Shown here: positions 1-64,000 of the stretch, one piece after another | Numbering within the stretch: the stretch's first letter is position 1 | Layout: the number at the start of each line of letters is the position of its first letter | Assembly: GCA_013204025.1 (NCBI GenBank) | Contig: JABMOW010000104.1 | Location: 54,801-118,800 of the forward strand | DNA: 64,000 nucleotides | DNA from: Fidelibacterota bacterium | Lineage (GTDB): Bacteria > Fidelibacterota > Marinisomatia > SCGC-AAA003-L08 > JACNLC01 | Direction: 5' to 3' | Made by a program: the position numbers and the translations under genes | The notes under the pieces: model-generated | Told to the model about the DNA's origin: nothing | The model's input: only the letters and a program-made list of their open reading frames with translations | Database searches by the model: none

Positions 1-9
1 AATATGAGT

Positions 10-441
10 TTATCCAAGTAATTTCCGTTTTTCCTTTAACCTATCAGCAAGTACTTCAAGATTTTCATGTCCTAATTGTACACGTATATTTTCCTTAATA
101 AGTTTCCATTGATCGTGCATGGGGCATGGAACTGAATCGGAGCATTCATCCAAACCGATCACGCACATTTCTTTTTCAGCCGGAGGACCGTCAATGGCAT
201 AAATGATATCGATCACCCGGATATCCCGGGCAGGTTTACTCAGTTTGATACCGCCGTTTCGACCCCTCACCGATTTAATCAGATAGTGTTTTGCCAGGGA
301 TTGCACCAATTTCGCCAGAAAATGGCGAGGAATATTGTAATCTTCAGCTATGGTACTAACCATAGTGTTTTCCTCTGACCGGTGTTCGGCCAAATAAATC
401 ATCGCCTGAATTGCATACTCGGCAGATTTAGAATATATCAA
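10..441 (-). CDS. Rrf2 family transcriptional regulator
   Basis: 143 aa; N-terminal winged helix typical of Rrf2 (MIYSKSAEYAIQAMIYLA...GGIKLSKPARDI) and three C-terminal Cys (CVIGLDECSDSVPC). Confidence 0.9.
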   Translation of the reverse strand: MIYSKSAEYAIQAMIYLAEHRSEENTMVSTIAEDYNIPRHFLAKLVQSLAKHYLIKSVRGRNGGIKLSKPARDIRVIDIIYAIDGPPAEKEMCVIGLDECSDSVPCPMHDQWKLIKENIRVQLGHENLEVLADRLKEKRKLLG

Positions 442-748
442 AGTCTCTCCAATGTGTCATAACCCCAATTTAACGAATTGTACCGGAAGCAAATTTCAAT
501 CATATCAGACCGATTCAGAAATTATGCAAATATGTAAAAGTATTATTACAGATAACCGGAAATACGTAAAGGGATATTTAATCAAATTTAGGGAAAATGG
601 ATTTCATAATTCTACTTTAAAAACAGGTCGCATTAATTGGTGAAAATGGATAGCTAAATAGAACGGTTTCGAAAGGGGATTACTAAACTGGCCGGGAGAC
701 AGAATCGGCGTTAGACTCTGCATCCCGACCAAGAGGAGAATGATTGTG

Positions 749-2110
749 CTAATCTATTTCAAACGCCACGAATCTTGAACCACCCTCACGTTTGACGAGC
801 AGTAACATCGAATCACCTGTTTCATATGATTGGAGGGCTTCACGGTAATCTTTTACATTTCCGATTTTATTCTTATCAACTTTTACAATTAAATCCCCTT
901 CTCGAATACCGGCTGTATATGCATTCGAGGAATTCAGAATATCTTTTACTACGACCCCATCCGTCTCATCGAGATTCCAGAAAGTGTCGGATTCTACATT
1001 CTCAACCTGTAAACCAATTTTATCGTAGCTGTTATCGCTGTACACTCCAGATAATAGTTTATCTTCATCCGGTCGTTTACCAAGTTTGAGCCGGATCTGT
1101 TGTTCTTTTTCATCCCGAAGCAGAATGAGTGTGACGCTTTCATTGGGATGTGCACGGCCAACCAGATTCTTTAAATGACTGGCATCTTTGACTTCAATAT
1201 CATTGACTTTTAGGATAATATCCTGCTCGCTAATTCCATATTTCTCAGCAGGACTGTCTTCCATAACCTGAGAAATGATAGCGCCATTTCGAGTATCCAT
1301 ATTTAATGCACGAGCCATATTTTCATCGATATCCTGGATCGATACCCCCAGCCACCCACGCGAAACGATGCCGTCTTCAAGAAGATCATCAACAACCCGT
1401 TTTACCTGATTGATGGGAATCGCGAACCCAACACCGGCATTCATTTTTGAAAACCCGTCTGTGGCGATGGCAGTGTTTATCCCAACCAGCTCCCCGTCTA
1501 GATTAAATAAGGCACCACCGGAATTCCCGGGATTGATGGCCGCATCGTGCTGGATGAAATCTTCGTAGTTTGTTCTAGAAATTACATCACTTCTTCCGAT
1601 ACCGCTCACAATTCCTGCAGTGACTGTATGGTTTAATTCCAGTCCGAAGGGGCTCCCTATGGCGACGACCCATTCGCCAATACGAAGTTTATCAGAGTCT
1701 CCCAATACAACTTCTGATGCCGGAGTATGATTAATTTTTAGAACTGCAATATCTGACAGAGGGTCTTTTCCGATCACTTCCGCTTGAAACTCTCGTTTAT
1801 CCATCATGATAACTTTGATATCCTCAGCATCTTCCACAACATGGTAATTTGTGACGATAATTCCTTTACCTGCGTTGAAAATAACACCGGATCCCAACCC
1901 TTTGCTCTTTGGCATATCAGGCATTTTATATTTAAAGCCTTGATCGAACAAAAACTTGTGCGGTGACGAAACTTCTTTTTCAGACACAATGGATACGATG
2001 GCGTCGTTGGTTTTGTCCGCCACGTCAATAAATGCTTCGCTGAACTCTTTTCTGGATGGGGCTGCCCAGATGAATCCGATGGAAAGTAAAACGAGTAACT
2101 TTTTGCTCAT
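749..2110 (-). CDS. HtrA/DegP-like periplasmic serine protease with two PDZ domains
   Basis: Signal peptide, TNYHVVEDA, DIAVLK and GNSGGALFN catalytic triad motifs, two PDZ-like regions. Confidence 0.95.
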   Translation of the reverse strand: MSKKLLVLLSIGFIWAAPSRKEFSEAFIDVADKTNDAIVSIVSEKEVSSPHKFLFDQGFKYKMPDMPKSKGLGSGVIFNAGKGIIVTNYHVVEDAEDIKVIMMDKREFQAEVIGKDPLSDIAVLKINHTPASEVVLGDSDKLRIGEWVVAIGSPFGLELNHTVTAGIVSGIGRSDVISRTNYEDFIQHDAAINPGNSGGALFNLDGELVGINTAIATDGFSKMNAGVGFAIPINQVKRVVDDLLEDGIVSRGWLGVSIQDIDENMARALNMDTRNGAIISQVMEDSPAEKYGISEQDIILKVNDIEVKDASHLKNLVGRAHPNESVTLILLRDEKEQQIRLKLGKRPDEDKLLSGVYSDNSYDKIGLQVENVESDTFWNLDETDGVVVKDILNSSNAYTAGIREGDLIVKVDKNKIGNVKDYREALQSYETGDSMLLLVKREGGSRFVAFEID

Positions 2111-2312
2111 GTAATTTCTATCCTTAATTTATTTTTAACTGCCTGTTCTATGCAAAAATGATGCACTTGTTCCGGATACAACGAATAATCAGTTATCATT
2201 ATTTTAAACTGCTTTCTTAAAATATTCGAAGGAATATTAATCCCATGTTTGATAAAAACTTATGTGTTAGATTACTTTGGTTGATATTTTATTTATCATT
2301 ATTGGAAAAGCT

Positions 2313-3830
2313 ATGAATCAGAATACAATTCAGAAATGGATGCTCATTTTCGGGCCAGTGATCAGTATCATGATGATATTGTTTATGGATTTGGAACCGG
2401 GGCGTCCTGAGGTTACTCGAATGGCTGCCGTGGCCTTGTTAATGGCTATGTGGTGGGTCACCGAAGCTCTCCCATTGGCAGCAACAGCGTTACTCCCGGT
2501 GGCATTATTTCCACTATTGGGAATTATGAATGGCAAAACTGTAGCGCCTATTTATTTTAATCACATCATTTTTCTTTTTATCGGTGGGTTCATCATGGCT
2601 CTTGCCATGGAAAAATGGGACCTGCACAAACGAATCGCTTTGTTTATTCTATTGCGTTTTAAGCTGAAACCCGCAAACATTTTACTGGGATTCATGATCA
2701 CCACAGCCTTTCTTTCAATGTGGATTTCCAACACTGCCACAACGATGATGATGGTACCCATTGCGTTAGCAATTATCCTTCAATTAGAAGGTCTTTTAGG
2801 AAAAGCTTCCGTAAAAAAATACTCGATCGGTATTTTTCTGGGATTGGCGTACAGTGCATCCATTGGTGGAATTGCTACCATTGTGGGTACTCCACCCAAT
2901 CTGTCATTTGTTCGGATATTTAACATTCTCTTCCCTGGCAGTCCGGAGATCACATTTGCGAACTGGTTTTTCTTTGCTTTCCCCCTGTCAGTATGTTTTT
3001 TAATTATAGTGTGGTTTATTCTTTCACAAATATTTATTTCTAAAAAAATCGTATTCAAAATAGATCCCAAAATTTTTAAAAATCAATACCGTGAATTGGG
3101 TCCCATGTCTTCTGAAGAGAAAATCGTGTTAACCGGATTTCTTTGCTTAATTTTTCTATGGCTATTTAGGAGCGACATCCCTTTAGGAGATTTTGTCATC
3201 CCCGGATGGTCAAGAATGTTTCCCTATGCATCTTATTTAAATGATGGCACCGTGGCGATCACAATAGCATTGATTCTATTCATTCTTCCCAGCCGAAGTC
3301 AAAAAGGTAACAGAATCATGGATTGGGATACGGCATCAAAATTACCGTGGAATATCGTATTGTTATTTGGAGGTGGATTTGCTCTCGCCAGTGGCTTCAA
3401 AGAAACCGGATTATCGAATTTACTTGGTAGTCAGCTAGGTGGGGTCGGCAACCTGCACCCGGTACTTATCGTGGCGGTGATCTGTATATTTGTAACGTTC
3501 CTAACGGAACTCACATCGAATACCGCCACTGCAGAAATGCTGTTACCCATATTGGGTGGATTGGCAATAGCCATTAAAGTGAATCCTCTGTTTCTCATGA
3601 TTCCAGCAACGCTTTCCTGCTCATTCGCCTTTATGTTACCGGTGGCAACCCCACCGAATGCTATTATTTTTGGTACGAATCGTGTGACTATTATGGACAT
3701 GGCAAAGACAGGGATCTGGATCAATCTAATTGGTGTGGTATTAATCACATTACTAATATTTTCATTCGGGAATTGGGTATTTGGAATAGATGTGGCCCAC
3801 ATTCCTGATTGGATGATGAAAGGAAAATAA
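2313..3830 (+). CDS. DASS/SLC13 family sodium:anion symporter
   Basis: Multi-TM; TEALPLAATALLPVALFPLLGI and SNTATTMMMVPIALAI motifs; internal Met chosen as start. Confidence 0.9.
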   Translation: MNQNTIQKWMLIFGPVISIMMILFMDLEPGRPEVTRMAAVALLMAMWWVTEALPLAATALLPVALFPLLGIMNGKTVAPIYFNHIIFLFIGGFIMALAMEKWDLHKRIALFILLRFKLKPANILLGFMITTAFLSMWISNTATTMMMVPIALAIILQLEGLLGKASVKKYSIGIFLGLAYSASIGGIATIVGTPPNLSFVRIFNILFPGSPEITFANWFFFAFPLSVCFLIIVWFILSQIFISKKIVFKIDPKIFKNQYRELGPMSSEEKIVLTGFLCLIFLWLFRSDIPLGDFVIPGWSRMFPYASYLNDGTVAITIALILFILPSRSQKGNRIMDWDTASKLPWNIVLLFGGGFALASGFKETGLSNLLGSQLGGVGNLHPVLIVAVICIFVTFLTELTSNTATAEMLLPILGGLAIAIKVNPLFLMIPATLSCSFAFMLPVATPPNAIIFGTNRVTIMDMAKTGIWINLIGVVLITLLIFSFGNWVFGIDVAHIPDWMMKGK

Positions 3831-3832
3831 AT

Positions 3833-4705
3833 TTGAAATCATTACAACAATCCGTGTTGATCACCGGCGTATCTACAGGGATTGGCAGGAGTACCGCCGA
3901 GTTACTTTGCCAGAAGGGATATCATGTTATCGGAAGTGTTCGGAAAATTGAAGATGCATCCGCACTTCAGGCTCAATTTGCTGACTCATTTACACCTGTC
4001 GTATTTGATGTGGCAAACGAAAAGGATGTTTTCTCATGTGCCGACGAACTGATGAATCGTATTTCTACACCATTGGTTGGCGTCGTGAACAATGCAGGAA
4101 TAGCGTTGGGTGGTCCCATCCTTCATTTGGATGTTTCCACTTTTAGAAAACAGTTTGAAATAAATGTAATGGGAGTACTATCGGTGACCAAAGCATTTAT
4201 GCCATGGTTGCAGCGAAGCAGGAAAGCCGGACACCGGACACGCATCATCAATATCAGCTCTGTCAGTGGCAAACGAACGTATCCGTTCATGGGGCCCTAC
4301 AGCGCATCCAAACATGCCCTTGAAGCCATCTCAGACGCTCTCCGTAAAGAACTAATGCTGTATGATATCGGCGTCGTCATTATTGAGCCCGGTCCCATTA
4401 ACACACCGATTTGGGATAAAGCGCCCGATCCGCAGAAGAACATTTTCATCGGATCGGATTATGAGCATTCGCTAAGACGATTCAATAAACTGATCATTCA
4501 GAAAGGGAAAGCCGGTTTTCCACCAATTGATGTGGCCAAGTTAATACTGAAAGCTCTGGAAGCAAAACGCCCGAAAACAAGATATGTGATCACCCCTAAC
4601 CGTCTGATTCATTTTACGCTCCCGGGACTTCTGCCTGAAAAATGGGTAGACCGTCTCACTGCGAAAGCGCTACACTTGTTTCCAGCCATAAAAAACAAGA
4701 TATGA
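3833..4705 (+). CDS. SDR family oxidoreductase
   Basis: TGVSTGIG nucleotide-binding motif, NNAG, YSASK; likely TTG start. Confidence 0.92.
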   Translation: MKSLQQSVLITGVSTGIGRSTAELLCQKGYHVIGSVRKIEDASALQAQFADSFTPVVFDVANEKDVFSCADELMNRISTPLVGVVNNAGIALGGPILHLDVSTFRKQFEINVMGVLSVTKAFMPWLQRSRKAGHRTRIINISSVSGKRTYPFMGPYSASKHALEAISDALRKELMLYDIGVVIIEPGPINTPIWDKAPDPQKNIFIGSDYEHSLRRFNKLIIQKGKAGFPPIDVAKLILKALEAKRPKTRYVITPNRLIHFTLPGLLPEKWVDRLTAKALHLFPAIKNKI

Positions 4706-5136
4706 TCGCCGATCTTCATCCGTTTTTTGTCCACTTTCCAGTGGCGCTGTATTCAGCCGCACTGGTTATTGAGATCACCAGGTTGTTTAAAAAGGATATC
4801 CCCAATTATTTTTCAGTCGCGCTGATTTGTGGTGGTGCTGTGATGGGGTTGATATCCGGTTTATCTGGAGACCTGGCTTCTCGTGAAGCAGAACGCATTG
4901 CTGGTATAACCTCAACTCTCAATAACCATGAGTTTGCTGGGAATTTGATGGTCTGGATCGGTCTGATATCCGGTTTTATTCTGCTATTGGTGCAGCTGAA
5001 AAACAAAACGATGCCCACTTTACGCTGGATAATTATCTTGGCACTTTTTGCCGGGGTGATTATCACTGCTTTTTGGGGAAGTCAGTTGGTTCAAGAATTC
5101 GGTGCGGGAACTGCCATCATTTCAACAGTTCAATGA
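4702..5136 (+). CDS. DUF2231-type membrane protein
   Basis: DLHPFFVHFPVALYSAALV N-terminus typical of DUF2231; ATGA overlap with upstream SDR gene. Confidence 0.75.
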   Translation: MIADLHPFFVHFPVALYSAALVIEITRLFKKDIPNYFSVALICGGAVMGLISGLSGDLASREAERIAGITSTLNNHEFAGNLMVWIGLISGFILLLVQLKNKTMPTLRWIIILALFAGVIITAFWGSQLVQEFGAGTAIISTVQ

Positions 5137-6203
5137 TTTTCCCTATTTCAATCGACGCCATTCGGTTTGTTCGGAATGCCTTTTCGCTATCGAAGGTGGA
5201 TACTCAACCCAATCATGTAGTTCGAGCTGAATATCCCGGGTTGAATGGAGAATATGTTCCTTTAAAGATCATCTATCCAAAAGGAAAGATCCGAAAGATA
5301 GTCATTCTCTATCCCGGAGCAACGCCATTTGGCGAAGATCACGAAGAAGCCACCAGTCTGGCACACGTCATGTCCGGTCTGGGATTCAAAGTGTACATGC
5401 CCCGCATTCCACTGCTGATGCAATTAATCATCTCACCGGAAAATGTAGAATGGATGGCTCATTTCTATCAGTGGGTGTTGACACAGGAGCCAACGCTCAA
5501 GACCCAGATCACTGTTGTTGGGATGAGTTTTGGCGGTGCATTGCTTCTCAAAGCCTGTATGGATTCACGAATGCAATCACCTCGCCCTGCCAGTATAATG
5601 ATTTACAGTACTTTTTTTGATTTCGATTCCTCGATGAATTTTCTGATCACGGGAAAATTCCGATATAACAATAACGAAGTCCTTATCAAACCCAATGACT
5701 GGGGCGGGATTGTCATCATGCATAATTATCTCCGCCATGTGAACCCAGGATTTGATACAGAAAAAATCAGAGAAAATTTATCTTTCCGAGTAGCCGATGA
5801 AATGGATAAAGTTGACGAACATTTCAAAACGTTATCCACATTCGACCAATCATTCGTGGAAAGTTTGATGACAGCGAACTATAATTCGGATGTACTCAAA
5901 ACGATTCAACTGATCCGCGAGACCTGCCGAAAGGAATTAGAGGATCTTTCGCCACGGTTGTGGTGCAATCAATTGCAGCAGAAAGTATTTATCCTTCATG
6001 GCGCCAATGACTCTATGGTACCTTTCACGGAATCGGTTCGACTATCGGAAACCCTTCCCCGAAATATGCTGCACATATCCCACTTGTACGGCCATAAAAC
6101 AATTGAACGGATGGGCAATATTTGGTTTCTCCTAAAAGAGGCATACGGGCTGGTCCGATTTTTTTCTCACTTTTTAAATCACAATGAACATTCTAACATT
6201 TGA
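5133..6203 (+). CDS. alpha/beta hydrolase
   Basis: GMSFGG nucleophile elbow, FILHGANDSMVPF; ATGA overlap with upstream gene. Confidence 0.8.
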   Translation: MIFPISIDAIRFVRNAFSLSKVDTQPNHVVRAEYPGLNGEYVPLKIIYPKGKIRKIVILYPGATPFGEDHEEATSLAHVMSGLGFKVYMPRIPLLMQLIISPENVEWMAHFYQWVLTQEPTLKTQITVVGMSFGGALLLKACMDSRMQSPRPASIMIYSTFFDFDSSMNFLITGKFRYNNNEVLIKPNDWGGIVIMHNYLRHVNPGFDTEKIRENLSFRVADEMDKVDEHFKTLSTFDQSFVESLMTANYNSDVLKTIQLIRETCRKELEDLSPRLWCNQLQQKVFILHGANDSMVPFTESVRLSETLPRNMLHISHLYGHKTIERMGNIWFLLKEAYGLVRFFSHFLNHNEHSNI

Positions 6204-6837
6204 AGGTGGGTTTGATAAAAACCTATGCTATCTGGTTTGGTGTCAATCCACGAAAGTTGCCGGTATCATCGATCCATCTGTTGAGCCCGATCCGATTTAT
6301 CATATTATCAATAATGAAGGATTATCGCTTCAAAAAATCATTCTGACTCATTCCCACGGAGATCATACAGTTTACTGTGATCGGATCATTCACCGGTTCC
6401 CATCAGCAATCATCTATGGGTTTGAACATCTTGAAAGTCCCGTGCACGATGGAACGTTTTCGGGTGTTCGCCATAAATCTATCATTGAGTTAGGAAAAAT
6501 AAAACTCACGGTTTTACATACACCCGGACACTATCCAGATAGTATTTGCTTATGGAATGAACAGGAAAAACATTTGTTCACCGGAGACACCGTTTTTGTT
6601 GGAAGAACCGGAAGGGTGATTGGTGAAAAGAGCGATCTAACACAACTTTATCACAGTGTGTATAACATCATAAATCGCCTACCCGAAGATACAATAATTC
6701 ATCCTGGACACCACTACGGGATTAAAAAAACGATGACAATTGGGGAAAATATCCAGACGTCAACCTTCTTTAATTGCCCAAATTTGAGGGAATTTTCCTC
6801 TGTAATGGACAATTTCGAGAAAAACAGGAGGGAATAG
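6184..6837 (+). CDS. MBL-fold metallo-hydrolase (glyoxalase II-like)
   Basis: THSHGDHT, HTPGHYPDS, FTGDTVFVGRTGR motifs. Confidence 0.92.
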   Translation: MNILTFEGGFDKNLCYLVWCQSTKVAGIIDPSVEPDPIYHIINNEGLSLQKIILTHSHGDHTVYCDRIIHRFPSAIIYGFEHLESPVHDGTFSGVRHKSIIELGKIKLTVLHTPGHYPDSICLWNEQEKHLFTGDTVFVGRTGRVIGEKSDLTQLYHSVYNIINRLPEDTIIHPGHHYGIKKTMTIGENIQTSTFFNCPNLREFSSVMDNFEKNRRE

Positions 6838-6987
6838 CGTGTGGTATTTTGGTGACCAAACAAAATATTTATACATGTATTGAAGATTTCTCTGATAAAA
6901 TCCTTGACTTTATCGGGGGTAAAGAAATAGAATTAGGCACACAGTATTAACAGAACTTTCAATATTTAACTACAAGGAGAAAAAACT

Positions 6988-7218
6988 ATGGCTGAAAAAG
7001 TTGCTCGCGTCGGCGTCAGCAAGGAGAAAGGTTACCTATACTATCTTGGTAAAGATGGTAATGTATGGCGATCTCAAATGGCAACCGGAAAACAAGCCGG
7101 TGGTAATGCTTCAAAAGTGGCAGATGCCAATGTGACTCGCGAATCTGGCTTCCTTTATTTTGTTGATAAAGATGGCGATGTTGCACGATCTCAAATGGCC
7201 AGAGGACGAAAAAAGTAA
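6988..7218 (+). CDS. small two-repeat protein of unknown function
   Basis: 76 aa, RBS aaggag upstream and strong terminator downstream; two tandem ~33-aa repeats (GYLYYLGKDGNVWRSQMATGK / GFLYFVDKDGDVARSQMARGR). Confidence 0.8.
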   Translation: MAEKVARVGVSKEKGYLYYLGKDGNVWRSQMATGKQAGGNASKVADANVTRESGFLYFVDKDGDVARSQMARGRKK

Positions 7219-7240
7219 GCTGGTATTTGAAATTTGATTG

Positions 7241-7270
7241 AATGCCCCCATCTTTTGGGGGCATTTTTTT
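7241..7270 (+). terminator. rho-independent terminator
   Basis: aatgccccc-atctttt-gggggcatt followed by T run. Confidence 0.9.
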
Positions 7271-7302
7271 TAAACACCAAAATAGTAAAAAAATTTAGTA
7301 AT

Positions 7303-8565
7303 ATGCATCGAAGTACTCTATTTTTTATTTACATGACCTGTTTCGCTATGGCACAGGCTGCCACGGTGAATCAAATCAGCATCCATGGAAACGACAAGAC
7401 TCAAGATTCTATCATTTTACGAGAAATTCATCATCCCATCCCCAGTCAATATAATCCATCACTCGCCGAAGAAGACCGAAACCGAATCTACAACCTAGGG
7501 ATTTTCTCTTCCGTTGATATCTCGCAGAAAGACTCCAGCTATGTGATTTATGTAATTGAGGGACTACGGTGGATTCCTTTCCCCATTATCGATTATGATG
7601 AGGCCAAAGGGAAAGATGGATGGTCGTACGGCTTGGGAATGAGGTTGCTTAATTTCCGTGGAATCAATGAAACCATCAATTTGGGATTCTCTTTCGGCGA
7701 TGTAAATAATTATTTTCTAAATCTACACGATCCATGGATTGCCGGTAACCACATTTCATTTGGGTTCACCACATTTGATCAAACGAATGCCCACGCGGTA
7801 CGACCCTTTAGATTAACGCAGCAGGATGTATCCGTGAATACCGGCTTTTATATCCGAGAGGTACATAAGTTTGTCGCATACACAGGATATGATCACAGAA
7901 CCGTCAAATGGGAATCGAACCTAGATAAATTGGAAACCCTCCAATCTGATAAAAGTTTTGATCATCTGTTTTTTGGTTTTATGTACGATTTTGACACTCG
8001 GGATATTTATATTGATCCTCGAAAGGGTAACAGGATTGGTTTTGAGGTCAGCCAGAATGTGGGAATTAGTAAGTCAATCGATTTTAACAGTGTCGCAATC
8101 TGGATAAACAAATGGATATTGCTCAATAACCGCTCGGCGGAACCCGTTCTGTCTTTTAAAACAAAAGCATTCTTTCAATTTTCCGATCAACTCCCTATTT
8201 TCAGGCGAATGTATTTAGGAGGAGAGGATTTCGTTCGAGGATACTCCCCGGTCCCCAAGGATAATCCCACAGACGTAGAATATTGGATGGAAAGCCAGAA
8301 TATTATTTATCAAAACCTCTCGTACCAACAGACACTCTTCCCCCGAAATGATTTTAATGGCATGGAGCTGGGTATAGATTGGCATGTTTTTCTGGATTGG
8401 GGGGCAGGTTCCGAGTCACTGGCGGATTTTCGACTCGACCATTGCATTTACGGATATGGCGCTGGATTGATATTTTACGCTTCGGGGCTTGGATCAATTA
8501 CGGTTGATTTTGGATACAATCCGTTTGAATCAGATACCCATATGCATTTATCAGATTCTAATTAA
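7303..8565 (+). CDS. BamA/Omp85-superfamily outer membrane protein
   Basis: POTRA-like N-terminus (VNQISIHGNDKTQDSIILREI), barrel with RRMYLGGEDFVRGY. Confidence 0.85.
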   Translation: MHRSTLFFIYMTCFAMAQAATVNQISIHGNDKTQDSIILREIHHPIPSQYNPSLAEEDRNRIYNLGIFSSVDISQKDSSYVIYVIEGLRWIPFPIIDYDEAKGKDGWSYGLGMRLLNFRGINETINLGFSFGDVNNYFLNLHDPWIAGNHISFGFTTFDQTNAHAVRPFRLTQQDVSVNTGFYIREVHKFVAYTGYDHRTVKWESNLDKLETLQSDKSFDHLFFGFMYDFDTRDIYIDPRKGNRIGFEVSQNVGISKSIDFNSVAIWINKWILLNNRSAEPVLSFKTKAFFQFSDQLPIFRRMYLGGEDFVRGYSPVPKDNPTDVEYWMESQNIIYQNLSYQQTLFPRNDFNGMELGIDWHVFLDWGAGSESLADFRLDHCIYGYGAGLIFYASGLGSITVDFGYNPFESDTHMHLSDSN

Positions 8566-9209
8566 GTTTTTTTGATCCTTTTCAAGATCATTGCTTTCTC
8601 AAACCGATTTTCGCTCCCGTCGAGCATTCGTTTAATATTACTCCGATGTGTGTAGATAATAAAGGCAGCCAGGGGAAATGCGAAGTACGCAAAGTACGAA
8701 TTACTCACAGGTAAAAACAAATTCATTGCGGGGATAGAAACCGCAGCGATCATAGTCCCCAACCCCACATATCCCGTGAGAATCAGATTAATGATCCAAA
8801 TGATTATGGCGATAAGTAGAATTTTTGGAGCAATCGCCAACAGAACACCAATTGCTGCGCCCCCACCTTTCCCGCCCTTAAATCCAAAATAGATAGGATA
8901 CACATGGCCAACGACAGCGGCAATCCCGCAGAGGATCATCAGGATATCCGTATTCGCAGTACCCGAATCGGAAATAAACGGGATGGTTATCAGAGCCACA
9001 TACACCGTCGCGATGAGTCCTTTTGCAATATCGATGAGAATAACACCAAGTGCAAAACCGGCACCTTGTGTTCGAAATGCATTGGTGCCCCCTGCATTGC
9101 CACTCCCCATTTTTCGGATATCCACGCCTTTGATCTTACCGGCAATGAGACTACCACTGATCGAACCAAGCAGATAACTCAAGATAATTTTTATGATATA
9201 TCCCATCAC
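8562..9209 (-). CDS. plsY: glycerol-3-phosphate acyltransferase PlsY
   Basis: LLGSISGSLIAGKI, GSGNAGGTNAFR, GFKGGKGGGAAIGV motifs. Confidence 0.95.
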   Translation of the reverse strand: MMGYIIKIILSYLLGSISGSLIAGKIKGVDIRKMGSGNAGGTNAFRTQGAGFALGVILIDIAKGLIATVYVALITIPFISDSGTANTDILMILCGIAAVVGHVYPIYFGFKGGKGGGAAIGVLLAIAPKILLIAIIIWIINLILTGYVGLGTMIAAVSIPAMNLFLPVSNSYFAYFAFPLAAFIIYTHRSNIKRMLDGSENRFEKAMILKRIKKT

Positions 9210-9252
9210 TTCTCTTTCATTTCAATTATGGATTGGTTATAGAGCTACCCAA

Positions 9253-11064
9253 TTATTCAGGTAGAACCTCCTGGATCGCGACCGCCAGTGCTCCGGGTCC
9301 CACATGGATTCCAAACAATGCGCCCACATCCACCAGATTAACTGATTTCATAGCGGGAACTTTATCAGTTAGTTCTTTCATTAGTTTTTCACCACTGGGC
9401 AGGTCATTGCCGTGGGCAACCAATACCCTGTATGATTTCCCTGGTTGGATTTTATTAAGAACAAAACTGGCCATTTTAGCATTCAGATTTTTCTTACCAA
9501 ACCGGATACCCGCAGTTTGGATATTACCTTTTGTGTTTATAGTCAGAATTGGGGAAATATTAAACAGGTCGGTAATCCTTTTTTTGGACGAATTAACACG
9601 CCCTCCTCTCACGGCATGACTGAGATCAGGTATGATGGCAAACAACTTCGTTTTAGATTTTGCTTCATCGATAATCTTCAAAATTTCGTCGTGTGACTTT
9701 CCAGCCTGTGCGGCTTCTGAAGCTGCCAAAACAATGAGTCCTTGTGCGATGGATACCGTACAGGAATCCACCACCGAAATATGCGAATCAGAAATCCGTT
9801 TGGATGCACTGACCGCAGACTGCCATGTACCGCTGAGCTTATGGGGTAAATGGATCGAAATGATGGATTTGTAATGTGACGAAATATACTGGTATTGCCG
9901 CCGAAAATCTCCGGGTGAGGGTTGAGATGTTTGTGGATGATGGGCTGATGTTGCAAGTTTCTGATAAAATTCCTGTGGGGTCATGGATACTTTATCAATG
10001 TATCCTTTGTCGCCAAAACTATACCTAACCGGCACCATGTGAACATCCAATTCATCATAATCCGGGAAGTCGGAACCAGAATCCGTTATAATGGCAACAT
10101 CTGCTCTTTTTGTATGAGAAATTTCCTGCTGTTTCTGCATGTCATCAACCTTCTGGCCATAGACGGTTCCATATTTATCGCAGATTTGAAAAACTTTTTC
10201 GGGTTCGTTGGAATGGATGTGAATCTTGACCTTTGTTTTCGATCCGGCAAATACCAGACTGTTCCCCATATCCATTAATTCTTTGCGAATGGGCTTATGC
10301 TGGATATCCTCACCCTTGATCATGCATTCGGTACAATACTGATAAGTGAGGTCAATCGTTTCTCCAGCACTCTGAATTTTCAAACTGGGGTATTTGCTGT
10401 AGTTTTGTACAATATAATCTTTGATGGACCCGGTGCTAATAAAGTCATGGATTCCATTCAACATATCAACGAATCCTTGAGCGCCGGCATCTACCACACC
10501 CGCTTTTCTCAATACTTCCAATTGGTACATTGTATTAGCGAGGGATTCTTCCGCTTTCTCTAGTCCGTTTTCCATGAGGGAGACAAAATCTGTGTTTCCG
10601 CTTTCAATCAGATTGATAAGGTGAGTGGAAAAATCGGTCAATACAGAAAGGATGGTTCCCTCTTTAGGTTCTGCCAGGGCTTCGCGAGCATATTTTGCGC
10701 CACATTCAATAGCAGCGGAAAATGCGGCGGTATCCATTTTGTGAATATCTGCTGCACCGTCGCACAGTCCTTGGAAAAACTGGGCTAAAATGACTCCTGA
10801 ATTTCCACGGGCACCATCTAATGCAGAGTCGGCTACCGTCATAAGCATTTTGTCAACATCCGGGTAAACCTGAGATTGTGTTCCTTCCAGGATAGCGTTG
10901 AGAGTAAAGGCCATATTGGTCCCGGTATCTCCGTCCGGAACAGGAAAAACATTGATCTTATTGAGGTAATCCTGTCTGGAAACGACTTTGTGAATGCCTG
11001 CAACCAAGGCTCTGTGCAATCGCGGTCCATCGAGGTAATTAATTTTCGTTGCCATTTGATTCAT
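9253..11064 (-). CDS. DAK2 (DhaL)-DegV fusion protein, FakA/FakB-like fatty acid kinase candidate
   Basis: N-terminal DhaL: NKINVFPVPDGDTGTNM, GARGNSGVILAQFFQG; C-terminal DegV: IITDSGSD, HLPHKLSGTWQSA, RGGRV. Confidence 0.9.
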   Translation of the reverse strand: MNQMATKINYLDGPRLHRALVAGIHKVVSRQDYLNKINVFPVPDGDTGTNMAFTLNAILEGTQSQVYPDVDKMLMTVADSALDGARGNSGVILAQFFQGLCDGAADIHKMDTAAFSAAIECGAKYAREALAEPKEGTILSVLTDFSTHLINLIESGNTDFVSLMENGLEKAEESLANTMYQLEVLRKAGVVDAGAQGFVDMLNGIHDFISTGSIKDYIVQNYSKYPSLKIQSAGETIDLTYQYCTECMIKGEDIQHKPIRKELMDMGNSLVFAGSKTKVKIHIHSNEPEKVFQICDKYGTVYGQKVDDMQKQQEISHTKRADVAIITDSGSDFPDYDELDVHMVPVRYSFGDKGYIDKVSMTPQEFYQKLATSAHHPQTSQPSPGDFRRQYQYISSHYKSIISIHLPHKLSGTWQSAVSASKRISDSHISVVDSCTVSIAQGLIVLAASEAAQAGKSHDEILKIIDEAKSKTKLFAIIPDLSHAVRGGRVNSSKKRITDLFNISPILTINTKGNIQTAGIRFGKKNLNAKMASFVLNKIQPGKSYRVLVAHGNDLPSGEKLMKELTDKVPAMKSVNLVDVGALFGIHVGPGALAVAIQEVLPE

Positions 11065-11413
11065 AATTTATCCTTACATCCTGTAAAGGTTACGTAATTT
11101 TTTAAAAATTGGTCAACTCCTTTTGAGTCGTGTAATCTTCAAAATAATATTGGGTGGCATTTTCAACAAGACCAAACCAAATTAGATGGCTCGTCAATGT
11201 TGAATTTTACAAAAGATTGCTCACTTTGATAGTTAATTGACTATACACTTTGTCCAAACTTCATTTCACAGTGCTCCATGATCGTAATCTTGTTTATCAT
11301 AAATCGTATTAATTCAGACACACCGGGAACAACGGCAATAAAATTGCGTTAGCGACCGTGAAGTTTGATTAAAATGACTAAATAATAAACCTTCCTTCTC
11401 CTTTGTTGTGGTT

Positions 11414-11458
11414 AAAACCAGAAGGGATTCTCGCCCGAGAGTCCCTTCTGGTTTTTAA
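11414..11458 (-). terminator. hairpin terminator overlapping the 3' end of the glycosyltransferase gene
   Basis: aaaaccagaaggga...tcccttctggttttt inverted repeat. Confidence 0.75.
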
Positions 11459-12597
11459 GCCGAATTTTCCTTCTTCAATTCTGAAAAATACTTCAATAAA
11501 CGAATCGTTTTCAAGCCATCGAACCACCGATTGAACTGCATCGTGAAATGTACGTCTGTGGGAGACGACCTCTGTAAACTGTTCCATACGGATTCAATTT
11601 TTTCCTTTTTCAGGAGTGAAGATAAATGAAGGTGAATCAGTTCGCTTTCCGATAAAACAGAATCAAGCATCCTGTCCTTCGCTGACTGTCCCAACGACAA
11701 CCATTCCTTCAATATTTTAAACGCATTATCAGAATAATGTAGCAAAGACATGTCAACGCCGGATCGCGCCTGTACCATTCGGAAACCGGTACCCAAATAC
11801 ACCCGATTTTCCGGGCGAGCAGAGGGGTGGATCAATACTTCCCGGATCCATCGCACATCGCAGAATTTTGCTAATTCCTGTAAAAAATAAAAATCTTCTG
11901 TGGCTTTTTTACGAGGCATGCCACCCACCGAAACGTACGCTGCCGCCGTTGTTACCATCGTTGATCCCACCGCTGGATATCCGTAAATGGATCCCGCATT
12001 TTTCATCTTGTCTGCGGTTTTGACAAGGAAATTCTCATAATGGGTAATGGCCTCATCCATCATCTGTTCACTGCTACGCCGATGAAAAAATCCCACTACC
12101 GCCGCCTGCCATTTATTTTCACGGCGATCATCCCATATGTGCTGAAGATAATTTTTTTCAAAGGTACAATCCGCGTCAGTGGAGAGTAGCAGTGTATCCG
12201 GTTCGGAATAGGATAATGCAAGGTCGAGCCCGATTTTACGGGCAACACCCACACCGGCAATTTTATCCGGGAAAGCCAATCCGGGAGAGAACGCATCAAC
12301 CACCCCCAGATCGAACGAGAACCTGGAATTTCTTAAATAAATGAGCGTTGATTCATTGTTTTTCTGCACCGTTTCATCAGCCGATTCACCATTGTTTACG
12401 ATAACGATGACGGCTGTATTTTTCAGCAAGTTCGGAGATTGATGCTGTAACGATTCCAGAGTATCGGGCAGAGAATTGAACTCAGCATAAGCGGGGATCA
12501 CAATGATTCGGGGGTACGATTTTGTAAATTTAGGCTTAATCGTCCAAGCACCGGGAATAGTTTTCTTCCGCAAATAAGCGCTGAACGAATCAATCAA
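11455..12597 (-). CDS. glycosyltransferase family 2-like protein
   Basis: IVIPAYAEFNSLPDTLESL, LLSTDADCTFEKNYL. Confidence 0.8.
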   Translation of the reverse strand: MIDSFSAYLRKKTIPGAWTIKPKFTKSYPRIIVIPAYAEFNSLPDTLESLQHQSPNLLKNTAVIVIVNNGESADETVQKNNESTLIYLRNSRFSFDLGVVDAFSPGLAFPDKIAGVGVARKIGLDLALSYSEPDTLLLSTDADCTFEKNYLQHIWDDRRENKWQAAVVGFFHRRSSEQMMDEAITHYENFLVKTADKMKNAGSIYGYPAVGSTMVTTAAAYVSVGGMPRKKATEDFYFLQELAKFCDVRWIREVLIHPSARPENRVYLGTGFRMVQARSGVDMSLLHYSDNAFKILKEWLSLGQSAKDRMLDSVLSESELIHLHLSSLLKKEKIESVWNSLQRSSPTDVHFTMQFNRWFDGLKTIRLLKYFSELKKENSA

Positions 12598-13520
12598 GGT
12601 TTGCCTCTTGCGTTAATCAGCTCTATGGCGGTTTCGAAGTTTCCATAGGGTATCCAGTGGATGACGATCCCCCGTTTTTCCATGTGGCGGAAAAAGGTCA
12701 TCTGCCGTTTGGAGAACTGGTGAATCGCTGTATTCAGTTTCTGAAACATGTCATTCCATGATAATTTTCCTGCCAGATGCTGCCCGATGAACCGGTACTC
12801 CAGCCCGAAATAGTTCAACCGTTCGAAGGTGATACCGGAATCCAAAAGCGACCTTACCTCTTCGATCATTCCGAGTTCCAGTCGGTGCTTCAGACGAGAG
12901 GTAATCCGTTTTTTTACTTCGTCTCGGGGATATGTGACCCCCAGCACTACTGGGTTTTGGATTGTAACGGGTGGTTCCAGCTCCACCCCCGAATGGACAG
13001 CAATCTCGATGGCACGGATCAACCGTTTACGGTGGATTAGATCACTGGTGTTGTGATGTTCCGGTTTCAGAGTCAGTAGCTTTTCGCGGAGATCTTCAAT
13101 GGTGCAGGTTGACAGTTCTGCCCGGAGTGATTCATCCGGGGGAACTGGGCAAAGCTTAAACCCCAGCAAAACAGATTCGATGTACAGACCAGTTCCGCCA
13201 CACAACACCGGGCATTTCCCCTCATTGAGCATGGATTGATACTTGGGATAAAAATTTCGCTGAAAATCGAAGACACTGTGGTCCTGCTGGGGGTCTAAAA
13301 TATCGATGAGGTGAAAAGGGATGAACCGATGAGGTAGTTTGTACTCAGATAGATCTTTACCGGTGCCGATGTCCATTTTGCGGTATACTTGTCTGGAGTC
13401 CGCGGAGATGATCTCCGAATCAATGGCATCAGCGATCTGAACTGCCAACTGCGTCTTGCCCGTAGCAGTGGGACCCAGAACGACGACGAGGTCAATAGAT
13501 GAATTTTGAATTGGTGTCAT
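12594..13520 (-). CDS. miaA: tRNA dimethylallyltransferase MiaA
   Basis: VLGPTATGKTQLAVQIA, SADSRQVYRKMDIGTGK, VLCGGTGLYI, RKRLIRAIEI. Confidence 0.96.
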   Translation of the reverse strand: MTPIQNSSIDLVVVLGPTATGKTQLAVQIADAIDSEIISADSRQVYRKMDIGTGKDLSEYKLPHRFIPFHLIDILDPQQDHSVFDFQRNFYPKYQSMLNEGKCPVLCGGTGLYIESVLLGFKLCPVPPDESLRAELSTCTIEDLREKLLTLKPEHHNTSDLIHRKRLIRAIEIAVHSGVELEPPVTIQNPVVLGVTYPRDEVKKRITSRLKHRLELGMIEEVRSLLDSGITFERLNYFGLEYRFIGQHLAGKLSWNDMFQKLNTAIHQFSKRQMTFFRHMEKRGIVIHWIPYGNFETAIELINARGKP

Positions 13521-13860
13521 CGGGACAATTTACAAGTATTTAAAAATGAAACAAATAAACCTAATTTGGTTTCAAATCGTCAAACCAAGTATTTTTCGAA
13601 GAGTTATCAAATGTTGTATTTATTACTAGAATCCAAGTAATTATAGATACATTAGAAAAATGGTACTACTAAATCATACCATAACATTGACAGGACTGAT
13701 AAATAAGATTATTCACTCGCCCCTCGCCTCCAAAAACCCCATCTCCCGTACATATCCTTTTTCTTAAATTTATTTGAAGGTCGTCTCCCGAATGGAATGA
13801 TTTCATCTCGGCAGTGACGACTGATCGATTTTAACCGTTAATCTTCAACAAGGATACATT

Positions 13861-15342
13861 ATGCTCATTGCCTGGATTGCTCTGCTGATCTATGTGGCGA
13901 TTACTCTCGCCATCGGCTGGTACTCGTACACCAAACAGCAGACAGAAGCCGACCACTGGACCGCCGGTCGAAAGTTGAGTCCGCTTTCGGTGGGATTGTC
14001 GCTTTCCGCCGGATTCATGTCCGTGTCGTGGTCCTGCGTGTATGCGGTGCAGTTGTTCTATTGGTACGGCATCGGTGCCTTCTGGATCATCACCTTTCCC
14101 TGGCTCATCGCCCTGTGGATGATCTATAAACTCTCCGGGAAATACCATCAGTTGACCGCCTTCAGTCAGCCAGAAATGGTGGGTGGTCGGTTCGGTTCAT
14201 CTGCCCGGAAATCTGTTGCCTTGGCATTGGCGTTTGTGTTTCTGGTGTGGGGCGGTGCTGAAATTTACGTGGCTGCGAATCTGCTGTCACCGGAATTGGG
14301 GATTTCCCTCAATTGGGTGATTGTTATCATCAGTGTGGTGGTGGGTATTTACATGACCTTTGGGGGATTCCGAGCTGTTGTCACCACGGATAAACTGCAA
14401 TTCGTTTTAGTGGCATTGTACATCTTGTTCATCGCCGGTCTGGCATGGACAGGCCTATCCCAATCCGGAGGTACTTTTTTACCGGATATTGCGACCACCG
14501 GTGCTAAGTCCGGGGTGAGTTGGGTGGCGTTGTTCTCACCGGGCATCATGATCATTCTGTTGACGCTGGTGGCGTACTTACCCGGCTGGATATTCGAAGC
14601 AGACCTGTGGTTGCGGGTACAGGCAGCTGAAAGTCCTCAAGCCGCTCGAAAAGGGGTCATCATCGGTGCCGTAAACGGATTTCTCTTTGTAGGGATCATC
14701 CCCATGTTCATTGGTATCGCTGCACTGAAATTATATCCTATGACTGCCGGTGCTTTCCCCGCTCATATTGGCTTTGAGGGAGATGCCATTTTCGCTACCC
14801 TCGCCGCTGACTACGCCCCGGCCTGGCTGAAGCTCATCCTTACTCTGGGACTGGTGGCCGCCGCCATGAGCACCATCGATACCTGCCTGAATGTAATGGG
14901 GTTGAGCATTGCTTATGACTTTTCCCATGACAAACCTATTTCACAAAAAACCGGATTTTCAAAAGCAGTTACAGCCCTTACGGTTGTGGTTGCCATGCTG
15001 TTTTCGATGTCCATCAATTCATTGTGGGATATTTTTTATCTGTCTTCCGGTATCCTCACAACCGCGGTGGCGTTCCCGGTAGCAGCCGTGTTCATGAAAC
15101 ATGCCAGCCGTCGAGGGGTGTTCCTGTCGTCGGTTTTCGGGTTTGTGGGAACGGTTGCGGCATACTATGGTGAAACTCGTGGATTTCTGGATCGCATCGA
15201 ACCGGCGTGGCTCATTGAATCCTATTTGGGATACATCTTGTGGGGACTGGGATTTGCTATCATCGGATACTGGACCGGAAAATGGACAGCCACCGAATCG
15301 GTAGATTCCCTCAACAATAACAATGGAGGAAAAACCTCATGA
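13861..15342 (+). CDS. sodium:solute symporter (SSS) family transporter
   Basis: Multi-TM; DHWTAGRKLSPLSVGLSLSAGFMS, AAMSTIDTCLNV. Confidence 0.9.
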   Translation: MLIAWIALLIYVAITLAIGWYSYTKQQTEADHWTAGRKLSPLSVGLSLSAGFMSVSWSCVYAVQLFYWYGIGAFWIITFPWLIALWMIYKLSGKYHQLTAFSQPEMVGGRFGSSARKSVALALAFVFLVWGGAEIYVAANLLSPELGISLNWVIVIISVVVGIYMTFGGFRAVVTTDKLQFVLVALYILFIAGLAWTGLSQSGGTFLPDIATTGAKSGVSWVALFSPGIMIILLTLVAYLPGWIFEADLWLRVQAAESPQAARKGVIIGAVNGFLFVGIIPMFIGIAALKLYPMTAGAFPAHIGFEGDAIFATLAADYAPAWLKLILTLGLVAAAMSTIDTCLNVMGLSIAYDFSHDKPISQKTGFSKAVTALTVVVAMLFSMSINSLWDIFYLSSGILTTAVAFPVAAVFMKHASRRGVFLSSVFGFVGTVAAYYGETRGFLDRIEPAWLIESYLGYILWGLGFAIIGYWTGKWTATESVDSLNNNNGGKTS

Positions 15343-16643
15343 CCGATACAATCATCACAATCGGTGTACTATTCATCGGAATTATTACCGGATGGCTTTT
15401 GAAAAAGAAGACAGGCAAAGATATTTCTCCGTCGGAGGTGGAATCCCTAAAGGAACAATTGGACGTTTCGAAAAATTCCGGTATTGCTCTCACTACCCGG
15501 CTGGAAGAAGCGGAAAAGCGGTTAACCGAAATGGACCAACTGCGCAACATCTTGAAAGAATCCGAACGGGCAGAGGCCACAGCGAGGACCCGTGTAGATG
15601 AGATATCCAAACAGTTAGTGGAAGAAAAAGCAAGACTGTTGGAAATCCGAAAGGAGATGGAAAATGCCTTTAAAGCTCTGGCGGGTGAGGCCATACAGAG
15701 CAATTCCGAGGAGTTCATCAAGCTTGCAAATGAAAAATTCAAATCGGTAGTGGATACCAACGAAGAGAAACTCACGAAAAAAAAGGAGCTTATCGACCAG
15801 AATCTGGGAGAAATGAAAACAACGTTGAAAGGATTGAGCGATCAATCCACCGAACTGAATACTCGATTGCAGGAGAATCGTTTGGAAACAGAGAAACTCC
15901 GCCAAACGGCTAGCGGTCTCCGGGAAGTACTGTCATCCTCGCAAAAGCGTGGGCAGTGGGGCGAGCGGATGGTGGAGGATATCCTCCAGTTCATCGGATT
16001 GGTAAAAGGTATTAATTACCTGAAACAGTCTAGCGTGGAGTCTGGTGAGAAACCCGACTATACGTTCCTGCTCCCCAAAGAGAAGGTCCTCAATATGGAC
16101 GTGAAGTTCCCGCTGGCACATTATGAAGAATATGTTGGCGCCACGGACGACCATCATCGGAAAACGGAAAAAGATCATTTTTTGAAGGACGTGAAAAATC
16201 ACATCAAAGCGGTGGCGGGACGGGCATATGTCAATCCCGGTGAAGGTACATTGGACTATGTAATGCTGTTCATCCCCAATGAGTCCATTTACGGTTTCGT
16301 GAATATGGAAGACCCGGGACTTATCACCTATGCGCTGGAAAATAAAGTGCTGCTGTGTTCGCCACTCACCCTATATGCAGTGTTATCGCTGATCCATCAA
16401 GCCACGAAAAATTTTGCTATGGAAGACAAAGCCACCGAAGTGATGAACCTGGTGAACGAGTTCAGGAAGCAGTGGAAACTCTTTGCAGACATGCTGGATA
16501 AAATGGGCAGAAGCCTGGAGACCGCCACAAAAGATTATCAGTCCCTCACCACTACCCGTTCACGGCAGTTGGAAAAACCACTACAGAAAATCGAAGAATT
16601 ATCTTCCGGTAATCAGACCGATCTATTGGAATCATCCGAATGA
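15339..16643 (+). CDS. rmuC: DNA recombination protein RmuC homolog
   Basis: Coiled-coil N-terminus, GQWGERMVEDILQFIGL, KPDYTFLLP, DVKFPLAHYEEY, LFIPNESIYGF. Confidence 0.93.
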   Translation: MTDTIITIGVLFIGIITGWLLKKKTGKDISPSEVESLKEQLDVSKNSGIALTTRLEEAEKRLTEMDQLRNILKESERAEATARTRVDEISKQLVEEKARLLEIRKEMENAFKALAGEAIQSNSEEFIKLANEKFKSVVDTNEEKLTKKKELIDQNLGEMKTTLKGLSDQSTELNTRLQENRLETEKLRQTASGLREVLSSSQKRGQWGERMVEDILQFIGLVKGINYLKQSSVESGEKPDYTFLLPKEKVLNMDVKFPLAHYEEYVGATDDHHRKTEKDHFLKDVKNHIKAVAGRAYVNPGEGTLDYVMLFIPNESIYGFVNMEDPGLITYALENKVLLCSPLTLYAVLSLIHQATKNFAMEDKATEVMNLVNEFRKQWKLFADMLDKMGRSLETATKDYQSLTTTRSRQLEKPLQKIEELSSGNQTDLLESSE

Positions 16644-17179
16644 CCCCGCCGATAATGCTTCCCGAATTTCAAACAGAGCGACTTTTTGCACGTCCGTTGA
16701 AAAAATCGGATATCGACGCCATGCACACGCTCCACCGGAACTCGAACGTGATGAAGTATATCCACAAACCGGAAGAAACCATGGAAGAAACGCTTGCCAC
16801 CTACAAACGGGTCATGGACTATCACGAGAGAAATCCGCAATTTGGACTATGGTCTGTATTATTAAAGGATGGCGCGTATATGGGATGGATCATCCTGAAA
16901 CATCTGGATAATACCGCCGATGTTGAGATTGGGTATCGGTTTCTCCCTGAATTCTGGGGGAAAGGGTATGCCACCGAAATTGGCTACGTCGTTCGGAATT
17001 ACGGATTTCAGGAATTGGAACTTCCCACCATTGTGGGTGTCACCCTCCCGGAAAATATCGCTTCCCAACGGGTTCTGGAAAAAATCGGACTCACCTACCG
17101 AAAACCAGCCCACTACTACGGGGTGGATGTATCCTTTTATCAGATGGAAAATCCTGGGGAGGATAAAACCACGAATTGA
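16640..17179 (+). CDS. GNAT family N-acetyltransferase (RimJ/RimL-like)
   Basis: TERLFARPL, EIGYRFLPEFWGKGYATE, NIASQRVLEKIGL. Confidence 0.92.
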   Translation: MTPPIMLPEFQTERLFARPLKKSDIDAMHTLHRNSNVMKYIHKPEETMEETLATYKRVMDYHERNPQFGLWSVLLKDGAYMGWIILKHLDNTADVEIGYRFLPEFWGKGYATEIGYVVRNYGFQELELPTIVGVTLPENIASQRVLEKIGLTYRKPAHYYGVDVSFYQMENPGEDKTTN

Positions 17180-17508
17180 CACGAAATAAAGAAAGAGTTT
17201 AACAAGTTAGCGAGTTAATAGGTAGACAGGTTGGGGAAGGAAATGAGTGGCAGCGGTAATGGCAGTCTGGCTCGTTTAAAATTCTTCATAAAATATTCCC
17301 ATCCACGACTAACGGTCAAATGCTGATCTGGGAGTGGAAGAAGTTTAACAAGGTAGCGAGTTGGGGAATTTGGGAAAAATTATCATTTGATAATTGACAG
17401 AGAAATGGACAAGTTGATCAAACCAAATCTGACTTTAAATACTACACCTCGGGTGTGCGGATTTTGCTGAAACTCCCGGTGGATTAGGAGCCTCGCAAAG
17501 TTTTAATA

Positions 17509-18045
17509 TCATGATTCACAAATGGCTTTGAGAGAGGCTAATCCTTCTCCGAATGCCTTACCCATGGCATCTTCGTTATTCATAAAAAGCATGATAAAAT
17601 TAAAAGGGTAAGGAATTTCTGCCTCGAATCCCCAAGTGGCCATGGTTGTTGTCCCTATGGGTAATAACTTGATATAGGCGTTGGTTTCGCTCTCGTAGGG
17701 CTCATGAAACATCAATTTGGTATCCAGCCGATTGGGCGGATCGATATTCGTAATCTCCTGACTACCTGATCCCATATCTTTATTCCCTTCCCAGGATTGT
17801 TTTGCACCCACGGTTCCGTCAATACCCGTTAAGGTTGAGATCATTTGAGGGTCCATTTGCATCCAAGGACTCCACCTGTCCATCGCTTTGAATGTGGACA
17901 CGTTCAACCAGACGATTTCTTTTGGTTGATTAATGGTAATGGACTGCTCATACTGGTAATCATTCGACACCAGCAATCCGCCAACCAATAACACAATAAC
18001 AGCCAAGAATAGAACCAATCCAATGAATTTGAATAGTGATTTCAT
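17509..18045 (-). CDS. SRPBCC family (polyketide cyclase/START-like) protein
   Basis: N-terminal TM; QSITINQPKEIVWLNVSTFKAMDRWSPWM. Confidence 0.75.
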   Translation of the reverse strand: MKSLFKFIGLVLFLAVIVLLVGGLLVSNDYQYEQSITINQPKEIVWLNVSTFKAMDRWSPWMQMDPQMISTLTGIDGTVGAKQSWEGNKDMGSGSQEITNIDPPNRLDTKLMFHEPYESETNAYIKLLPIGTTTMATWGFEAEIPYPFNFIMLFMNNEDAMGKAFGEGLASLKAICES

Positions 18046-18211
18046 ACAATCCTTCCTTTCCTATTTACTTTCAATTTTAATCAGATTATTGGTAATAAAA
18101 CAGGCATAATATTCCTGAATTTCTACTGGTCGTCCCACAGTTACATCGGCATAAAACTGGTTTTAAATACGCGAACTTTTCTTTCTCGATTTTCCTACCA
18201 GATTGGAATTC

Positions 18212-19789
18212 TTAATACCGGTATTTTTTTAAATAATCCCATAATTCATTCATAGACATGGTCAACTGATATCCGATAAATATTGGAATTCCATCTTCTC
18301 TGGCGTGTTCGTATTTAAATTGTTCACCGGGATAAACTTCTGTAAAAAAGTCTTTTATCCCTTCGTCAAATCCTACGGTAATAATTACTTCACCTGTAGC
18401 TTCACCGTATTTCCACAACCAGAAGCTTCCGTTTTGGCTAATGGCTTTTGGAATTTTATATTTTTCAGCATAATAATTCAAGGCACCGGCTTCTCCGTAA
18501 TTGCTAGCGAATATTGTGCATTTCACCCGATCCGAGTCCGGCAGACTGTAATAAGTGGAGGCGATCGTTGCGGCCATTCCCTCCCACCCCTGCATATCGG
18601 CATAGTCCTGGGGGAGTTCATAGAATTGACCGTCTTCCCATCTTAAAGCTTCCTTAATACCCATGTATTTTGAACCAAACTCGAAATATTTGATAAGACC
18701 ATCAACCGAAGCCAACGGGAAAGCAATAGGCAGCATGGTCATACTTCCCAGAATCAGAAATCCGGATATAGCTGGTTTCACCCAATTTTTAGACTTCCGA
18801 TGTGCAAATCCTTCAATGAATACGGAGCCTGCAGCAAACAGCATGGGATATGCCGGCGCAAGGTAATAGATTTTTCCGCTGAGAAGTAACAGTACCGTCA
18901 AAATGGAAACGTACATCCAGCCAAGTGGTCGGTAAAGGGAACCTTCAGGTGATCTGAATAGAAAGAATAATCCCAATAGCCAGATTGGATCTGCATACAA
19001 GTTGATTAGCATCTGCACCAGAAGAAACGTGATAGGATTTATGTTAGATAACTGAGTAGCACTCAGTACGCGCATATGTTCAAAGAAGGGCCATCCCAGC
19101 GAATGCTGCCAGGCAAGATTGGGCAACCATATTAACAAAACGATGATTGCAGAAATCCACAACCATTTGTTTTTGAATTTTTCACGATGCGGAGTGAATA
19201 ACAGACCAACCGCCACTCCAAACCCAAAGAGCAGCATGGAGTACTTATTGAGCATACTTAATCCGGTAACAACGCCTAATATAATCCACCATTTTGGCGC
19301 ATCCGTTTTCAAAATCCGGACGAATGCATAGACACCGAGCACAAAATAAAAAGTCTCAAAAGTAACGGGCATAAAAAACAAGTTGATCCGTAAATAAATT
19401 AACGACACCAGATATGCGGTGGCCGCTAAAAATTGGGCGAATCGTTTTCCACCCATTTCACGGGTAATGAGACCGACAAGAAATACCGTAAAAGCCCCGG
19501 TGAGCGCTGGGAAAAATCGGACTGCAATGAGACTATTCCCAAATAACCAAAAGGTAAATTTAGCAAAAACTGCAATGGATGGTGGGACTTCCATAAATCC
19601 CCACGACAGATAGTCAGCCATTGCCATGTATAGAAACTCATCGCGGTGAAATTCAAAATCAGAGTGAGTAAGGAAAGGGATCAGAAATTTGACAGCAGAC
19701 AAATAAATGAGTATTGCCGTAGCGCTGAAAAGACTATTTGTTGTCCACCGCCGGGGATTTAATATTTGTGAGAGAGATTGTTTTCTCAT
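18212..19789 (-). CDS. ArnT/PMT-like (GT39/GT83) membrane glycosyltransferase
   Basis: Multi-TM, HRDEFLYMAMADYLSWGFMEVPP, NLFFMPVTFETFYF. Confidence 0.85.
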   Translation of the reverse strand: MRKQSLSQILNPRRWTTNSLFSATAILIYLSAVKFLIPFLTHSDFEFHRDEFLYMAMADYLSWGFMEVPPSIAVFAKFTFWLFGNSLIAVRFFPALTGAFTVFLVGLITREMGGKRFAQFLAATAYLVSLIYLRINLFFMPVTFETFYFVLGVYAFVRILKTDAPKWWIILGVVTGLSMLNKYSMLLFGFGVAVGLLFTPHREKFKNKWLWISAIIVLLIWLPNLAWQHSLGWPFFEHMRVLSATQLSNINPITFLLVQMLINLYADPIWLLGLFFLFRSPEGSLYRPLGWMYVSILTVLLLLSGKIYYLAPAYPMLFAAGSVFIEGFAHRKSKNWVKPAISGFLILGSMTMLPIAFPLASVDGLIKYFEFGSKYMGIKEALRWEDGQFYELPQDYADMQGWEGMAATIASTYYSLPDSDRVKCTIFASNYGEAGALNYYAEKYKIPKAISQNGSFWLWKYGEATGEVIITVGFDEGIKDFFTEVYPGEQFKYEHAREDGIPIFIGYQLTMSMNELWDYLKKYRY

Positions 19790-19884
19790 GTATGATCCTT
19801 CAACTTATTTTTAGATTGGATATAACATTTAACTCGACAAAACAGTTGTCATAACACTGATCTGTGGGGATTTGAGGAAAGCAT

Positions 19885-20568
19885 TCATTCAAAATTATTC
19901 GGGACATCGATCCGACAGAACAGACAGGAATCATCCACTTCGGTAATCGTTGGCGTTACTCCAAGTTGTACCGCAAGACGTGTGAAATCATCCGGCCGGA
20001 AGGTGGTTGCTCGAAAGCCATCTTTACATACAATTTCACCATTCCCGGTTGCGTTGTGATCGATCTCACCCAGCAATCCGTGTTCAGACTGCCGGATGAA
20101 CCATTCCAAACGAGCATCCCAAAATTTATCAGAGTATCCTGAAAATAAAGCGAACCCCCCAGGTCTGGTGACGCGGATCGCCTCCTGCATTAAAGTCAAT
20201 GGATTTTCATGAAATGCCGAGAGTCCGTTTTGGATACAAAGAACCACATCAAAAGAATTGTCCTTAAAACCCAATTCAACTGCATTCATTTCACAAAAGA
20301 AAATATTTTGGTAACGACTCAGCCGGGATTTAGCCAATTTCAGATTCTCGATAGAGATATCAATACCTGCCAGCAATTCACAATGATGAGCGAGGTCTTT
20401 GAAAATTCGTCCATATCCACAACCCAGTTCCAGCACACGAGAAGTAGGTGGAATAACACTTCGAATATAATCGATCTCGGCTTTCAGATACTGCCGGATG
20501 CGCGGTGGGGCAATCTCGTAGCATTTTTCCAATCGCTCTGCAGATAGATTATCAGAATAGTAATTCAT
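19885..20568 (-). CDS. class I SAM-dependent methyltransferase
   Basis: VLELGCGYGRIFKDLA, GIDIS, FDVVLCIQNGL. Confidence 0.85.
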   Translation of the reverse strand: MNYYSDNLSAERLEKCYEIAPPRIRQYLKAEIDYIRSVIPPTSRVLELGCGYGRIFKDLAHHCELLAGIDISIENLKLAKSRLSRYQNIFFCEMNAVELGFKDNSFDVVLCIQNGLSAFHENPLTLMQEAIRVTRPGGFALFSGYSDKFWDARLEWFIRQSEHGLLGEIDHNATGNGEIVCKDGFRATTFRPDDFTRLAVQLGVTPTITEVDDSCLFCRIDVPNNFE

Positions 20569-20615
20569 ACTTCAATATCGTTTGATCGTCCGATGGGTCA
20601 GTCAACTCAAAGGGA

Positions 20616-22004
20616 TCAGGGTTTTATCAATTTTCCCAATGGGAAATCGATATAAAAAATATTGCCCGTCGGTTCATTTGGGACCGTTCCCACAACGGCA
20701 TCATGTTCGTCGGCAATTCGCTTTACGATGGCTAATCCCAAACCGGTACCTTTGCCCAAGCCATTTTCTAACTGTACTTTTCGATCGAATATTTTATCGC
20801 TGAGTTGTCTGGGAATGGTTTTGCCGATATCCTTCACAAAACATCTCAAGTAGCGATCGGATTTTTCGGTACCAATGATAATCTTCTTTCCTACCTTGGC
20901 ATATTTCACCGCGTTGGACACGTAATTTTTGAATACCTCAACAAGAACCGGATGTCCCTCAATAATCACTGGGGATGAGAGAGTATCTTCAACCGTCATG
21001 TCATTTGATTCAAGCGCCAGTTTAAAGTTGTCCACGGCCTCCTTCATTAAGTTTGACACGTCGATGGGTTCCATCTCCAACTTTTCTCCGATGGCTAATT
21101 TAGAAAGTACAGTTGCATTATTGATGACCTTTAAAATATTTTCACTGCTATCCCGGATACCCGTTATCAATTCGTTGTCAGGGGATTCCTGCACCAACAA
21201 ATCAGACATGCCCTGGATCACACCAACAGGATTTTTAAGATCATGGGTAATGATATCCAGCAAAAGCTCCTTCAATGTATTGGATTCTTCCAACTGCTCT
21301 GCCAAAAATCGGTACCGATGTTCAGATTTTTTTATCGCCCGTTCTGCTCGGACGATCTTTGAGATATCCTGACCCACATAAATATATCCGGAATGTGAGT
21401 TATCAATACCTGACATTTTCGATCTGGAATAAAGAACGGGAATTTCATCCCCCGTTTTAGTACGATATGTCACATGTTGATTATTACTAATTTCTTCGTT
21501 AGGATCTAAATGCTCCGTGTCTAATATGATGTTAATGCTTTCACCGATCAGTTCTTCCCGGTTATAACCCAGCATACGTAATGTGGCCTCGTTTACCTCG
21601 GTGATTGTTCCATCAGGAGACAGATTTACAACGATCAGTGTATCCGCCATAGACTGAACAATATTTTCGATGAAATCTTTGGATACAGTGGTGGCAAACA
21701 GTTGACGGATGGTCTTTTCGCTTACCCTCATCACCACAAAAACAAAAAGCGAGCCCAGCAGAAATACGATACCGGCGATCAGGTTGATCAGACTTGCAGG
21801 GAAAAATACGGTCAGGATAATCGTGAAAACATATCCGAACTGAAACATCATAATCAGGATATACATAAATTTCCAGGCACCGGCATACTTTCCTTCTTTC
21901 AGCAGCTGGAGTAAACGCATGGTTATTGATGAAGCCAACACCATGACAACAATACCGCAAATGAGCAGACATACAGTGATGATTTGTAATAAGGTCAAAT
22001 GCAT
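20616..22004 (-). CDS. PAS-domain sensor histidine kinase
   Basis: N-terminal TMs, PAS region, HDLKNPVGVIQG H-box, GKGTGLGLAIVKRI. Confidence 0.92.
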   Translation of the reverse strand: MHLTLLQIITVCLLICGIVVMVLASSITMRLLQLLKEGKYAGAWKFMYILIMMFQFGYVFTIILTVFFPASLINLIAGIVFLLGSLFVFVVMRVSEKTIRQLFATTVSKDFIENIVQSMADTLIVVNLSPDGTITEVNEATLRMLGYNREELIGESINIILDTEHLDPNEEISNNQHVTYRTKTGDEIPVLYSRSKMSGIDNSHSGYIYVGQDISKIVRAERAIKKSEHRYRFLAEQLEESNTLKELLLDIITHDLKNPVGVIQGMSDLLVQESPDNELITGIRDSSENILKVINNATVLSKLAIGEKLEMEPIDVSNLMKEAVDNFKLALESNDMTVEDTLSSPVIIEGHPVLVEVFKNYVSNAVKYAKVGKKIIIGTEKSDRYLRCFVKDIGKTIPRQLSDKIFDRKVQLENGLGKGTGLGLAIVKRIADEHDAVVGTVPNEPTGNIFYIDFPLGKLIKP

Positions 22005-22110
22005 TTTCTCTCCAGTTTTAATGTTTTCACGCTGAAACAGGAGCGTTTCAGGTCGCAGAGGATAGGTATCGCATGATTACGGGGAACCATGATTATCAGA
22101 ATATTTTCCA

Positions 22111-22437
22111 CTATTTTACTTCCCATAAATTAAACGTGACTCCAAACGGATCTTTGATATAACAATCATTCCCTTTTCCCCTCCATCTGATCACTTCGCA
22201 ACCATGTGCCACCAAATGGTCGCGGGCAGCTTCAAGGTCATCCACAAATAATTCCATGACAGGTCCGTGAAGCTGTGAGTCATCAGTGACAAATAATGTA
22301 ATGGGATCAGCGTTTATTTCAACCATCCCGGGTTCCATAGATTTTTTTGAGAATCCCAAAACCTGGGTATAAAATTCAGCTGCTTTGAACACATCGGTGG
22401 ATGGAATGGCAATATTTGGACTCATTTTAAATTTCAT
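22111..22437 (-). CDS. VOC (glyoxalase/bleomycin resistance-like) protein
   Basis: 108 aa; PSTDVFKAAEFYTQVLGF...CYIKDPFGVTFNLWE. Confidence 0.85.
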   Translation of the reverse strand: MKFKMSPNIAIPSTDVFKAAEFYTQVLGFSKKSMEPGMVEINADPITLFVTDDSQLHGPVMELFVDDLEAARDHLVAHGCEVIRWRGKGNDCYIKDPFGVTFNLWEVK

Positions 22438-22481
22438 ATCTCATTCCTATTTTTTTATCCGGATCATGGTAACCATTGTGT

Positions 22482-23366
22482 TTAGTCTATCCCCAGAGCG
22501 GTCAGATCCAATCGGTTATTGTGAACCGGCGGGCACCAAAAGTAACTACCGGTGACGGGCCGGGTAAATCGAAATAGCGCATCGTGAATCCCATCTTCTG
22601 CACCGGACATTCGATTCAGTAATACCTCAAACGCGTCAGTGGATTTTCCGAAAGCCACAAAAACCAACCCCTCTTGGGTACTGCTCGCCCAAGGCATCGA
22701 TCGGCGAAGAACAAAGGCTTCTGGATCGAAATCCTCCTGTGCTGTTCTTTTGACGTGAGCGGATTTTGGAGCGTCTTCCAACTCTTCGTTATCCAACTTT
22801 CGCCTGCCAATCATATTGTCTTGTTCCTCCAACGGGTAGGACTCGAAACTATTCAGATCATGAATCCATTTCTGAACCGCTACAAAACTGGAGCCATCCA
22901 ATTTTTCACTTACTCCCTGAACGATGCCAGCCTGAATAGCTTTAACTCCTTCGGGGTTTTCGGTGCCATCTTCGTATCCGGTAAGGTCCAACCCGGATTG
23001 GTATTTGAAGGCATCCGTCACATCATTTAATCGAAATCCAGTTGCTAATGCCTGTTGAATTTGATGGGTACGATGGACGAGCTCACCTCGATCCGATCCA
23101 CGTAACCAACACCACAGGGCAAACGGTGTTGCGGGAATATCAATCCCTGCATGGGAATAAGAAGGAAAGTCATGTAATCCGGGTATCGTTTTATCTAATA
23201 CTTCGATGAGAGAAGCCCCCAAGCCGATCACTGCTTCTTTCCCAGATGTGATCCTGCGTAATTCAAGGAGTGCCGTTACCGGATCCCCACCGGGTATAAG
23301 TGAAAATGTCAGGTATCGAGCGTGTGCGGGGACCGCCGATAAAATTCCGGGTTGAATATTGATCAT
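22482..23366 (-). CDS. DyP-type peroxidase
   Basis: DLTGYEDGTENPEG (GXXDG-like), RRSMPW, VTGSYFWCPP. Confidence 0.9.
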   Translation of the reverse strand: MINIQPGILSAVPAHARYLTFSLIPGGDPVTALLELRRITSGKEAVIGLGASLIEVLDKTIPGLHDFPSYSHAGIDIPATPFALWCWLRGSDRGELVHRTHQIQQALATGFRLNDVTDAFKYQSGLDLTGYEDGTENPEGVKAIQAGIVQGVSEKLDGSSFVAVQKWIHDLNSFESYPLEEQDNMIGRRKLDNEELEDAPKSAHVKRTAQEDFDPEAFVLRRSMPWASSTQEGLVFVAFGKSTDAFEVLLNRMSGAEDGIHDALFRFTRPVTGSYFWCPPVHNNRLDLTALGID

Positions 23367-23481
23367 ATTTTGTCCAGTTTTCTATTAAAAATAATAGGCT
23401 CTTTGATTTCAATAAATTCAAAGAAATCCGTTGAAATTTACCACTGAGTATAAATGTTATTCCCTGAGAAGTGAGAGTCGT

Positions 23482-24162
23482 TTACTTTTCAGCCAGAATC
23501 ACTTCTGATGGGAAAAGCATCTGCTGATAGTATTCCCGAGAGTGAATGGTAAATCCATGTGTGAATAATTTATTTGATAATTCCACGCCTCTGCATCCAC
23601 CCATAGTGCGGGGAGATATCCGGTAGATTCGTTCATAAATGTGGCTGCCGAATTTTTCACCTTGTGTCATATTCACAAGGACCAGTTTTCCACCGGGCTT
23701 CAACACCCGTTTAAACTCAATAATCACTTTATCCATGTCAACAAATGGAATGAGGTCGAACATGTAATTATTCACCAGAGTATCGACACTATTGTCAGTT
23801 TGTTCCAGTTGAAATGCTGTGCCAATGCTGATTGTGTAATTATGATGTGAAAGGGGTTGTAGTCGGTGTGTGGCTTTTTTTAACATACCAGGCGACAGAT
23901 CAATTCCGGTATTGGTTCCACTGGGGTTTTGTTTGACAATTTCAAGGAAAGCGATACCCGTCCCCACTGCCACTTCAAGGATATTCTGACCATCGCGGAT
24001 ATCAGCCAATTCCAGCGCCCGGTCTCTTGCCCGGGATTCTGTAAGTTTTCCCCAGATATCATATAGAGGCGCAATGGAGTCATACACACCACCGATTTTG
24101 TGTTGAGAAATCCGGGCATCCTGTGGCATCCGGTTATTGTGGGTTCGAGGTTGATTTTCCAT
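23482..24162 (-). CDS. class I SAM-dependent methyltransferase (UbiE-like)
   Basis: ILEVAVGTGIAFLEIV, NTGIDLSPGML, LKPGGKLVLVNM. Confidence 0.87.
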   Translation of the reverse strand: MENQPRTHNNRMPQDARISQHKIGGVYDSIAPLYDIWGKLTESRARDRALELADIRDGQNILEVAVGTGIAFLEIVKQNPSGTNTGIDLSPGMLKKATHRLQPLSHHNYTISIGTAFQLEQTDNSVDTLVNNYMFDLIPFVDMDKVIIEFKRVLKPGGKLVLVNMTQGEKFGSHIYERIYRISPRTMGGCRGVELSNKLFTHGFTIHSREYYQQMLFPSEVILAEK

Positions 24163-24293
24163 GACTTTCAGCTCCCTGTTTTGGTGATGGCAAATATTTA
24201 ATAGCCCAAAGCAAGGTTCAACGGATGGTCAAATTTTCATGATATGCTCAGGTCTGTCTGGGCGATTCAAAAAACCAGATTAAATTTATTCGG

Positions 24294-24416
24294 GTTCATA
24301 TCATCCAGCAAAGGAATTTCGGTCCGGGCTTACTCCATTTGTAAACCGGGGTGGCGGTGGATTTCACCTTCCACCATATAAATGACATCTTCGGCAATGT
24401 TGGTCATGTGATCCGC
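24294..24416 (-). pseudogene. duplicated 3' end of phoU (C-terminal ~26 codons plus 3' flank)
   Basis: About 96% identical by eye (5 mismatches in 123 bp) to 26298..26420; encodes MTNIAEDVIYMVEGEIHRHPGLQME*. Confidence 0.9.
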
Positions 24417-24631
24417 TGAACACTCATCAATATTCGATATATGAAAATCAAATCCCTAGGTAGCGTTATTGTAGCCGGAAAGATATGGGATCTTTTAAAT
24501 TATAATACGAAAAAATCAAAGGCAATAATTTCCCATGATTAACTTAAGGGCATTTATAGCTTGATCATTTTTGATTAATTCACAGATTCTCGTTGATCTC
24601 TTATTAATCCCATCTGCTTCCAATCCACATC

Positions 24632-25705
24632 TTACCAAACATAAGAAAGTGTTGCTGAAGTCGCTAATGGTCCTTCATTTCCCAAAATATATTCAAATGG
24701 AGAAGAGAAGAATTGTGAGGTCACATCAATGTCTAAAATCAACCCGCCATAATTAAATCCTAGACCAAAACTTGCTATTGCTGGCAAAGAATATCTTGAT
24801 GATAAATCTTTAGTTCCAGTATATAATTTGTAATATTTATTGATTCCACTTCTTATTGTTGCCCAATCAGTTATCTTATTTTCAACAGCTAAAGTAATTG
24901 ATGGGAATAATATTGTTTGCCATGTATCTCCTTGATACTTCTGATTATTATATTCTAAGCCAATTGAGAACATAGCATCAGTATTTTTGATTTGGTAAAA
25001 ATGACCAAAAGTCGATATTCCAAAATTATATGAGTCATCATACACTAACGAACCGTTTCCAGAAGACCACGAATAACCCAAATGACAATAAATATTTGAT
25101 AAATATTTAATATTTATTGATCGTTTAATATTATATGATATATTATAAAGGCTAGAATTTCCATGTATACCCGGGGCGTACAAGGAGCCACTGGCGGTGT
25201 ATATATCTGCTTTAGTGAAAACACTAACTTCACCTGTTGCTGTCTCGATACCATAACCAATATCAATGCCAAAATAATCTGTTTCAGATCTATCTTCGAA
25301 TCCGAAATCAGCACTAATCTTTAACGATTTTAAACTTACAAGCCAACCAATATTTCCACTTCCATATCCCGCAGAAATTGCATCAAATGCTTCATTTGAT
25401 AACCAAAAACCATATTTTTTTTCATCACCAAAAACAATACTGCCTTCTGTCCCCTGGTTATTGAAATCAACATTGTATTCTTCAATTGGAAAGTCGCCTA
25501 CCCTTGAATTCAAAATATAAGTTTGACCGACTCCGGAAAGTTGAACGAAATTCCAGTCATTGATTCTATTTGGAAAGAGGCGAATATTAGTATCATCATC
25601 AGGCCAAAAAGCTGGATTACCTCCCAATGCATTGATCCTTTGATCGCTGCTGAATAATGCTGTAATAGTGAAAATCACCAGATACCATTTTGAATTTATT
25701 TTCAT
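24632..25705 (-). CDS. putative outer-membrane beta-barrel protein of unknown function
   Basis: 357 aa, signal peptide, alternating aromatic/beta pattern ending ATLSYVW; AT-rich relative to neighbours. Confidence 0.65.
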   Translation of the reverse strand: MKINSKWYLVIFTITALFSSDQRINALGGNPAFWPDDDTNIRLFPNRINDWNFVQLSGVGQTYILNSRVGDFPIEEYNVDFNNQGTEGSIVFGDEKKYGFWLSNEAFDAISAGYGSGNIGWLVSLKSLKISADFGFEDRSETDYFGIDIGYGIETATGEVSVFTKADIYTASGSLYAPGIHGNSSLYNISYNIKRSINIKYLSNIYCHLGYSWSSGNGSLVYDDSYNFGISTFGHFYQIKNTDAMFSIGLEYNNQKYQGDTWQTILFPSITLAVENKITDWATIRSGINKYYKLYTGTKDLSSRYSLPAIASFGLGFNYGGLILDIDVTSQFFSSPFEYILGNEGPLATSATLSYVW

Positions 25706-25797
25706 AACTCAACATCCTCATTTACTTCTTTAATTGACAATTAGAGTTGTATTCAAGTCTCAAAATATGATGATGTTTAAATAAAAATGTACAATTT

Positions 25798-25893
25798 TAC
25801 AAACGCAACTTTTTTATTGTGACATTATCACTAGGAATCAGCGTAACGATATAAATACCTGTTGCTTGATTTGTAGCAACCCAAGATATTAAC
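25798..25893 (-). pseudogene. remnant of a C-terminal sorting domain
   Basis: Reverse strand reads ISWVATNQATGIYIVTLIPSDNVTIKKLRL*, matching WNAT..ASGAYLVRL....TQKIMLVK ends in this window; no upstream ORF. Confidence 0.6.
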
Positions 25894-26297
25894 AAATTAC
25901 TAACTTCCTGTTTTTACATTCACAAATGTTTCTACCAAACATATTTTCAAATCGAATAATTCCATATGAACATTATTCTATTTCGAAATCTGATTTATAT
26001 CAAATAGATAGAATAATAAGATAATTTATTGAATTTAATTTGTATTAAGCAATATGAAAGAATGGGGTGCTATAAAATTTACACAAATTAAATTCTATTA
26101 TATTCTAAATTCAAATCCAAAGTGCAGTTCAAAGAGAGTTTGTAGAAAAAGCCGAGCTGGGGTTGTATCTCTACTTCTACCTACGACAGAAGATCATAAA
26201 TTAGATACTACAATCAACTCACACTGGAGCAAAAACGGGATTTATACATTGCGTTTAAAGGAAGCATAGTCAGGAAGAAATTGCCAAAACGAATCAA

Positions 26298-26420
26298 GTT
26301 CATATCATCCAGCAAAGGAATTTCGGTTCGGGCTTACTCCATATTTAAACCGGGGTGGCGTTGGATTTCACCTTCCACCATATAAATGACATCTTCGGCA
26401 ATGTTGGTCATGTGATCGGC
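26298..26420 (-). repeat. direct repeat copy 2 (phoU 3' end), pair of 24294..24416
   Basis: Direct comparison of the two segments. Confidence 0.9.
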
Positions 26421-26999
26421 AGCCCTTTCCAGATATCGGGACACACTGATGAGTTGAAAGTATAGGTCGATATTCTCCAGATCGGACATGATCAATTTCT
26501 GTACTTTTTCATACATGCTACAGTGGAGTTGATCTACTTCATCATCAATTTCACACACTGTATTTGCCAGTTGGGTATCCATCGCCACCAGAGCATCTAA
26601 ACTATTTTTCAACATAGTCTGTACAATTTTCGCCATACGGGGAATCGCTTTTGGTATGGATATGGGCTGCTTTTTTGCCAGTGCAATAGCACGCTCGGCA
26701 ATATTCGATGCCAGATCACCGATCCGCTCTAGGTCATTGTTGATCTTCAACACAGAAATGAGAAATCGTAAATCAATTGCCACCGGCTGGTGAAGCGCAA
26801 GAATCTTCAAACATTCTTCCTCCACTTCGATCTCAAGCTGGTCGATCAGATTATCGCCCTCGATCACTTTTATTGCCAGATCGATGTTTCGGTCTGATAA
26901 CGCTTTTACGCTATCCCGAAGACTCTCTTCCACCAAAATACCTACCGATAGGATTGACTTCTTTAATTTATCTATTTCTTTTTGCAGGTGACGAACCAT
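26334..26999 (-). CDS. phoU: phosphate signaling complex protein PhoU
   Basis: Two PhoU repeats; adjacent to pstB. Confidence 0.95.
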   Translation of the reverse strand: MVRHLQKEIDKLKKSILSVGILVEESLRDSVKALSDRNIDLAIKVIEGDNLIDQLEIEVEEECLKILALHQPVAIDLRFLISVLKINNDLERIGDLASNIAERAIALAKKQPISIPKAIPRMAKIVQTMLKNSLDALVAMDTQLANTVCEIDDEVDQLHCSMYEKVQKLIMSDLENIDLYFQLISVSRYLERAADHMTNIAEDVIYMVEGEIQRHPGLNME

Positions 27000-27013
27000 T
27001 TTAAACTCCTTCT

Positions 27014-27820
27014 TTAACCGAATCTTCCAGTAATGTAATCTTCCGTTTCTTTTCGATCCGGATTTGTAAATATATGCTTGGTCACACCAAACTCCACCAA
27101 ATCTCCGTTGTAAAGGAACGCAGTGTAATCGGAAATCCGCGCTGCCTGTTGCATATTGTGTGTGACGATCACGATGGTGTAATTCTGTCGGAGCTCTTCA
27201 ATAAGATCCTCTATCCGGGCAGTGGATTTGGGATCTAATGCCGATGCTGGTTCATCCATCAAAATGATTTCGGGTTTCATGGCAATCGCACGGGCAATGC
27301 AAAGCCGCTGTTGCTGTCCTCCGGATAATGCCATCGCGGATCCGTTCAACCGATCTTTCACCTCGTCCCAAAGTCCCGCATTGATGAGGCTTTCTTCTAC
27401 CAATTCATCTGGGTTACCCTTGAATCCGTTGATCTGTGGACCCCAGATGATATTTTTATAAATGGACTTCGGAAAAGGATTTGGTTTCTGAAAGACCATG
27501 CCGATCCGTCGTCGAATTTCAACTGGATCTGCTTTACGATTGTAAATATCCTCTCCTGCAAACATGACTTGCCCGGTTAATGAAAAGTCATCAATAAAAT
27601 CGTTCATGCGGTTCAGACTGCGGATCAATGTACTTTTCCCACACCCCGACGGCCCAATAATGGCTGTGACACGGTTTTTCTGAAATTTCAAAGAACAACT
27701 ATTAACTGCAATTGACTCACCGTATTTAATGGTGACATTTAGGGTTTCCATTGCCGGATCAGATATTTCCACCGACTTATGATGGGTGACAGCGTGATCC
27801 TTTCTGGATAATTCTACCAT
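27014..27820 (-). CDS. pstB: phosphate ABC transporter ATP-binding protein PstB
   Basis: [36 protein letters not shown]. Confidence 0.97.
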
Positions 27821-28695
27821 TTGTACTTCCTTTGGAAATAATTTCGGATAATCACTGCCGCTGCGTTCATCAGGAGTAAAACGCCTAAAAGGACGATAAT
27901 CCCTGCGGCAGCAACCGACTGAAATTCTGCTTGTGGGCGGGATGCCCAGTTAAAAATCTGAATGGGTAACGCCGTAAAGGAATCCATGGGTCCTTCGGGA
28001 ATGAATGCCACATACGTGAGTGCACCGATCATGATCAACGGAGCCGTTTCTCCAATCGCTCTGGACATAGCTAAAATGACACCCGTCAAAATTCCAGGAG
28101 TGGATGCGGGGAGCACATGATGAACGATGGTTTGCCACTTTGTTGCACCTAACGCATATGCTCCATGACGGATACTCTGCGGAACCGCCCTGAGTGCTTC
28201 TCTGGCGGCGATGATGATCACAGGTAAGATTAGTAATGACATGGTCAGACTGCCGGCAAGAACACTGCGCCCCAATCCCATAAACCGAACAAATATGACC
28301 AGTCCAAGAATACCATACACGATGGAAGGAACCCCTGCCAGGTTTGAAATATTGATCTCGATAAATTTACCCAACGGTCCTTTTTTCTCATACTCTTCAA
28401 GGTAAATGGCAGATGCAGTACCCAAAGGGACCGAAATGATAAAAATCATACTGATCAGCCAAACGCTTCCGTACAGTGCGGATTTTAGTCCGGCCTTATC
28501 GGGAAACCGGGAAGGAAAATTCTGTAAAAATCCCAGATTCAACCGATGAAAACCTTCCAACGTAACATGAGTGAGTAGGACAAATAATATTAGCACCGAA
28601 GCCCAGGTAATGGTCATGCTAATGAGGCGAAATATGTTCTCAATTTTTCGACGTCGTTTCAAGTTTGTTTGAAATAATGAATTTTGGCTGCTCAT
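27814..28695 (-). CDS. pstA: phosphate ABC transporter permease PstA
   Basis: Permease motifs, [13 protein letters not shown]; operon context. Confidence 0.95.
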
Positions 28696-29609
28696 TCGTA
28701 CACTTCTCGAAAATGATGCATCACTCGGTTGGCAATGACGTTCATCGTTAGTGTGACAAAGAAGAGCAATGCGCCCACAGCGAAAATGGTTTGGTACTCA
28801 ATTCCACCGGCAGGCGTATCTCCCAAGCTCACCTGTACGATATATGCCGTCATGGTTTGGATACTTTCCAAAGGATTAACGGTAAGATTTGGTGTGGCGC
28901 CTGCAGCAAGCGTCACTGCCATAGTTTCGCCAAACGCTCTGGAAACCGCCAGAATGAAGGATGCCATAATCCCGGAAAATGCACCGGGGATGATCACCTG
29001 GGTGATGACTTCAAACGGGGTTGCTCCCAACGCGTATCCACCTTGTTTCAATGTATTGGGCACGGCACGGATCGCATCATCACAAAGAGAAGCCACCATG
29101 GGCAGAATCATAATCCCCACAACGATTGATGCGCTTAACGCATTAAATATATGGGTGGACGGAAAAACTTGTTTCAAGATTGGAGATATAAAGGTGAGTG
29201 CAAAATATCCGTACACAATTGTAGGGATCCCCGCGAGAATTTCCAGTATCGGTTTTAGGAATGTTCGAACGCGATCAGAAGCATACTGACTTAAATAAAT
29301 AGCCGTTAACAGACCCATGGGAATGGCAATGATCGCAGAACCCACGACGATAAGCATGGTCCCGGATAGCAATGGCAAAACCCCAAAAGATTTCGGCTCC
29401 AAAAGGGGCTCCCACCGAGTACCAAACAGGAATTTTATAATGGACACTTCTTTGAAAAAACTAACGGATTCTGAAAGCAACAAAATGATGATTCCCACAG
29501 TAGTTACTACGGAGATCAAAGCACTTAGAGAAAGCAATCCTGAAATCACTTTCTCTTTTATGTGTGCTTGTTTGTTGTCGGTGACGACAGATCTTTCAGT
29601 CATTTTCAT
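28692..29609 (-). CDS. pstC: phosphate ABC transporter permease PstC
   Basis: [13 protein letters not shown]; operon context. Confidence 0.95.
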
Positions 29610-29620
29610 GCCAATAGCTG

Positions 29621-30619
29621 TTATTCAGACAGCAGGTCCTCTATTTTCAGTCCGATGGTATTTCTACCACTAAATACAGAACCAGTCACTGAAGTAGTGT
29701 ATCGTTTTAAATCCAGTTGATATACCTGATCGGGTAACGGGACATAGCCCACTTCGCTCACCAACTCGGGCGCTTTTTCCAGATAGAACCGGACAAATGC
29801 GTCTACATGCGGTTTTTTGGCGGAATCAGGATTGACATAAATAAATATGGGTCGTGATAATGGCTGGTAGGTTCCGTTATTAATAGTGACCTCGTTGGGT
29901 TCAACTGCACCGTTGCCATTGTCGATGGGGACAATTTTCAGTTTGTCTGTATTTTCTTTGTAATAGGCATATCCGAAAAACCCGAGTGAATATTTATCAC
30001 CTGCCACACCTTGGACCAAAACATTGTCGTCTTCGCTCTTGGAAAAATCTGATCGGCAGTATTGTGACTTACCATTGATGGCTTCAGTGAAATAATCAAA
30101 TGTACCGGAATCGGTACCCGGTCCATACAGTTTGATGGTTTTCGCTGGCCAGTCGGATCGAATATCTTTCCATGTTTTCACTATGCTTTCTGGCATCCAT
30201 ATCCTATGGAGTTCTTCGACAGTCAGATAATCCACCCAATCATTTTCTTTGCTGACTACCACAGATAGGCCGTCAAATGCGATGGGCAGTTCGATGAATT
30301 CAATGTTGTTTTCGGTTGCTTTGTCTATTTCACTCTGCTTGATGGATCGGGAGGCATCGCTGATATCCGTTTCACCGATAGCATATTTTTTAAATCCACC
30401 ACCGGTACCGGAAATTCCCACAGTCACCCGAACGCGAGGTTGGACTTTTCCAAATTCTTCCGCTACTGCTTCTGTAATGGGGAAAACGGTACTGGATCCG
30501 TCAATACTAACGGTACCTGTCAGGGCTGTCGTCGAATGCTCTGTGGAATCTGATTTACCACAGTTAACGATGAGTAATCCTGTGACAAACGCAAGGATGA
30601 TGGTCGCTTTATGTTTCAT
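29621..30619 (-). CDS. pstS: phosphate ABC transporter substrate-binding protein PstS
   Basis: Lipoprotein signal, [39 protein letters not shown]. Confidence 0.96.
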
Positions 30620-30925
30620 TTTATCTCCTGATTAAATTTATTCAATTATTAAACTCGAATTTAATACCGGACCTGTTACCAGATTCAATTTTGTTAGCTG
30701 CGGTTGGAAATAGTTTTTTTCGAAACATAGAACAACTCCCCCGTTTGGAGGCAGTGATCCTGCCCGGTTTTAAGTATAAAAATAAACTGTTCCATTCGTG
30801 TCATTTATTATTCGGTAAATGAAAATCCATGGATTCTCAAGACAAGATATTACACAACAAATATTAGAATTGTGTGAGGAATTTCTGAAAATAACTGTTG
30901 AATTGAAGTACACAAAATAATTGGC

Positions 30926-31939
30926 TTACAAAATGCTCTCAAAAATGGTTGCAGCTTTTTCCCAAGAATAATTCTTTTCCACAAAATCTCTCACTGATTT
31001 TCGATTCAATTGTATAGCCTTTTCAACAGCAATATATAATTTGTCATCTAGGTATCCATTCACACCATCTTTCACAAAATCTTTCGGTCCCGTCACAGGA
31101 AATGCCGCAACTGGGATACCACTGGCATTTGCTTCAATCATAACAATTCCAAATGTGTCGGTCATTGATGGAAAAACAAAAACATCAGAATTTGCATAGA
31201 CCCTTGCTAACTCCTCTCCGGTTTTGTAACCCAGAAATAAAGTATTGGGATGGTTGTATTTTTTTTCTAAATGAAGGCGAGCCGGACCATCACCAACGAC
31301 TATTTTTCTATACAATGTATTGGGAAGGGAAAGAAACGCTTCCAAATTTTTTTCGATGCTGATTCTCCCAACATATAACAGGAGAGGAAGACTTTGACTA
31401 TGATAATCAATCGTTCGTTTTGAGGGGTGAAATAGTTCCAGATCGACTCCTCTTCCCCAGACCACCAAATTTTTATGACGGATTCGTTTGAAAAGTTCCT
31501 CCTTCATGGATGGTGTTGTTACTAAAACTGCCTTACTCGTTTTATGTAACCATTTCATATACCAATATCCCCAAGCGACATTGAACCATGGGTATCTGGA
31601 TTTAATATACTCAGGGGTTTTGGTATGATATGATGAAGAGTAGTGCATCTTATTAAAATGACAGAAAATCTTTGTAGCTACCCCGAGTGTACCTTCAGTT
31701 GCCACATGAATTGCATCAGGTTTGAGTTTCTTTATGATCCTGCCTACTTCCCAATTATTCCAGGGTAATCGTATCTCTGAGTATGTAATAAGTGGGAACG
31801 TTTTCAGTCCCGGCCATTGGGGACTTAAAAATATCACCTCATGTCCCTTCTTTTCCAACTCCTTTCCGGTATGTTCCAGCGTCCTGACAACTCCGTTAAT
31901 TAACGGATGCCAGGAATCGGTTACAATTAACACTTTCAT
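30926..31939 (-). CDS. GT4 glycosyltransferase, Agt-like (phosphate-stress glycolipid synthase candidate)
   Basis: TDSWHPLINGVVRTL, HVATEGTLGVA, SSYHTKTPEYI, FPSMTDTFGIVMIEA; overlaps PlcP-like gene. Confidence 0.85.
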   Translation of the reverse strand: MKVLIVTDSWHPLINGVVRTLEHTGKELEKKGHEVIFLSPQWPGLKTFPLITYSEIRLPWNNWEVGRIIKKLKPDAIHVATEGTLGVATKIFCHFNKMHYSSSYHTKTPEYIKSRYPWFNVAWGYWYMKWLHKTSKAVLVTTPSMKEELFKRIRHKNLVVWGRGVDLELFHPSKRTIDYHSQSLPLLLYVGRISIEKNLEAFLSLPNTLYRKIVVGDGPARLHLEKKYNHPNTLFLGYKTGEELARVYANSDVFVFPSMTDTFGIVMIEANASGIPVAAFPVTGPKDFVKDGVNGYLDDKLYIAVEKAIQLNRKSVRDFVEKNYSWEKAATIFESIL

Positions 31940-32772
31940 ATGGATCCACCCAGAAAATTAAGTTCCGGCACAACCTCATTATCAGAATCCTCGTGTCCAA
32001 TTTCAGCCCAGTAAAGTAATTGTATCAACCCAAGATCATCTTCCACAAGCGCTGTACAATTTTCTACCCAGTCTCCGCAATTATAGTATTGGACCTTTCC
32101 AATCAGTTTCTTAGCGGGTTGATGGATATGACCACAAATTACTCCGTCAGTTTTTCTCCGAAGCGCCTCTCTTGCAATAGTATGTTCAAATTCAAACATA
32201 TAACTAACAGCTCTTTTCACCTTATTTTTTACTGCGTTTGACAGCGACCAATAGGGAAGTCCAAATAATTTTCGGATACGGTTTAAATAGATATTTATCC
32301 ATATTAAAAAATTATATCCAGCGTCACCGGCAAATGTCAGCCATCGGTGGTACTGTGCAACACCATCATAAGCATCACCATGGACAATCCATAACAAGTC
32401 ACCGTTTTCGGTCTCGTGATAAGCTTCATTTACAATGCGGATATTTCCCATTTCCAGTTTATGTTCGTGAATATATTCACGAAGAAATTCATCATGATTC
32501 CCTGGAATGTAAATAACTTTTGTATTTTCTTTCTCTGCTTTTCGTATGAACCGCCTGATTATCCGATTGTGTAACGAAGGCCAGAACAAACCTTGTCTCA
32601 TTCTCCATCCGTCAATAATGTCTCCAACAAGATACAAATATTCGCAGGTGTGTTCCTTTAAAAACGCATTCAGATGAGCGGCTTTGCAGCCTTTTGTCCC
32701 CAGATGTACATCTGAAATCCAGATTGCCCGATAGTGCTGCATATTAATAATCAGTCCCTTTCGTTGAAACAA
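31936..32772 (-). CDS. PlcP-like metallophosphoesterase (LpxH-superfamily; lipid-remodelling phospholipase C candidate)
   Basis: ISDVHLGTKGCKA, YLVGDIIDGWRMR, YIPGNHDEFLREY, VHGDAYD, VICGHIHQPA, YNCGDWVENCTAL. Confidence 0.85.
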   Translation of the reverse strand: MFQRKGLIINMQHYRAIWISDVHLGTKGCKAAHLNAFLKEHTCEYLYLVGDIIDGWRMRQGLFWPSLHNRIIRRFIRKAEKENTKVIYIPGNHDEFLREYIHEHKLEMGNIRIVNEAYHETENGDLLWIVHGDAYDGVAQYHRWLTFAGDAGYNFLIWINIYLNRIRKLFGLPYWSLSNAVKNKVKRAVSYMFEFEHTIAREALRRKTDGVICGHIHQPAKKLIGKVQYYNCGDWVENCTALVEDDLGLIQLLYWAEIGHEDSDNEVVPELNFLGGSI

Positions 32773-32780
32773 TTTTTAAA

Positions 32781-32813
32781 AAAGAAAGGGCGGAACCGAA
32801 GTCCCGCCCTTTT
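32781..32813 (-). terminator. rho-independent terminator of the downstream-secreted-protein gene
   Basis: aaagggcgggacttcggttccgcccttt-cttttt on the reverse strand. Confidence 0.85.
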
Positions 32814-32842
32814 GCGCCAGACAAGACACATGGAACGAATTA

Positions 32843-34861
32843 TTATTTTACCAACATAATTTTCTGGGTGAGTGTTTTCTGACCGGATATTAACCGTACA
32901 AGATATGCACCGCTTGCATACCGGGTCGCATTCCAGGTTACATCATATTGGCCGGCAGAAATACTGCCATTTACCAAAGTTTCGACCAATCTCCCCTGAA
33001 GGTCAAACACGGAAATATTTACATTCCCAGATACCGGAACTGAATACCCAATGCTGGTTGAGGGATTAAATGGATTCGGGTACGCAGGGTTTAACGTAAA
33101 TGTTTGAGGCACATCGGTGTTTACCGGGATATAATTACTGCTCCCGGCTGCCAAAATATTTACAACCTCAAATTGGTCCTGAGTAGTAAAGAGCTGTCCG
33201 GCTTCAGGCAGCACCATGATGATCATTGTATGTTCACCGATGGTCTTGTAGTCGGCGAGGAATGCATTCTGCAATTCCAGCGAAAACCCGGTAGGATGGA
33301 CAAGTTCGATTTGCACGGCACCCACCCTGCCGTTAGTATTCATGGCTAGTCCCGTGGAATTCTTTTGAATCTGGACATCTGTCGCCAATTCTCCTCTGGT
33401 CGCATAATTCAAGATCCAGTCGACCATTATGACAATGTCCAAAATGTCTAAAGCGCCGTCAGAATTCACATCAGCGGCAATGTAGGCATCTCCAGAAATG
33501 GTGTTCGTACCCAGTATATGACCTATAGCGGCAACCACATCCAAAACATCCAGACTGCCATCCTGGTTCGCATCTCCGTCAGCGATCGGCCCGGCACCCA
33601 GTCTATTCATCTCATCCAACCAACTGTAACCGCTCAACCATAGATCGGTACCAAAGGCGCCTTTAAAGTCAGCGCTGACAAAAAAATCATCTGGTTCAAT
33701 GACGTCAATATTATTAAATAACGGACTAGACGTATTTGCGGGTCTTGGGTCGATGATACCGCCGGTTTCGCGACCGTCCATTGATCTGAACAGGGGATCT
33801 TCTTCCAGTGCAGTAAAACCGTAGTCCCCGCCAAACTGACCATCAGGGCAATCCCATATAACAGTATTAGGACTCACATATAATGAATCAGGGATCAGGT
33901 TTAAAGTGGCTTCATCGGTGATACGGATTCCCAGACTTTTACCTTCTGCAATAACCAGATTACGAAAATCACCACCTGTCCCTTCACGCAGACGGATCAT
34001 CTGATCATTATCTGCCGATGCACCACTGCCGGAACCTACAAGCGTTACATTATAAAACTGAGGATATGAACGGGGTTGACTGTTCATATTACCATTTGTT
34101 TTATTGTCCATCTCAAATCCTCGGTTGCCGTCCTGCTCACCAATCATCCCAAACAGGAATTGTCCCCGCCCCTGATAGCCTTCATCCGTGTCAAACATAT
34201 CATCACCAACGAATAAAACAGACAAGTGACTTACATCAACTGTACCGCCAAAGAATTCAAAACCGTCATCGAGATTCCAGGCTACTTCGCAATGATCTAC
34301 GATTGTTCCCCGACCCACACCGCCAAAGGAGATACCGTTAATTTCGTTACCTTCGCCAATGGCACTGCCTCCGTACCATACTCTCACATACCGCAGGATG
34401 CCCGAAGAGTCATCCGGGTCATTACCACCAAACGGAATACCAAACAGACCTTCAATGAAATCTTCTCCTCCTTCAGCACTGATGGGTGCATTACCAAGAA
34501 TGATAAGACCACCCCAGGTACCACGCTGTGGAAGCTGTTCTTCCGGTAAGGCTGAAGTGAAGGTGATAGGCAGATCAGCTGTTCCATCTGCGATGATCTG
34601 ACCGCCACGAAGAACAACCAGTGCAGGTGCCAGTCCATTGCCGTCATCCGGCATGGCTTTGATAGTCGTACCCGCTTCTATCGTCAGGGTTACACCGGGT
34701 TGTACAAATGTCTGACCTACCAGATAATATTCTGTGTTTGAAGTCCAGGTTACATCGGCTGTAATATCGCCGCTGATATTGACCTGAGCTGTAAGAGAAC
34801 TCATAATTCCAAGCAGGCCTAACGAAGCAAGTGTGATCAGGCGTTTAACTAATGACATCAT
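32843..34861 (-). CDS. secreted protein with dockerin-like repeats and C-terminal sorting domain
   Basis: Signal peptide; GDANQDGSLDVLDVV and ADVNSDGALDILDIV; NPAYPNPFNPSTSIGY...TQKIMLVK*. Confidence 0.85.
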   Translation of the reverse strand: MMSLVKRLITLASLGLLGIMSSLTAQVNISGDITADVTWTSNTEYYLVGQTFVQPGVTLTIEAGTTIKAMPDDGNGLAPALVVLRGGQIIADGTADLPITFTSALPEEQLPQRGTWGGLIILGNAPISAEGGEDFIEGLFGIPFGGNDPDDSSGILRYVRVWYGGSAIGEGNEINGISFGGVGRGTIVDHCEVAWNLDDGFEFFGGTVDVSHLSVLFVGDDMFDTDEGYQGRGQFLFGMIGEQDGNRGFEMDNKTNGNMNSQPRSYPQFYNVTLVGSGSGASADNDQMIRLREGTGGDFRNLVIAEGKSLGIRITDEATLNLIPDSLYVSPNTVIWDCPDGQFGGDYGFTALEEDPLFRSMDGRETGGIIDPRPANTSSPLFNNIDVIEPDDFFVSADFKGAFGTDLWLSGYSWLDEMNRLGAGPIADGDANQDGSLDVLDVVAAIGHILGTNTISGDAYIAADVNSDGALDILDIVIMVDWILNYATRGELATDVQIQKNSTGLAMNTNGRVGAVQIELVHPTGFSLELQNAFLADYKTIGEHTMIIMVLPEAGQLFTTQDQFEVVNILAAGSSNYIPVNTDVPQTFTLNPAYPNPFNPSTSIGYSVPVSGNVNISVFDLQGRLVETLVNGSISAGQYDVTWNATRYASGAYLVRLISGQKTLTQKIMLVK

Positions 34862-34933
34862 TTAAATCCTTTATTTTTTTGATGCTGTGTTGTTTTTGTT
34901 TTGAAAACCTGCTGGATAATTTTATCATGTGTC

Positions 34934-37900
34934 CTATTTTATCAGATCATATGAAATATCAAAACTGAACGTTGTCCCTGGTTTCCAATTTCGGGTGACA
35001 AGCAACCGGTTATTTCCCCCGGGGTCTGTCATTCCAAATTTGTGGACCGAATCCAGCAGATTCTTACCTTTCAGAGCAAGTCTGAAGTTTTTCCCGACTC
35101 TTTTCCCGAGTACGAGATCCAAAGCGTGAAATGGATATTCATATTCATCCTCCAATTGTCCGGCTCCCAGATAGGCAAGCCGTTTTGAGAACGTATTAAA
35201 AGCGATGTTGAAATCCCAACCAGTATGATATTGAAAATATAGACTGGCATTTAAAACGATGTCGGACTGTCCCTGTAATGGTCGTTTCAGGCTGGCTGAA
35301 GCATTCCGGGTTTCTACCCGACCATTATTATAGATCACCACGTTACTGTCTGAAATTGCCTGGGACTTTGTATAAATAGCATTGAAATTGAATGTGCTCA
35401 ATCCTTTTGTAATTGGCAGTATGGGTAATTTTATTACTGATTCAAATTCAATCCCCCGTGACCAACCGGATAGTGCATTCTGCCAGGTCTGATAGTATTT
35501 ATCGTCTGTTTGTTTAATCAGCGAGACTTCAATGGGATTTGTAAAGGATTTGGCAAATACGCCCACTGAAACCATTTGTGATGCCGTGGGATACCATTCC
35601 CATCGCATGTCATAATTCCGGATGCTGGTGGTCTTTAGATAAATATTGCCGATGGAGCGTTGACCTCCATGGAATTCAACGTAGGGATAAGGGGCTATTT
35701 CCCTGAATTCCGGACGTACCACCGTCTTGGAAATGGACAAACGAAGCTGTGATTTCCCTGAAGTATTGATCATGACTGATAATGATGGCAGCATGTCATT
35801 GGTATGTAACCGCGATGAAAGTGGTACTTTTCTTGACAGCATCAATGTGGTGTCAATATCAGCATTATTGATCATCAAAGTGGTATCCACCGGAACAACC
35901 GATGTGATCATAGCCGACTCTCCGGTCACAGGGTTGAAAGGCAGTAACTTCAGGTCATATTTCTCATTGCGGACACCAAAGATCACATCCCCAACTGATT
36001 TCTTTATCAATGGAACAGTAGCCATGGCGTACCCGGCATAGATCTTTTCTGATGCGTGATAGGCATTTTGATTGATGTCATCCTGGTTTTCAAGAAGGAT
36101 GATACCGTTGTGAGATGATGTGTCCTGTTCTGCATTATAAGAATAAAAATGATCCTCGTTTAAAAACCACATCATGGAATCTTCGCTGGTAATCTCGCGC
36201 CAGTCAGCAGGAATAGCTGTTGACCAGGGAGTACTCTCATTATAGTAATCGTAGGTGAATATCCGTTTTGAAAAGGTTCGTTCACGTAAATCGGAGCGAA
36301 ATCCAAATTTGAGCTTTACCTGTCCTTCCAATACATAATCCATTGATGTAGTGTTAGCCGTTTCCCAACCACCGGAAAAATACCGATAACCCGGAGCCAG
36401 ATAACTGGTATGCATCAGGTTATATCCGATAATCGGGTCACCAATTGTACCATCGTTTTGAAAATCCAGATCATAATAGTGGTCTTTTCGATCCGGTTCA
36501 TCCAATTGTGATCGACTATCACTATAAAGGACTTCAATTGAGCTGTGCTGAAACCATGAGATACGGATTGGATCATTGACCCTAGTACGCAATGAGGTGC
36601 TTCTGATACTCTTTTCCTGATATGGGTGGGACATGAGTAAACCGGCCGGGTTATCCAGATCATAGACCGTTCCGATCACATACTTGATTTCGTCCTTGCT
36701 GCTGTGGGTGTAGATCGAATTAAAATCCACTTTGATCTTTTCACGCCATTTGATCCCGGCACTGGCACTCAAACCCAGGTTAGTGTTATATGAAGAACTG
36801 CTAATGTCCAATGTTTCATCTACAGCCATACTGTCTTCACTGACCCGAGTTAACATATTTCGATGATTTGAGGTATATTCGTAGTTATTAGAGAAGGAAC
36901 CCAGCGTATAAAATCCGTATTCCAGATCGTCATTAATTGTCCAGTTATTTCCCCCGCTTACACCTATGCTCAAGGGGATGCCAGGATCAGCTTTGTGAAA
37001 TTGATAATTCGTTTTGAATGATCTGGCCATATCACCCAGATAACTTCGGTACATTTTGATTCGCCTTACCTGTTCCGATGTAGTAATAAAGAGGTTTAAG
37101 GGATCATTATCCGGTCGGTCTGGATATGCCAGAATATCCAGTTCAGGATGAAAATCATCTGGTATTTGATAAAAATAAAAATTACTTTGTCTCGGTAATG
37201 GCTGATCTGTGGGTATCCTACCGGGCAATGCACGAACACCATTATCAAATCCGAAAAATTCAGAACTTCCGGATAAATCGTTACGAAGATACCGAGCTAC
37301 ATTTAAAGTGCTGTTATTCCCAAGTGATGCCTTGGTGTTAAAGGTATATCCATCAGGATAAGATTTGGTTCGGATGTCCACAATTCCACCCGCGAATGCA
37401 CCCGGCAGATCGGGGGTAAAAGACTTAAATACATTGATCTTTTCGATTAATGCCGAACTGAACAAGTTCAATGGAATCGACTTCCGGTCAGGATCGGGAC
37501 TGGGAACGCTCACTTGGTTCAATAGCGTACTGGAATATCGTTCACCCAACCCACGGATAATCACCTGTTTATCATCTACCACGGTGACTCCGGTAATGCG
37601 CTTAAGGACTTGTCCGGCATTGGAATCTCCGGATTTTCGGATCTCCGCAGCGCTGAAACTGCTCATGATGGACTCCGTCTGCCGCTGTTCAAGTATCCGG
37701 TTGATCTCACCGTCCCGTTTGGCAGTAGCTTGTACTTTGACCTCATTACCCTGGATGGGGGCTGAATCGAGCATGATGACGAGTGGGGTAATCTCACCAG
37801 AACGTACATTAATCTCCGATAGAATTTTATCGGTATACCCGATATAGGTAACCCGGATTTCATAAATACCCGGATTGATTGAATCTATAATAAATTTTCC

Positions 37901-38071
37901 ATCTGAATCCGTGGCAATGCCAATATTGGTACCGTAGATCCAGACATTGGCTCCGATAACAGGAGAATTGGTTTCAGCATCCGTCACCAGACCATTTATT
38001 CGTCCCATGGTCTGGGCAAATGAGAATCCGATTACGAGGATGATGATAAGTATCGTTTTTTTCATTTTCAC
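34934..38071 (-). CDS. TonB-dependent receptor with N-terminal carboxypeptidase-regulatory-like domain
   Basis: 1045 aa; GRINGLVTDAETNSPVIGANV, plug VIIRGLGERYSSTLLN, C-terminal barrel FSFDISYDLIK. Confidence 0.93.
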   Translation of the reverse strand: MKMKKTILIIILVIGFSFAQTMGRINGLVTDAETNSPVIGANVWIYGTNIGIATDSDGKFIIDSINPGIYEIRVTYIGYTDKILSEINVRSGEITPLVIMLDSAPIQGNEVKVQATAKRDGEINRILEQRQTESIMSSFSAAEIRKSGDSNAGQVLKRITGVTVVDDKQVIIRGLGERYSSTLLNQVSVPSPDPDRKSIPLNLFSSALIEKINVFKSFTPDLPGAFAGGIVDIRTKSYPDGYTFNTKASLGNNSTLNVARYLRNDLSGSSEFFGFDNGVRALPGRIPTDQPLPRQSNFYFYQIPDDFHPELDILAYPDRPDNDPLNLFITTSEQVRRIKMYRSYLGDMARSFKTNYQFHKADPGIPLSIGVSGGNNWTINDDLEYGFYTLGSFSNNYEYTSNHRNMLTRVSEDSMAVDETLDISSSSYNTNLGLSASAGIKWREKIKVDFNSIYTHSSKDEIKYVIGTVYDLDNPAGLLMSHPYQEKSIRSTSLRTRVNDPIRISWFQHSSIEVLYSDSRSQLDEPDRKDHYYDLDFQNDGTIGDPIIGYNLMHTSYLAPGYRYFSGGWETANTTSMDYVLEGQVKLKFGFRSDLRERTFSKRIFTYDYYNESTPWSTAIPADWREITSEDSMMWFLNEDHFYSYNAEQDTSSHNGIILLENQDDINQNAYHASEKIYAGYAMATVPLIKKSVGDVIFGVRNEKYDLKLLPFNPVTGESAMITSVVPVDTTLMINNADIDTTLMLSRKVPLSSRLHTNDMLPSLSVMINTSGKSQLRLSISKTVVRPEFREIAPYPYVEFHGGQRSIGNIYLKTTSIRNYDMRWEWYPTASQMVSVGVFAKSFTNPIEVSLIKQTDDKYYQTWQNALSGWSRGIEFESVIKLPILPITKGLSTFNFNAIYTKSQAISDSNVVIYNNGRVETRNASASLKRPLQGQSDIVLNASLYFQYHTGWDFNIAFNTFSKRLAYLGAGQLEDEYEYPFHALDLVLGKRVGKNFRLALKGKNLLDSVHKFGMTDPGGNNRLLVTRNWKPGTTFSFDISYDLIK

Positions 38072-38218
38072 TGGCTCCTAATGTCTTGTTTGTCTGGTAG
38101 CCGGTGAACCATTTATGATAAATTTTTTATTAAATCAGGTTCGCCGTGCGCACAAGTTTACCCAGCGATTGTTAGGATAGTATTAGGATTCGGCTAGAAA
38201 ATGATAAGAGGGAGAAGT

Positions 38219-40081
38219 TTAATTTTGTGGCAGATGGATTGTGAACGTACTACCTTCACCAAAACGACTTTCAACGGAGACTGTCCCCAGGTGAACGTGA
38301 GCGATATGTTTGACAATGGATAATCCAAGTCCGGTGCCACCCTGCTTGCGACTGCGGCCTTTATCCACTCGATAGAAACGTTCGAATAAACGGGGGAGAT
38401 GCACGTCATCAATACCGCATCCCTGATCGCGGACAGATAGAAGGACTTCACCATCTTTGGTCTTAAGTGAAACGGTAATGTCAGTTCCTTCTTCGCTATA
38501 TTTGAGAGCATTATCGATAAGATTCACAACCGCCTGCTGGATCAAACTGGTATTGATGCGAGCCGATATACATTCATCCGCCATCACGGATAACCGAATA
38601 TTTTTCTGCTCTGCCTGCATATGACTGTCTTGGATAGCAAGATCAATGATTGGTTTCAAAGGTGTTGCATCCAACGCAATGTCTTCATTTTCTTCCTGTT
38701 GTTCGATCTGAGATAATTCCAATAAATCATTAACAATCGCATTTAATCGATCTGACTGCCGAACAACGATCTCAAGAAATTTTTTCGCGTCTGGTGAATT
38801 GAGCAGGTCAGCTTCCATCAGGGTATCGGCGGAACCTTTAATTGACGTAATAGGTGTTTTCAGCTCATGGGAAACATTTGCAACGAAGTCTCTGCGCATA
38901 TTTTCCAGACGTTTCAGTTGAGTGATATCATCAAAGACGATCAATGCACCGATGCGCTTCCCTTCCGAATTATTGAGGACTGTTCCCTGTGTTTTGAGAT
39001 ATTTTTCGGTAGAATCGGAAAAAATAAGTTCTTTTTCCACATAGGCATTATCAGATAAAACCTGTCTGATAAATTGGATAAACCCTGTATTTCTTATTAC
39101 TTCGTGGACGGCTTTACCGATCACCTTCGTTTCGGTTATTTGGAATAATTCTGCCGCTGCGTTGTTTAGGCTCAAAATGCATTCTTGGGTGTCGACGGCT
39201 AGAACACCCTCAACCATGCTGGAGAGAACGGCATCCCGTTCATTTCTCTCATTTAGGATAGTTTTTATTCGTCCATCCAACTGAGAAGCCATGCGGTTCA
39301 ATGAGTCGGCAAGTCCACCGATTTCCTCCGTTTCGTAAATGGTCAATCGATTGGAAAAATCTCCACTTGCGAACCGTTCTGCGCCTTCCTGCATTTGTTT
39401 CAAAGGAAAGGCGATTCGTCGCGAAACCACTAAACTGATGGCGGAAACGATTAAAATGATGATCACCCCTCCAAAAAGAACCTTCCTTCGGATTTCGTCT
39501 ATCGTCAGTTGAAGAAATGTGATTGGGAATGAACTGCGAACAATGATGGGAGTGCTGCCAATAGTCACAGGGATTGCCAGGTATAACATGTCTTGTCCCA
39601 GCGTAAAACTGTATCGTTTTGCGGTCCCAATGCCCTCACGTAATGCGGCATGCACTTCGGGGCGTGTACCGTGATTATCCATGGTCGCCGGACTCTCTTC
39701 AGAATCCCCCAGCACGTTACCGTTTTGAGCAATAAGGGTGATGCGAGTATCGGTCAATTGACCGAGTTTGATACATAACTCGGTTAGCTCATCCATATTG
39801 GTTAATAGTGATTCGGAAACGACTTCACTTACCAGTAGCGCACGGGAGCGGAGTTCTTTCGTTTTTTCCTGATAGTAAAAATCATCAATCGTATGAATCG
39901 CCAACCAAGCTAAGACAAAAACCGCCACAACGGTGATGACCAGATAGGTGGGGAAGAGTTGATATATCAGTTTTTTAGGCAATGATCTGTCAGTATGTTT
40001 TCTCGCTGAACCGATATCCAACGCCACGAATGGTTTCAATATATTTTCCAGCGGACCCCAGTTTTTTGCGCAAGCCCACAA
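38219..40081 (-). CDS. phoR: PhoR-like sensor histidine kinase (HAMP-PAS-HisKA-HATPase)
   Basis: FVANVSHELKTPITSIKGSADTL, GGTGLGLSIVKHIA; 3' of PhoB-like gene; true start probably internal. Confidence 0.88.
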   Translation of the reverse strand: MWACAKNWGPLENILKPFVALDIGSARKHTDRSLPKKLIYQLFPTYLVITVVAVFVLAWLAIHTIDDFYYQEKTKELRSRALLVSEVVSESLLTNMDELTELCIKLGQLTDTRITLIAQNGNVLGDSEESPATMDNHGTRPEVHAALREGIGTAKRYSFTLGQDMLYLAIPVTIGSTPIIVRSSFPITFLQLTIDEIRRKVLFGGVIIILIVSAISLVVSRRIAFPLKQMQEGAERFASGDFSNRLTIYETEEIGGLADSLNRMASQLDGRIKTILNERNERDAVLSSMVEGVLAVDTQECILSLNNAAAELFQITETKVIGKAVHEVIRNTGFIQFIRQVLSDNAYVEKELIFSDSTEKYLKTQGTVLNNSEGKRIGALIVFDDITQLKRLENMRRDFVANVSHELKTPITSIKGSADTLMEADLLNSPDAKKFLEIVVRQSDRLNAIVNDLLELSQIEQQEENEDIALDATPLKPIIDLAIQDSHMQAEQKNIRLSVMADECISARINTSLIQQAVVNLIDNALKYSEEGTDITVSLKTKDGEVLLSVRDQGCGIDDVHLPRLFERFYRVDKGRSRKQGGTGLGLSIVKHIAHVHLGTVSVESRFGEGSTFTIHLPQN

Positions 40082-40700
40082 ATTGAAAATCTACCGAACG
40101 TTCGGTCACAAAATAATTATCGCCTCGAACGGCATCAATAATCTGATTTCGCGTAAAAACAAGCCCTGGATGACTCATAAGCAGATGAAGGATTTGAAAT
40201 TCTGAAAACGTCAGATCAAGAGGGTTATCCTCAACCCTCACTTCCCTTCGCTTGGGGTCAATAGCCAAGGATTCCCGAACGATCGTCTCATCATCAGTAC
40301 CGGGAGCTTCAGATTGACGCCGTAAAAGAGCCTGGATGCGTGCAATCAGGACGGACATACTGAATGGTTTGGTCACATAGTCATCTGCTCCCAATTCCAA
40401 ACCATGTACAATATCCGATTCATCCCCTTTTGCCGTCAGCATCAAAATAGGGATTTGAGAAGTTGTAGTATCATTTTTGAGAATCCGGCAAACATCCAAC
40501 CCATCGATCTCGGGCAGCATCAAATCAAGCACCAATAGATCTGGTGCCTCGGTACGAATATGTTTTAATGCTTTTTCGCCGCTATCCACACAGGTAACTC
40601 GGAATCCTTTTTTCTCCACATTATATCGAATCAGCTCAAGGATATCTTCTTCGTCATCCACGACCAAAATATGTCTGTCGGTTGAAATTGACTTATTCAT
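39990..40700 (-). CDS. phoB: PhoB-like response regulator (REC + winged helix)
   Basis: ILVVDDEEDILELIRYNVEKKGF, LVLDLMLPEIDGLDVC, C-terminal OmpR/PhoB domain VRGDNYFVTERSVDFQFVGLRKKLG. Confidence 0.9.
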   Translation of the reverse strand: MNKSISTDRHILVVDDEEDILELIRYNVEKKGFRVTCVDSGEKALKHIRTEAPDLLVLDLMLPEIDGLDVCRILKNDTTTSQIPILMLTAKGDESDIVHGLELGADDYVTKPFSMSVLIARIQALLRRQSEAPGTDDETIVRESLAIDPKRREVRVEDNPLDLTFSEFQILHLLMSHPGLVFTRNQIIDAVRGDNYFVTERSVDFQFVGLRKKLGSAGKYIETIRGVGYRFSEKTY

Positions 40701-40763
40701 TGGGGAAAGTTAATCTTTTTCTATTAGAAATGTGTTAGAATTTCGATCGGTGTCTATGATAAT

Positions 40764-41183
40764 TCAATTATTGACCTTTATACGAATCAGGGTTTGGATA
40801 TCCTGTATATGGGATCGTTCTGACACCATGAATGATAAACCTCTGCCTTCAAGATATTTTTTTGCAGACAGTAATTCATTTTTCAAGACATCCGGAATAT
40901 CACTTTTTTCGACTTCAGACACCGCTTTATCACCGAAAATAAACACTATTTTGAAGCAGTCTTTTTCTGGGATAATAAAGCATAGATTCCGTTTCTTTAG
41001 CAGTAGCTTCAATTGCCATCCATAGTTCTTGCCGTAGAATTTCCATTCTTCGGTGATTACTCCGAACTGTTCTGTGATGTGTAAGATTACGTTTTTCAGA
41101 GCGGGATAGCTTTTCCCAAGTGTATTTTTCAGCGATGATTCCTCAGGGGGTTGGTCTTTCTGGTTAAAGATTAGGTCTGACAT
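40764..41183 (-). CDS. DUF3788-like protein
   Basis: 139 aa; WKFYGKNYGWQLKLLLKKRNLCFIIP. Confidence 0.65.
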   Translation of the reverse strand: MSDLIFNQKDQPPEESSLKNTLGKSYPALKNVILHITEQFGVITEEWKFYGKNYGWQLKLLLKKRNLCFIIPEKDCFKIVFIFGDKAVSEVEKSDIPDVLKNELLSAKKYLEGRGLSFMVSERSHIQDIQTLIRIKVNN

Positions 41184-41384
41184 ATTTTTCTCCTCTAAAC
41201 TTGACCAAATTTATACGTCTGCATGTCTTGTGACAAAAGGAATTCAGAAATTCAAGTAATTCCCGGGTTTCAAAATTTAACGGTTTTATTTTGACAGTAT
41301 TTATATTTCTCCAAGTCACAGGTCAACCACGGGACATGCGCTGATACTTGGAATCAAAATTACTATAACCCCGCATTTTAAAAA

Positions 41385-41420
41385 AAAGGGAAGTCCGCCT
41401 GATGACGAACTTCCCTTTAG
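41385..41420 (-). terminator. terminator downstream of the 889-aa secreted protein gene
   Basis: aagggaagt...acttccctt inverted repeat flanked by A/T run. Confidence 0.8.
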
Positions 41421-41484
41421 ACTTCCACTTGTCAATAATGTCCCGAATCATTCTTCAGGATATTGACTAAAGAGAGATGGCGCT

Positions 41485-44154
41485 CTATTTCATTAACATG
41501 ATTTTTTGTATCTGACGATAATTCTCTGATTCGAACTGAACCAGATACATACCCGTTGCGATGTCTCCAGCATTCCAGATTACCGCATGAGTACCCGCTG
41601 AGTAAACCTCGTTCACCAGTTCATCCACCAGACGCCCTGATACGTCATAGATCCGAAGTGAGATTCTGCTGTCAACCGGTACTTCGAACTGTAGTGTGGT
41701 TGAAGGATTGAATGGGTTTGGGAACGCTGAATGCAGAGCGAAATCAGTGGGAATTACTGAATCACCGAATGAGATCGCTTCTCCATTGCCATTTGAGAGG
41801 AGCAGCGTTTCAATGTTCAATTCGCCCGTGTAATTCAGGGTAATCGTGCCATTCAGAGGTTCTCCGGTCGTGAAGCCGACCATTATACCAGATACAGTTT
41901 TGACCTGCCAATCATCTGGAAATTCCAGTTCAGTCATGGTGCCAACTCCGCTTGTGTGGAGTTCAATACCGGCTAGATTTTCACCAGTAATTGTGATCCT
42001 GGAAGTTCCTATGTTCACAGTAGCAACTCCATCTGTTGCCCTGCCCACAGGACTATTCAGAATTATATTGATCAGCGAGACCACATCAAAGATATTGAAG
42101 ATACCGTCATTGTTGAGGTCCCCGAAAGCAAGCTGATCATCTGTAGGCGGAGTCTCTGGATGAAGGATGAAATTTACCATAAATAGAACGTCAATGACAT
42201 TGACTTCTGCATCCATATTCACATCGCCGGGGAGCCCTGAAGCGGCTGCGAGATCCAACTGTGCTTCAGTTGCAAAAACCGGTGGAAGATTACCAGATTG
42301 TTCTGGGATGAAGGGAATACCGTCGTTATCTGAATCTCCACCTGCTTCGCCTGTCGCCTCACCTTCAGACAACTGCATTGCATCGGCGATAGTACTGAAA
42401 TACCGGGTATAAATAGCTGGTGCTTCACCATGACCACCTACAATGGCCGCTTCTCTTAAAGCGCCGGCAACGATGGCAAAATTATATGGTGTGTAGGTTC
42501 CTATCCCGTTTCCCTCTACCGTTCTAAAAGAAAGGGCAGCAGGAACGTAGAAATTGTCTATCAAATAGCTGTAAGCGACGTCTGCAGCAGCGAGATAGTT
42601 CTCATTGCCAGTTGCTTCAAATGCAGCATATAATCCTCTGATAGCAGCGGCCTGGGATTCAACTAATTTGGCAGAAGTATCTGCACCAATTCCAAGTGTA
42701 AAGGCGTTATAATATCCGCCATTGGTATCCTGGAGATTATTCACAAGAAAATCAGCCTGAGACGTAAGGGCATCAAAAGCCATGCCTTCTAATGGCGTAC
42801 CAGAAAATTCTTCAATTACCTGCTTGAAGATAGCCAGCAGATATCCTGCGTTCACGGTGCTAATCACATCCCCGGGAGCAGGCATTCCACCTGCAAGACC
42901 AGATTCATCCACAAATGTCCCGGTTTCACCATTATAATGCAAAGCGAAAAGATTCTGCACAAGCACTTTACTGACGCCTTTCATGAGGTCAAAAGGACCC
43001 GGCGCACCCGTTTGCGTCATGTCTGCAGGAAACGGATCATTATCAAAAACAGAATGATAAGCTAAATGGGCTCCATCACTGGAGTTGTCGGGGTCCATCA
43101 TATTTTTGAAATTGACGGTTCCCCACAGTAAGGATACCTGATCAAATAACTGGCTACTTGCATCAGTAACTGTGAAAGTATCAGGTTGAGGTGGGAGCAT
43201 TGGATGAACACTGGTTTCAGTAACGGCAATTTTATGAGGAATAAATTTTATACCTGTCATGGGATCGTAAGTCATAGGGTCTATCATTCCCAATGTCGAA
43301 CCGTCATAAGCCAATTGAGTAATGATAAACTTAACTTTGTTAATTGCCTCTGCCGTGAGGACCATTCCAATAAATCCGTCTAAGCCATCTCCACCGAAGT
43401 AAACATTATTATCCGGGTCAAACTCAAATCCACCGTCGAAGTCTGGTGAAGCAAAACCATCGGGGTCAATACCGTTATCATCCGCATCATGGAAAGCGCT
43501 GAGCATGTCCTGAGCCCAGAGATATTGTTTCATCAAAGTTTGTCCCAGGGCTGCGGGATTTAGCGTTTTATCCATGAGAGATCTGTCCCAACGTAGGGTA
43601 GAAAAGTCCGCCCAAGCAAAATTATCTGCATCGATGGATTGGGGTAGATGGGGGTTACCAGAGATGAATTCGGCGAACTGCGGCCAGGGATTACCCGGAG
43701 CTGCATGATTGGTGAGCATTGAAAAGTGCATGATATTTTTCATCAACTCATCGTCTTCGTTGAATCCGTTTGACATGCCCATGGTGTACATCCCGTCAAA
43801 ATTGGGGTCCGTTTCCATAGCAGCCATCTGGCTGATAACAGGCGCCCACATCATGTGTAGTCCCATCCCAGAACGGGAAATGATAGTTCCCAACTGATAC
43901 CGGGAGTATTCATAGTTTTCTATACCCAGTGTGTAAGAAATGGAGTCCGGGAAGTCTCCAACGAAAGGATCCAGGTTATCCAAATCGTACCCAAGCGCTT
44001 CAGCAAATGGTTCTCCGCTCTCATTAATTTCATTGGCGAGGAGCATCTGGTCAGCGGTGTAGTAGGTATCTGTGTTTGTAATTTGCACTTGTGCTGCCAG
44101 CAACAGCGGCAACGTCAAGAGTGAGGTGATAAAAAGTTTATAACTTTTTTCCAT
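41485..44154 (-). CDS. secreted dockerin-like protein with C-terminal sorting domain (889 aa)
   Basis: Signal peptide; GDVNMDAEVNVIDVLFMVN and GDLNNDGIFNIFDVVSLIN; SAFPNPFNPSTTLQFEV...IQKIMLMK*. Confidence 0.85.
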   Translation of the reverse strand: MEKSYKLFITSLLTLPLLLAAQVQITNTDTYYTADQMLLANEINESGEPFAEALGYDLDNLDPFVGDFPDSISYTLGIENYEYSRYQLGTIISRSGMGLHMMWAPVISQMAAMETDPNFDGMYTMGMSNGFNEDDELMKNIMHFSMLTNHAAPGNPWPQFAEFISGNPHLPQSIDADNFAWADFSTLRWDRSLMDKTLNPAALGQTLMKQYLWAQDMLSAFHDADDNGIDPDGFASPDFDGGFEFDPDNNVYFGGDGLDGFIGMVLTAEAINKVKFIITQLAYDGSTLGMIDPMTYDPMTGIKFIPHKIAVTETSVHPMLPPQPDTFTVTDASSQLFDQVSLLWGTVNFKNMMDPDNSSDGAHLAYHSVFDNDPFPADMTQTGAPGPFDLMKGVSKVLVQNLFALHYNGETGTFVDESGLAGGMPAPGDVISTVNAGYLLAIFKQVIEEFSGTPLEGMAFDALTSQADFLVNNLQDTNGGYYNAFTLGIGADTSAKLVESQAAAIRGLYAAFEATGNENYLAAADVAYSYLIDNFYVPAALSFRTVEGNGIGTYTPYNFAIVAGALREAAIVGGHGEAPAIYTRYFSTIADAMQLSEGEATGEAGGDSDNDGIPFIPEQSGNLPPVFATEAQLDLAAASGLPGDVNMDAEVNVIDVLFMVNFILHPETPPTDDQLAFGDLNNDGIFNIFDVVSLINIILNSPVGRATDGVATVNIGTSRITITGENLAGIELHTSGVGTMTELEFPDDWQVKTVSGIMVGFTTGEPLNGTITLNYTGELNIETLLLSNGNGEAISFGDSVIPTDFALHSAFPNPFNPSTTLQFEVPVDSRISLRIYDVSGRLVDELVNEVYSAGTHAVIWNAGDIATGMYLVQFESENYRQIQKIMLMK

Positions 44155-44192
44155 TTTATTATTCCTTTATTTATTTAGTCAATTATTATAAA

Positions 44193-44205
44193 GAGGCACT
44201 GCCTC
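44193..44205 (-). promoter_or_regulatory. GAGGCACTGCCTC inverted repeat in predicted 5' UTR
   Basis: Same 13-bp architecture as 49015..49027 and 52635..52647 at the same distance from the -10 motif. Confidence 0.65.
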
Positions 44206-44216
44206 ATTTCTAACTG

Positions 44217-44247
44217 ATTAGTCGTAGGAAATGGAAAATCCTGACAA
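44217..44247 (-). promoter_or_regulatory. ECF-type promoter motif copy 1
   Basis: Reverse strand TTGTCAGGATTTTCCATTTCCTACGACTAAT. Confidence 0.75.
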
Positions 44248-44513
44248 AATTATTTACAATCTTTTATTGGAGTATTTTCTGCCCGTCACTGATCCGGGAT
44301 GTGGCAGCCCCGTTTGCAACAAGACTTAACGATATTACAGTTGCCGTTCAGCTAACGATTCCACCTGTTGGGTGTGTAGGGGACTTGATTTCGACGAGCT
44401 TTGTCAGGGAGCACTCCTAAGCAAAGACTACCCACCGGGTGCATAACAAAACGAGCCACCGGCTGGAAGCAGATGACTCGTTACACTTTATCCCAGTGAA
44501 GGAGAAGAAGTGA

Positions 44514-45506
44514 TTAACCCAGTATTAACTCGACTAATTGAATGATGTCCAGGATATCAATGACTCCGCTGTCATCTAGGTCACCAGCGCATAAGGTAGC
44601 ATAATCAGGATCTACTCCCGAGAGAATGATCTGTACAATAGTTACAATATCCAGCACATCAATCAGACCGTCGTCAGTAATTTCACCGGGTATGCAGTTT
44701 TGTGCGGAAATGAGTAATTCTTGTACCAGCAGACTCATTGCATCTCCATCGTATTCGTTATTTGCATATTGCACAATTCCCTGCTGATCGATGATGAAGT
44801 CTCTTGGAAACGGTGATATCCCACCAGGGATATAAAACTGATTATAAACCGACCAAGTGTCCTGTAACAAAGGGTACGTGAGACCATTGTCAATGCCAAA
44901 CTGTTGAATAGCGTCCACAGGTTGATTTGCAATGCCCACAACGATAAGGTCCTCTGTAGAAAATGGTTGCCAGATTGTAGCTTGAATGTCCGATAACTCC
45001 GGAGCACACACAGGTCACCAAGGTGCAAAAAATGCAATTACCACTACTTTCCCCAACTGATTGCTCAAATTGAATATACCTGAACCGTTGGCGACTATGG
45101 GAAGTGAGAAATCCGGTGGAGATTCTCCAACATTGATCCCGGTGTAATTACCAGTCAATTGAATACCCACGATCCCTTCATCAGGATCGTTAGTTTGAAA
45201 ATTATAAACGCCAGATGCATTTGGACTATTCCCGGTGTATACCACATCTAGCGAATAATTATGATATGGAACCAAGGGTTCCAGTTGGGTCTCTGCAGAA
45301 AAATCTTCGTGAGTAATATACGTCCAGTCGAATTCAAGTATATTGCTTCCGTTATTGGCAAGTTCAATAGTAATTGTATCGCTTTCTCCCTCTTCCATAA
45401 ATGGAAAATTGATTTCTCGAATACTCAGATCAATATCAGGTCCATCAACCGGTCCAAAATCAAATACCTGCAGATATCGCCATTCTGCTGAGTAAGATAA
45501 CATCAC
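44514..45506 (-). CDS. candidate selenoprotein: redoxin/TlpA-like domain with in-frame TGA (45015-45017) at the first Cys of CxxC, plus C-terminal dockerin-like repeats
   Basis: ORFs 45015..45506 and 44514..45011 share a frame and are separated only by TGA CCT; read-through FFAPW-U-PVCAPELSDIQATIW; dockerin-like DLDDSGVIDILDIIQLVELILG. Confidence 0.65.
44983..45010 (-). promoter_or_regulatory. candidate bSECIS hairpin downstream of the TGA codon
   Basis: RNA UGUGUGC-UCCG[GAGUUAU]CGGA-CAUUCA: 4-bp upper stem, bulged C, then lower stem with one mismatch; loop contains GU about 18 nt after UGA. Confidence 0.45.
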
Positions 45507-46404
45507 CGTTCGCTTCGGCAGCCATCACTCTTCCCCCGGTATTCTTAAATCCGACCTTTTCCAAGGCGGTTCCATTCCACTCCAAAACTTCCAGATCATC
45601 CCAATCAGAGACAGCGACTCGGTCATTTCCCATCAAACCAATACGGGAAGCAAACCCTGTAGTATTGTAATTTGCAATTAACTGGGGTGCAACAGGCTCA
45701 CTGATATCGAATAAATCAACTCCGGCATTACCAACCGCCACAAAAAGTCTCCCATTTTGCATCCTCACATCTTTGGCTGCTCCTGAAGTTCCAACAGTAG
45801 TTAAAAGTATGGGGTTTTCCGGATCCTGAAAATCAATTACAGAAACACCTGCTTCTCCATCTGCGACGTACGCCAGCTCTCCATTGAGAGCAGTCGCCCA
45901 TGCATTTTCGGTGGTTACCTGCGACAGGAATTCAGGCTCCTGATGATTTGTAATATCATAAAATAGTACTCCACTTGTGTGTGCTGATACCAATAGAGTT
46001 GTGCTGTTTGCCCGTATATGCTCGTATGAAAAGGGATCGGATGTACCGATGTATGTTATTATATATGGATTAGATGCGTCGGATAGACTGACAATCACCA
46101 TGCCGTCTGCCCGGCCTGACCCGTATGCAACCAAACCCTTAATCTCCCAGTTATATGCCCGGTTGTATTCAAATTCCGGAATGGATATGCTGGAGATCTG
46201 AACCGGGGAAAGTGGATCACTCACGTTAAAAATAGCGGTTCCACCCAGACCACCTGGGATCATCATGATGTTTCCAGCAATTTCCACATCAAGCAATTCA
46301 TGATTCGAAGGGTCAATGCGATTCGCCAGTGTGAGATTTTTCCCGAACATGGGTTGCATAATCATCAAAGTAAGTGATATCTGAAGTAAGTTTTTGAACC
46401 TCAT
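45460..46404 (-). CDS. LVIVD-repeat (beta-propeller-like) secreted protein; N-terminal part of the redoxin/dockerin protein, apparently split by a frameshift near 45490
   Basis: Signal peptide; repeated VYVADGEAGVSVIDFQDPENPILL-type blades; continues after a 1-nt frame change as EWRYLQVFDFG. Confidence 0.8.
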   Translation of the reverse strand: MRFKNLLQISLTLMIMQPMFGKNLTLANRIDPSNHELLDVEIAGNIMMIPGGLGGTAIFNVSDPLSPVQISSISIPEFEYNRAYNWEIKGLVAYGSGRADGMVIVSLSDASNPYIITYIGTSDPFSYEHIRANSTTLLVSAHTSGVLFYDITNHQEPEFLSQVTTENAWATALNGELAYVADGEAGVSVIDFQDPENPILLTTVGTSGAAKDVRMQNGRLFVAVGNAGVDLFDISEPVAPQLIANYNTTGFASRIGLMGNDRVAVSDWDDLEVLEWNGTALEKVGFKNTGGRVMAAEANGDVILLSRMAISAGI

Positions 46405-46630
46405 ATTTTTAACTCCTTATCTATTTCCAAAACCAGAATCAATTACCTGACCCGGTACTCTATTTCTATACGTTTTCATAATTGATCTCTTGAAACCCAT
46501 CGGTCTCGATGGCAGTTTCACAAATCTCAAAAAAAAATTCTTTAGACCAATAGATTGTGATTAACCCAGAGTTTCCAACCCTGAATGTAACCTGGGAGAG
46601 AAAGGTCTGGTAAACAACATTTCTAACAGA

Positions 46631-46659
46631 CTAGTCGTTGAAATGGGAAATCCTGACAA
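46631..46659 (-). promoter_or_regulatory. ECF-type promoter motif copy 2
   Basis: Reverse strand TTTGTCAGGATTTCCCATTTCAACGACTAG; 1-nt shorter spacer than copy 1. Confidence 0.65.
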
Positions 46660-46770
46660 AAATTATTTTTATTTTTTTAAGCGTTTTCTGCCCGTCACTG
46701 TTTTGTGATAAAACTTGACGGCAAATTGTTGCGGGAAAATGAAAAATGACCTAGAGAGTAGCTAAACGGA

Positions 46771-47835
46771 TTATTCTGGTAGTTTTTGGATGTCTCCAAA
46801 TTTCAGTGCGTCCACGGGACATATACTGATACATCCACCGCAACCAATACAGGGTTCTTCGAGACCAAATGATCCAAAAATGGGTTTACGATCCTTGTGA
46901 GCATAAGCGGCTACATCGATACCCATGGGGCATGCTCGGGTACATAACCCATAACCTTTACAATTCTCATCAGCCGACACTTTAAACCGTGAGTGTGAAA
47001 TTTTCCCGAACAGTTGCATACCTTTTGCCAAGGGACAACCATAACGGCACCAGACTCGGGTCCCCAGAAAGGGATAGGCACCTATTCCAATGGCTGAACC
47101 GAACAAGAAATCAATGAGGAGATCCTGTGTATTTTGTATACCTTCTACGAGACCGGGTGAAGTGATAATTTTTATTCCATCCAAAAAGAGTATCAATCCA
47201 AACAGCACCGCAAAGACCAGAATAATAGTGCTCAACTGCTCAATCATTTTGGCTTTTAATCCACGGGGCGTTCCATTTTGTACCCACTTTTTACCCCATG
47301 GGGTTGTACCGATGACCTCTGCCAGATTTCCGCAAGAGCAAAACCACGTACAGTACCGTTTTCCAAAAAACCAGACTACGATGGGAATGACAATGAAAAC
47401 ATAAGCTGCAATCCCCCAACTCGTAAAGGCGGGATAAACATAAACATGAGCAGTCTTCGCCGCCAGTCTTGGCGTATCGTTCCAAAAATCCACTCCCGAC
47501 AGGATCGGTGAAATAACGAATGGAATGAGAAAATACACCAGCGTCTGAACCAGAACGATGGATGAAAATTTCCAAGTTTGGTAGGAATTTAACAGCCCGG
47601 GCTTTTTTCGGTTCACACTGTACACGTTTGTCTTTTTGATCAGTATTTTCAGAGCGAAGTAGTCCACGGTGAAGGTGTATACCAGAGCATACCAAAAGGA
47701 CAGATTCTTTCCGAAAGGCATCAAGGTGGAAATATCATCTACAAACCAAAGTGGATATTTATATAACAGATAGAAAATCACTACGGTTGGAATGAACAGA
47801 CCGACAAATATCTTCTCTGATCGGGTTCGTTTCAT
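46771..47835 (-). CDS. NapH/NosR-like membrane 4Fe-4S ferredoxin-type protein
   Basis: TMs, CTWFCSCGNLAE, CRYGCPLAKG, CTRACPMGI, CIGCGGCISICPVDAL. Confidence 0.88.
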   Translation of the reverse strand: MKRTRSEKIFVGLFIPTVVIFYLLYKYPLWFVDDISTLMPFGKNLSFWYALVYTFTVDYFALKILIKKTNVYSVNRKKPGLLNSYQTWKFSSIVLVQTLVYFLIPFVISPILSGVDFWNDTPRLAAKTAHVYVYPAFTSWGIAAYVFIVIPIVVWFFGKRYCTWFCSCGNLAEVIGTTPWGKKWVQNGTPRGLKAKMIEQLSTIILVFAVLFGLILFLDGIKIITSPGLVEGIQNTQDLLIDFLFGSAIGIGAYPFLGTRVWCRYGCPLAKGMQLFGKISHSRFKVSADENCKGYGLCTRACPMGIDVAAYAHKDRKPIFGSFGLEEPCIGCGGCISICPVDALKFGDIQKLPE

Positions 47836-48548
47836 TTGTAAACTCCTTCATCTTTCGTCACAGTTCGGACTAGAAAATAATCCACATAAGCGGTGGCACT
47901 TTCGCCGGTGTTATCCGAATCTGCCATTATAGCAATTGTTGTGGTTGAGGGTGGGTCTTCGCCAAACGCCTCACGGTAATCATCCAACATATTCATAGAT
48001 TCAGTCACCCAGATGCCGAGGTTATCTTCGCCCTCCTGAAGTACGATCATCTGTGCTTTGTCCGTATAACTATTGGGGATGATTCGTTTTGATTGTGCCT
48101 TATTCGCCCAGATGTAATTCAGACTGCTGTGGGGTGGATATTCACCATAGATCAGACGAGCAGATTCATACACAACGGATTCAAAAAAACCGGATTCATC
48201 AGGGTCATATTCAAAGATGACATAAATCCGAAGAGGGTAATCATCACCGGATTTTTCAAGCGCATTACCCTTAGAAAAAGTATTTGAGACTTTCCACCGC
48301 CACTCCAACTCTGGATATTTATAAACATCGAACTGCTCTTTGTAAATCAAGCCGGATGCAGAATTGGAAGTAAAAGTTTTGAGATATGATTCTGCATCTC
48401 GGCTTTCAATGGAATACTGTGAGTGATCTTCAATTTTTGGGAAAGTCAATTCAGTCCAATTTTGAAGATTATTGAAATCTTCTCGCAGAAAGTCTCCGCA
48501 AAAAATGCCTTGAATCACAATGAGAAAAATGAGGATAGATGTTTTCAA
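47832..48548 (-). CDS. DUF3047-like exported protein
   Basis: Signal peptide; LEWRWKVSNTFSKGNALEKSGDDYPLRIYVIFEYD. Confidence 0.75.
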   Translation of the reverse strand: MKTSILIFLIVIQGIFCGDFLREDFNNLQNWTELTFPKIEDHSQYSIESRDAESYLKTFTSNSASGLIYKEQFDVYKYPELEWRWKVSNTFSKGNALEKSGDDYPLRIYVIFEYDPDESGFFESVVYESARLIYGEYPPHSSLNYIWANKAQSKRIIPNSYTDKAQMIVLQEGEDNLGIWVTESMNMLDDYREAFGEDPPSTTTIAIMADSDNTGESATAYVDYFLVRTVTKDEGVYK

Positions 48549-48973
48549 TCGTGCAATTTAACGGTAAATACTACAACAATTCCAAAAACAATATGTCCGA
48601 TGATACTGCCAATCATCATCAGTGTCATATTACCTGCAGGAGCAGACATGCCTCCGAACATGGCACCCATGATCGGCATGGCGATCTGTGCCATGATAAA
48701 TGCAAACACTCCGAAAATGACGCCTTTGGCTAATTTATTAGTTACTTTTTTGAGTGCAGGGTTCACCAGAATCACATATGAGAATGCAAAAATGGTTCCG
48801 ATCATGAAATGCAGTATCCACCCAACAAATAGGGGAACGCCCATCATCATGGATAGCATCGCTGCCGGATTCATTTTAGGTAACCCTATGTAGGGAGCTA
48901 CGAACATGACCATGGTCATGACTAATGTGGCAATGATACCACCTTTTATTGCTTGTAGAATTTTGTTATTCAT
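48545..48973 (-). CDS. DUF6789-like four-TM membrane protein
   Basis: 142 aa, hydrophobic; GWILHFMIGTIFAFSYVILVNPAL; ATGA overlap with next gene. Confidence 0.7.
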   Translation of the reverse strand: MNNKILQAIKGGIIATLVMTMVMFVAPYIGLPKMNPAAMLSMMMGVPLFVGWILHFMIGTIFAFSYVILVNPALKKVTNKLAKGVIFGVFAFIMAQIAMPIMGAMFGGMSAPAGNMTLMMIGSIIGHIVFGIVVVFTVKLHD

Positions 48974-49014
48974 TTCCAGTCCTTTTTAAATTATTTAATC
49001 AATTATTTTAGTTT

Positions 49015-49027
49015 GAGGAACGTCCTC
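49015..49027 (-). promoter_or_regulatory. GAGGAACGTCCTC inverted repeat in predicted 5' UTR
   Basis: Shared position and architecture with two other copies. Confidence 0.65.
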
Positions 49028-49037
49028 TTTCTGTTTG

Positions 49038-49068
49038 ATTAGTCGTTGGAAATGGAAAACCCTGACAA
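49038..49068 (-). promoter_or_regulatory. ECF-type promoter motif copy 3
   Basis: Reverse strand TTGTCAGGGTTTTCCATTTCCAACGACTAAT. Confidence 0.75.
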
Positions 49069-49192
49069 GATTATTTTCATATTATTTTGAATTGGGATGG
49101 ATATGGCGAAAATTATTATTGAAATCAAAGAGAGAACACTGACCCCGTGTCAATTTTAAAAATAATGCGTTGTTCAAAAGTTGACACACGGA

Positions 49193-49345
49193 TCATCTGC
49201 ACATCACTACTCCGCTTTTTTTGAATTCAGGTGACTGTTTTAATCCAAAATCAGGATAGACAGACCGTGACAATTCCAGATCGACGATACATAATTCGGT
49301 TTTACCGTCAGTTTCAAAGAGTTCTATTTTTAAGGCAAGTGGGAT
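49193..49345 (-). pseudogene. 3' remnant of an NAD(P)H-hydrate epimerase (YjeF_N) gene
   Basis: Reverse strand encodes ALKIELFETDGKTELCIVDLELSRSVYPDFGLKQSPEFKKSGVVMCR*, homologous to the C-terminus of 52792..53481 (KKTELYIADLGLPHQVYTDFGLNPFEDFHMCGLVKSV*). Confidence 0.85.
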
Positions 49346-49351
49346 TATATC

Positions 49352-50959
49352 CTAATCAGCCAATATCCCTGCATATCTTATTCCTGATAACCGGTGAATT
49401 TCATAATTTAAAGTCGATAAGTCGTTGAAATTAAAATTCCGGATATCCTTATGAGCACAAGTACGAGCAATGACTTTTATCAATTCGTTGCTAGCGGTAA
49501 AGAAGTTAAAAAGTTGCCGGGCTGAAGTATCAATAATCAACCTTTTTCTAAGGCTATCCTTTTGTGTGGCAATTCCAACAGGACAGCTATTGGTTTGACA
49601 TGCTCGCATTCCGAGACAGCCAATCGCCTGTAATGCAGCATTGGAGACAGCCACTGCATCCGCACCTAACATAAGCGCTTTTGCAAAATCATCGGCAATA
49701 CGTAAACCACCGGTTATGATAAGGGTCACATCTTTTGCTCCCACTTTATTAAGGTGCCTTCTTGCTCGTGCCAAAGCCGGTATTGTGGGAACATTGATGT
49801 TGTCCCGAATGATAGTTGGTGCAGAACCAGTTCCACCGCCGCGTCCGTCTAATATGATATAATCTGCTCCTGCTTCGAGCGCAAAATTGATATCGGCTTC
49901 AATGTGACTTGCAGCCAACTTAAAACCTATGGGTATGCCTCCAGTGTATTTACGCACTTCATCGGCCATGCGTCGAAAATCTTCAATAGTAACCAAGTCT
50001 TTGAAAGTTGATGGAGAAATAGCGGCCTCACCTTCCTTTAATCCACGCACCGCTGCGATCTCTTTGGTCACTTTTTGTCCAGGTAGATGTCCACCTGTAC
50101 CTGTTTTAGCGCCCTGTCCGGCTTTGAAATGGAAGGCTTGTGCTTTACTCACTTTTTCCCACGAAAATCCGAATTGACCTGAGGCCAACTCATAGAAATA
50201 TCTGGAATTATTCTCCTGCTCTTCCGGTAGCATTCCGCCTTCACCGCTACAAATCCCAGTTCCTGCCATCTCTGCCCCTTTTGACAGAGCAATTTTAGCT
50301 TCTTTAGATAGCGCTCCAAAACTCATATCGGATACAAAAATAGGGGTCTCCAATGTCAGTGGTTTTTTCGCTCGTGGTCCTATTATCACTTTAGTCAGAA
50401 CTTCATCTTCATCGAATAAGGGCCGGGTTGCCAGCTGAGCAGGAAGAAACTGGATATCTTCCCATTTGGGTAGCGTGTTGCGATCGACTCCCATCGCTGC
50501 TGAAGGACCGTGATGTCCGAAATTTTTCAGTCCATTTTGTGCAAGTTCTTTGATGTACGTCGTGTAAGGTTCGGTGTTTTCTGGATGGGTATCTGCATAT
50601 TCTCCAAGGTACTGCTCTCTATTAAAAGGTTGTGGATGGTCTTGTAAGTACGTGTTAATCTCATCTTCATCTACCCAAACATAACCATCTTGAATGGTTG
50701 ATTTGAATTTATACAACACTTCATTATTATTATATTCACTCACGCCCGTATCGTACCGGTAATCCCATTTATGCAATCCACAAAACAGATTATTACCTTC
50801 TATGTGTCCGTCTGCCAATAAAGCCCCCCGATGTAAACACCGGCCGTATAGTACGGAAACCTTTTCCCCGTATCTAATAACAACCAGATCCAAGCCATTG
50901 ACCTGCTCATGAATAGGTATTTTTTCACCCAGTTTTTCTAATTTACAAAGTTTAATCAT
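49352..50959 (-). CDS. FMN-binding glutamate synthase-family protein with N-terminal Rieske domain
   Basis: CLHRG...CGLHKW Rieske pattern; DMSFGALSKEAKIALSKGA, GRGGGTGSAPTII, CQTNSCPVGIATQ. Confidence 0.9.
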   Translation of the reverse strand: MIKLCKLEKLGEKIPIHEQVNGLDLVVIRYGEKVSVLYGRCLHRGALLADGHIEGNNLFCGLHKWDYRYDTGVSEYNNNEVLYKFKSTIQDGYVWVDEDEINTYLQDHPQPFNREQYLGEYADTHPENTEPYTTYIKELAQNGLKNFGHHGPSAAMGVDRNTLPKWEDIQFLPAQLATRPLFDEDEVLTKVIIGPRAKKPLTLETPIFVSDMSFGALSKEAKIALSKGAEMAGTGICSGEGGMLPEEQENNSRYFYELASGQFGFSWEKVSKAQAFHFKAGQGAKTGTGGHLPGQKVTKEIAAVRGLKEGEAAISPSTFKDLVTIEDFRRMADEVRKYTGGIPIGFKLAASHIEADINFALEAGADYIILDGRGGGTGSAPTIIRDNINVPTIPALARARRHLNKVGAKDVTLIITGGLRIADDFAKALMLGADAVAVSNAALQAIGCLGMRACQTNSCPVGIATQKDSLRKRLIIDTSARQLFNFFTASNELIKVIARTCAHKDIRNFNFNDLSTLNYEIHRLSGIRYAGILAD

Positions 50960-51023
50960 ACTTCTGTCTCCTTATTCAAATATTCATAATCCATGAAACG
51001 TGCATGGGCAAAAATGTTATGCT

Positions 51024-51584
51024 TTAATAATGATATCCTTCACCTGGATCATTTTCTAAACCGACAACCAAAGCCAATACAATACGGTTGACGAAATTAA
51101 AATAAGCGATTACCAGTGTTGCATCCAGAATGGCAGAATCCAACAAACCCACATTTCGTAAATTTATTGTCAAATCTTCCTTTGACGAATTTTCAGGATG
51201 AGATGTAAGTTTAGTTGCGAATTCACACAGTGCCCTTTCCCTATCATTTAAGTCAGCAGGGATAATATCATTTCTTAACAAATTTACTTTGTTTTCATCT
51301 TTCCAATAATGGTTTAATGCAGCGGAATGATGTATTTGGCAATACTCACAACCGTTTGATGCCGAAACAACCACAGCCATCATCTCTCTTTCGGCCCGTG
51401 AAAGTTCTGATTTTGAAAACATAATTTCCATGTAAAGGTCGATATGTTTTACAATACTTTCCGGGCGCAGACTTTGTATCATGTGTACGTCCGCCAGCTT
51501 ACCCCGCTTTGTAATTAATTCATCATAAATGTCTTTGAGCCTTCCAGTAGCTTCTTCGTATGATATTACTTTGATTTTACTCAT
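51024..51584 (-). CDS. carboxymuconolactone decarboxylase/AhpD-like peroxidase-related protein
   Basis: SRAEREMMAVVVSASNGCEYCQIHHSAAL. Confidence 0.88.
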   Translation of the reverse strand: MSKIKVISYEEATGRLKDIYDELITKRGKLADVHMIQSLRPESIVKHIDLYMEIMFSKSELSRAEREMMAVVVSASNGCEYCQIHHSAALNHYWKDENKVNLLRNDIIPADLNDRERALCEFATKLTSHPENSSKEDLTINLRNVGLLDSAILDATLVIAYFNFVNRIVLALVVGLENDPGEGYHY

Positions 51585-51593
51585 GATATGTTT

Positions 51594-52148
51594 TTATGGG
51601 ATGTTGGCAATTATGTCCGAAACGGTTGACCGTTTTTTATAGTCAGAATCAAAATGCCGCCAAATAATCTTGCCATCTCCACCAATTATAAAAGTTGCGG
51701 GAATGGGTAATCGCTGACTATCATCAGAATGCGCTTTCTTTAAATTTGCTCTTAGAATTGTATTATACATGGTTGTTAAGATTCGATCAGGCTTGAAGGT
51801 TACGTCAAAAAGGTCGGATATTTTATATCCTTCATCATAAAGTAGGGAAAATGATGCATGAGATTTCTCTGCAGTGCGTTTTATAAATTCGGATTTTTCA
51901 GGTGAAACTGCAATTACGCTTGCTCCTTTATCATAAATCAACTGCAGTTTGTTTTGTAAATGCCTTAAATGTTTATTGCAAAATGGACACCATTGTCCCC
52001 GATAGAAAATGATCACAACCGGACCCTTTTTCAATGCGTTGCTCAATATAAAGGTTTGATCGTGAAGATCCAATGCAGTGAAGTTTTCTACACTATCGCC
52101 AACTTGTAATCCATTGGCTTCCTTCACAGACTTATAATTTGTTTGCAA
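51594..52148 (-). CDS. peroxiredoxin-like (AhpC/TSA) protein
   Basis: GDSVENFTALDLHD, VIIFYRGQWCPFCNKHLRHLQ. Confidence 0.9.
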   Translation of the reverse strand: MQTNYKSVKEANGLQVGDSVENFTALDLHDQTFILSNALKKGPVVIIFYRGQWCPFCNKHLRHLQNKLQLIYDKGASVIAVSPEKSEFIKRTAEKSHASFSLLYDEGYKISDLFDVTFKPDRILTTMYNTILRANLKKAHSDDSQRLPIPATFIIGGDGKIIWRHFDSDYKKRSTVSDIIANIP

Positions 52149-52605
52149 TGACTTTTTTTCCTAACTCCAAAAATTGTTTTGGATTATGATAACCGGATGT
52201 CTGGTTGGATAAACTTCCATCCGGATTTAAAAAAACGAAGGTTGGATAGCCTCTCACACCATATTTTTTGGCCAACTCAATTCCCTCACCTTTTTCGCCA
52301 TCAACTGCAATGTTGATAAATGTTAAATCATAGAATTTAGCAATTTCTGGATCAACAAATACATTTGCTTTCATTTTTTTGCAATATCCACACCAGCTTG
52401 CTGAAATATCAAGAAATACAGGTTTGTTTTCCTGTTTTGCTAAAGCCAATGCTTTGTTCCAGGATCCGTTATAAAATTGAATTTCTGAAGTGTCCGTATC
52501 GGAATTCTTATTTCCAGCGCATTGTGCGGAAGCGAACATGACCAACGTCATGATCAAAGTGGTAATAATCCCAATTTTAAATATCCGAAATATTTTATTG
52601 TTCAT
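52132..52605 (-). CDS. exported thioredoxin-fold protein (DsbD-gamma/Thioredoxin_7-like)
   Basis: PVFLDISASWCGYCKKMKANVF, VRGYPTFVFLNPDG. Confidence 0.9.
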   Translation of the reverse strand: MNNKIFRIFKIGIITTLIMTLVMFASAQCAGNKNSDTDTSEIQFYNGSWNKALALAKQENKPVFLDISASWCGYCKKMKANVFVDPEIAKFYDLTFINIAVDGEKGEGIELAKKYGVRGYPTFVFLNPDGSLSNQTSGYHNPKQFLELGKKVIANKL

Positions 52606-52634
52606 CGTTTTCCTTTCGTTATTAATCTGATATT

Positions 52635-52647
52635 GAGGAATTTCCTC
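52635..52647 (-). promoter_or_regulatory. GAGGAATTTCCTC inverted repeat in predicted 5' UTR
   Basis: Shared position and architecture with two other copies. Confidence 0.65.
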
Positions 52648-52658
52648 TTTTCTGATCT

Positions 52659-52689
52659 ATTAGTCGTACGAGATAATGAATCCTGACAA
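52659..52689 (-). promoter_or_regulatory. ECF-type promoter motif copy 4
   Basis: Reverse strand TTGTCAGGATTCATTATCTCGTACGACTAAT. Confidence 0.75.
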
Positions 52690-52791
52690 AATAATTTTAT
52701 TTTTTTCAGCCTAGAAGTAAAAAAATGTTTTTCCGATCTGATGCTGGTTTAACTGTGTTAGCGAAAGACTGCTCAACATGGAAGGATTAAA

Positions 52792-53481
52792 TCATACGCT
52801 TTTCACCAAACCACACATATGAAAATCTTCGAATGGATTTAATCCAAAATCAGTATAAACCTGGTGAGGCAGTCCTAAATCGGCGATATACAATTCGGTT
52901 TTCTTAAAGATTTTGAGTAGTTCGGTTTTCATGGCTGCAAGCGTCAGAATCGTGTCGGGCGTAAATAGCAATTCTCCGGATTGTGGATTAAATCCGGTGG
53001 GTATATCCAGTGAAATTTTGGGACAATTCAACTTATTTTTCTCATGAATAATATTCTGAAGGGATGTTGGAAGGGGTAATCGTTGTGAGAAGCCCAAATA
53101 GGCATCGATGAACACGTCTGGAGTTTCACCATCCAAGATGATTGCCCCCACAGCAGTTGCTCTGTCTAGTTGAATGGCTGTGAGCGGTTTCACCTCGGTT
53201 TTGTACAGGTGTAGATGAACGGAATATCCCCAACCGGCCAGTCTTCTGGCGGCAACTAATCCACCACCACCATTATGTCCGGGACCGACACCGATGAGAA
53301 TGGTTGAAGTTTGATTTACGTAGGTTGCAGTAAGACGGGCGAGTGATAGACCGGCATTTTCCATGAGTAACTCAACCGGGATTTTATATTTTTCAACGGA
53401 CTGATAATCCAGTTCCTTAAATTGATCGATAGAGAGGGTGCCGTAATCCTTGATATCGATCTGAGGAATGACCAGATTCAT
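52792..53481 (-). CDS. NAD(P)H-hydrate epimerase (YjeF N-terminal domain)
   Basis: LMENAGLSLARL, GVGPGHNGGGGLVAARRLAGWGY, SLDIPTGFNP. Confidence 0.92.
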   Translation of the reverse strand: MNLVIPQIDIKDYGTLSIDQFKELDYQSVEKYKIPVELLMENAGLSLARLTATYVNQTSTILIGVGPGHNGGGGLVAARRLAGWGYSVHLHLYKTEVKPLTAIQLDRATAVGAIILDGETPDVFIDAYLGFSQRLPLPTSLQNIIHEKNKLNCPKISLDIPTGFNPQSGELLFTPDTILTLAAMKTELLKIFKKTELYIADLGLPHQVYTDFGLNPFEDFHMCGLVKSV

Positions 53482-53735
53482 TGATCAAGTTTTTTGATTA
53501 TGGATTGTTTTAACTGATCCAGATCAGTCTTGTTGTTTTTGTCGTTGATGAGGCTGGATAAGCCATTTTCAATAAGGCGGCTCTGTTTTTCAAAATTGGT
53601 ACAAGCATCACACATCGATTTGTGAATTTGCAGCCGTAACCGTTCATTCCACGATAACCCAAACTGAATTTTTTTCTCGATCAATCCGGTAGTTTTAAAA
53701 CAGGATAAGAATAAAAGATGTTTTAATTTTTTCAT
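53478..53735 (-). CDS. putative ZAS-type anti-sigma factor
   Basis: 85 aa; HKSMCDAC (HxxxCxxC zinc-binding motif) directly downstream of an ECF sigma gene. Confidence 0.75.
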   Translation of the reverse strand: MKKLKHLLFLSCFKTTGLIEKKIQFGLSWNERLRLQIHKSMCDACTNFEKQSRLIENGLSSLINDKNNKTDLDQLKQSIIKKLDQ

Positions 53736-53745
53736 AATTGTAACC

Positions 53746-54294
53746 TCATGTCAGGCAATTTTTTTCGATACAAGCCCGTAACTGTAATTTTGCCCGATGG
53801 CTGATCTGCCAATAATTAGACGTTGTAATTCCCAATTCCTGACAAACTTCTTCGCTTTTTTTGTCCAGCATGTACTTTAAATTGATGCAATTTTTCCACA
53901 GGTCAGGCAACGCATCCATACATTTTGTGAGCACAGATAAAAACGCTTCATTATCCAGTAAATTTTCATTATTTTCATGCCAGCCCATTGGTTGATGTTC
54001 CGGAAGCCAGTCACCATTCTCATCAAAAAAATCAGAGACGATCTGATCACCCGGATAGATTGGTTGTTTGATTTTTCCCCGATAATGATCGATTATCTTA
54101 TGGTTTAGGATGGACAACAACCATGTTTTCGGTGAGCTGTTTCCTTTAAACGTTGAAAATTTTTCTACCGCAGCCAAGAAAGTGTCCTGCACCAGGTCCA
54201 TTGCCAATTCCGGGTCCGATACTTTACTAACAGCTCGAACGTATAAATCCTGAGTAAATTGATTTACCCAGGATTCAATTATCTGATTTCTCAT
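53746..54294 (-). CDS. ECF (sigma-70 family) RNA polymerase sigma factor
   Basis: DPELAMDLVQDTFLAAVEKFSTFKGNSSPKTWLLSILNHKIIDHYR; region 4 INLKYMLDKKSEEVCQELGITTSNYWQISHRAKLQLR. Confidence 0.92.
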   Translation of the reverse strand: MRNQIIESWVNQFTQDLYVRAVSKVSDPELAMDLVQDTFLAAVEKFSTFKGNSSPKTWLLSILNHKIIDHYRGKIKQPIYPGDQIVSDFFDENGDWLPEHQPMGWHENNENLLDNEAFLSVLTKCMDALPDLWKNCINLKYMLDKKSEEVCQELGITTSNYWQISHRAKLQLRACIEKNCLT

Positions 54295-54338
54295 CTATTG
54301 AACTCTATGTGAATTATGTACGACGGATGATCTTTCAG

Positions 54339-54367
54339 AGTCGACCATTCGGGAAATCGATTGACAA
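54339..54367 (-). promoter_or_regulatory. possible autoregulatory ECF promoter upstream of the sigma gene
   Basis: Reverse strand TTGTCAATCGATTTCCCGAATGGTCGACT; matches -35 TTGTCA and -10 CGACT with an 18-nt gap. Confidence 0.45.
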
Positions 54368-54390
54368 CAAAAGGTACTTCTATAATAAAA

Positions 54391-54933
54391 TTATTCTCCG
54401 TCCCAATAATTCAGGCTTTGATCTTTTCTCCCTACAAATCGAAACATTTGTGGCTTCCCATCGGCATCCACACCCAGATCTGCTGAAACCGCGAATTTAT
54501 CGGAGTCTGGATATCCGGCAATTTCCGGGGAGATTTTGGTGCTGACGGCCAGATATTTCATGTCTGTGGTTCCAGTGTTCATGATCTGATGTGCAGTTTC
54601 GGGTCCACCGGGTGGACAGGCGATAATATCACCTTTCTTCACGGAAAATGTGTCCTCACCGTATCGCAGTTCACCGGTGCCTTCCAGTATGAAGAACATT
54701 TCTTCATTCACTCGATGGAAATGATGTGGGAACGCGCGTTTACCGGGTGGTACGGATGTGAGATTATATCCCATTTTCAGGGCGACGATGAGGGGAGAGA
54801 TGAATCCCATGTTGGCGTCAAATTTTTTAGCAAGTTCGCCCGGTGCAGTAAAAGCCGCAGCTCGCGGTTGCAATTTCACATCATCAATATTCATGATAGG
54901 TTTGGCCATGAGTCCTCCTGTTTGATATGGCAT
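54391..54933 (-). CDS. cupin domain protein
   Basis: PHHFHRVNEEMFFILEGTGELRYGEDTFSVKKGDIIACPPGGPETAHQ. Confidence 0.92.
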   Translation of the reverse strand: MPYQTGGLMAKPIMNIDDVKLQPRAAAFTAPGELAKKFDANMGFISPLIVALKMGYNLTSVPPGKRAFPHHFHRVNEEMFFILEGTGELRYGEDTFSVKKGDIIACPPGGPETAHQIMNTGTTDMKYLAVSTKISPEIAGYPDSDKFAVSADLGVDADGKPQMFRFVGRKDQSLNYWDGE

Positions 54934-55169
54934 TGAAAGAAAATTACGGGAGAGCGGAAGAAAAATGCAATGGGGGGAAGCAAGAGGCGAAAATATTATG
55001 TTCTGAAATTAGTTTTTGATAATTTCATATCTCAAAAGACTAACTTAACATAATTGATAAGTTAACGCAATGAGATATTTAAAGGCTATCAACTTTGAGA
55101 ATACGCAACAGAAATAGTGTCTGCTAGATTAACGGAATGTGATCAGTCCCGTGAAGGAATTATTAAACC

Positions 55170-55481
55170 TCAACTATTATCAAAACTATCCAAAACGATG
55201 GGTAGATATTTTGAAGCAGCTTTTAGGCCGATTACAGATAATCCCAATAACACTGTTGATTTAATTTCTTCTCGGGTAGCACCGGCGTTTTTCGCCATGG
55301 GGACATGCATTTTTATTGCTCTCTCATCATCTGAAACCATTTTCATTCCGATATAAATCAATTGCTTTGTTTTATTATCCAACCCTTCCATATCGATTAA
55401 GGATTGAATAAGTCCTGCATATGCTTTTTGAACTTCCGGGCTTTCGTCTATGAAAATTTGTAGAGGATTTTCTTTATTCAT
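55170..55481 (-). CDS. carboxymuconolactone decarboxylase-like protein lacking CxxC
   Basis: IKMHVPMAKNAGATREEIKSTVLLGLSVIGLKAA. Confidence 0.8.
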   Translation of the reverse strand: MNKENPLQIFIDESPEVQKAYAGLIQSLIDMEGLDNKTKQLIYIGMKMVSDDERAIKMHVPMAKNAGATREEIKSTVLLGLSVIGLKAASKYLPIVLDSFDNS

Positions 55482-55499
55482 CGTGATACCCTAAAATCA

Positions 55500-56225
55500 T
55501 TAATGTTGGAATTGTACAATAAAAAATGCAAACTGCAATCCGTCGTATAATCCATGGGATATTACCAATGGAGTCAGTCTGCGGTATTTATAAAAATAAA
55601 AACACATAATGACGCTTTTAATGCCAATGGATATAACACCGGCAAGTCCCTGATACAGGTGAACCGTTCCGATAAGCGCAGAGGCGAAAAAGATCGCAAC
55701 AACATGCCAATTTTTATTTTTGGAAGTATTCCACAGACATTTGAGTAAAAACGTTCGGGATAATTCTTCGAAAAGCGCAATGCCAATCCATAGAACGGGA
55801 CCAAACCAAATAATCATCAACACGGGACTATTCGCCAGGTCAATCATTACATTAATTAATTCTGTATTTGGCGGATTATGATTGGGAATCCACTGCATTA
55901 GTGTTGCTCTTTCCAGAAAGAACATTGCAAAGTAAATGGCTGTCAGACCAAGCCCAACCACAATATCCCAAAACCACGTCCCCTTTCCTGAATTGAAAGT
56001 GGTTTTGAACGTGTCCTGCAATAGAAATTTATTCAGGAATAGAATGAGTAATATGGTCCCTCCTCCGAAAAGCAGGGGATAAACGGTCATATCTGTGGTG
56101 GAGAAATTTTCCGTTTGTGTTAATCGATACCAAATCATGATCAGATTGATAGGTAAGATCGAGATGCTGATTGCAAGAATATTTTTGGTTGTATCGCTCA
56201 TTTGCTTAGTCCTGTGAATACCCAA
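55500..56225 (-). CDS. CPBP family membrane protease-like protein
   Basis: Multi-TM; FEELSRTFLLKCLW and VISHGLYDGLQF motifs. Confidence 0.8.
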   Translation of the reverse strand: MGIHRTKQMSDTTKNILAISISILPINLIMIWYRLTQTENFSTTDMTVYPLLFGGGTILLILFLNKFLLQDTFKTTFNSGKGTWFWDIVVGLGLTAIYFAMFFLERATLMQWIPNHNPPNTELINVMIDLANSPVLMIIWFGPVLWIGIALFEELSRTFLLKCLWNTSKNKNWHVVAIFFASALIGTVHLYQGLAGVISIGIKSVIMCFYFYKYRRLTPLVISHGLYDGLQFAFFIVQFQH

Positions 56226-56342
56226 GATTCAAAATAAATATTGCTTTTGAAATCCGATTGCTGATTAGCAGGAGACATAATAGCCGAAAAACGGTTGTGG
56301 TGGTTTTTGAATTTCGCCAGATGATTTATTCTCTGATCTGTA

Positions 56343-56753
56343 CTATTCATCCTCTGCGATGATTTCCACTTTTATTCTATCCGGGTCTTCAAAAAATACG
56401 GCATAATGATCTGGTCCACCGGCAAACGGATGTTTATCCTGATACAGAATGGTGATGTTTTTCTCTTTCAACTCTTCGGTCAGTACGTCGATGGATTCTC
56501 TAGATCCACCATGAAATGCCAGATGATTTAATCCGGTATTTTTTCTGTGGTATTTTGGATTGTTGTATTTATTTTCTGTTTGAACAAATACGATGTAGGT
56601 TTCACCCAGTTTGAAACTAATTCCGGAATCCCATTTTTGAAATATGGTATAATGCAGTTTTTCAGTCAATAACCATTTCCAAAAACGTGTGGATGTTTCT
56701 AAATTCGAAACATTTATTTCGATGTGATGAATAGCGCCTTTAGTTAGTCTCAT
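56343..56753 (-). CDS. VOC family protein
   Basis: GAIHHIEINVSNLETSTRFWKWLL...HYAVFFEDPDRIKVEII. Confidence 0.88.
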   Translation of the reverse strand: MRLTKGAIHHIEINVSNLETSTRFWKWLLTEKLHYTIFQKWDSGISFKLGETYIVFVQTENKYNNPKYHRKNTGLNHLAFHGGSRESIDVLTEELKEKNITILYQDKHPFAGGPDHYAVFFEDPDRIKVEIIAEDE

Positions 56754-56806
56754 TTAAAGGTGGGCATTATGTCTGGATAAAAACCATTTCCTTTAGTATC
56801 AGTTGA

Positions 56807-58567
56807 TCACGGTCTTCTGCGACTTCTGCCACCTCCACCACTTTTATGCTTATCACCACCGCTTCTTCTGGTGTCTTTTTTGGGTTTCTTATAATCTCTA
56901 CTTTGCGTTCTTTCACTTGAAAAAGGATCAAATGCAGGTTTCTCCTGTGATACCTGAACCAATAAAGGCACTCCATCAAAATATTGACCTTTCAGTGCAT
57001 CGATAAGTGGGAGCTCCATGGTATCTTCAACTTCAAAGAAGGAGAATTGCTTCAGTATTTCAATTTTCCCGATGGTGGTCTCTCTGGAATTTAGCCCTTC
57101 GTTGATCAATCCCATTAAACGAGCCGGATTCAGATTATTTTTCGATCCCACATTGATGAACAATTTAATAAATGGAGTTCTTCTTCTTTCTTCGCGGGTT
57201 CTTTTTTCTCTTTGGCCCCGTCCTTCGGATCTTGAGCGCTCGGCGACATTGATGTCTTTGGCACCTTTATAGTAGGCTAGAAACCGGTTAAACTCTGCAG
57301 AAACAAAATGTTTAATCAGATCTTCTCTGCTTAACCAATCTAGTTTTTCATAAATAGCAGGCAAAAATGGCTCTATTTGATAGTCATCAACCTGTACTTT
57401 TTCGATTTTATCAATGAGAGAATACAGCTGTTTTTGACAAATATCTCGACCGCTGGGAACCAGTTCTTTAGAAAACGTGATCTTAAATTTTCTCTCAATA
57501 TCTTTGAGCTTACCCGTTTCCCGCATGTGGATGATGGCAATAGAGATACCGCTTTTCCCCGCTCTTCCAGTTCTGCCGCTTCGATGGATATACACCTCAA
57601 TATCGTCAGGGAGATCGTAGTTGATAATATGCGTAAGGTCAGTAACGTCCAATCCCCGTGCAGCAACATCGGTGGCAACCAATAATTGCAACTGATGCGA
57701 TCTGAACCTGCCCATCACATCATCACGTTGTGCCTGCGTTAATTCACCGTGAATCGCGTCAGCGTTGTAGCCGTCTTGTATCAGTTTATTGGCAATTTCC
57801 TTGGTTTCTCTACGTGTGCGGCAAAATACAATCCCGTAAATATTGGGATTCATATCTGCAAGGCGTTTCAGCACCTCATACCTGTCACTGGCGTGAACCA
57901 TGTAGTATAGATGCTTGACATTTTCAGCCCCGGTATTCATAGGGGTGGCAGAGATTTCAATGGGATGGTCCATATATTTTTTGGTAATGGCCATGATCTC
58001 CCTAGACATGGTGGCGGAAAAAAGCATGGTCTGCTTTTTATGATGGGTCTCCGCTAAAATGGCATCAAGATCATCTTTAAAACCCATGGTGAGCATTTCA
58101 TCGGCTTCATCCAGCACGACGCGCTTCACATTTTCAAGTAATAATTTTTTACGGATGATCAGATCTTTTGCCCTGCCGGGTGTTGCTACCACAATTTGAG
58201 CTTCTCTGTTCAATGCTCTGATTTGTGTATCAATCCTTGCTCCGCCATAAACGGGGACGATGCTGATTCCTTTTATGTTTTTCGAATAATTGGTCAGGTC
58301 TTTTGTGATTTGCATACACAGTTCCCGAGTGGGGCACAGGATCAGTGTTTGCGGATTTTTATTTTCAACGTCCGTTAATTGGATTGCAGGCAGTCCAAAT
58401 GCGGCAGTCTTCCCGGTCCCGGTTTGTGCGAATGCGATCAGATCCTGATCTGATGATAATAAATGCGGGATTGTCTTTGCCTGTATGGGTGTGGGAGTTT
58501 CAAAACCAAGTTCTGAAACGGCATCCAATATCTGGTCGTTCAATCCACTATCTCTGAAAGAGTTCAT
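56807..58567 (-). CDS. DEAD-box RNA helicase with DbpA-like RNA-binding domain
   Basis: AQTGTGKTAAFGLP, DEADEML, SATMSRE, HRSGRTGRAGKSG; basic RS/GG-rich tail. Confidence 0.95.
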   Translation of the reverse strand: MNSFRDSGLNDQILDAVSELGFETPTPIQAKTIPHLLSSDQDLIAFAQTGTGKTAAFGLPAIQLTDVENKNPQTLILCPTRELCMQITKDLTNYSKNIKGISIVPVYGGARIDTQIRALNREAQIVVATPGRAKDLIIRKKLLLENVKRVVLDEADEMLTMGFKDDLDAILAETHHKKQTMLFSATMSREIMAITKKYMDHPIEISATPMNTGAENVKHLYYMVHASDRYEVLKRLADMNPNIYGIVFCRTRRETKEIANKLIQDGYNADAIHGELTQAQRDDVMGRFRSHQLQLLVATDVAARGLDVTDLTHIINYDLPDDIEVYIHRSGRTGRAGKSGISIAIIHMRETGKLKDIERKFKITFSKELVPSGRDICQKQLYSLIDKIEKVQVDDYQIEPFLPAIYEKLDWLSREDLIKHFVSAEFNRFLAYYKGAKDINVAERSRSEGRGQREKRTREERRRTPFIKLFINVGSKNNLNPARLMGLINEGLNSRETTIGKIEILKQFSFFEVEDTMELPLIDALKGQYFDGVPLLVQVSQEKPAFDPFSSERTQSRDYKKPKKDTRRSGGDKHKSGGGGRSRRRP

Positions 58568-58735
58568 ATTTTATGCAGCCTATTAAATTGAAAAGAGGGT
58601 ATTTTAAATCGTGGTAATTGCGGATGTTACTCAAAAATTATATAAATCCATGATTTTTATCCTCCCATATTACCAGAATAAAAGATCACAGTGCTAATGT
58701 TAATTCAGGTGAATCTGGGAATATTATGAGGCGGA

Positions 58736-59722
58736 TTAATTTTCTAAAAACCGGTATCTGGTGGTTCTTTTATCACCCTGTTTTTCAATTATTCCATTAT
58801 CGACAGCAAATTTTAAATCTCTGCTTGCTGTTGCTGATGATATTTCTTTAAAAGCACGCAAATAGTCTTGCCTTGAGAAAAACTTAGAACCAACGATGTC
58901 TTTAAAATGCATTACTCTGTCAGTATTGGTTAATGTCACATTTTGTATTTTTAATAAATCTCCTAGAGCATCTTGTATAATTACCAGCATGAATTCAATA
59001 AAAATCGTCGAATTTCCCTGATTGTCCGATTGTTCCAATGCCAGATAATAGTCTTGTTGTCTTTCTTTAATGAGGGTTTCAATGGGTAGAAATTCAAAAA
59101 CAGGGGAATATTCTTTTAAAATCATTGTTTGCCAAAGACGTCCCATTCTGCCATTTCCATCTAAGAATGGATGTATAAATTCAAATTCATAATGGAATAC
59201 GCAACTTTTTATAAGAAGTAAATCGTCATCATTTTTTAAATATTGAAACAGGTCATTTAATAAAGATTGCACCATTCTTCCTGGTGGCGCAATATGGGCA
59301 ATTTTACTTCCTTTGACTATTCCTACCGAAAATGTCCTCAATGTTCCAGGCGTGTCAATTAAGTCCTTCATCAAAATCTCATGTGCTTTGCACAAAGACG
59401 ACAAATCATACGCATTAAATTCATCCAGTCTGTCATAGACGTCAATCGCATTTTTGACTTCAAGAATATCCTTTTCCGGCGCTAACACTCTTTTCTTATT
59501 CAATAAGGCGGTGATCTGTTCGACAGTTAATACATTCCCCTCAATTTCAAGAGAAGACTGGATTGTTTTTATCCTATTTTTTTTTCGTAATTCTGTGGGA
59601 GGTTTGTTTAAATGTGCTGAATTTGCTTCTCCAATTTTCTCTGAAATGGAGGCAATTCCGGCTAATATCTTATGTGTTATTTCGAATGGTGGTTTCATTG
59701 CTGAATACATCGATAGCATCAA
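58736..59722 (-). CDS. Fic family protein
   Basis: HPFLDGNGRMGRLW motif; N-terminal SSLEIEGN inhibitory-type motif. Confidence 0.93.
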   Translation of the reverse strand: MMLSMYSAMKPPFEITHKILAGIASISEKIGEANSAHLNKPPTELRKKNRIKTIQSSLEIEGNVLTVEQITALLNKKRVLAPEKDILEVKNAIDVYDRLDEFNAYDLSSLCKAHEILMKDLIDTPGTLRTFSVGIVKGSKIAHIAPPGRMVQSLLNDLFQYLKNDDDLLLIKSCVFHYEFEFIHPFLDGNGRMGRLWQTMILKEYSPVFEFLPIETLIKERQQDYYLALEQSDNQGNSTIFIEFMLVIIQDALGDLLKIQNVTLTNTDRVMHFKDIVGSKFFSRQDYLRAFKEISSATASRDLKFAVDNGIIEKQGDKRTTRYRFLEN

Positions 59723-59999
59723 ATGATACTATCACCTGTCATTAATGTGGTTTGAATTTACAACCGTTTATAAAACTAAATCTAATGGATGAGTATTTTT
59801 CTCAATTCGAGGGAGATAAAACTGTAATGGGATATGTCCATTTCACGACTGACCGGGCAGGTAATAAATACAGTATCTGTAAATTTACTGTTCTTTGTTC
59901 GGTACATGTTCGTTCCGGGATACTGATTCAGATCTGCTACTGCTGTCTACCATTGTGAGGCGCCCGATGACCGTTCAATCCTCTGTTTGTTCGTCGAAC

Positions 60000-60380
60000 T
60001 TACTTAGCCCATAACCCAATGGTATTTCCATCTAAATCCTTTATTTTTGCATGTCTTCCGGCATTTTCGGTAATAACTGATTCTTGTGCAACCACAAAGC
60101 CGCCTAATTGGATTGCCTTATTAATCACTTCCTGAATATTTTCCACATGTACAAAAAGGGTTACACCTACAGAGTTTATTACCTCTGTTGTTTTAACCAA
60201 GCCACCAAATAGAGAGCTATCACCAGTATTGATACTCCAGTAATCGGGTTCAAATTCTATAAATTCTTCAAATGTCCAACCGAACAATTGACCATAGAAC
60301 TTCATAGCGTTTTGAGTATCTTTTACCGGTATTTCAAACCAACATATTGGTCTTCGATTTGGGCTTTCGTGATTTGACAT
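60000..60380 (-). CDS. VOC family protein
   Basis: ICWFEIPVKDTQNAMKFYGQLFGWTFEEF...IKDLDGNTIGLWAK. Confidence 0.88.
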   Translation of the reverse strand: MSNHESPNRRPICWFEIPVKDTQNAMKFYGQLFGWTFEEFIEFEPDYWSINTGDSSLFGGLVKTTEVINSVGVTLFVHVENIQEVINKAIQLGGFVVAQESVITENAGRHAKIKDLDGNTIGLWAK

Positions 60381-60534
60381 TATTAATCTTTTTTGTTATA
60401 CATTTATTTAAAATAGTGGTCATGTTGTTGGCGGGAAGTCCAACCTATCGCAGTCCCAAACTTTATGGATTAATGCCAGGTTGGACGTTAATGTTACCTG
60501 CAATAATTACGTCTCTTGGTTTCATAGCTTCAGT

Positions 60535-61944
60535 TTATAGTACGCTGCTTTTAATGACCATTAATTTTTCACGTGTCATCTCGTGCATGGAGTATTGAAT
60601 TCCTCCCATTCCGATTCCAGATGAATCTCTTCCTCCGAAGGGCATCCAATCCACACGAAAAGCCGTGTGGTCATTTACCATCACTGCTGTTGCGTTCAGT
60701 TTTTTCACCGTATCCAGCGCAATATCCAGGTTTTTTGTAAAAACGGATGCTTGAAAATGAACATCAAGAGAGTTGGCAATTATTATGGCTTCATCTCTAT
60801 CTGAATATGAATAAATACAGACGACAGGGCCAAATATTTCCTGTGTTGAGACACAAACATTGAGAGGAGGATTTAGTAATACTGTCGGTTCATAACAAGT
60901 GTCAGAAATTCGCTTTCCACCACACAATAGTTTTGCCCCTTTGTCAATTGCCTCGTTTACCCATTTTTCCACCCGATCTACTTCAATCGGTGAAATTAGC
61001 GGACCTACGTCCGATTTTTCATCTAAAGGATCTCCAACAACTAACTTATTGGTCATCTCAGCAAATTGTTTCGCTACTGGATCACAAATACTTTCATGAA
61101 CAAAAACCCTTTGGACGGATACGCAAACTTGTCCGGCATGGTAAAATCCACCTTTTAAAAGAGCTGGAAGCATTTCATCGACGTCCGCATCTTTTTCAAC
61201 AATTACCGGAGCCGCTCCACCGTGTTCTAAAGCACATCGAGTTCCGGGAGATAGTTTTGACCGCAAATACCACCCAATCTTTGCCGATCCGATAAATGAA
61301 AAGTAATTCACTCTTTCATCAATAATCAATTGCTCAGCGGCTTCAGTTCCGCAAATTATTGCCTGACACCATCCGGAAGGCAAGCCTGCCTCATGTAAAA
61401 TATCAACAAAACCCAGGCATGATAATGGTGTAGTTCTGGCGGGTTTTATGATTACCGGACAACCTGTTGCAATAGCCGTCACGGTTTGATGAACAGTTAA
61501 GTTCAACGGATGATTAAACGCACTTATTGAACATACGACTCCTATCGGTTCTCTGGTGGTAAAGCCCAACCTGTTTTCTGAAGCTTTCGTTAAACCCATA
61601 GGGATTTGCTCCCCATTCAAATGTGCAATGTGTTCTGCGGCTAATTTCACACCGTGAATCGCCCGGAGCACTTCAATTTTTGAATCTGTATAAGGCTTTC
61701 CTCCTTCGCGGGCAGCAGTTATCGTTAATTCCTCAACTCGGGTTTTCATTATTTCAACGGTCCGCTCCAATATTGAAATTCGTTCGTGAGCAGGAATCCA
61801 ATTTGACTGATTCTGAAATAACTCGTATGCTGTACTTAACGCTTTTTCTACTTCTTCTTTCCCCACTAACGGAATTTCTTTAATAAGCGTCTGGTCGAAT
61901 GGAGATAGTACTTTTAGCATAGTATTTGATTTTATAGGATGCAT
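60535..61944 (-). CDS. aldehyde dehydrogenase family protein
   Basis: SFIGSAKIGWYLRSK, LEHGGAAPVIVEKDAD, GQVCVSVQRV, EIFGPVVCIY. Confidence 0.95.
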   Translation of the reverse strand: MHPIKSNTMLKVLSPFDQTLIKEIPLVGKEEVEKALSTAYELFQNQSNWIPAHERISILERTVEIMKTRVEELTITAAREGGKPYTDSKIEVLRAIHGVKLAAEHIAHLNGEQIPMGLTKASENRLGFTTREPIGVVCSISAFNHPLNLTVHQTVTAIATGCPVIIKPARTTPLSCLGFVDILHEAGLPSGWCQAIICGTEAAEQLIIDERVNYFSFIGSAKIGWYLRSKLSPGTRCALEHGGAAPVIVEKDADVDEMLPALLKGGFYHAGQVCVSVQRVFVHESICDPVAKQFAEMTNKLVVGDPLDEKSDVGPLISPIEVDRVEKWVNEAIDKGAKLLCGGKRISDTCYEPTVLLNPPLNVCVSTQEIFGPVVCIYSYSDRDEAIIIANSLDVHFQASVFTKNLDIALDTVKKLNATAVMVNDHTAFRVDWMPFGGRDSSGIGMGGIQYSMHEMTREKLMVIKSSVL

Positions 61945-63575
61945 GTTTTCTCTTTTAATAATATGTTTAAAATTGAGTGATTTAATGAATAATCCACTGC
62001 TAGATCAATAACGTGAACGCCATTTTCTTTCAGGCATTTGTTGAGAATATTTTTGAAGTCATCATCACTTTCAGGTCTATGGCCAATTGCCCCGTAACTC
62101 TCGGCATATTTCACAAAATCAGGATTTTTATAATCCAATCCAAAATTATCAAAACCCAGTCCTTCCTGTTTCCATTTTATCATTCCATACGCATTATCAT
62201 TCAAAATGATGACCACCATATTTAATCCTAAACGGACGGCTGTTTCTAATTCTTGTGAATTCATCATAAATCCACCATCGCCACAAACGGTGACCACTTT
62301 TTTATCGGGATTTATGAGTTTTGCCAACATTCCAGATGGCAAGCCTGCTCCCATGGTTGCCAAAGCGTTATCAAGTATCAGAGTATTGGGTTGGTAGCAT
62401 TTATAATTTCGGGCGAACCATATTTTATACACACCGTTATCCAGTGTTACAATGCCATCTTCCGGTAATTCTTCTCTGACAATATGCACCAATCGTTGTG
62501 GTAAAATGGGAAATCTTTTGTCTTTGGAATATTTTGAAAGATGACTTTCCACCTCGTCTTTTACTCTCGCAAAATAAGATAAATCCCAGTTGCTTTTATC
62601 TTTAACGTGTCTCGTCAACTTTTGGACGGAAACTGCAATATCTCCCACGATATTTTGTTGGGGAAAATAAACTTGATCTACTTCGGCGGGGAAGAAATTG
62701 ACATGAATGACTTTGGCTCCGTTTTCTTCCATGATGAATGGTGGTTTTTCAACCACATCATGCCCTACATTAATAATTAAATCAGCCCGATTGATCGCAC
62801 AATGCAGAAAATCGTTAGCAGATAAAGCGGCCGTTCCCATGAATTTTGGATGTCTTTCATCTACCACTCCTTTCCCCAGTTGGGTATTGAAAAATGGAAT
62901 TCCGGTTTTCTCAATAAATTGGGTTAAAGCTTTGCTCGATCGCTTTCTATTTGCGCCAGCTCCGATGAGGAGCAGAGGCATTTTTGCATTTTCAATCATT
63001 TTCGCAGCGATTTTAATCGTCGGTTCATCGGCATCAGGTCTTCTATGCCCAACCACTTCAAAAATTCGATCATCACAATTCTTGTCGGCAGCAATGTCTT
63101 CAGGTAATTCCAGATGAACTGCTCCGGGGCGTTCTTCCATCGATAACCGAAAAGCCTCTCTCACCAATGAAGGTATATTATTGCCATCGACAATTTGCTT
63201 GGTATATTTGGTGATAGGCTTCATCAATTCCACAATATCTACAATTTGGAACCGTCCCTGTTTACTTTTTTTGATGGGTTTTTGACCGGTAATCATCATC
63301 ATTGGCATTGCCCCAAGTTGGGCGTAAGCAGCCGGAGTTGTAAAATTTGTTGCTCCAGGTCCCAGCGTAGCCATGCAGACACCTGGTTTCCCGGTGAGTC
63401 TTCCATAAGTAGCGGCCATAAATCCAGCGCCTTGTTCGTGCCGTGTGAGTATTAATTTGATTTTTGATCCTCTGAGAGAATCCAACATATCCAAATTTTC
63501 TTCTCCCGGGATTCCGAAAATGTATTCCACACCTTCGTTCTCCAGCGCTTTGATAAATAAATCTGATGCTTTCAT
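61932..63575 (-). CDS. acetolactate synthase large subunit-like TPP enzyme
   Basis: YIFGIPGEENLDMLDSL, VCMATLGPGATNF, GDGGFMMNSQELETAVRLGLNMVVIILNDNAYG. Confidence 0.94.
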   Translation of the reverse strand: MKASDLFIKALENEGVEYIFGIPGEENLDMLDSLRGSKIKLILTRHEQGAGFMAATYGRLTGKPGVCMATLGPGATNFTTPAAYAQLGAMPMMMITGQKPIKKSKQGRFQIVDIVELMKPITKYTKQIVDGNNIPSLVREAFRLSMEERPGAVHLELPEDIAADKNCDDRIFEVVGHRRPDADEPTIKIAAKMIENAKMPLLLIGAGANRKRSSKALTQFIEKTGIPFFNTQLGKGVVDERHPKFMGTAALSANDFLHCAINRADLIINVGHDVVEKPPFIMEENGAKVIHVNFFPAEVDQVYFPQQNIVGDIAVSVQKLTRHVKDKSNWDLSYFARVKDEVESHLSKYSKDKRFPILPQRLVHIVREELPEDGIVTLDNGVYKIWFARNYKCYQPNTLILDNALATMGAGLPSGMLAKLINPDKKVVTVCGDGGFMMNSQELETAVRLGLNMVVIILNDNAYGMIKWKQEGLGFDNFGLDYKNPDFVKYAESYGAIGHRPESDDDFKNILNKCLKENGVHVIDLAVDYSLNHSILNILLKEKTCIL

Positions 63576-63643
63576 ATTCTATTTCTTTGTTTTGTGTTTT
63601 TTATTTTCAAATAAAACCCTTTTCAGGTGCTTCTTATTGCTTG

Positions 63644-63997
63644 TTATCGTTTGGTTCGAATGTATTCAATAAATTCTAAAACCGTTTTTGTATGGGGGTG
63701 ATCTTCACCAAAAGCGTTCTTAAAAATTTCATACGCTGCCACCCATAAATCTCGTGCTTTTTCATAATTCTCTAAATCTTGATAGACTGATGCCAGGTTG
63801 GACTGACTAACAGCAACATTTGGGTGTTTATCACCAAAATTTTTCAGGCCAGATTTTAATGCAGTCTCCAATAAATCTCGTGCCTTTTCATAGTCCCCCA
63901 AAGCTTGATAGACATTTGCCAGGTTGGACTGACGAGGTGCAACAGTTGGGTGTTTATCACCAAAATTTTTCAGGTCAGACTTTAATGCAGTCTCCAA
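63644..63997 (-). CDS. tetratricopeptide repeat protein, truncated by the window edge
   Basis: 42-aa TPR repeats (YEKARDLLETALKSGLKNFGDKHPNVAVSQSNLASVYQ) with near-identical 126-bp DNA repeats. Confidence 0.85.
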   Translation of the reverse strand: METALKSDLKNFGDKHPTVAPRQSNLANVYQALGDYEKARDLLETALKSGLKNFGDKHPNVAVSQSNLASVYQDLENYEKARDLWVAAYEIFKNAFGEDHPHTKTVLEFIEYIRTKR

Positions 63998-64000
63998 TAA

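Follow-up and report, generated by a model that had tools for sequence, protein, structure and literature searches.

The minus strand of the window, the whole 64,000-nucleotide stretch of DNA that was analysed, carries three open reading frames (46404-45460, 45506-45015 and 45011-44514) that are pieces of one gene (Table 1). The second and third lie in the same frame and are parted only by a TGA and then CCT, as the first-pass annotation had described. The first and second are split by one extra T (45494/45495). That annotation had also warned of an apparent frameshift near 45490; it is real in the assembly, and L017 and L019, two intact relatives, continue without interruption to SAEWRY where the window copy has the surplus base. 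Intact relatives are single frames of 596-740 aa. The window gene is broken by this one +1 frameshift and by the candidate selenocysteine (Sec) UGA, and the frameshifted copy, as assembled, would give no full-length protein.

Table 1. Features of the gene, with positions in the window and the basis of each assignment
Feature	Position	Strand	Basis or content
Whole gene	44514..46404	-	signal peptide, LVIVD propeller, Ig-like domain, UxxC redoxin, dockerin-like tail
Signal-peptide-like start (MRFKNLLQISLTLMIMQPMFGKN) and LVIVD beta-propeller (N-terminal part)	45498..46404	-	Pfam LVIVD 46 bits, cut-off 20.2
Surplus-T site (TT, +1 frameshift relative to intact relatives)	45494..45495	-	comparison with relatives
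Ig-like (HYDIN/choice-of-anchor D) linker domain	45180..45440	-	Pfam, relatives
AhpC/TSA-redoxin domain (Trx fold), holds U-P-V-C	44766..45131	-	Pfam AhpC-TSA 62.8 bits, cut-off 26
Putative UGA selenocysteine codon	45015..45017	-	conserved TGA at the same column in orthologs
SECIS-type hairpin UCCGG-AGUUA-UCGGA, 5 bp	44989..45003	-	conservation, RNAalifold
C-terminal dockerin-type repeats	44517..44693	-	by sequence in the window copy

Domain architecture and fold of the redoxin

Read through the UGA, the product is ...GKVVVIAFFAPW-U-PVCAPELSDIQ..., or locally AFFAPW-U-PVCAPELSD. The UGA is the first position of a thioredoxin-fold UPVC motif; the proposal that it stands where the first Cys of a CxxC motif belongs was confirmed, with the resolving Cys intact. 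The signal peptide was assigned by eye. Pfam bore out the suggested LVIVD/redoxin/dockerin architecture and added an Ig-like domain in between, with a T9SS tail taking the place of the dockerin in many relatives. The HYDIN_VesB_CFA65-like_Ig model is above its cut-off in L017 and L035 and weak in the window copy. Dockerin_1 likewise exceeds its cut-off in relatives (L017, 30.5 bits; L024, 29.7 bits), and L026, L035 and L045 end in Por_Secre_tail (T9SS) instead. As to features of T9SS cargo, Por_Secre_tail occurs in many relatives and the window copy has its dockerin-like tail; the window genome encodes the T9SS translocon protein SprA (608 bits).

An AlphaFold model of the window-copy redoxin had a mean pLDDT of 80, with most of the redoxin core above 84. 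This domain is closest to 2ls5, ResA and DsbE-type proteins, with 2ls5 and ResA (1su9) matched by Foldseek. A full-length model of the relative L066 (mean pLDDT 83) comprised a propeller, for which structural matches were found, Ig-like strands, the redoxin and a helical dockerin tail. No NCBIfam model claims the whole protein.

The redoxin could instead be a peroxiredoxin-type peroxidase. AhpC-TSA is its best Pfam match, the Foldseek matches also include the peroxiredoxins AhpE and Bcp, and Sec often boosts peroxidases. However, the Thr of the TxxC motif of a typical peroxiredoxin, located three residues ahead of the peroxidatic Cys, is replaced by the presumed Sec of UPVC in 44/44 sequences, ResA is the strongest NCBIfam subfamily (yet below its cut-off), and ResA/TlpA-type structures top the sequence search. 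We therefore consider a peroxidase rather unlikely and regard the domain as more probably a ResA/TlpA-like thiol-disulfide oxidoreductase.

Conservation of the UGA codon and selection on both sides of it

We searched 120 relatives with a redoxin-domain query in which Cys was written at the site, a search that favours Cys forms. It returned 32 orthologs, each with exactly one TGA. Among the 30 that were translated, the UGA always fell at one column, within FF-x-x-x-U-P-V/A-C-x-P-E-L/F-S-D. Extending the search to 245 genomes of the phylum gave 48 orthologs in 47 genomes, including two families from outside the class of the window genome, and exactly one TGA stands at the site in 48/48. The motif is UPVC, with UPAC in two sequences.

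A second search was blind to the site: a profile restricted to the propeller and Ig region was run on 84,980 GTDB genomes, with recall limited by its single seed pattern. It recovered 27 loci, of which 27 have TGA and 0 have Cys; 24 are labelled Neomarinimicrobiota or Marinimicrobia and three are labelled less precisely. Alignment of homologs at this column, which had been proposed as a check, thus returned TGA throughout, and neither the phylum-wide search nor the site-blind GTDB scan yielded a Cys ortholog within the family. The best Cys matches (~33% identity, G083:C14 and similar) fuse a GH1 beta-glucosidase to a redoxin with CSVC and belong to a different family. These fusions are odd in themselves: three of them in family f13 (L057, L058 and L060, at G083:C14, G062:C40 and G105:C28) join a GH1 beta-glucosidase-like part, named by sequence, to a Cys (CSVC) redoxin in ~620 aa. 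On these comparisons, the in-frame UGA of the LVIVD-redoxin gene almost certainly encodes Sec.

Downstream of the UGA, dN/dS was 0.05-0.39 in the 12 pairs with a usable estimate, similar to the 5' part. These alignments indicate purifying selection both before and after the codon. Further inactivating mutations, which might have been expected in close relatives of a decaying gene, were looked for and none was seen.

Since bSECIS-dependent recoding generally competes with release factors, the UGA might mainly act as a stop, so that most of the product would be a propeller-Ig protein and Sec read-through would yield the lesser share; both products could be functional. This reading is improbable, because purifying selection on the downstream redoxin and tail is about equal to that upstream and the T9SS or dockerin tail is present only on the long product. 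Much less probable still is that the gene is an ordinary Cys redoxin in which decay or sequencing errors produced both the TGA and the frameshift, a caution raised by the first-pass annotation. The one frameshift in the window copy and the state of the genome (3.15 Mb, a draft of 163 contigs, 88% complete) speak for it. Against it, the same TGA recurs in every ortholog across many independent assemblies, the region downstream is under purifying selection, and the window copy differs from its relatives as intact copies differ from one another, in divergence rate and codon-position pattern and in both halves of the gene. The caution is thus refuted for the TGA and may still hold for the frameshift alone. 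Since the window copy diverges as intact copies do, the frameshift most likely arose either in the assembly or by mutation very recently, and we continue to read the UGA as a Sec codon.

Hairpin and selenocysteine machinery

No sel genes had been seen in the window, and a search of the whole genome was proposed; it located all four. The tRNA-Sec scores 65 bits and ARAGORN agrees, SelB scores 350 bits with SelA (identified by sequence) immediately upstream, and SelD scores 379 bits and has its own in-frame UGA. This SelD (L131) is itself a UGA-containing selenoprotein (MSSGAG-U-ACKLG), with the UGA at the known UxxK site of SelD.

Use of UGA as a sense codon throughout the genome (for example for Trp or Gly) would also account for read-through here, but we dismiss this: TGA terminates 10/32 long ORFs of the window and is therefore not reassigned, each ortholog redoxin match has a single TGA that is always at a redox-active position, and the genome has tRNA-Sec, SelA, SelB and SelD. 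Neither frequent in-frame TGAs in housekeeping genes nor a UCA-anticodon tRNA other than tRNA-Sec has so far been seen.

SelB or tRNA-Sec was found in 47/47 carrier genomes. In the first 31 carriers, SelB is present in 25 and the remaining six have tRNA-Sec; in 16 further carriers, tRNA-Sec is present in 12 and the other four have SelB. Because all six genomes that lack SelB have tRNA-Sec, the missing SelB probably reflects genome incompleteness. The reduced genomes of family f6 lack both SelB and orthologs, and no tRNA-Sec was found at gathering score in the four f6 genomes checked.

In 44 distinct sequences, (U)CCGGAGUU(D)UCGGA stands 11 nt after the UGA, and the hairpin is unchanged in 43/44 save one loop position. 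RNAalifold, unaided, returned a 5-bp UCCGG/UCGGA hairpin with the loop AGUUD, which a G-U pair closes. The partners are 99.5% paired, against at most 70% in slid controls. Codon choice is fixed as well: in the first 30 sequences, Pro is always CCG (background 19%), Glu always GAG (26%) and Ser always TCG (9%), giving log10 p of about -76 from per-gene codon usage, ignoring phylogeny. The codon before the hairpin is GCT, AGT or GGT in 43/44, so the residue varies among Ala, Ser and Gly and the last letter is T throughout. The loop starts 16 nt after the UGA, with G at its second position; this layout presumably agrees with the bacterial SECIS model in the literature, close to the shortest distance that the model allows.

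The hairpin had first been proposed as UCCG-GAGUUAU-CGGA extended by an outer UGUGUGC/CAUUCA pairing. The inner part is present and its UCCGG/UCGGA stem is conserved; the outer pairing is not, as relatives differ at silent positions within it. Compensatory base-pair changes were sought among the distinct ortholog sequences and none was seen, because the hairpin hardly varies. A loose pattern search of the genome matched exactly only in this gene and gave 79 near matches (26 for a reversed-pattern control). The sole one-mismatch match lacks a TGA, so the pattern search yielded no further selenoprotein. A scan of the window at Rfam gathering cut-offs gave no match. A hairpin this nearly unchanged across the phylum is a clean pointer to what the SelB of the phylum recognises.

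Proposed function, gene neighbours and related families

The comparative evidence makes it very probable that the product of the gene is a secreted selenoprotein with several domains and that the hairpin directs Sec into the UPVC motif of its ResA/TlpA-like redoxin. SelB with Sec-tRNA would bind the UCCGGAGUUDUCGGA hairpin 11 nt past the UGA, and Sec would be inserted as the attacking residue of UPVC. The signal peptide together with the dockerin or T9SS tail makes a location at or outside the outer membrane most likely, where the beta-propeller and Ig domains would anchor the protein. Its activity in that place would be disulfide reduction or exchange, in which Sec would serve as the nucleophile and the Cys downstream of it would resolve the reaction. 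The earlier description as a Sec-containing secreted thiol-redox protein therefore stands for Sec on comparative evidence, and its enzymatic part is something we infer; an extracellular thiol-disulfide reductase or exchange role is the somewhat favoured assignment.

In several lineages, a DUF3179 protein (267 bits) adjoins the selenoprotein gene. Other neighbours in several lineages are an unassigned outer-membrane-like CCSL-motif protein, a protein of the Thioredoxin_2/DsbH type, or another redoxin, which bears a T9SS tail. These neighbours, conserved in relatives, are not adjacent to the gene in the window. DUF3179 is a listed selenoprotein family (PMC13188914), and its copies near the present gene family have Cys, not Sec. 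The neighbourhood suggests an extracytoplasmic thiol-redox module. A further possibility, which we put forward tentatively, is that the family is obligately Sec-dependent (genomes either keep the Sec form or yield no copy, and no replacement by Cys was seen) and works in a T9SS-exported outer-membrane module with DUF3179, the CCSL protein and Trx-fold partners.

Two other arrangements were observed. The window itself encodes a DsbH-type thioredoxin, a WCPFC redoxin and an AhpD-like protein at 51027-52605 on the minus strand, ~5 kb upstream of the gene and all with Cys. In one genus, arylsulfotransferase-like (ASST) proteins that carry dockerin tails are encoded in tandem directly upstream of the selenoprotein (L070-L072, L076). 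Because ASST enzymes elsewhere depend on partners dedicated to forming disulfides, these neighbours may have a thiol-redox link.

Bacterial UxxC redoxin selenoproteins were already known, as the first-pass annotation held: Prx-like thiol:disulfide oxidoreductase/Redoxin families (PF00578 or PF08534) are described in PMC13188914 (Table 1) and PMC2398784. Like these, including GOS Prx-like 1 (PMC2398784), the window family has a Trx-fold UxxC redoxin and a SECIS after the UGA and comes from marine bacteria; unlike them, it is fused behind an LVIVD propeller and Ig domain and carries T9SS or dockerin tails. GOS Prx-like 1 comprised 2,740 Cys homologs and 225 Sec forms (PMC2398784), whereas no Cys ortholog was found in the window family. 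Short GOS reads may have caught this redoxin domain without its architecture.

The Omp28-related selenoprotein NF045500 (GOS_C) is also a marine, apparently secreted UxxC Trx-fold protein, but the window protein does not match that model (NCBIfam cut-off 200 bits). WAxxUGC_long (NF041054) is a ResA-like selenoprotein as well; it has a UGC motif, and the window protein scores 13-17 bits against its cut-off of 300. ResA/TlpA thiol-disulfide oxidoreductases (1su9, 2ls5) share the fold and active-site placement, but are Cys proteins, typically membrane-anchored or periplasmic, and have neither propeller nor T9SS tail.

A search of open-licence papers found no treatment of Neomarinimicrobiota selenoproteins or of LVIVD, dockerin or T9SS selenoproteins. 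This is a previously uncatalogued family of secreted Sec redox proteins in Neomarinimicrobiota, an ocean-dwelling phylum. UxxC redoxin selenoproteins on their own have precedents; what is new is the architecture of propeller, Ig, redoxin and secretion tail, the failure to find Cys orthologs, and the fixed SECIS. Standard gene calling ends at the UGA, so that a phylum-wide marine protein family is read as two fragments. Many Cys homologs exist for almost all selenoproteins (PMC12013277); a family of 48 Sec forms with no Cys counterpart would let nature itself show under what conditions Sec is indispensable. The family would also exemplify selenium use outside the cell.

A second family of secreted redoxins was seen at L061-L065 and L093-L110 (for example a 505-aa minus-strand frame of L062), with IWINLFTSWUPSC..EAP. 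Its members are ~280-530 aa long, often have dockerin-like and T9SS tails, and mix Sec and Cys forms. The Sec forms have a CGGAGGCTCCG hairpin, and the UGxC members have TGGAGGCTCCA, a compensatory change. This separate family matches NF045500 Omp28_seleno in part (L062, 126 bits, under the 200-bit cut-off). One contig that carries the LVIVD selenoprotein also has, at L147, another UGA redoxin gene (INFFTSWUSFC, hairpin GCGGAGGTTCCGC).
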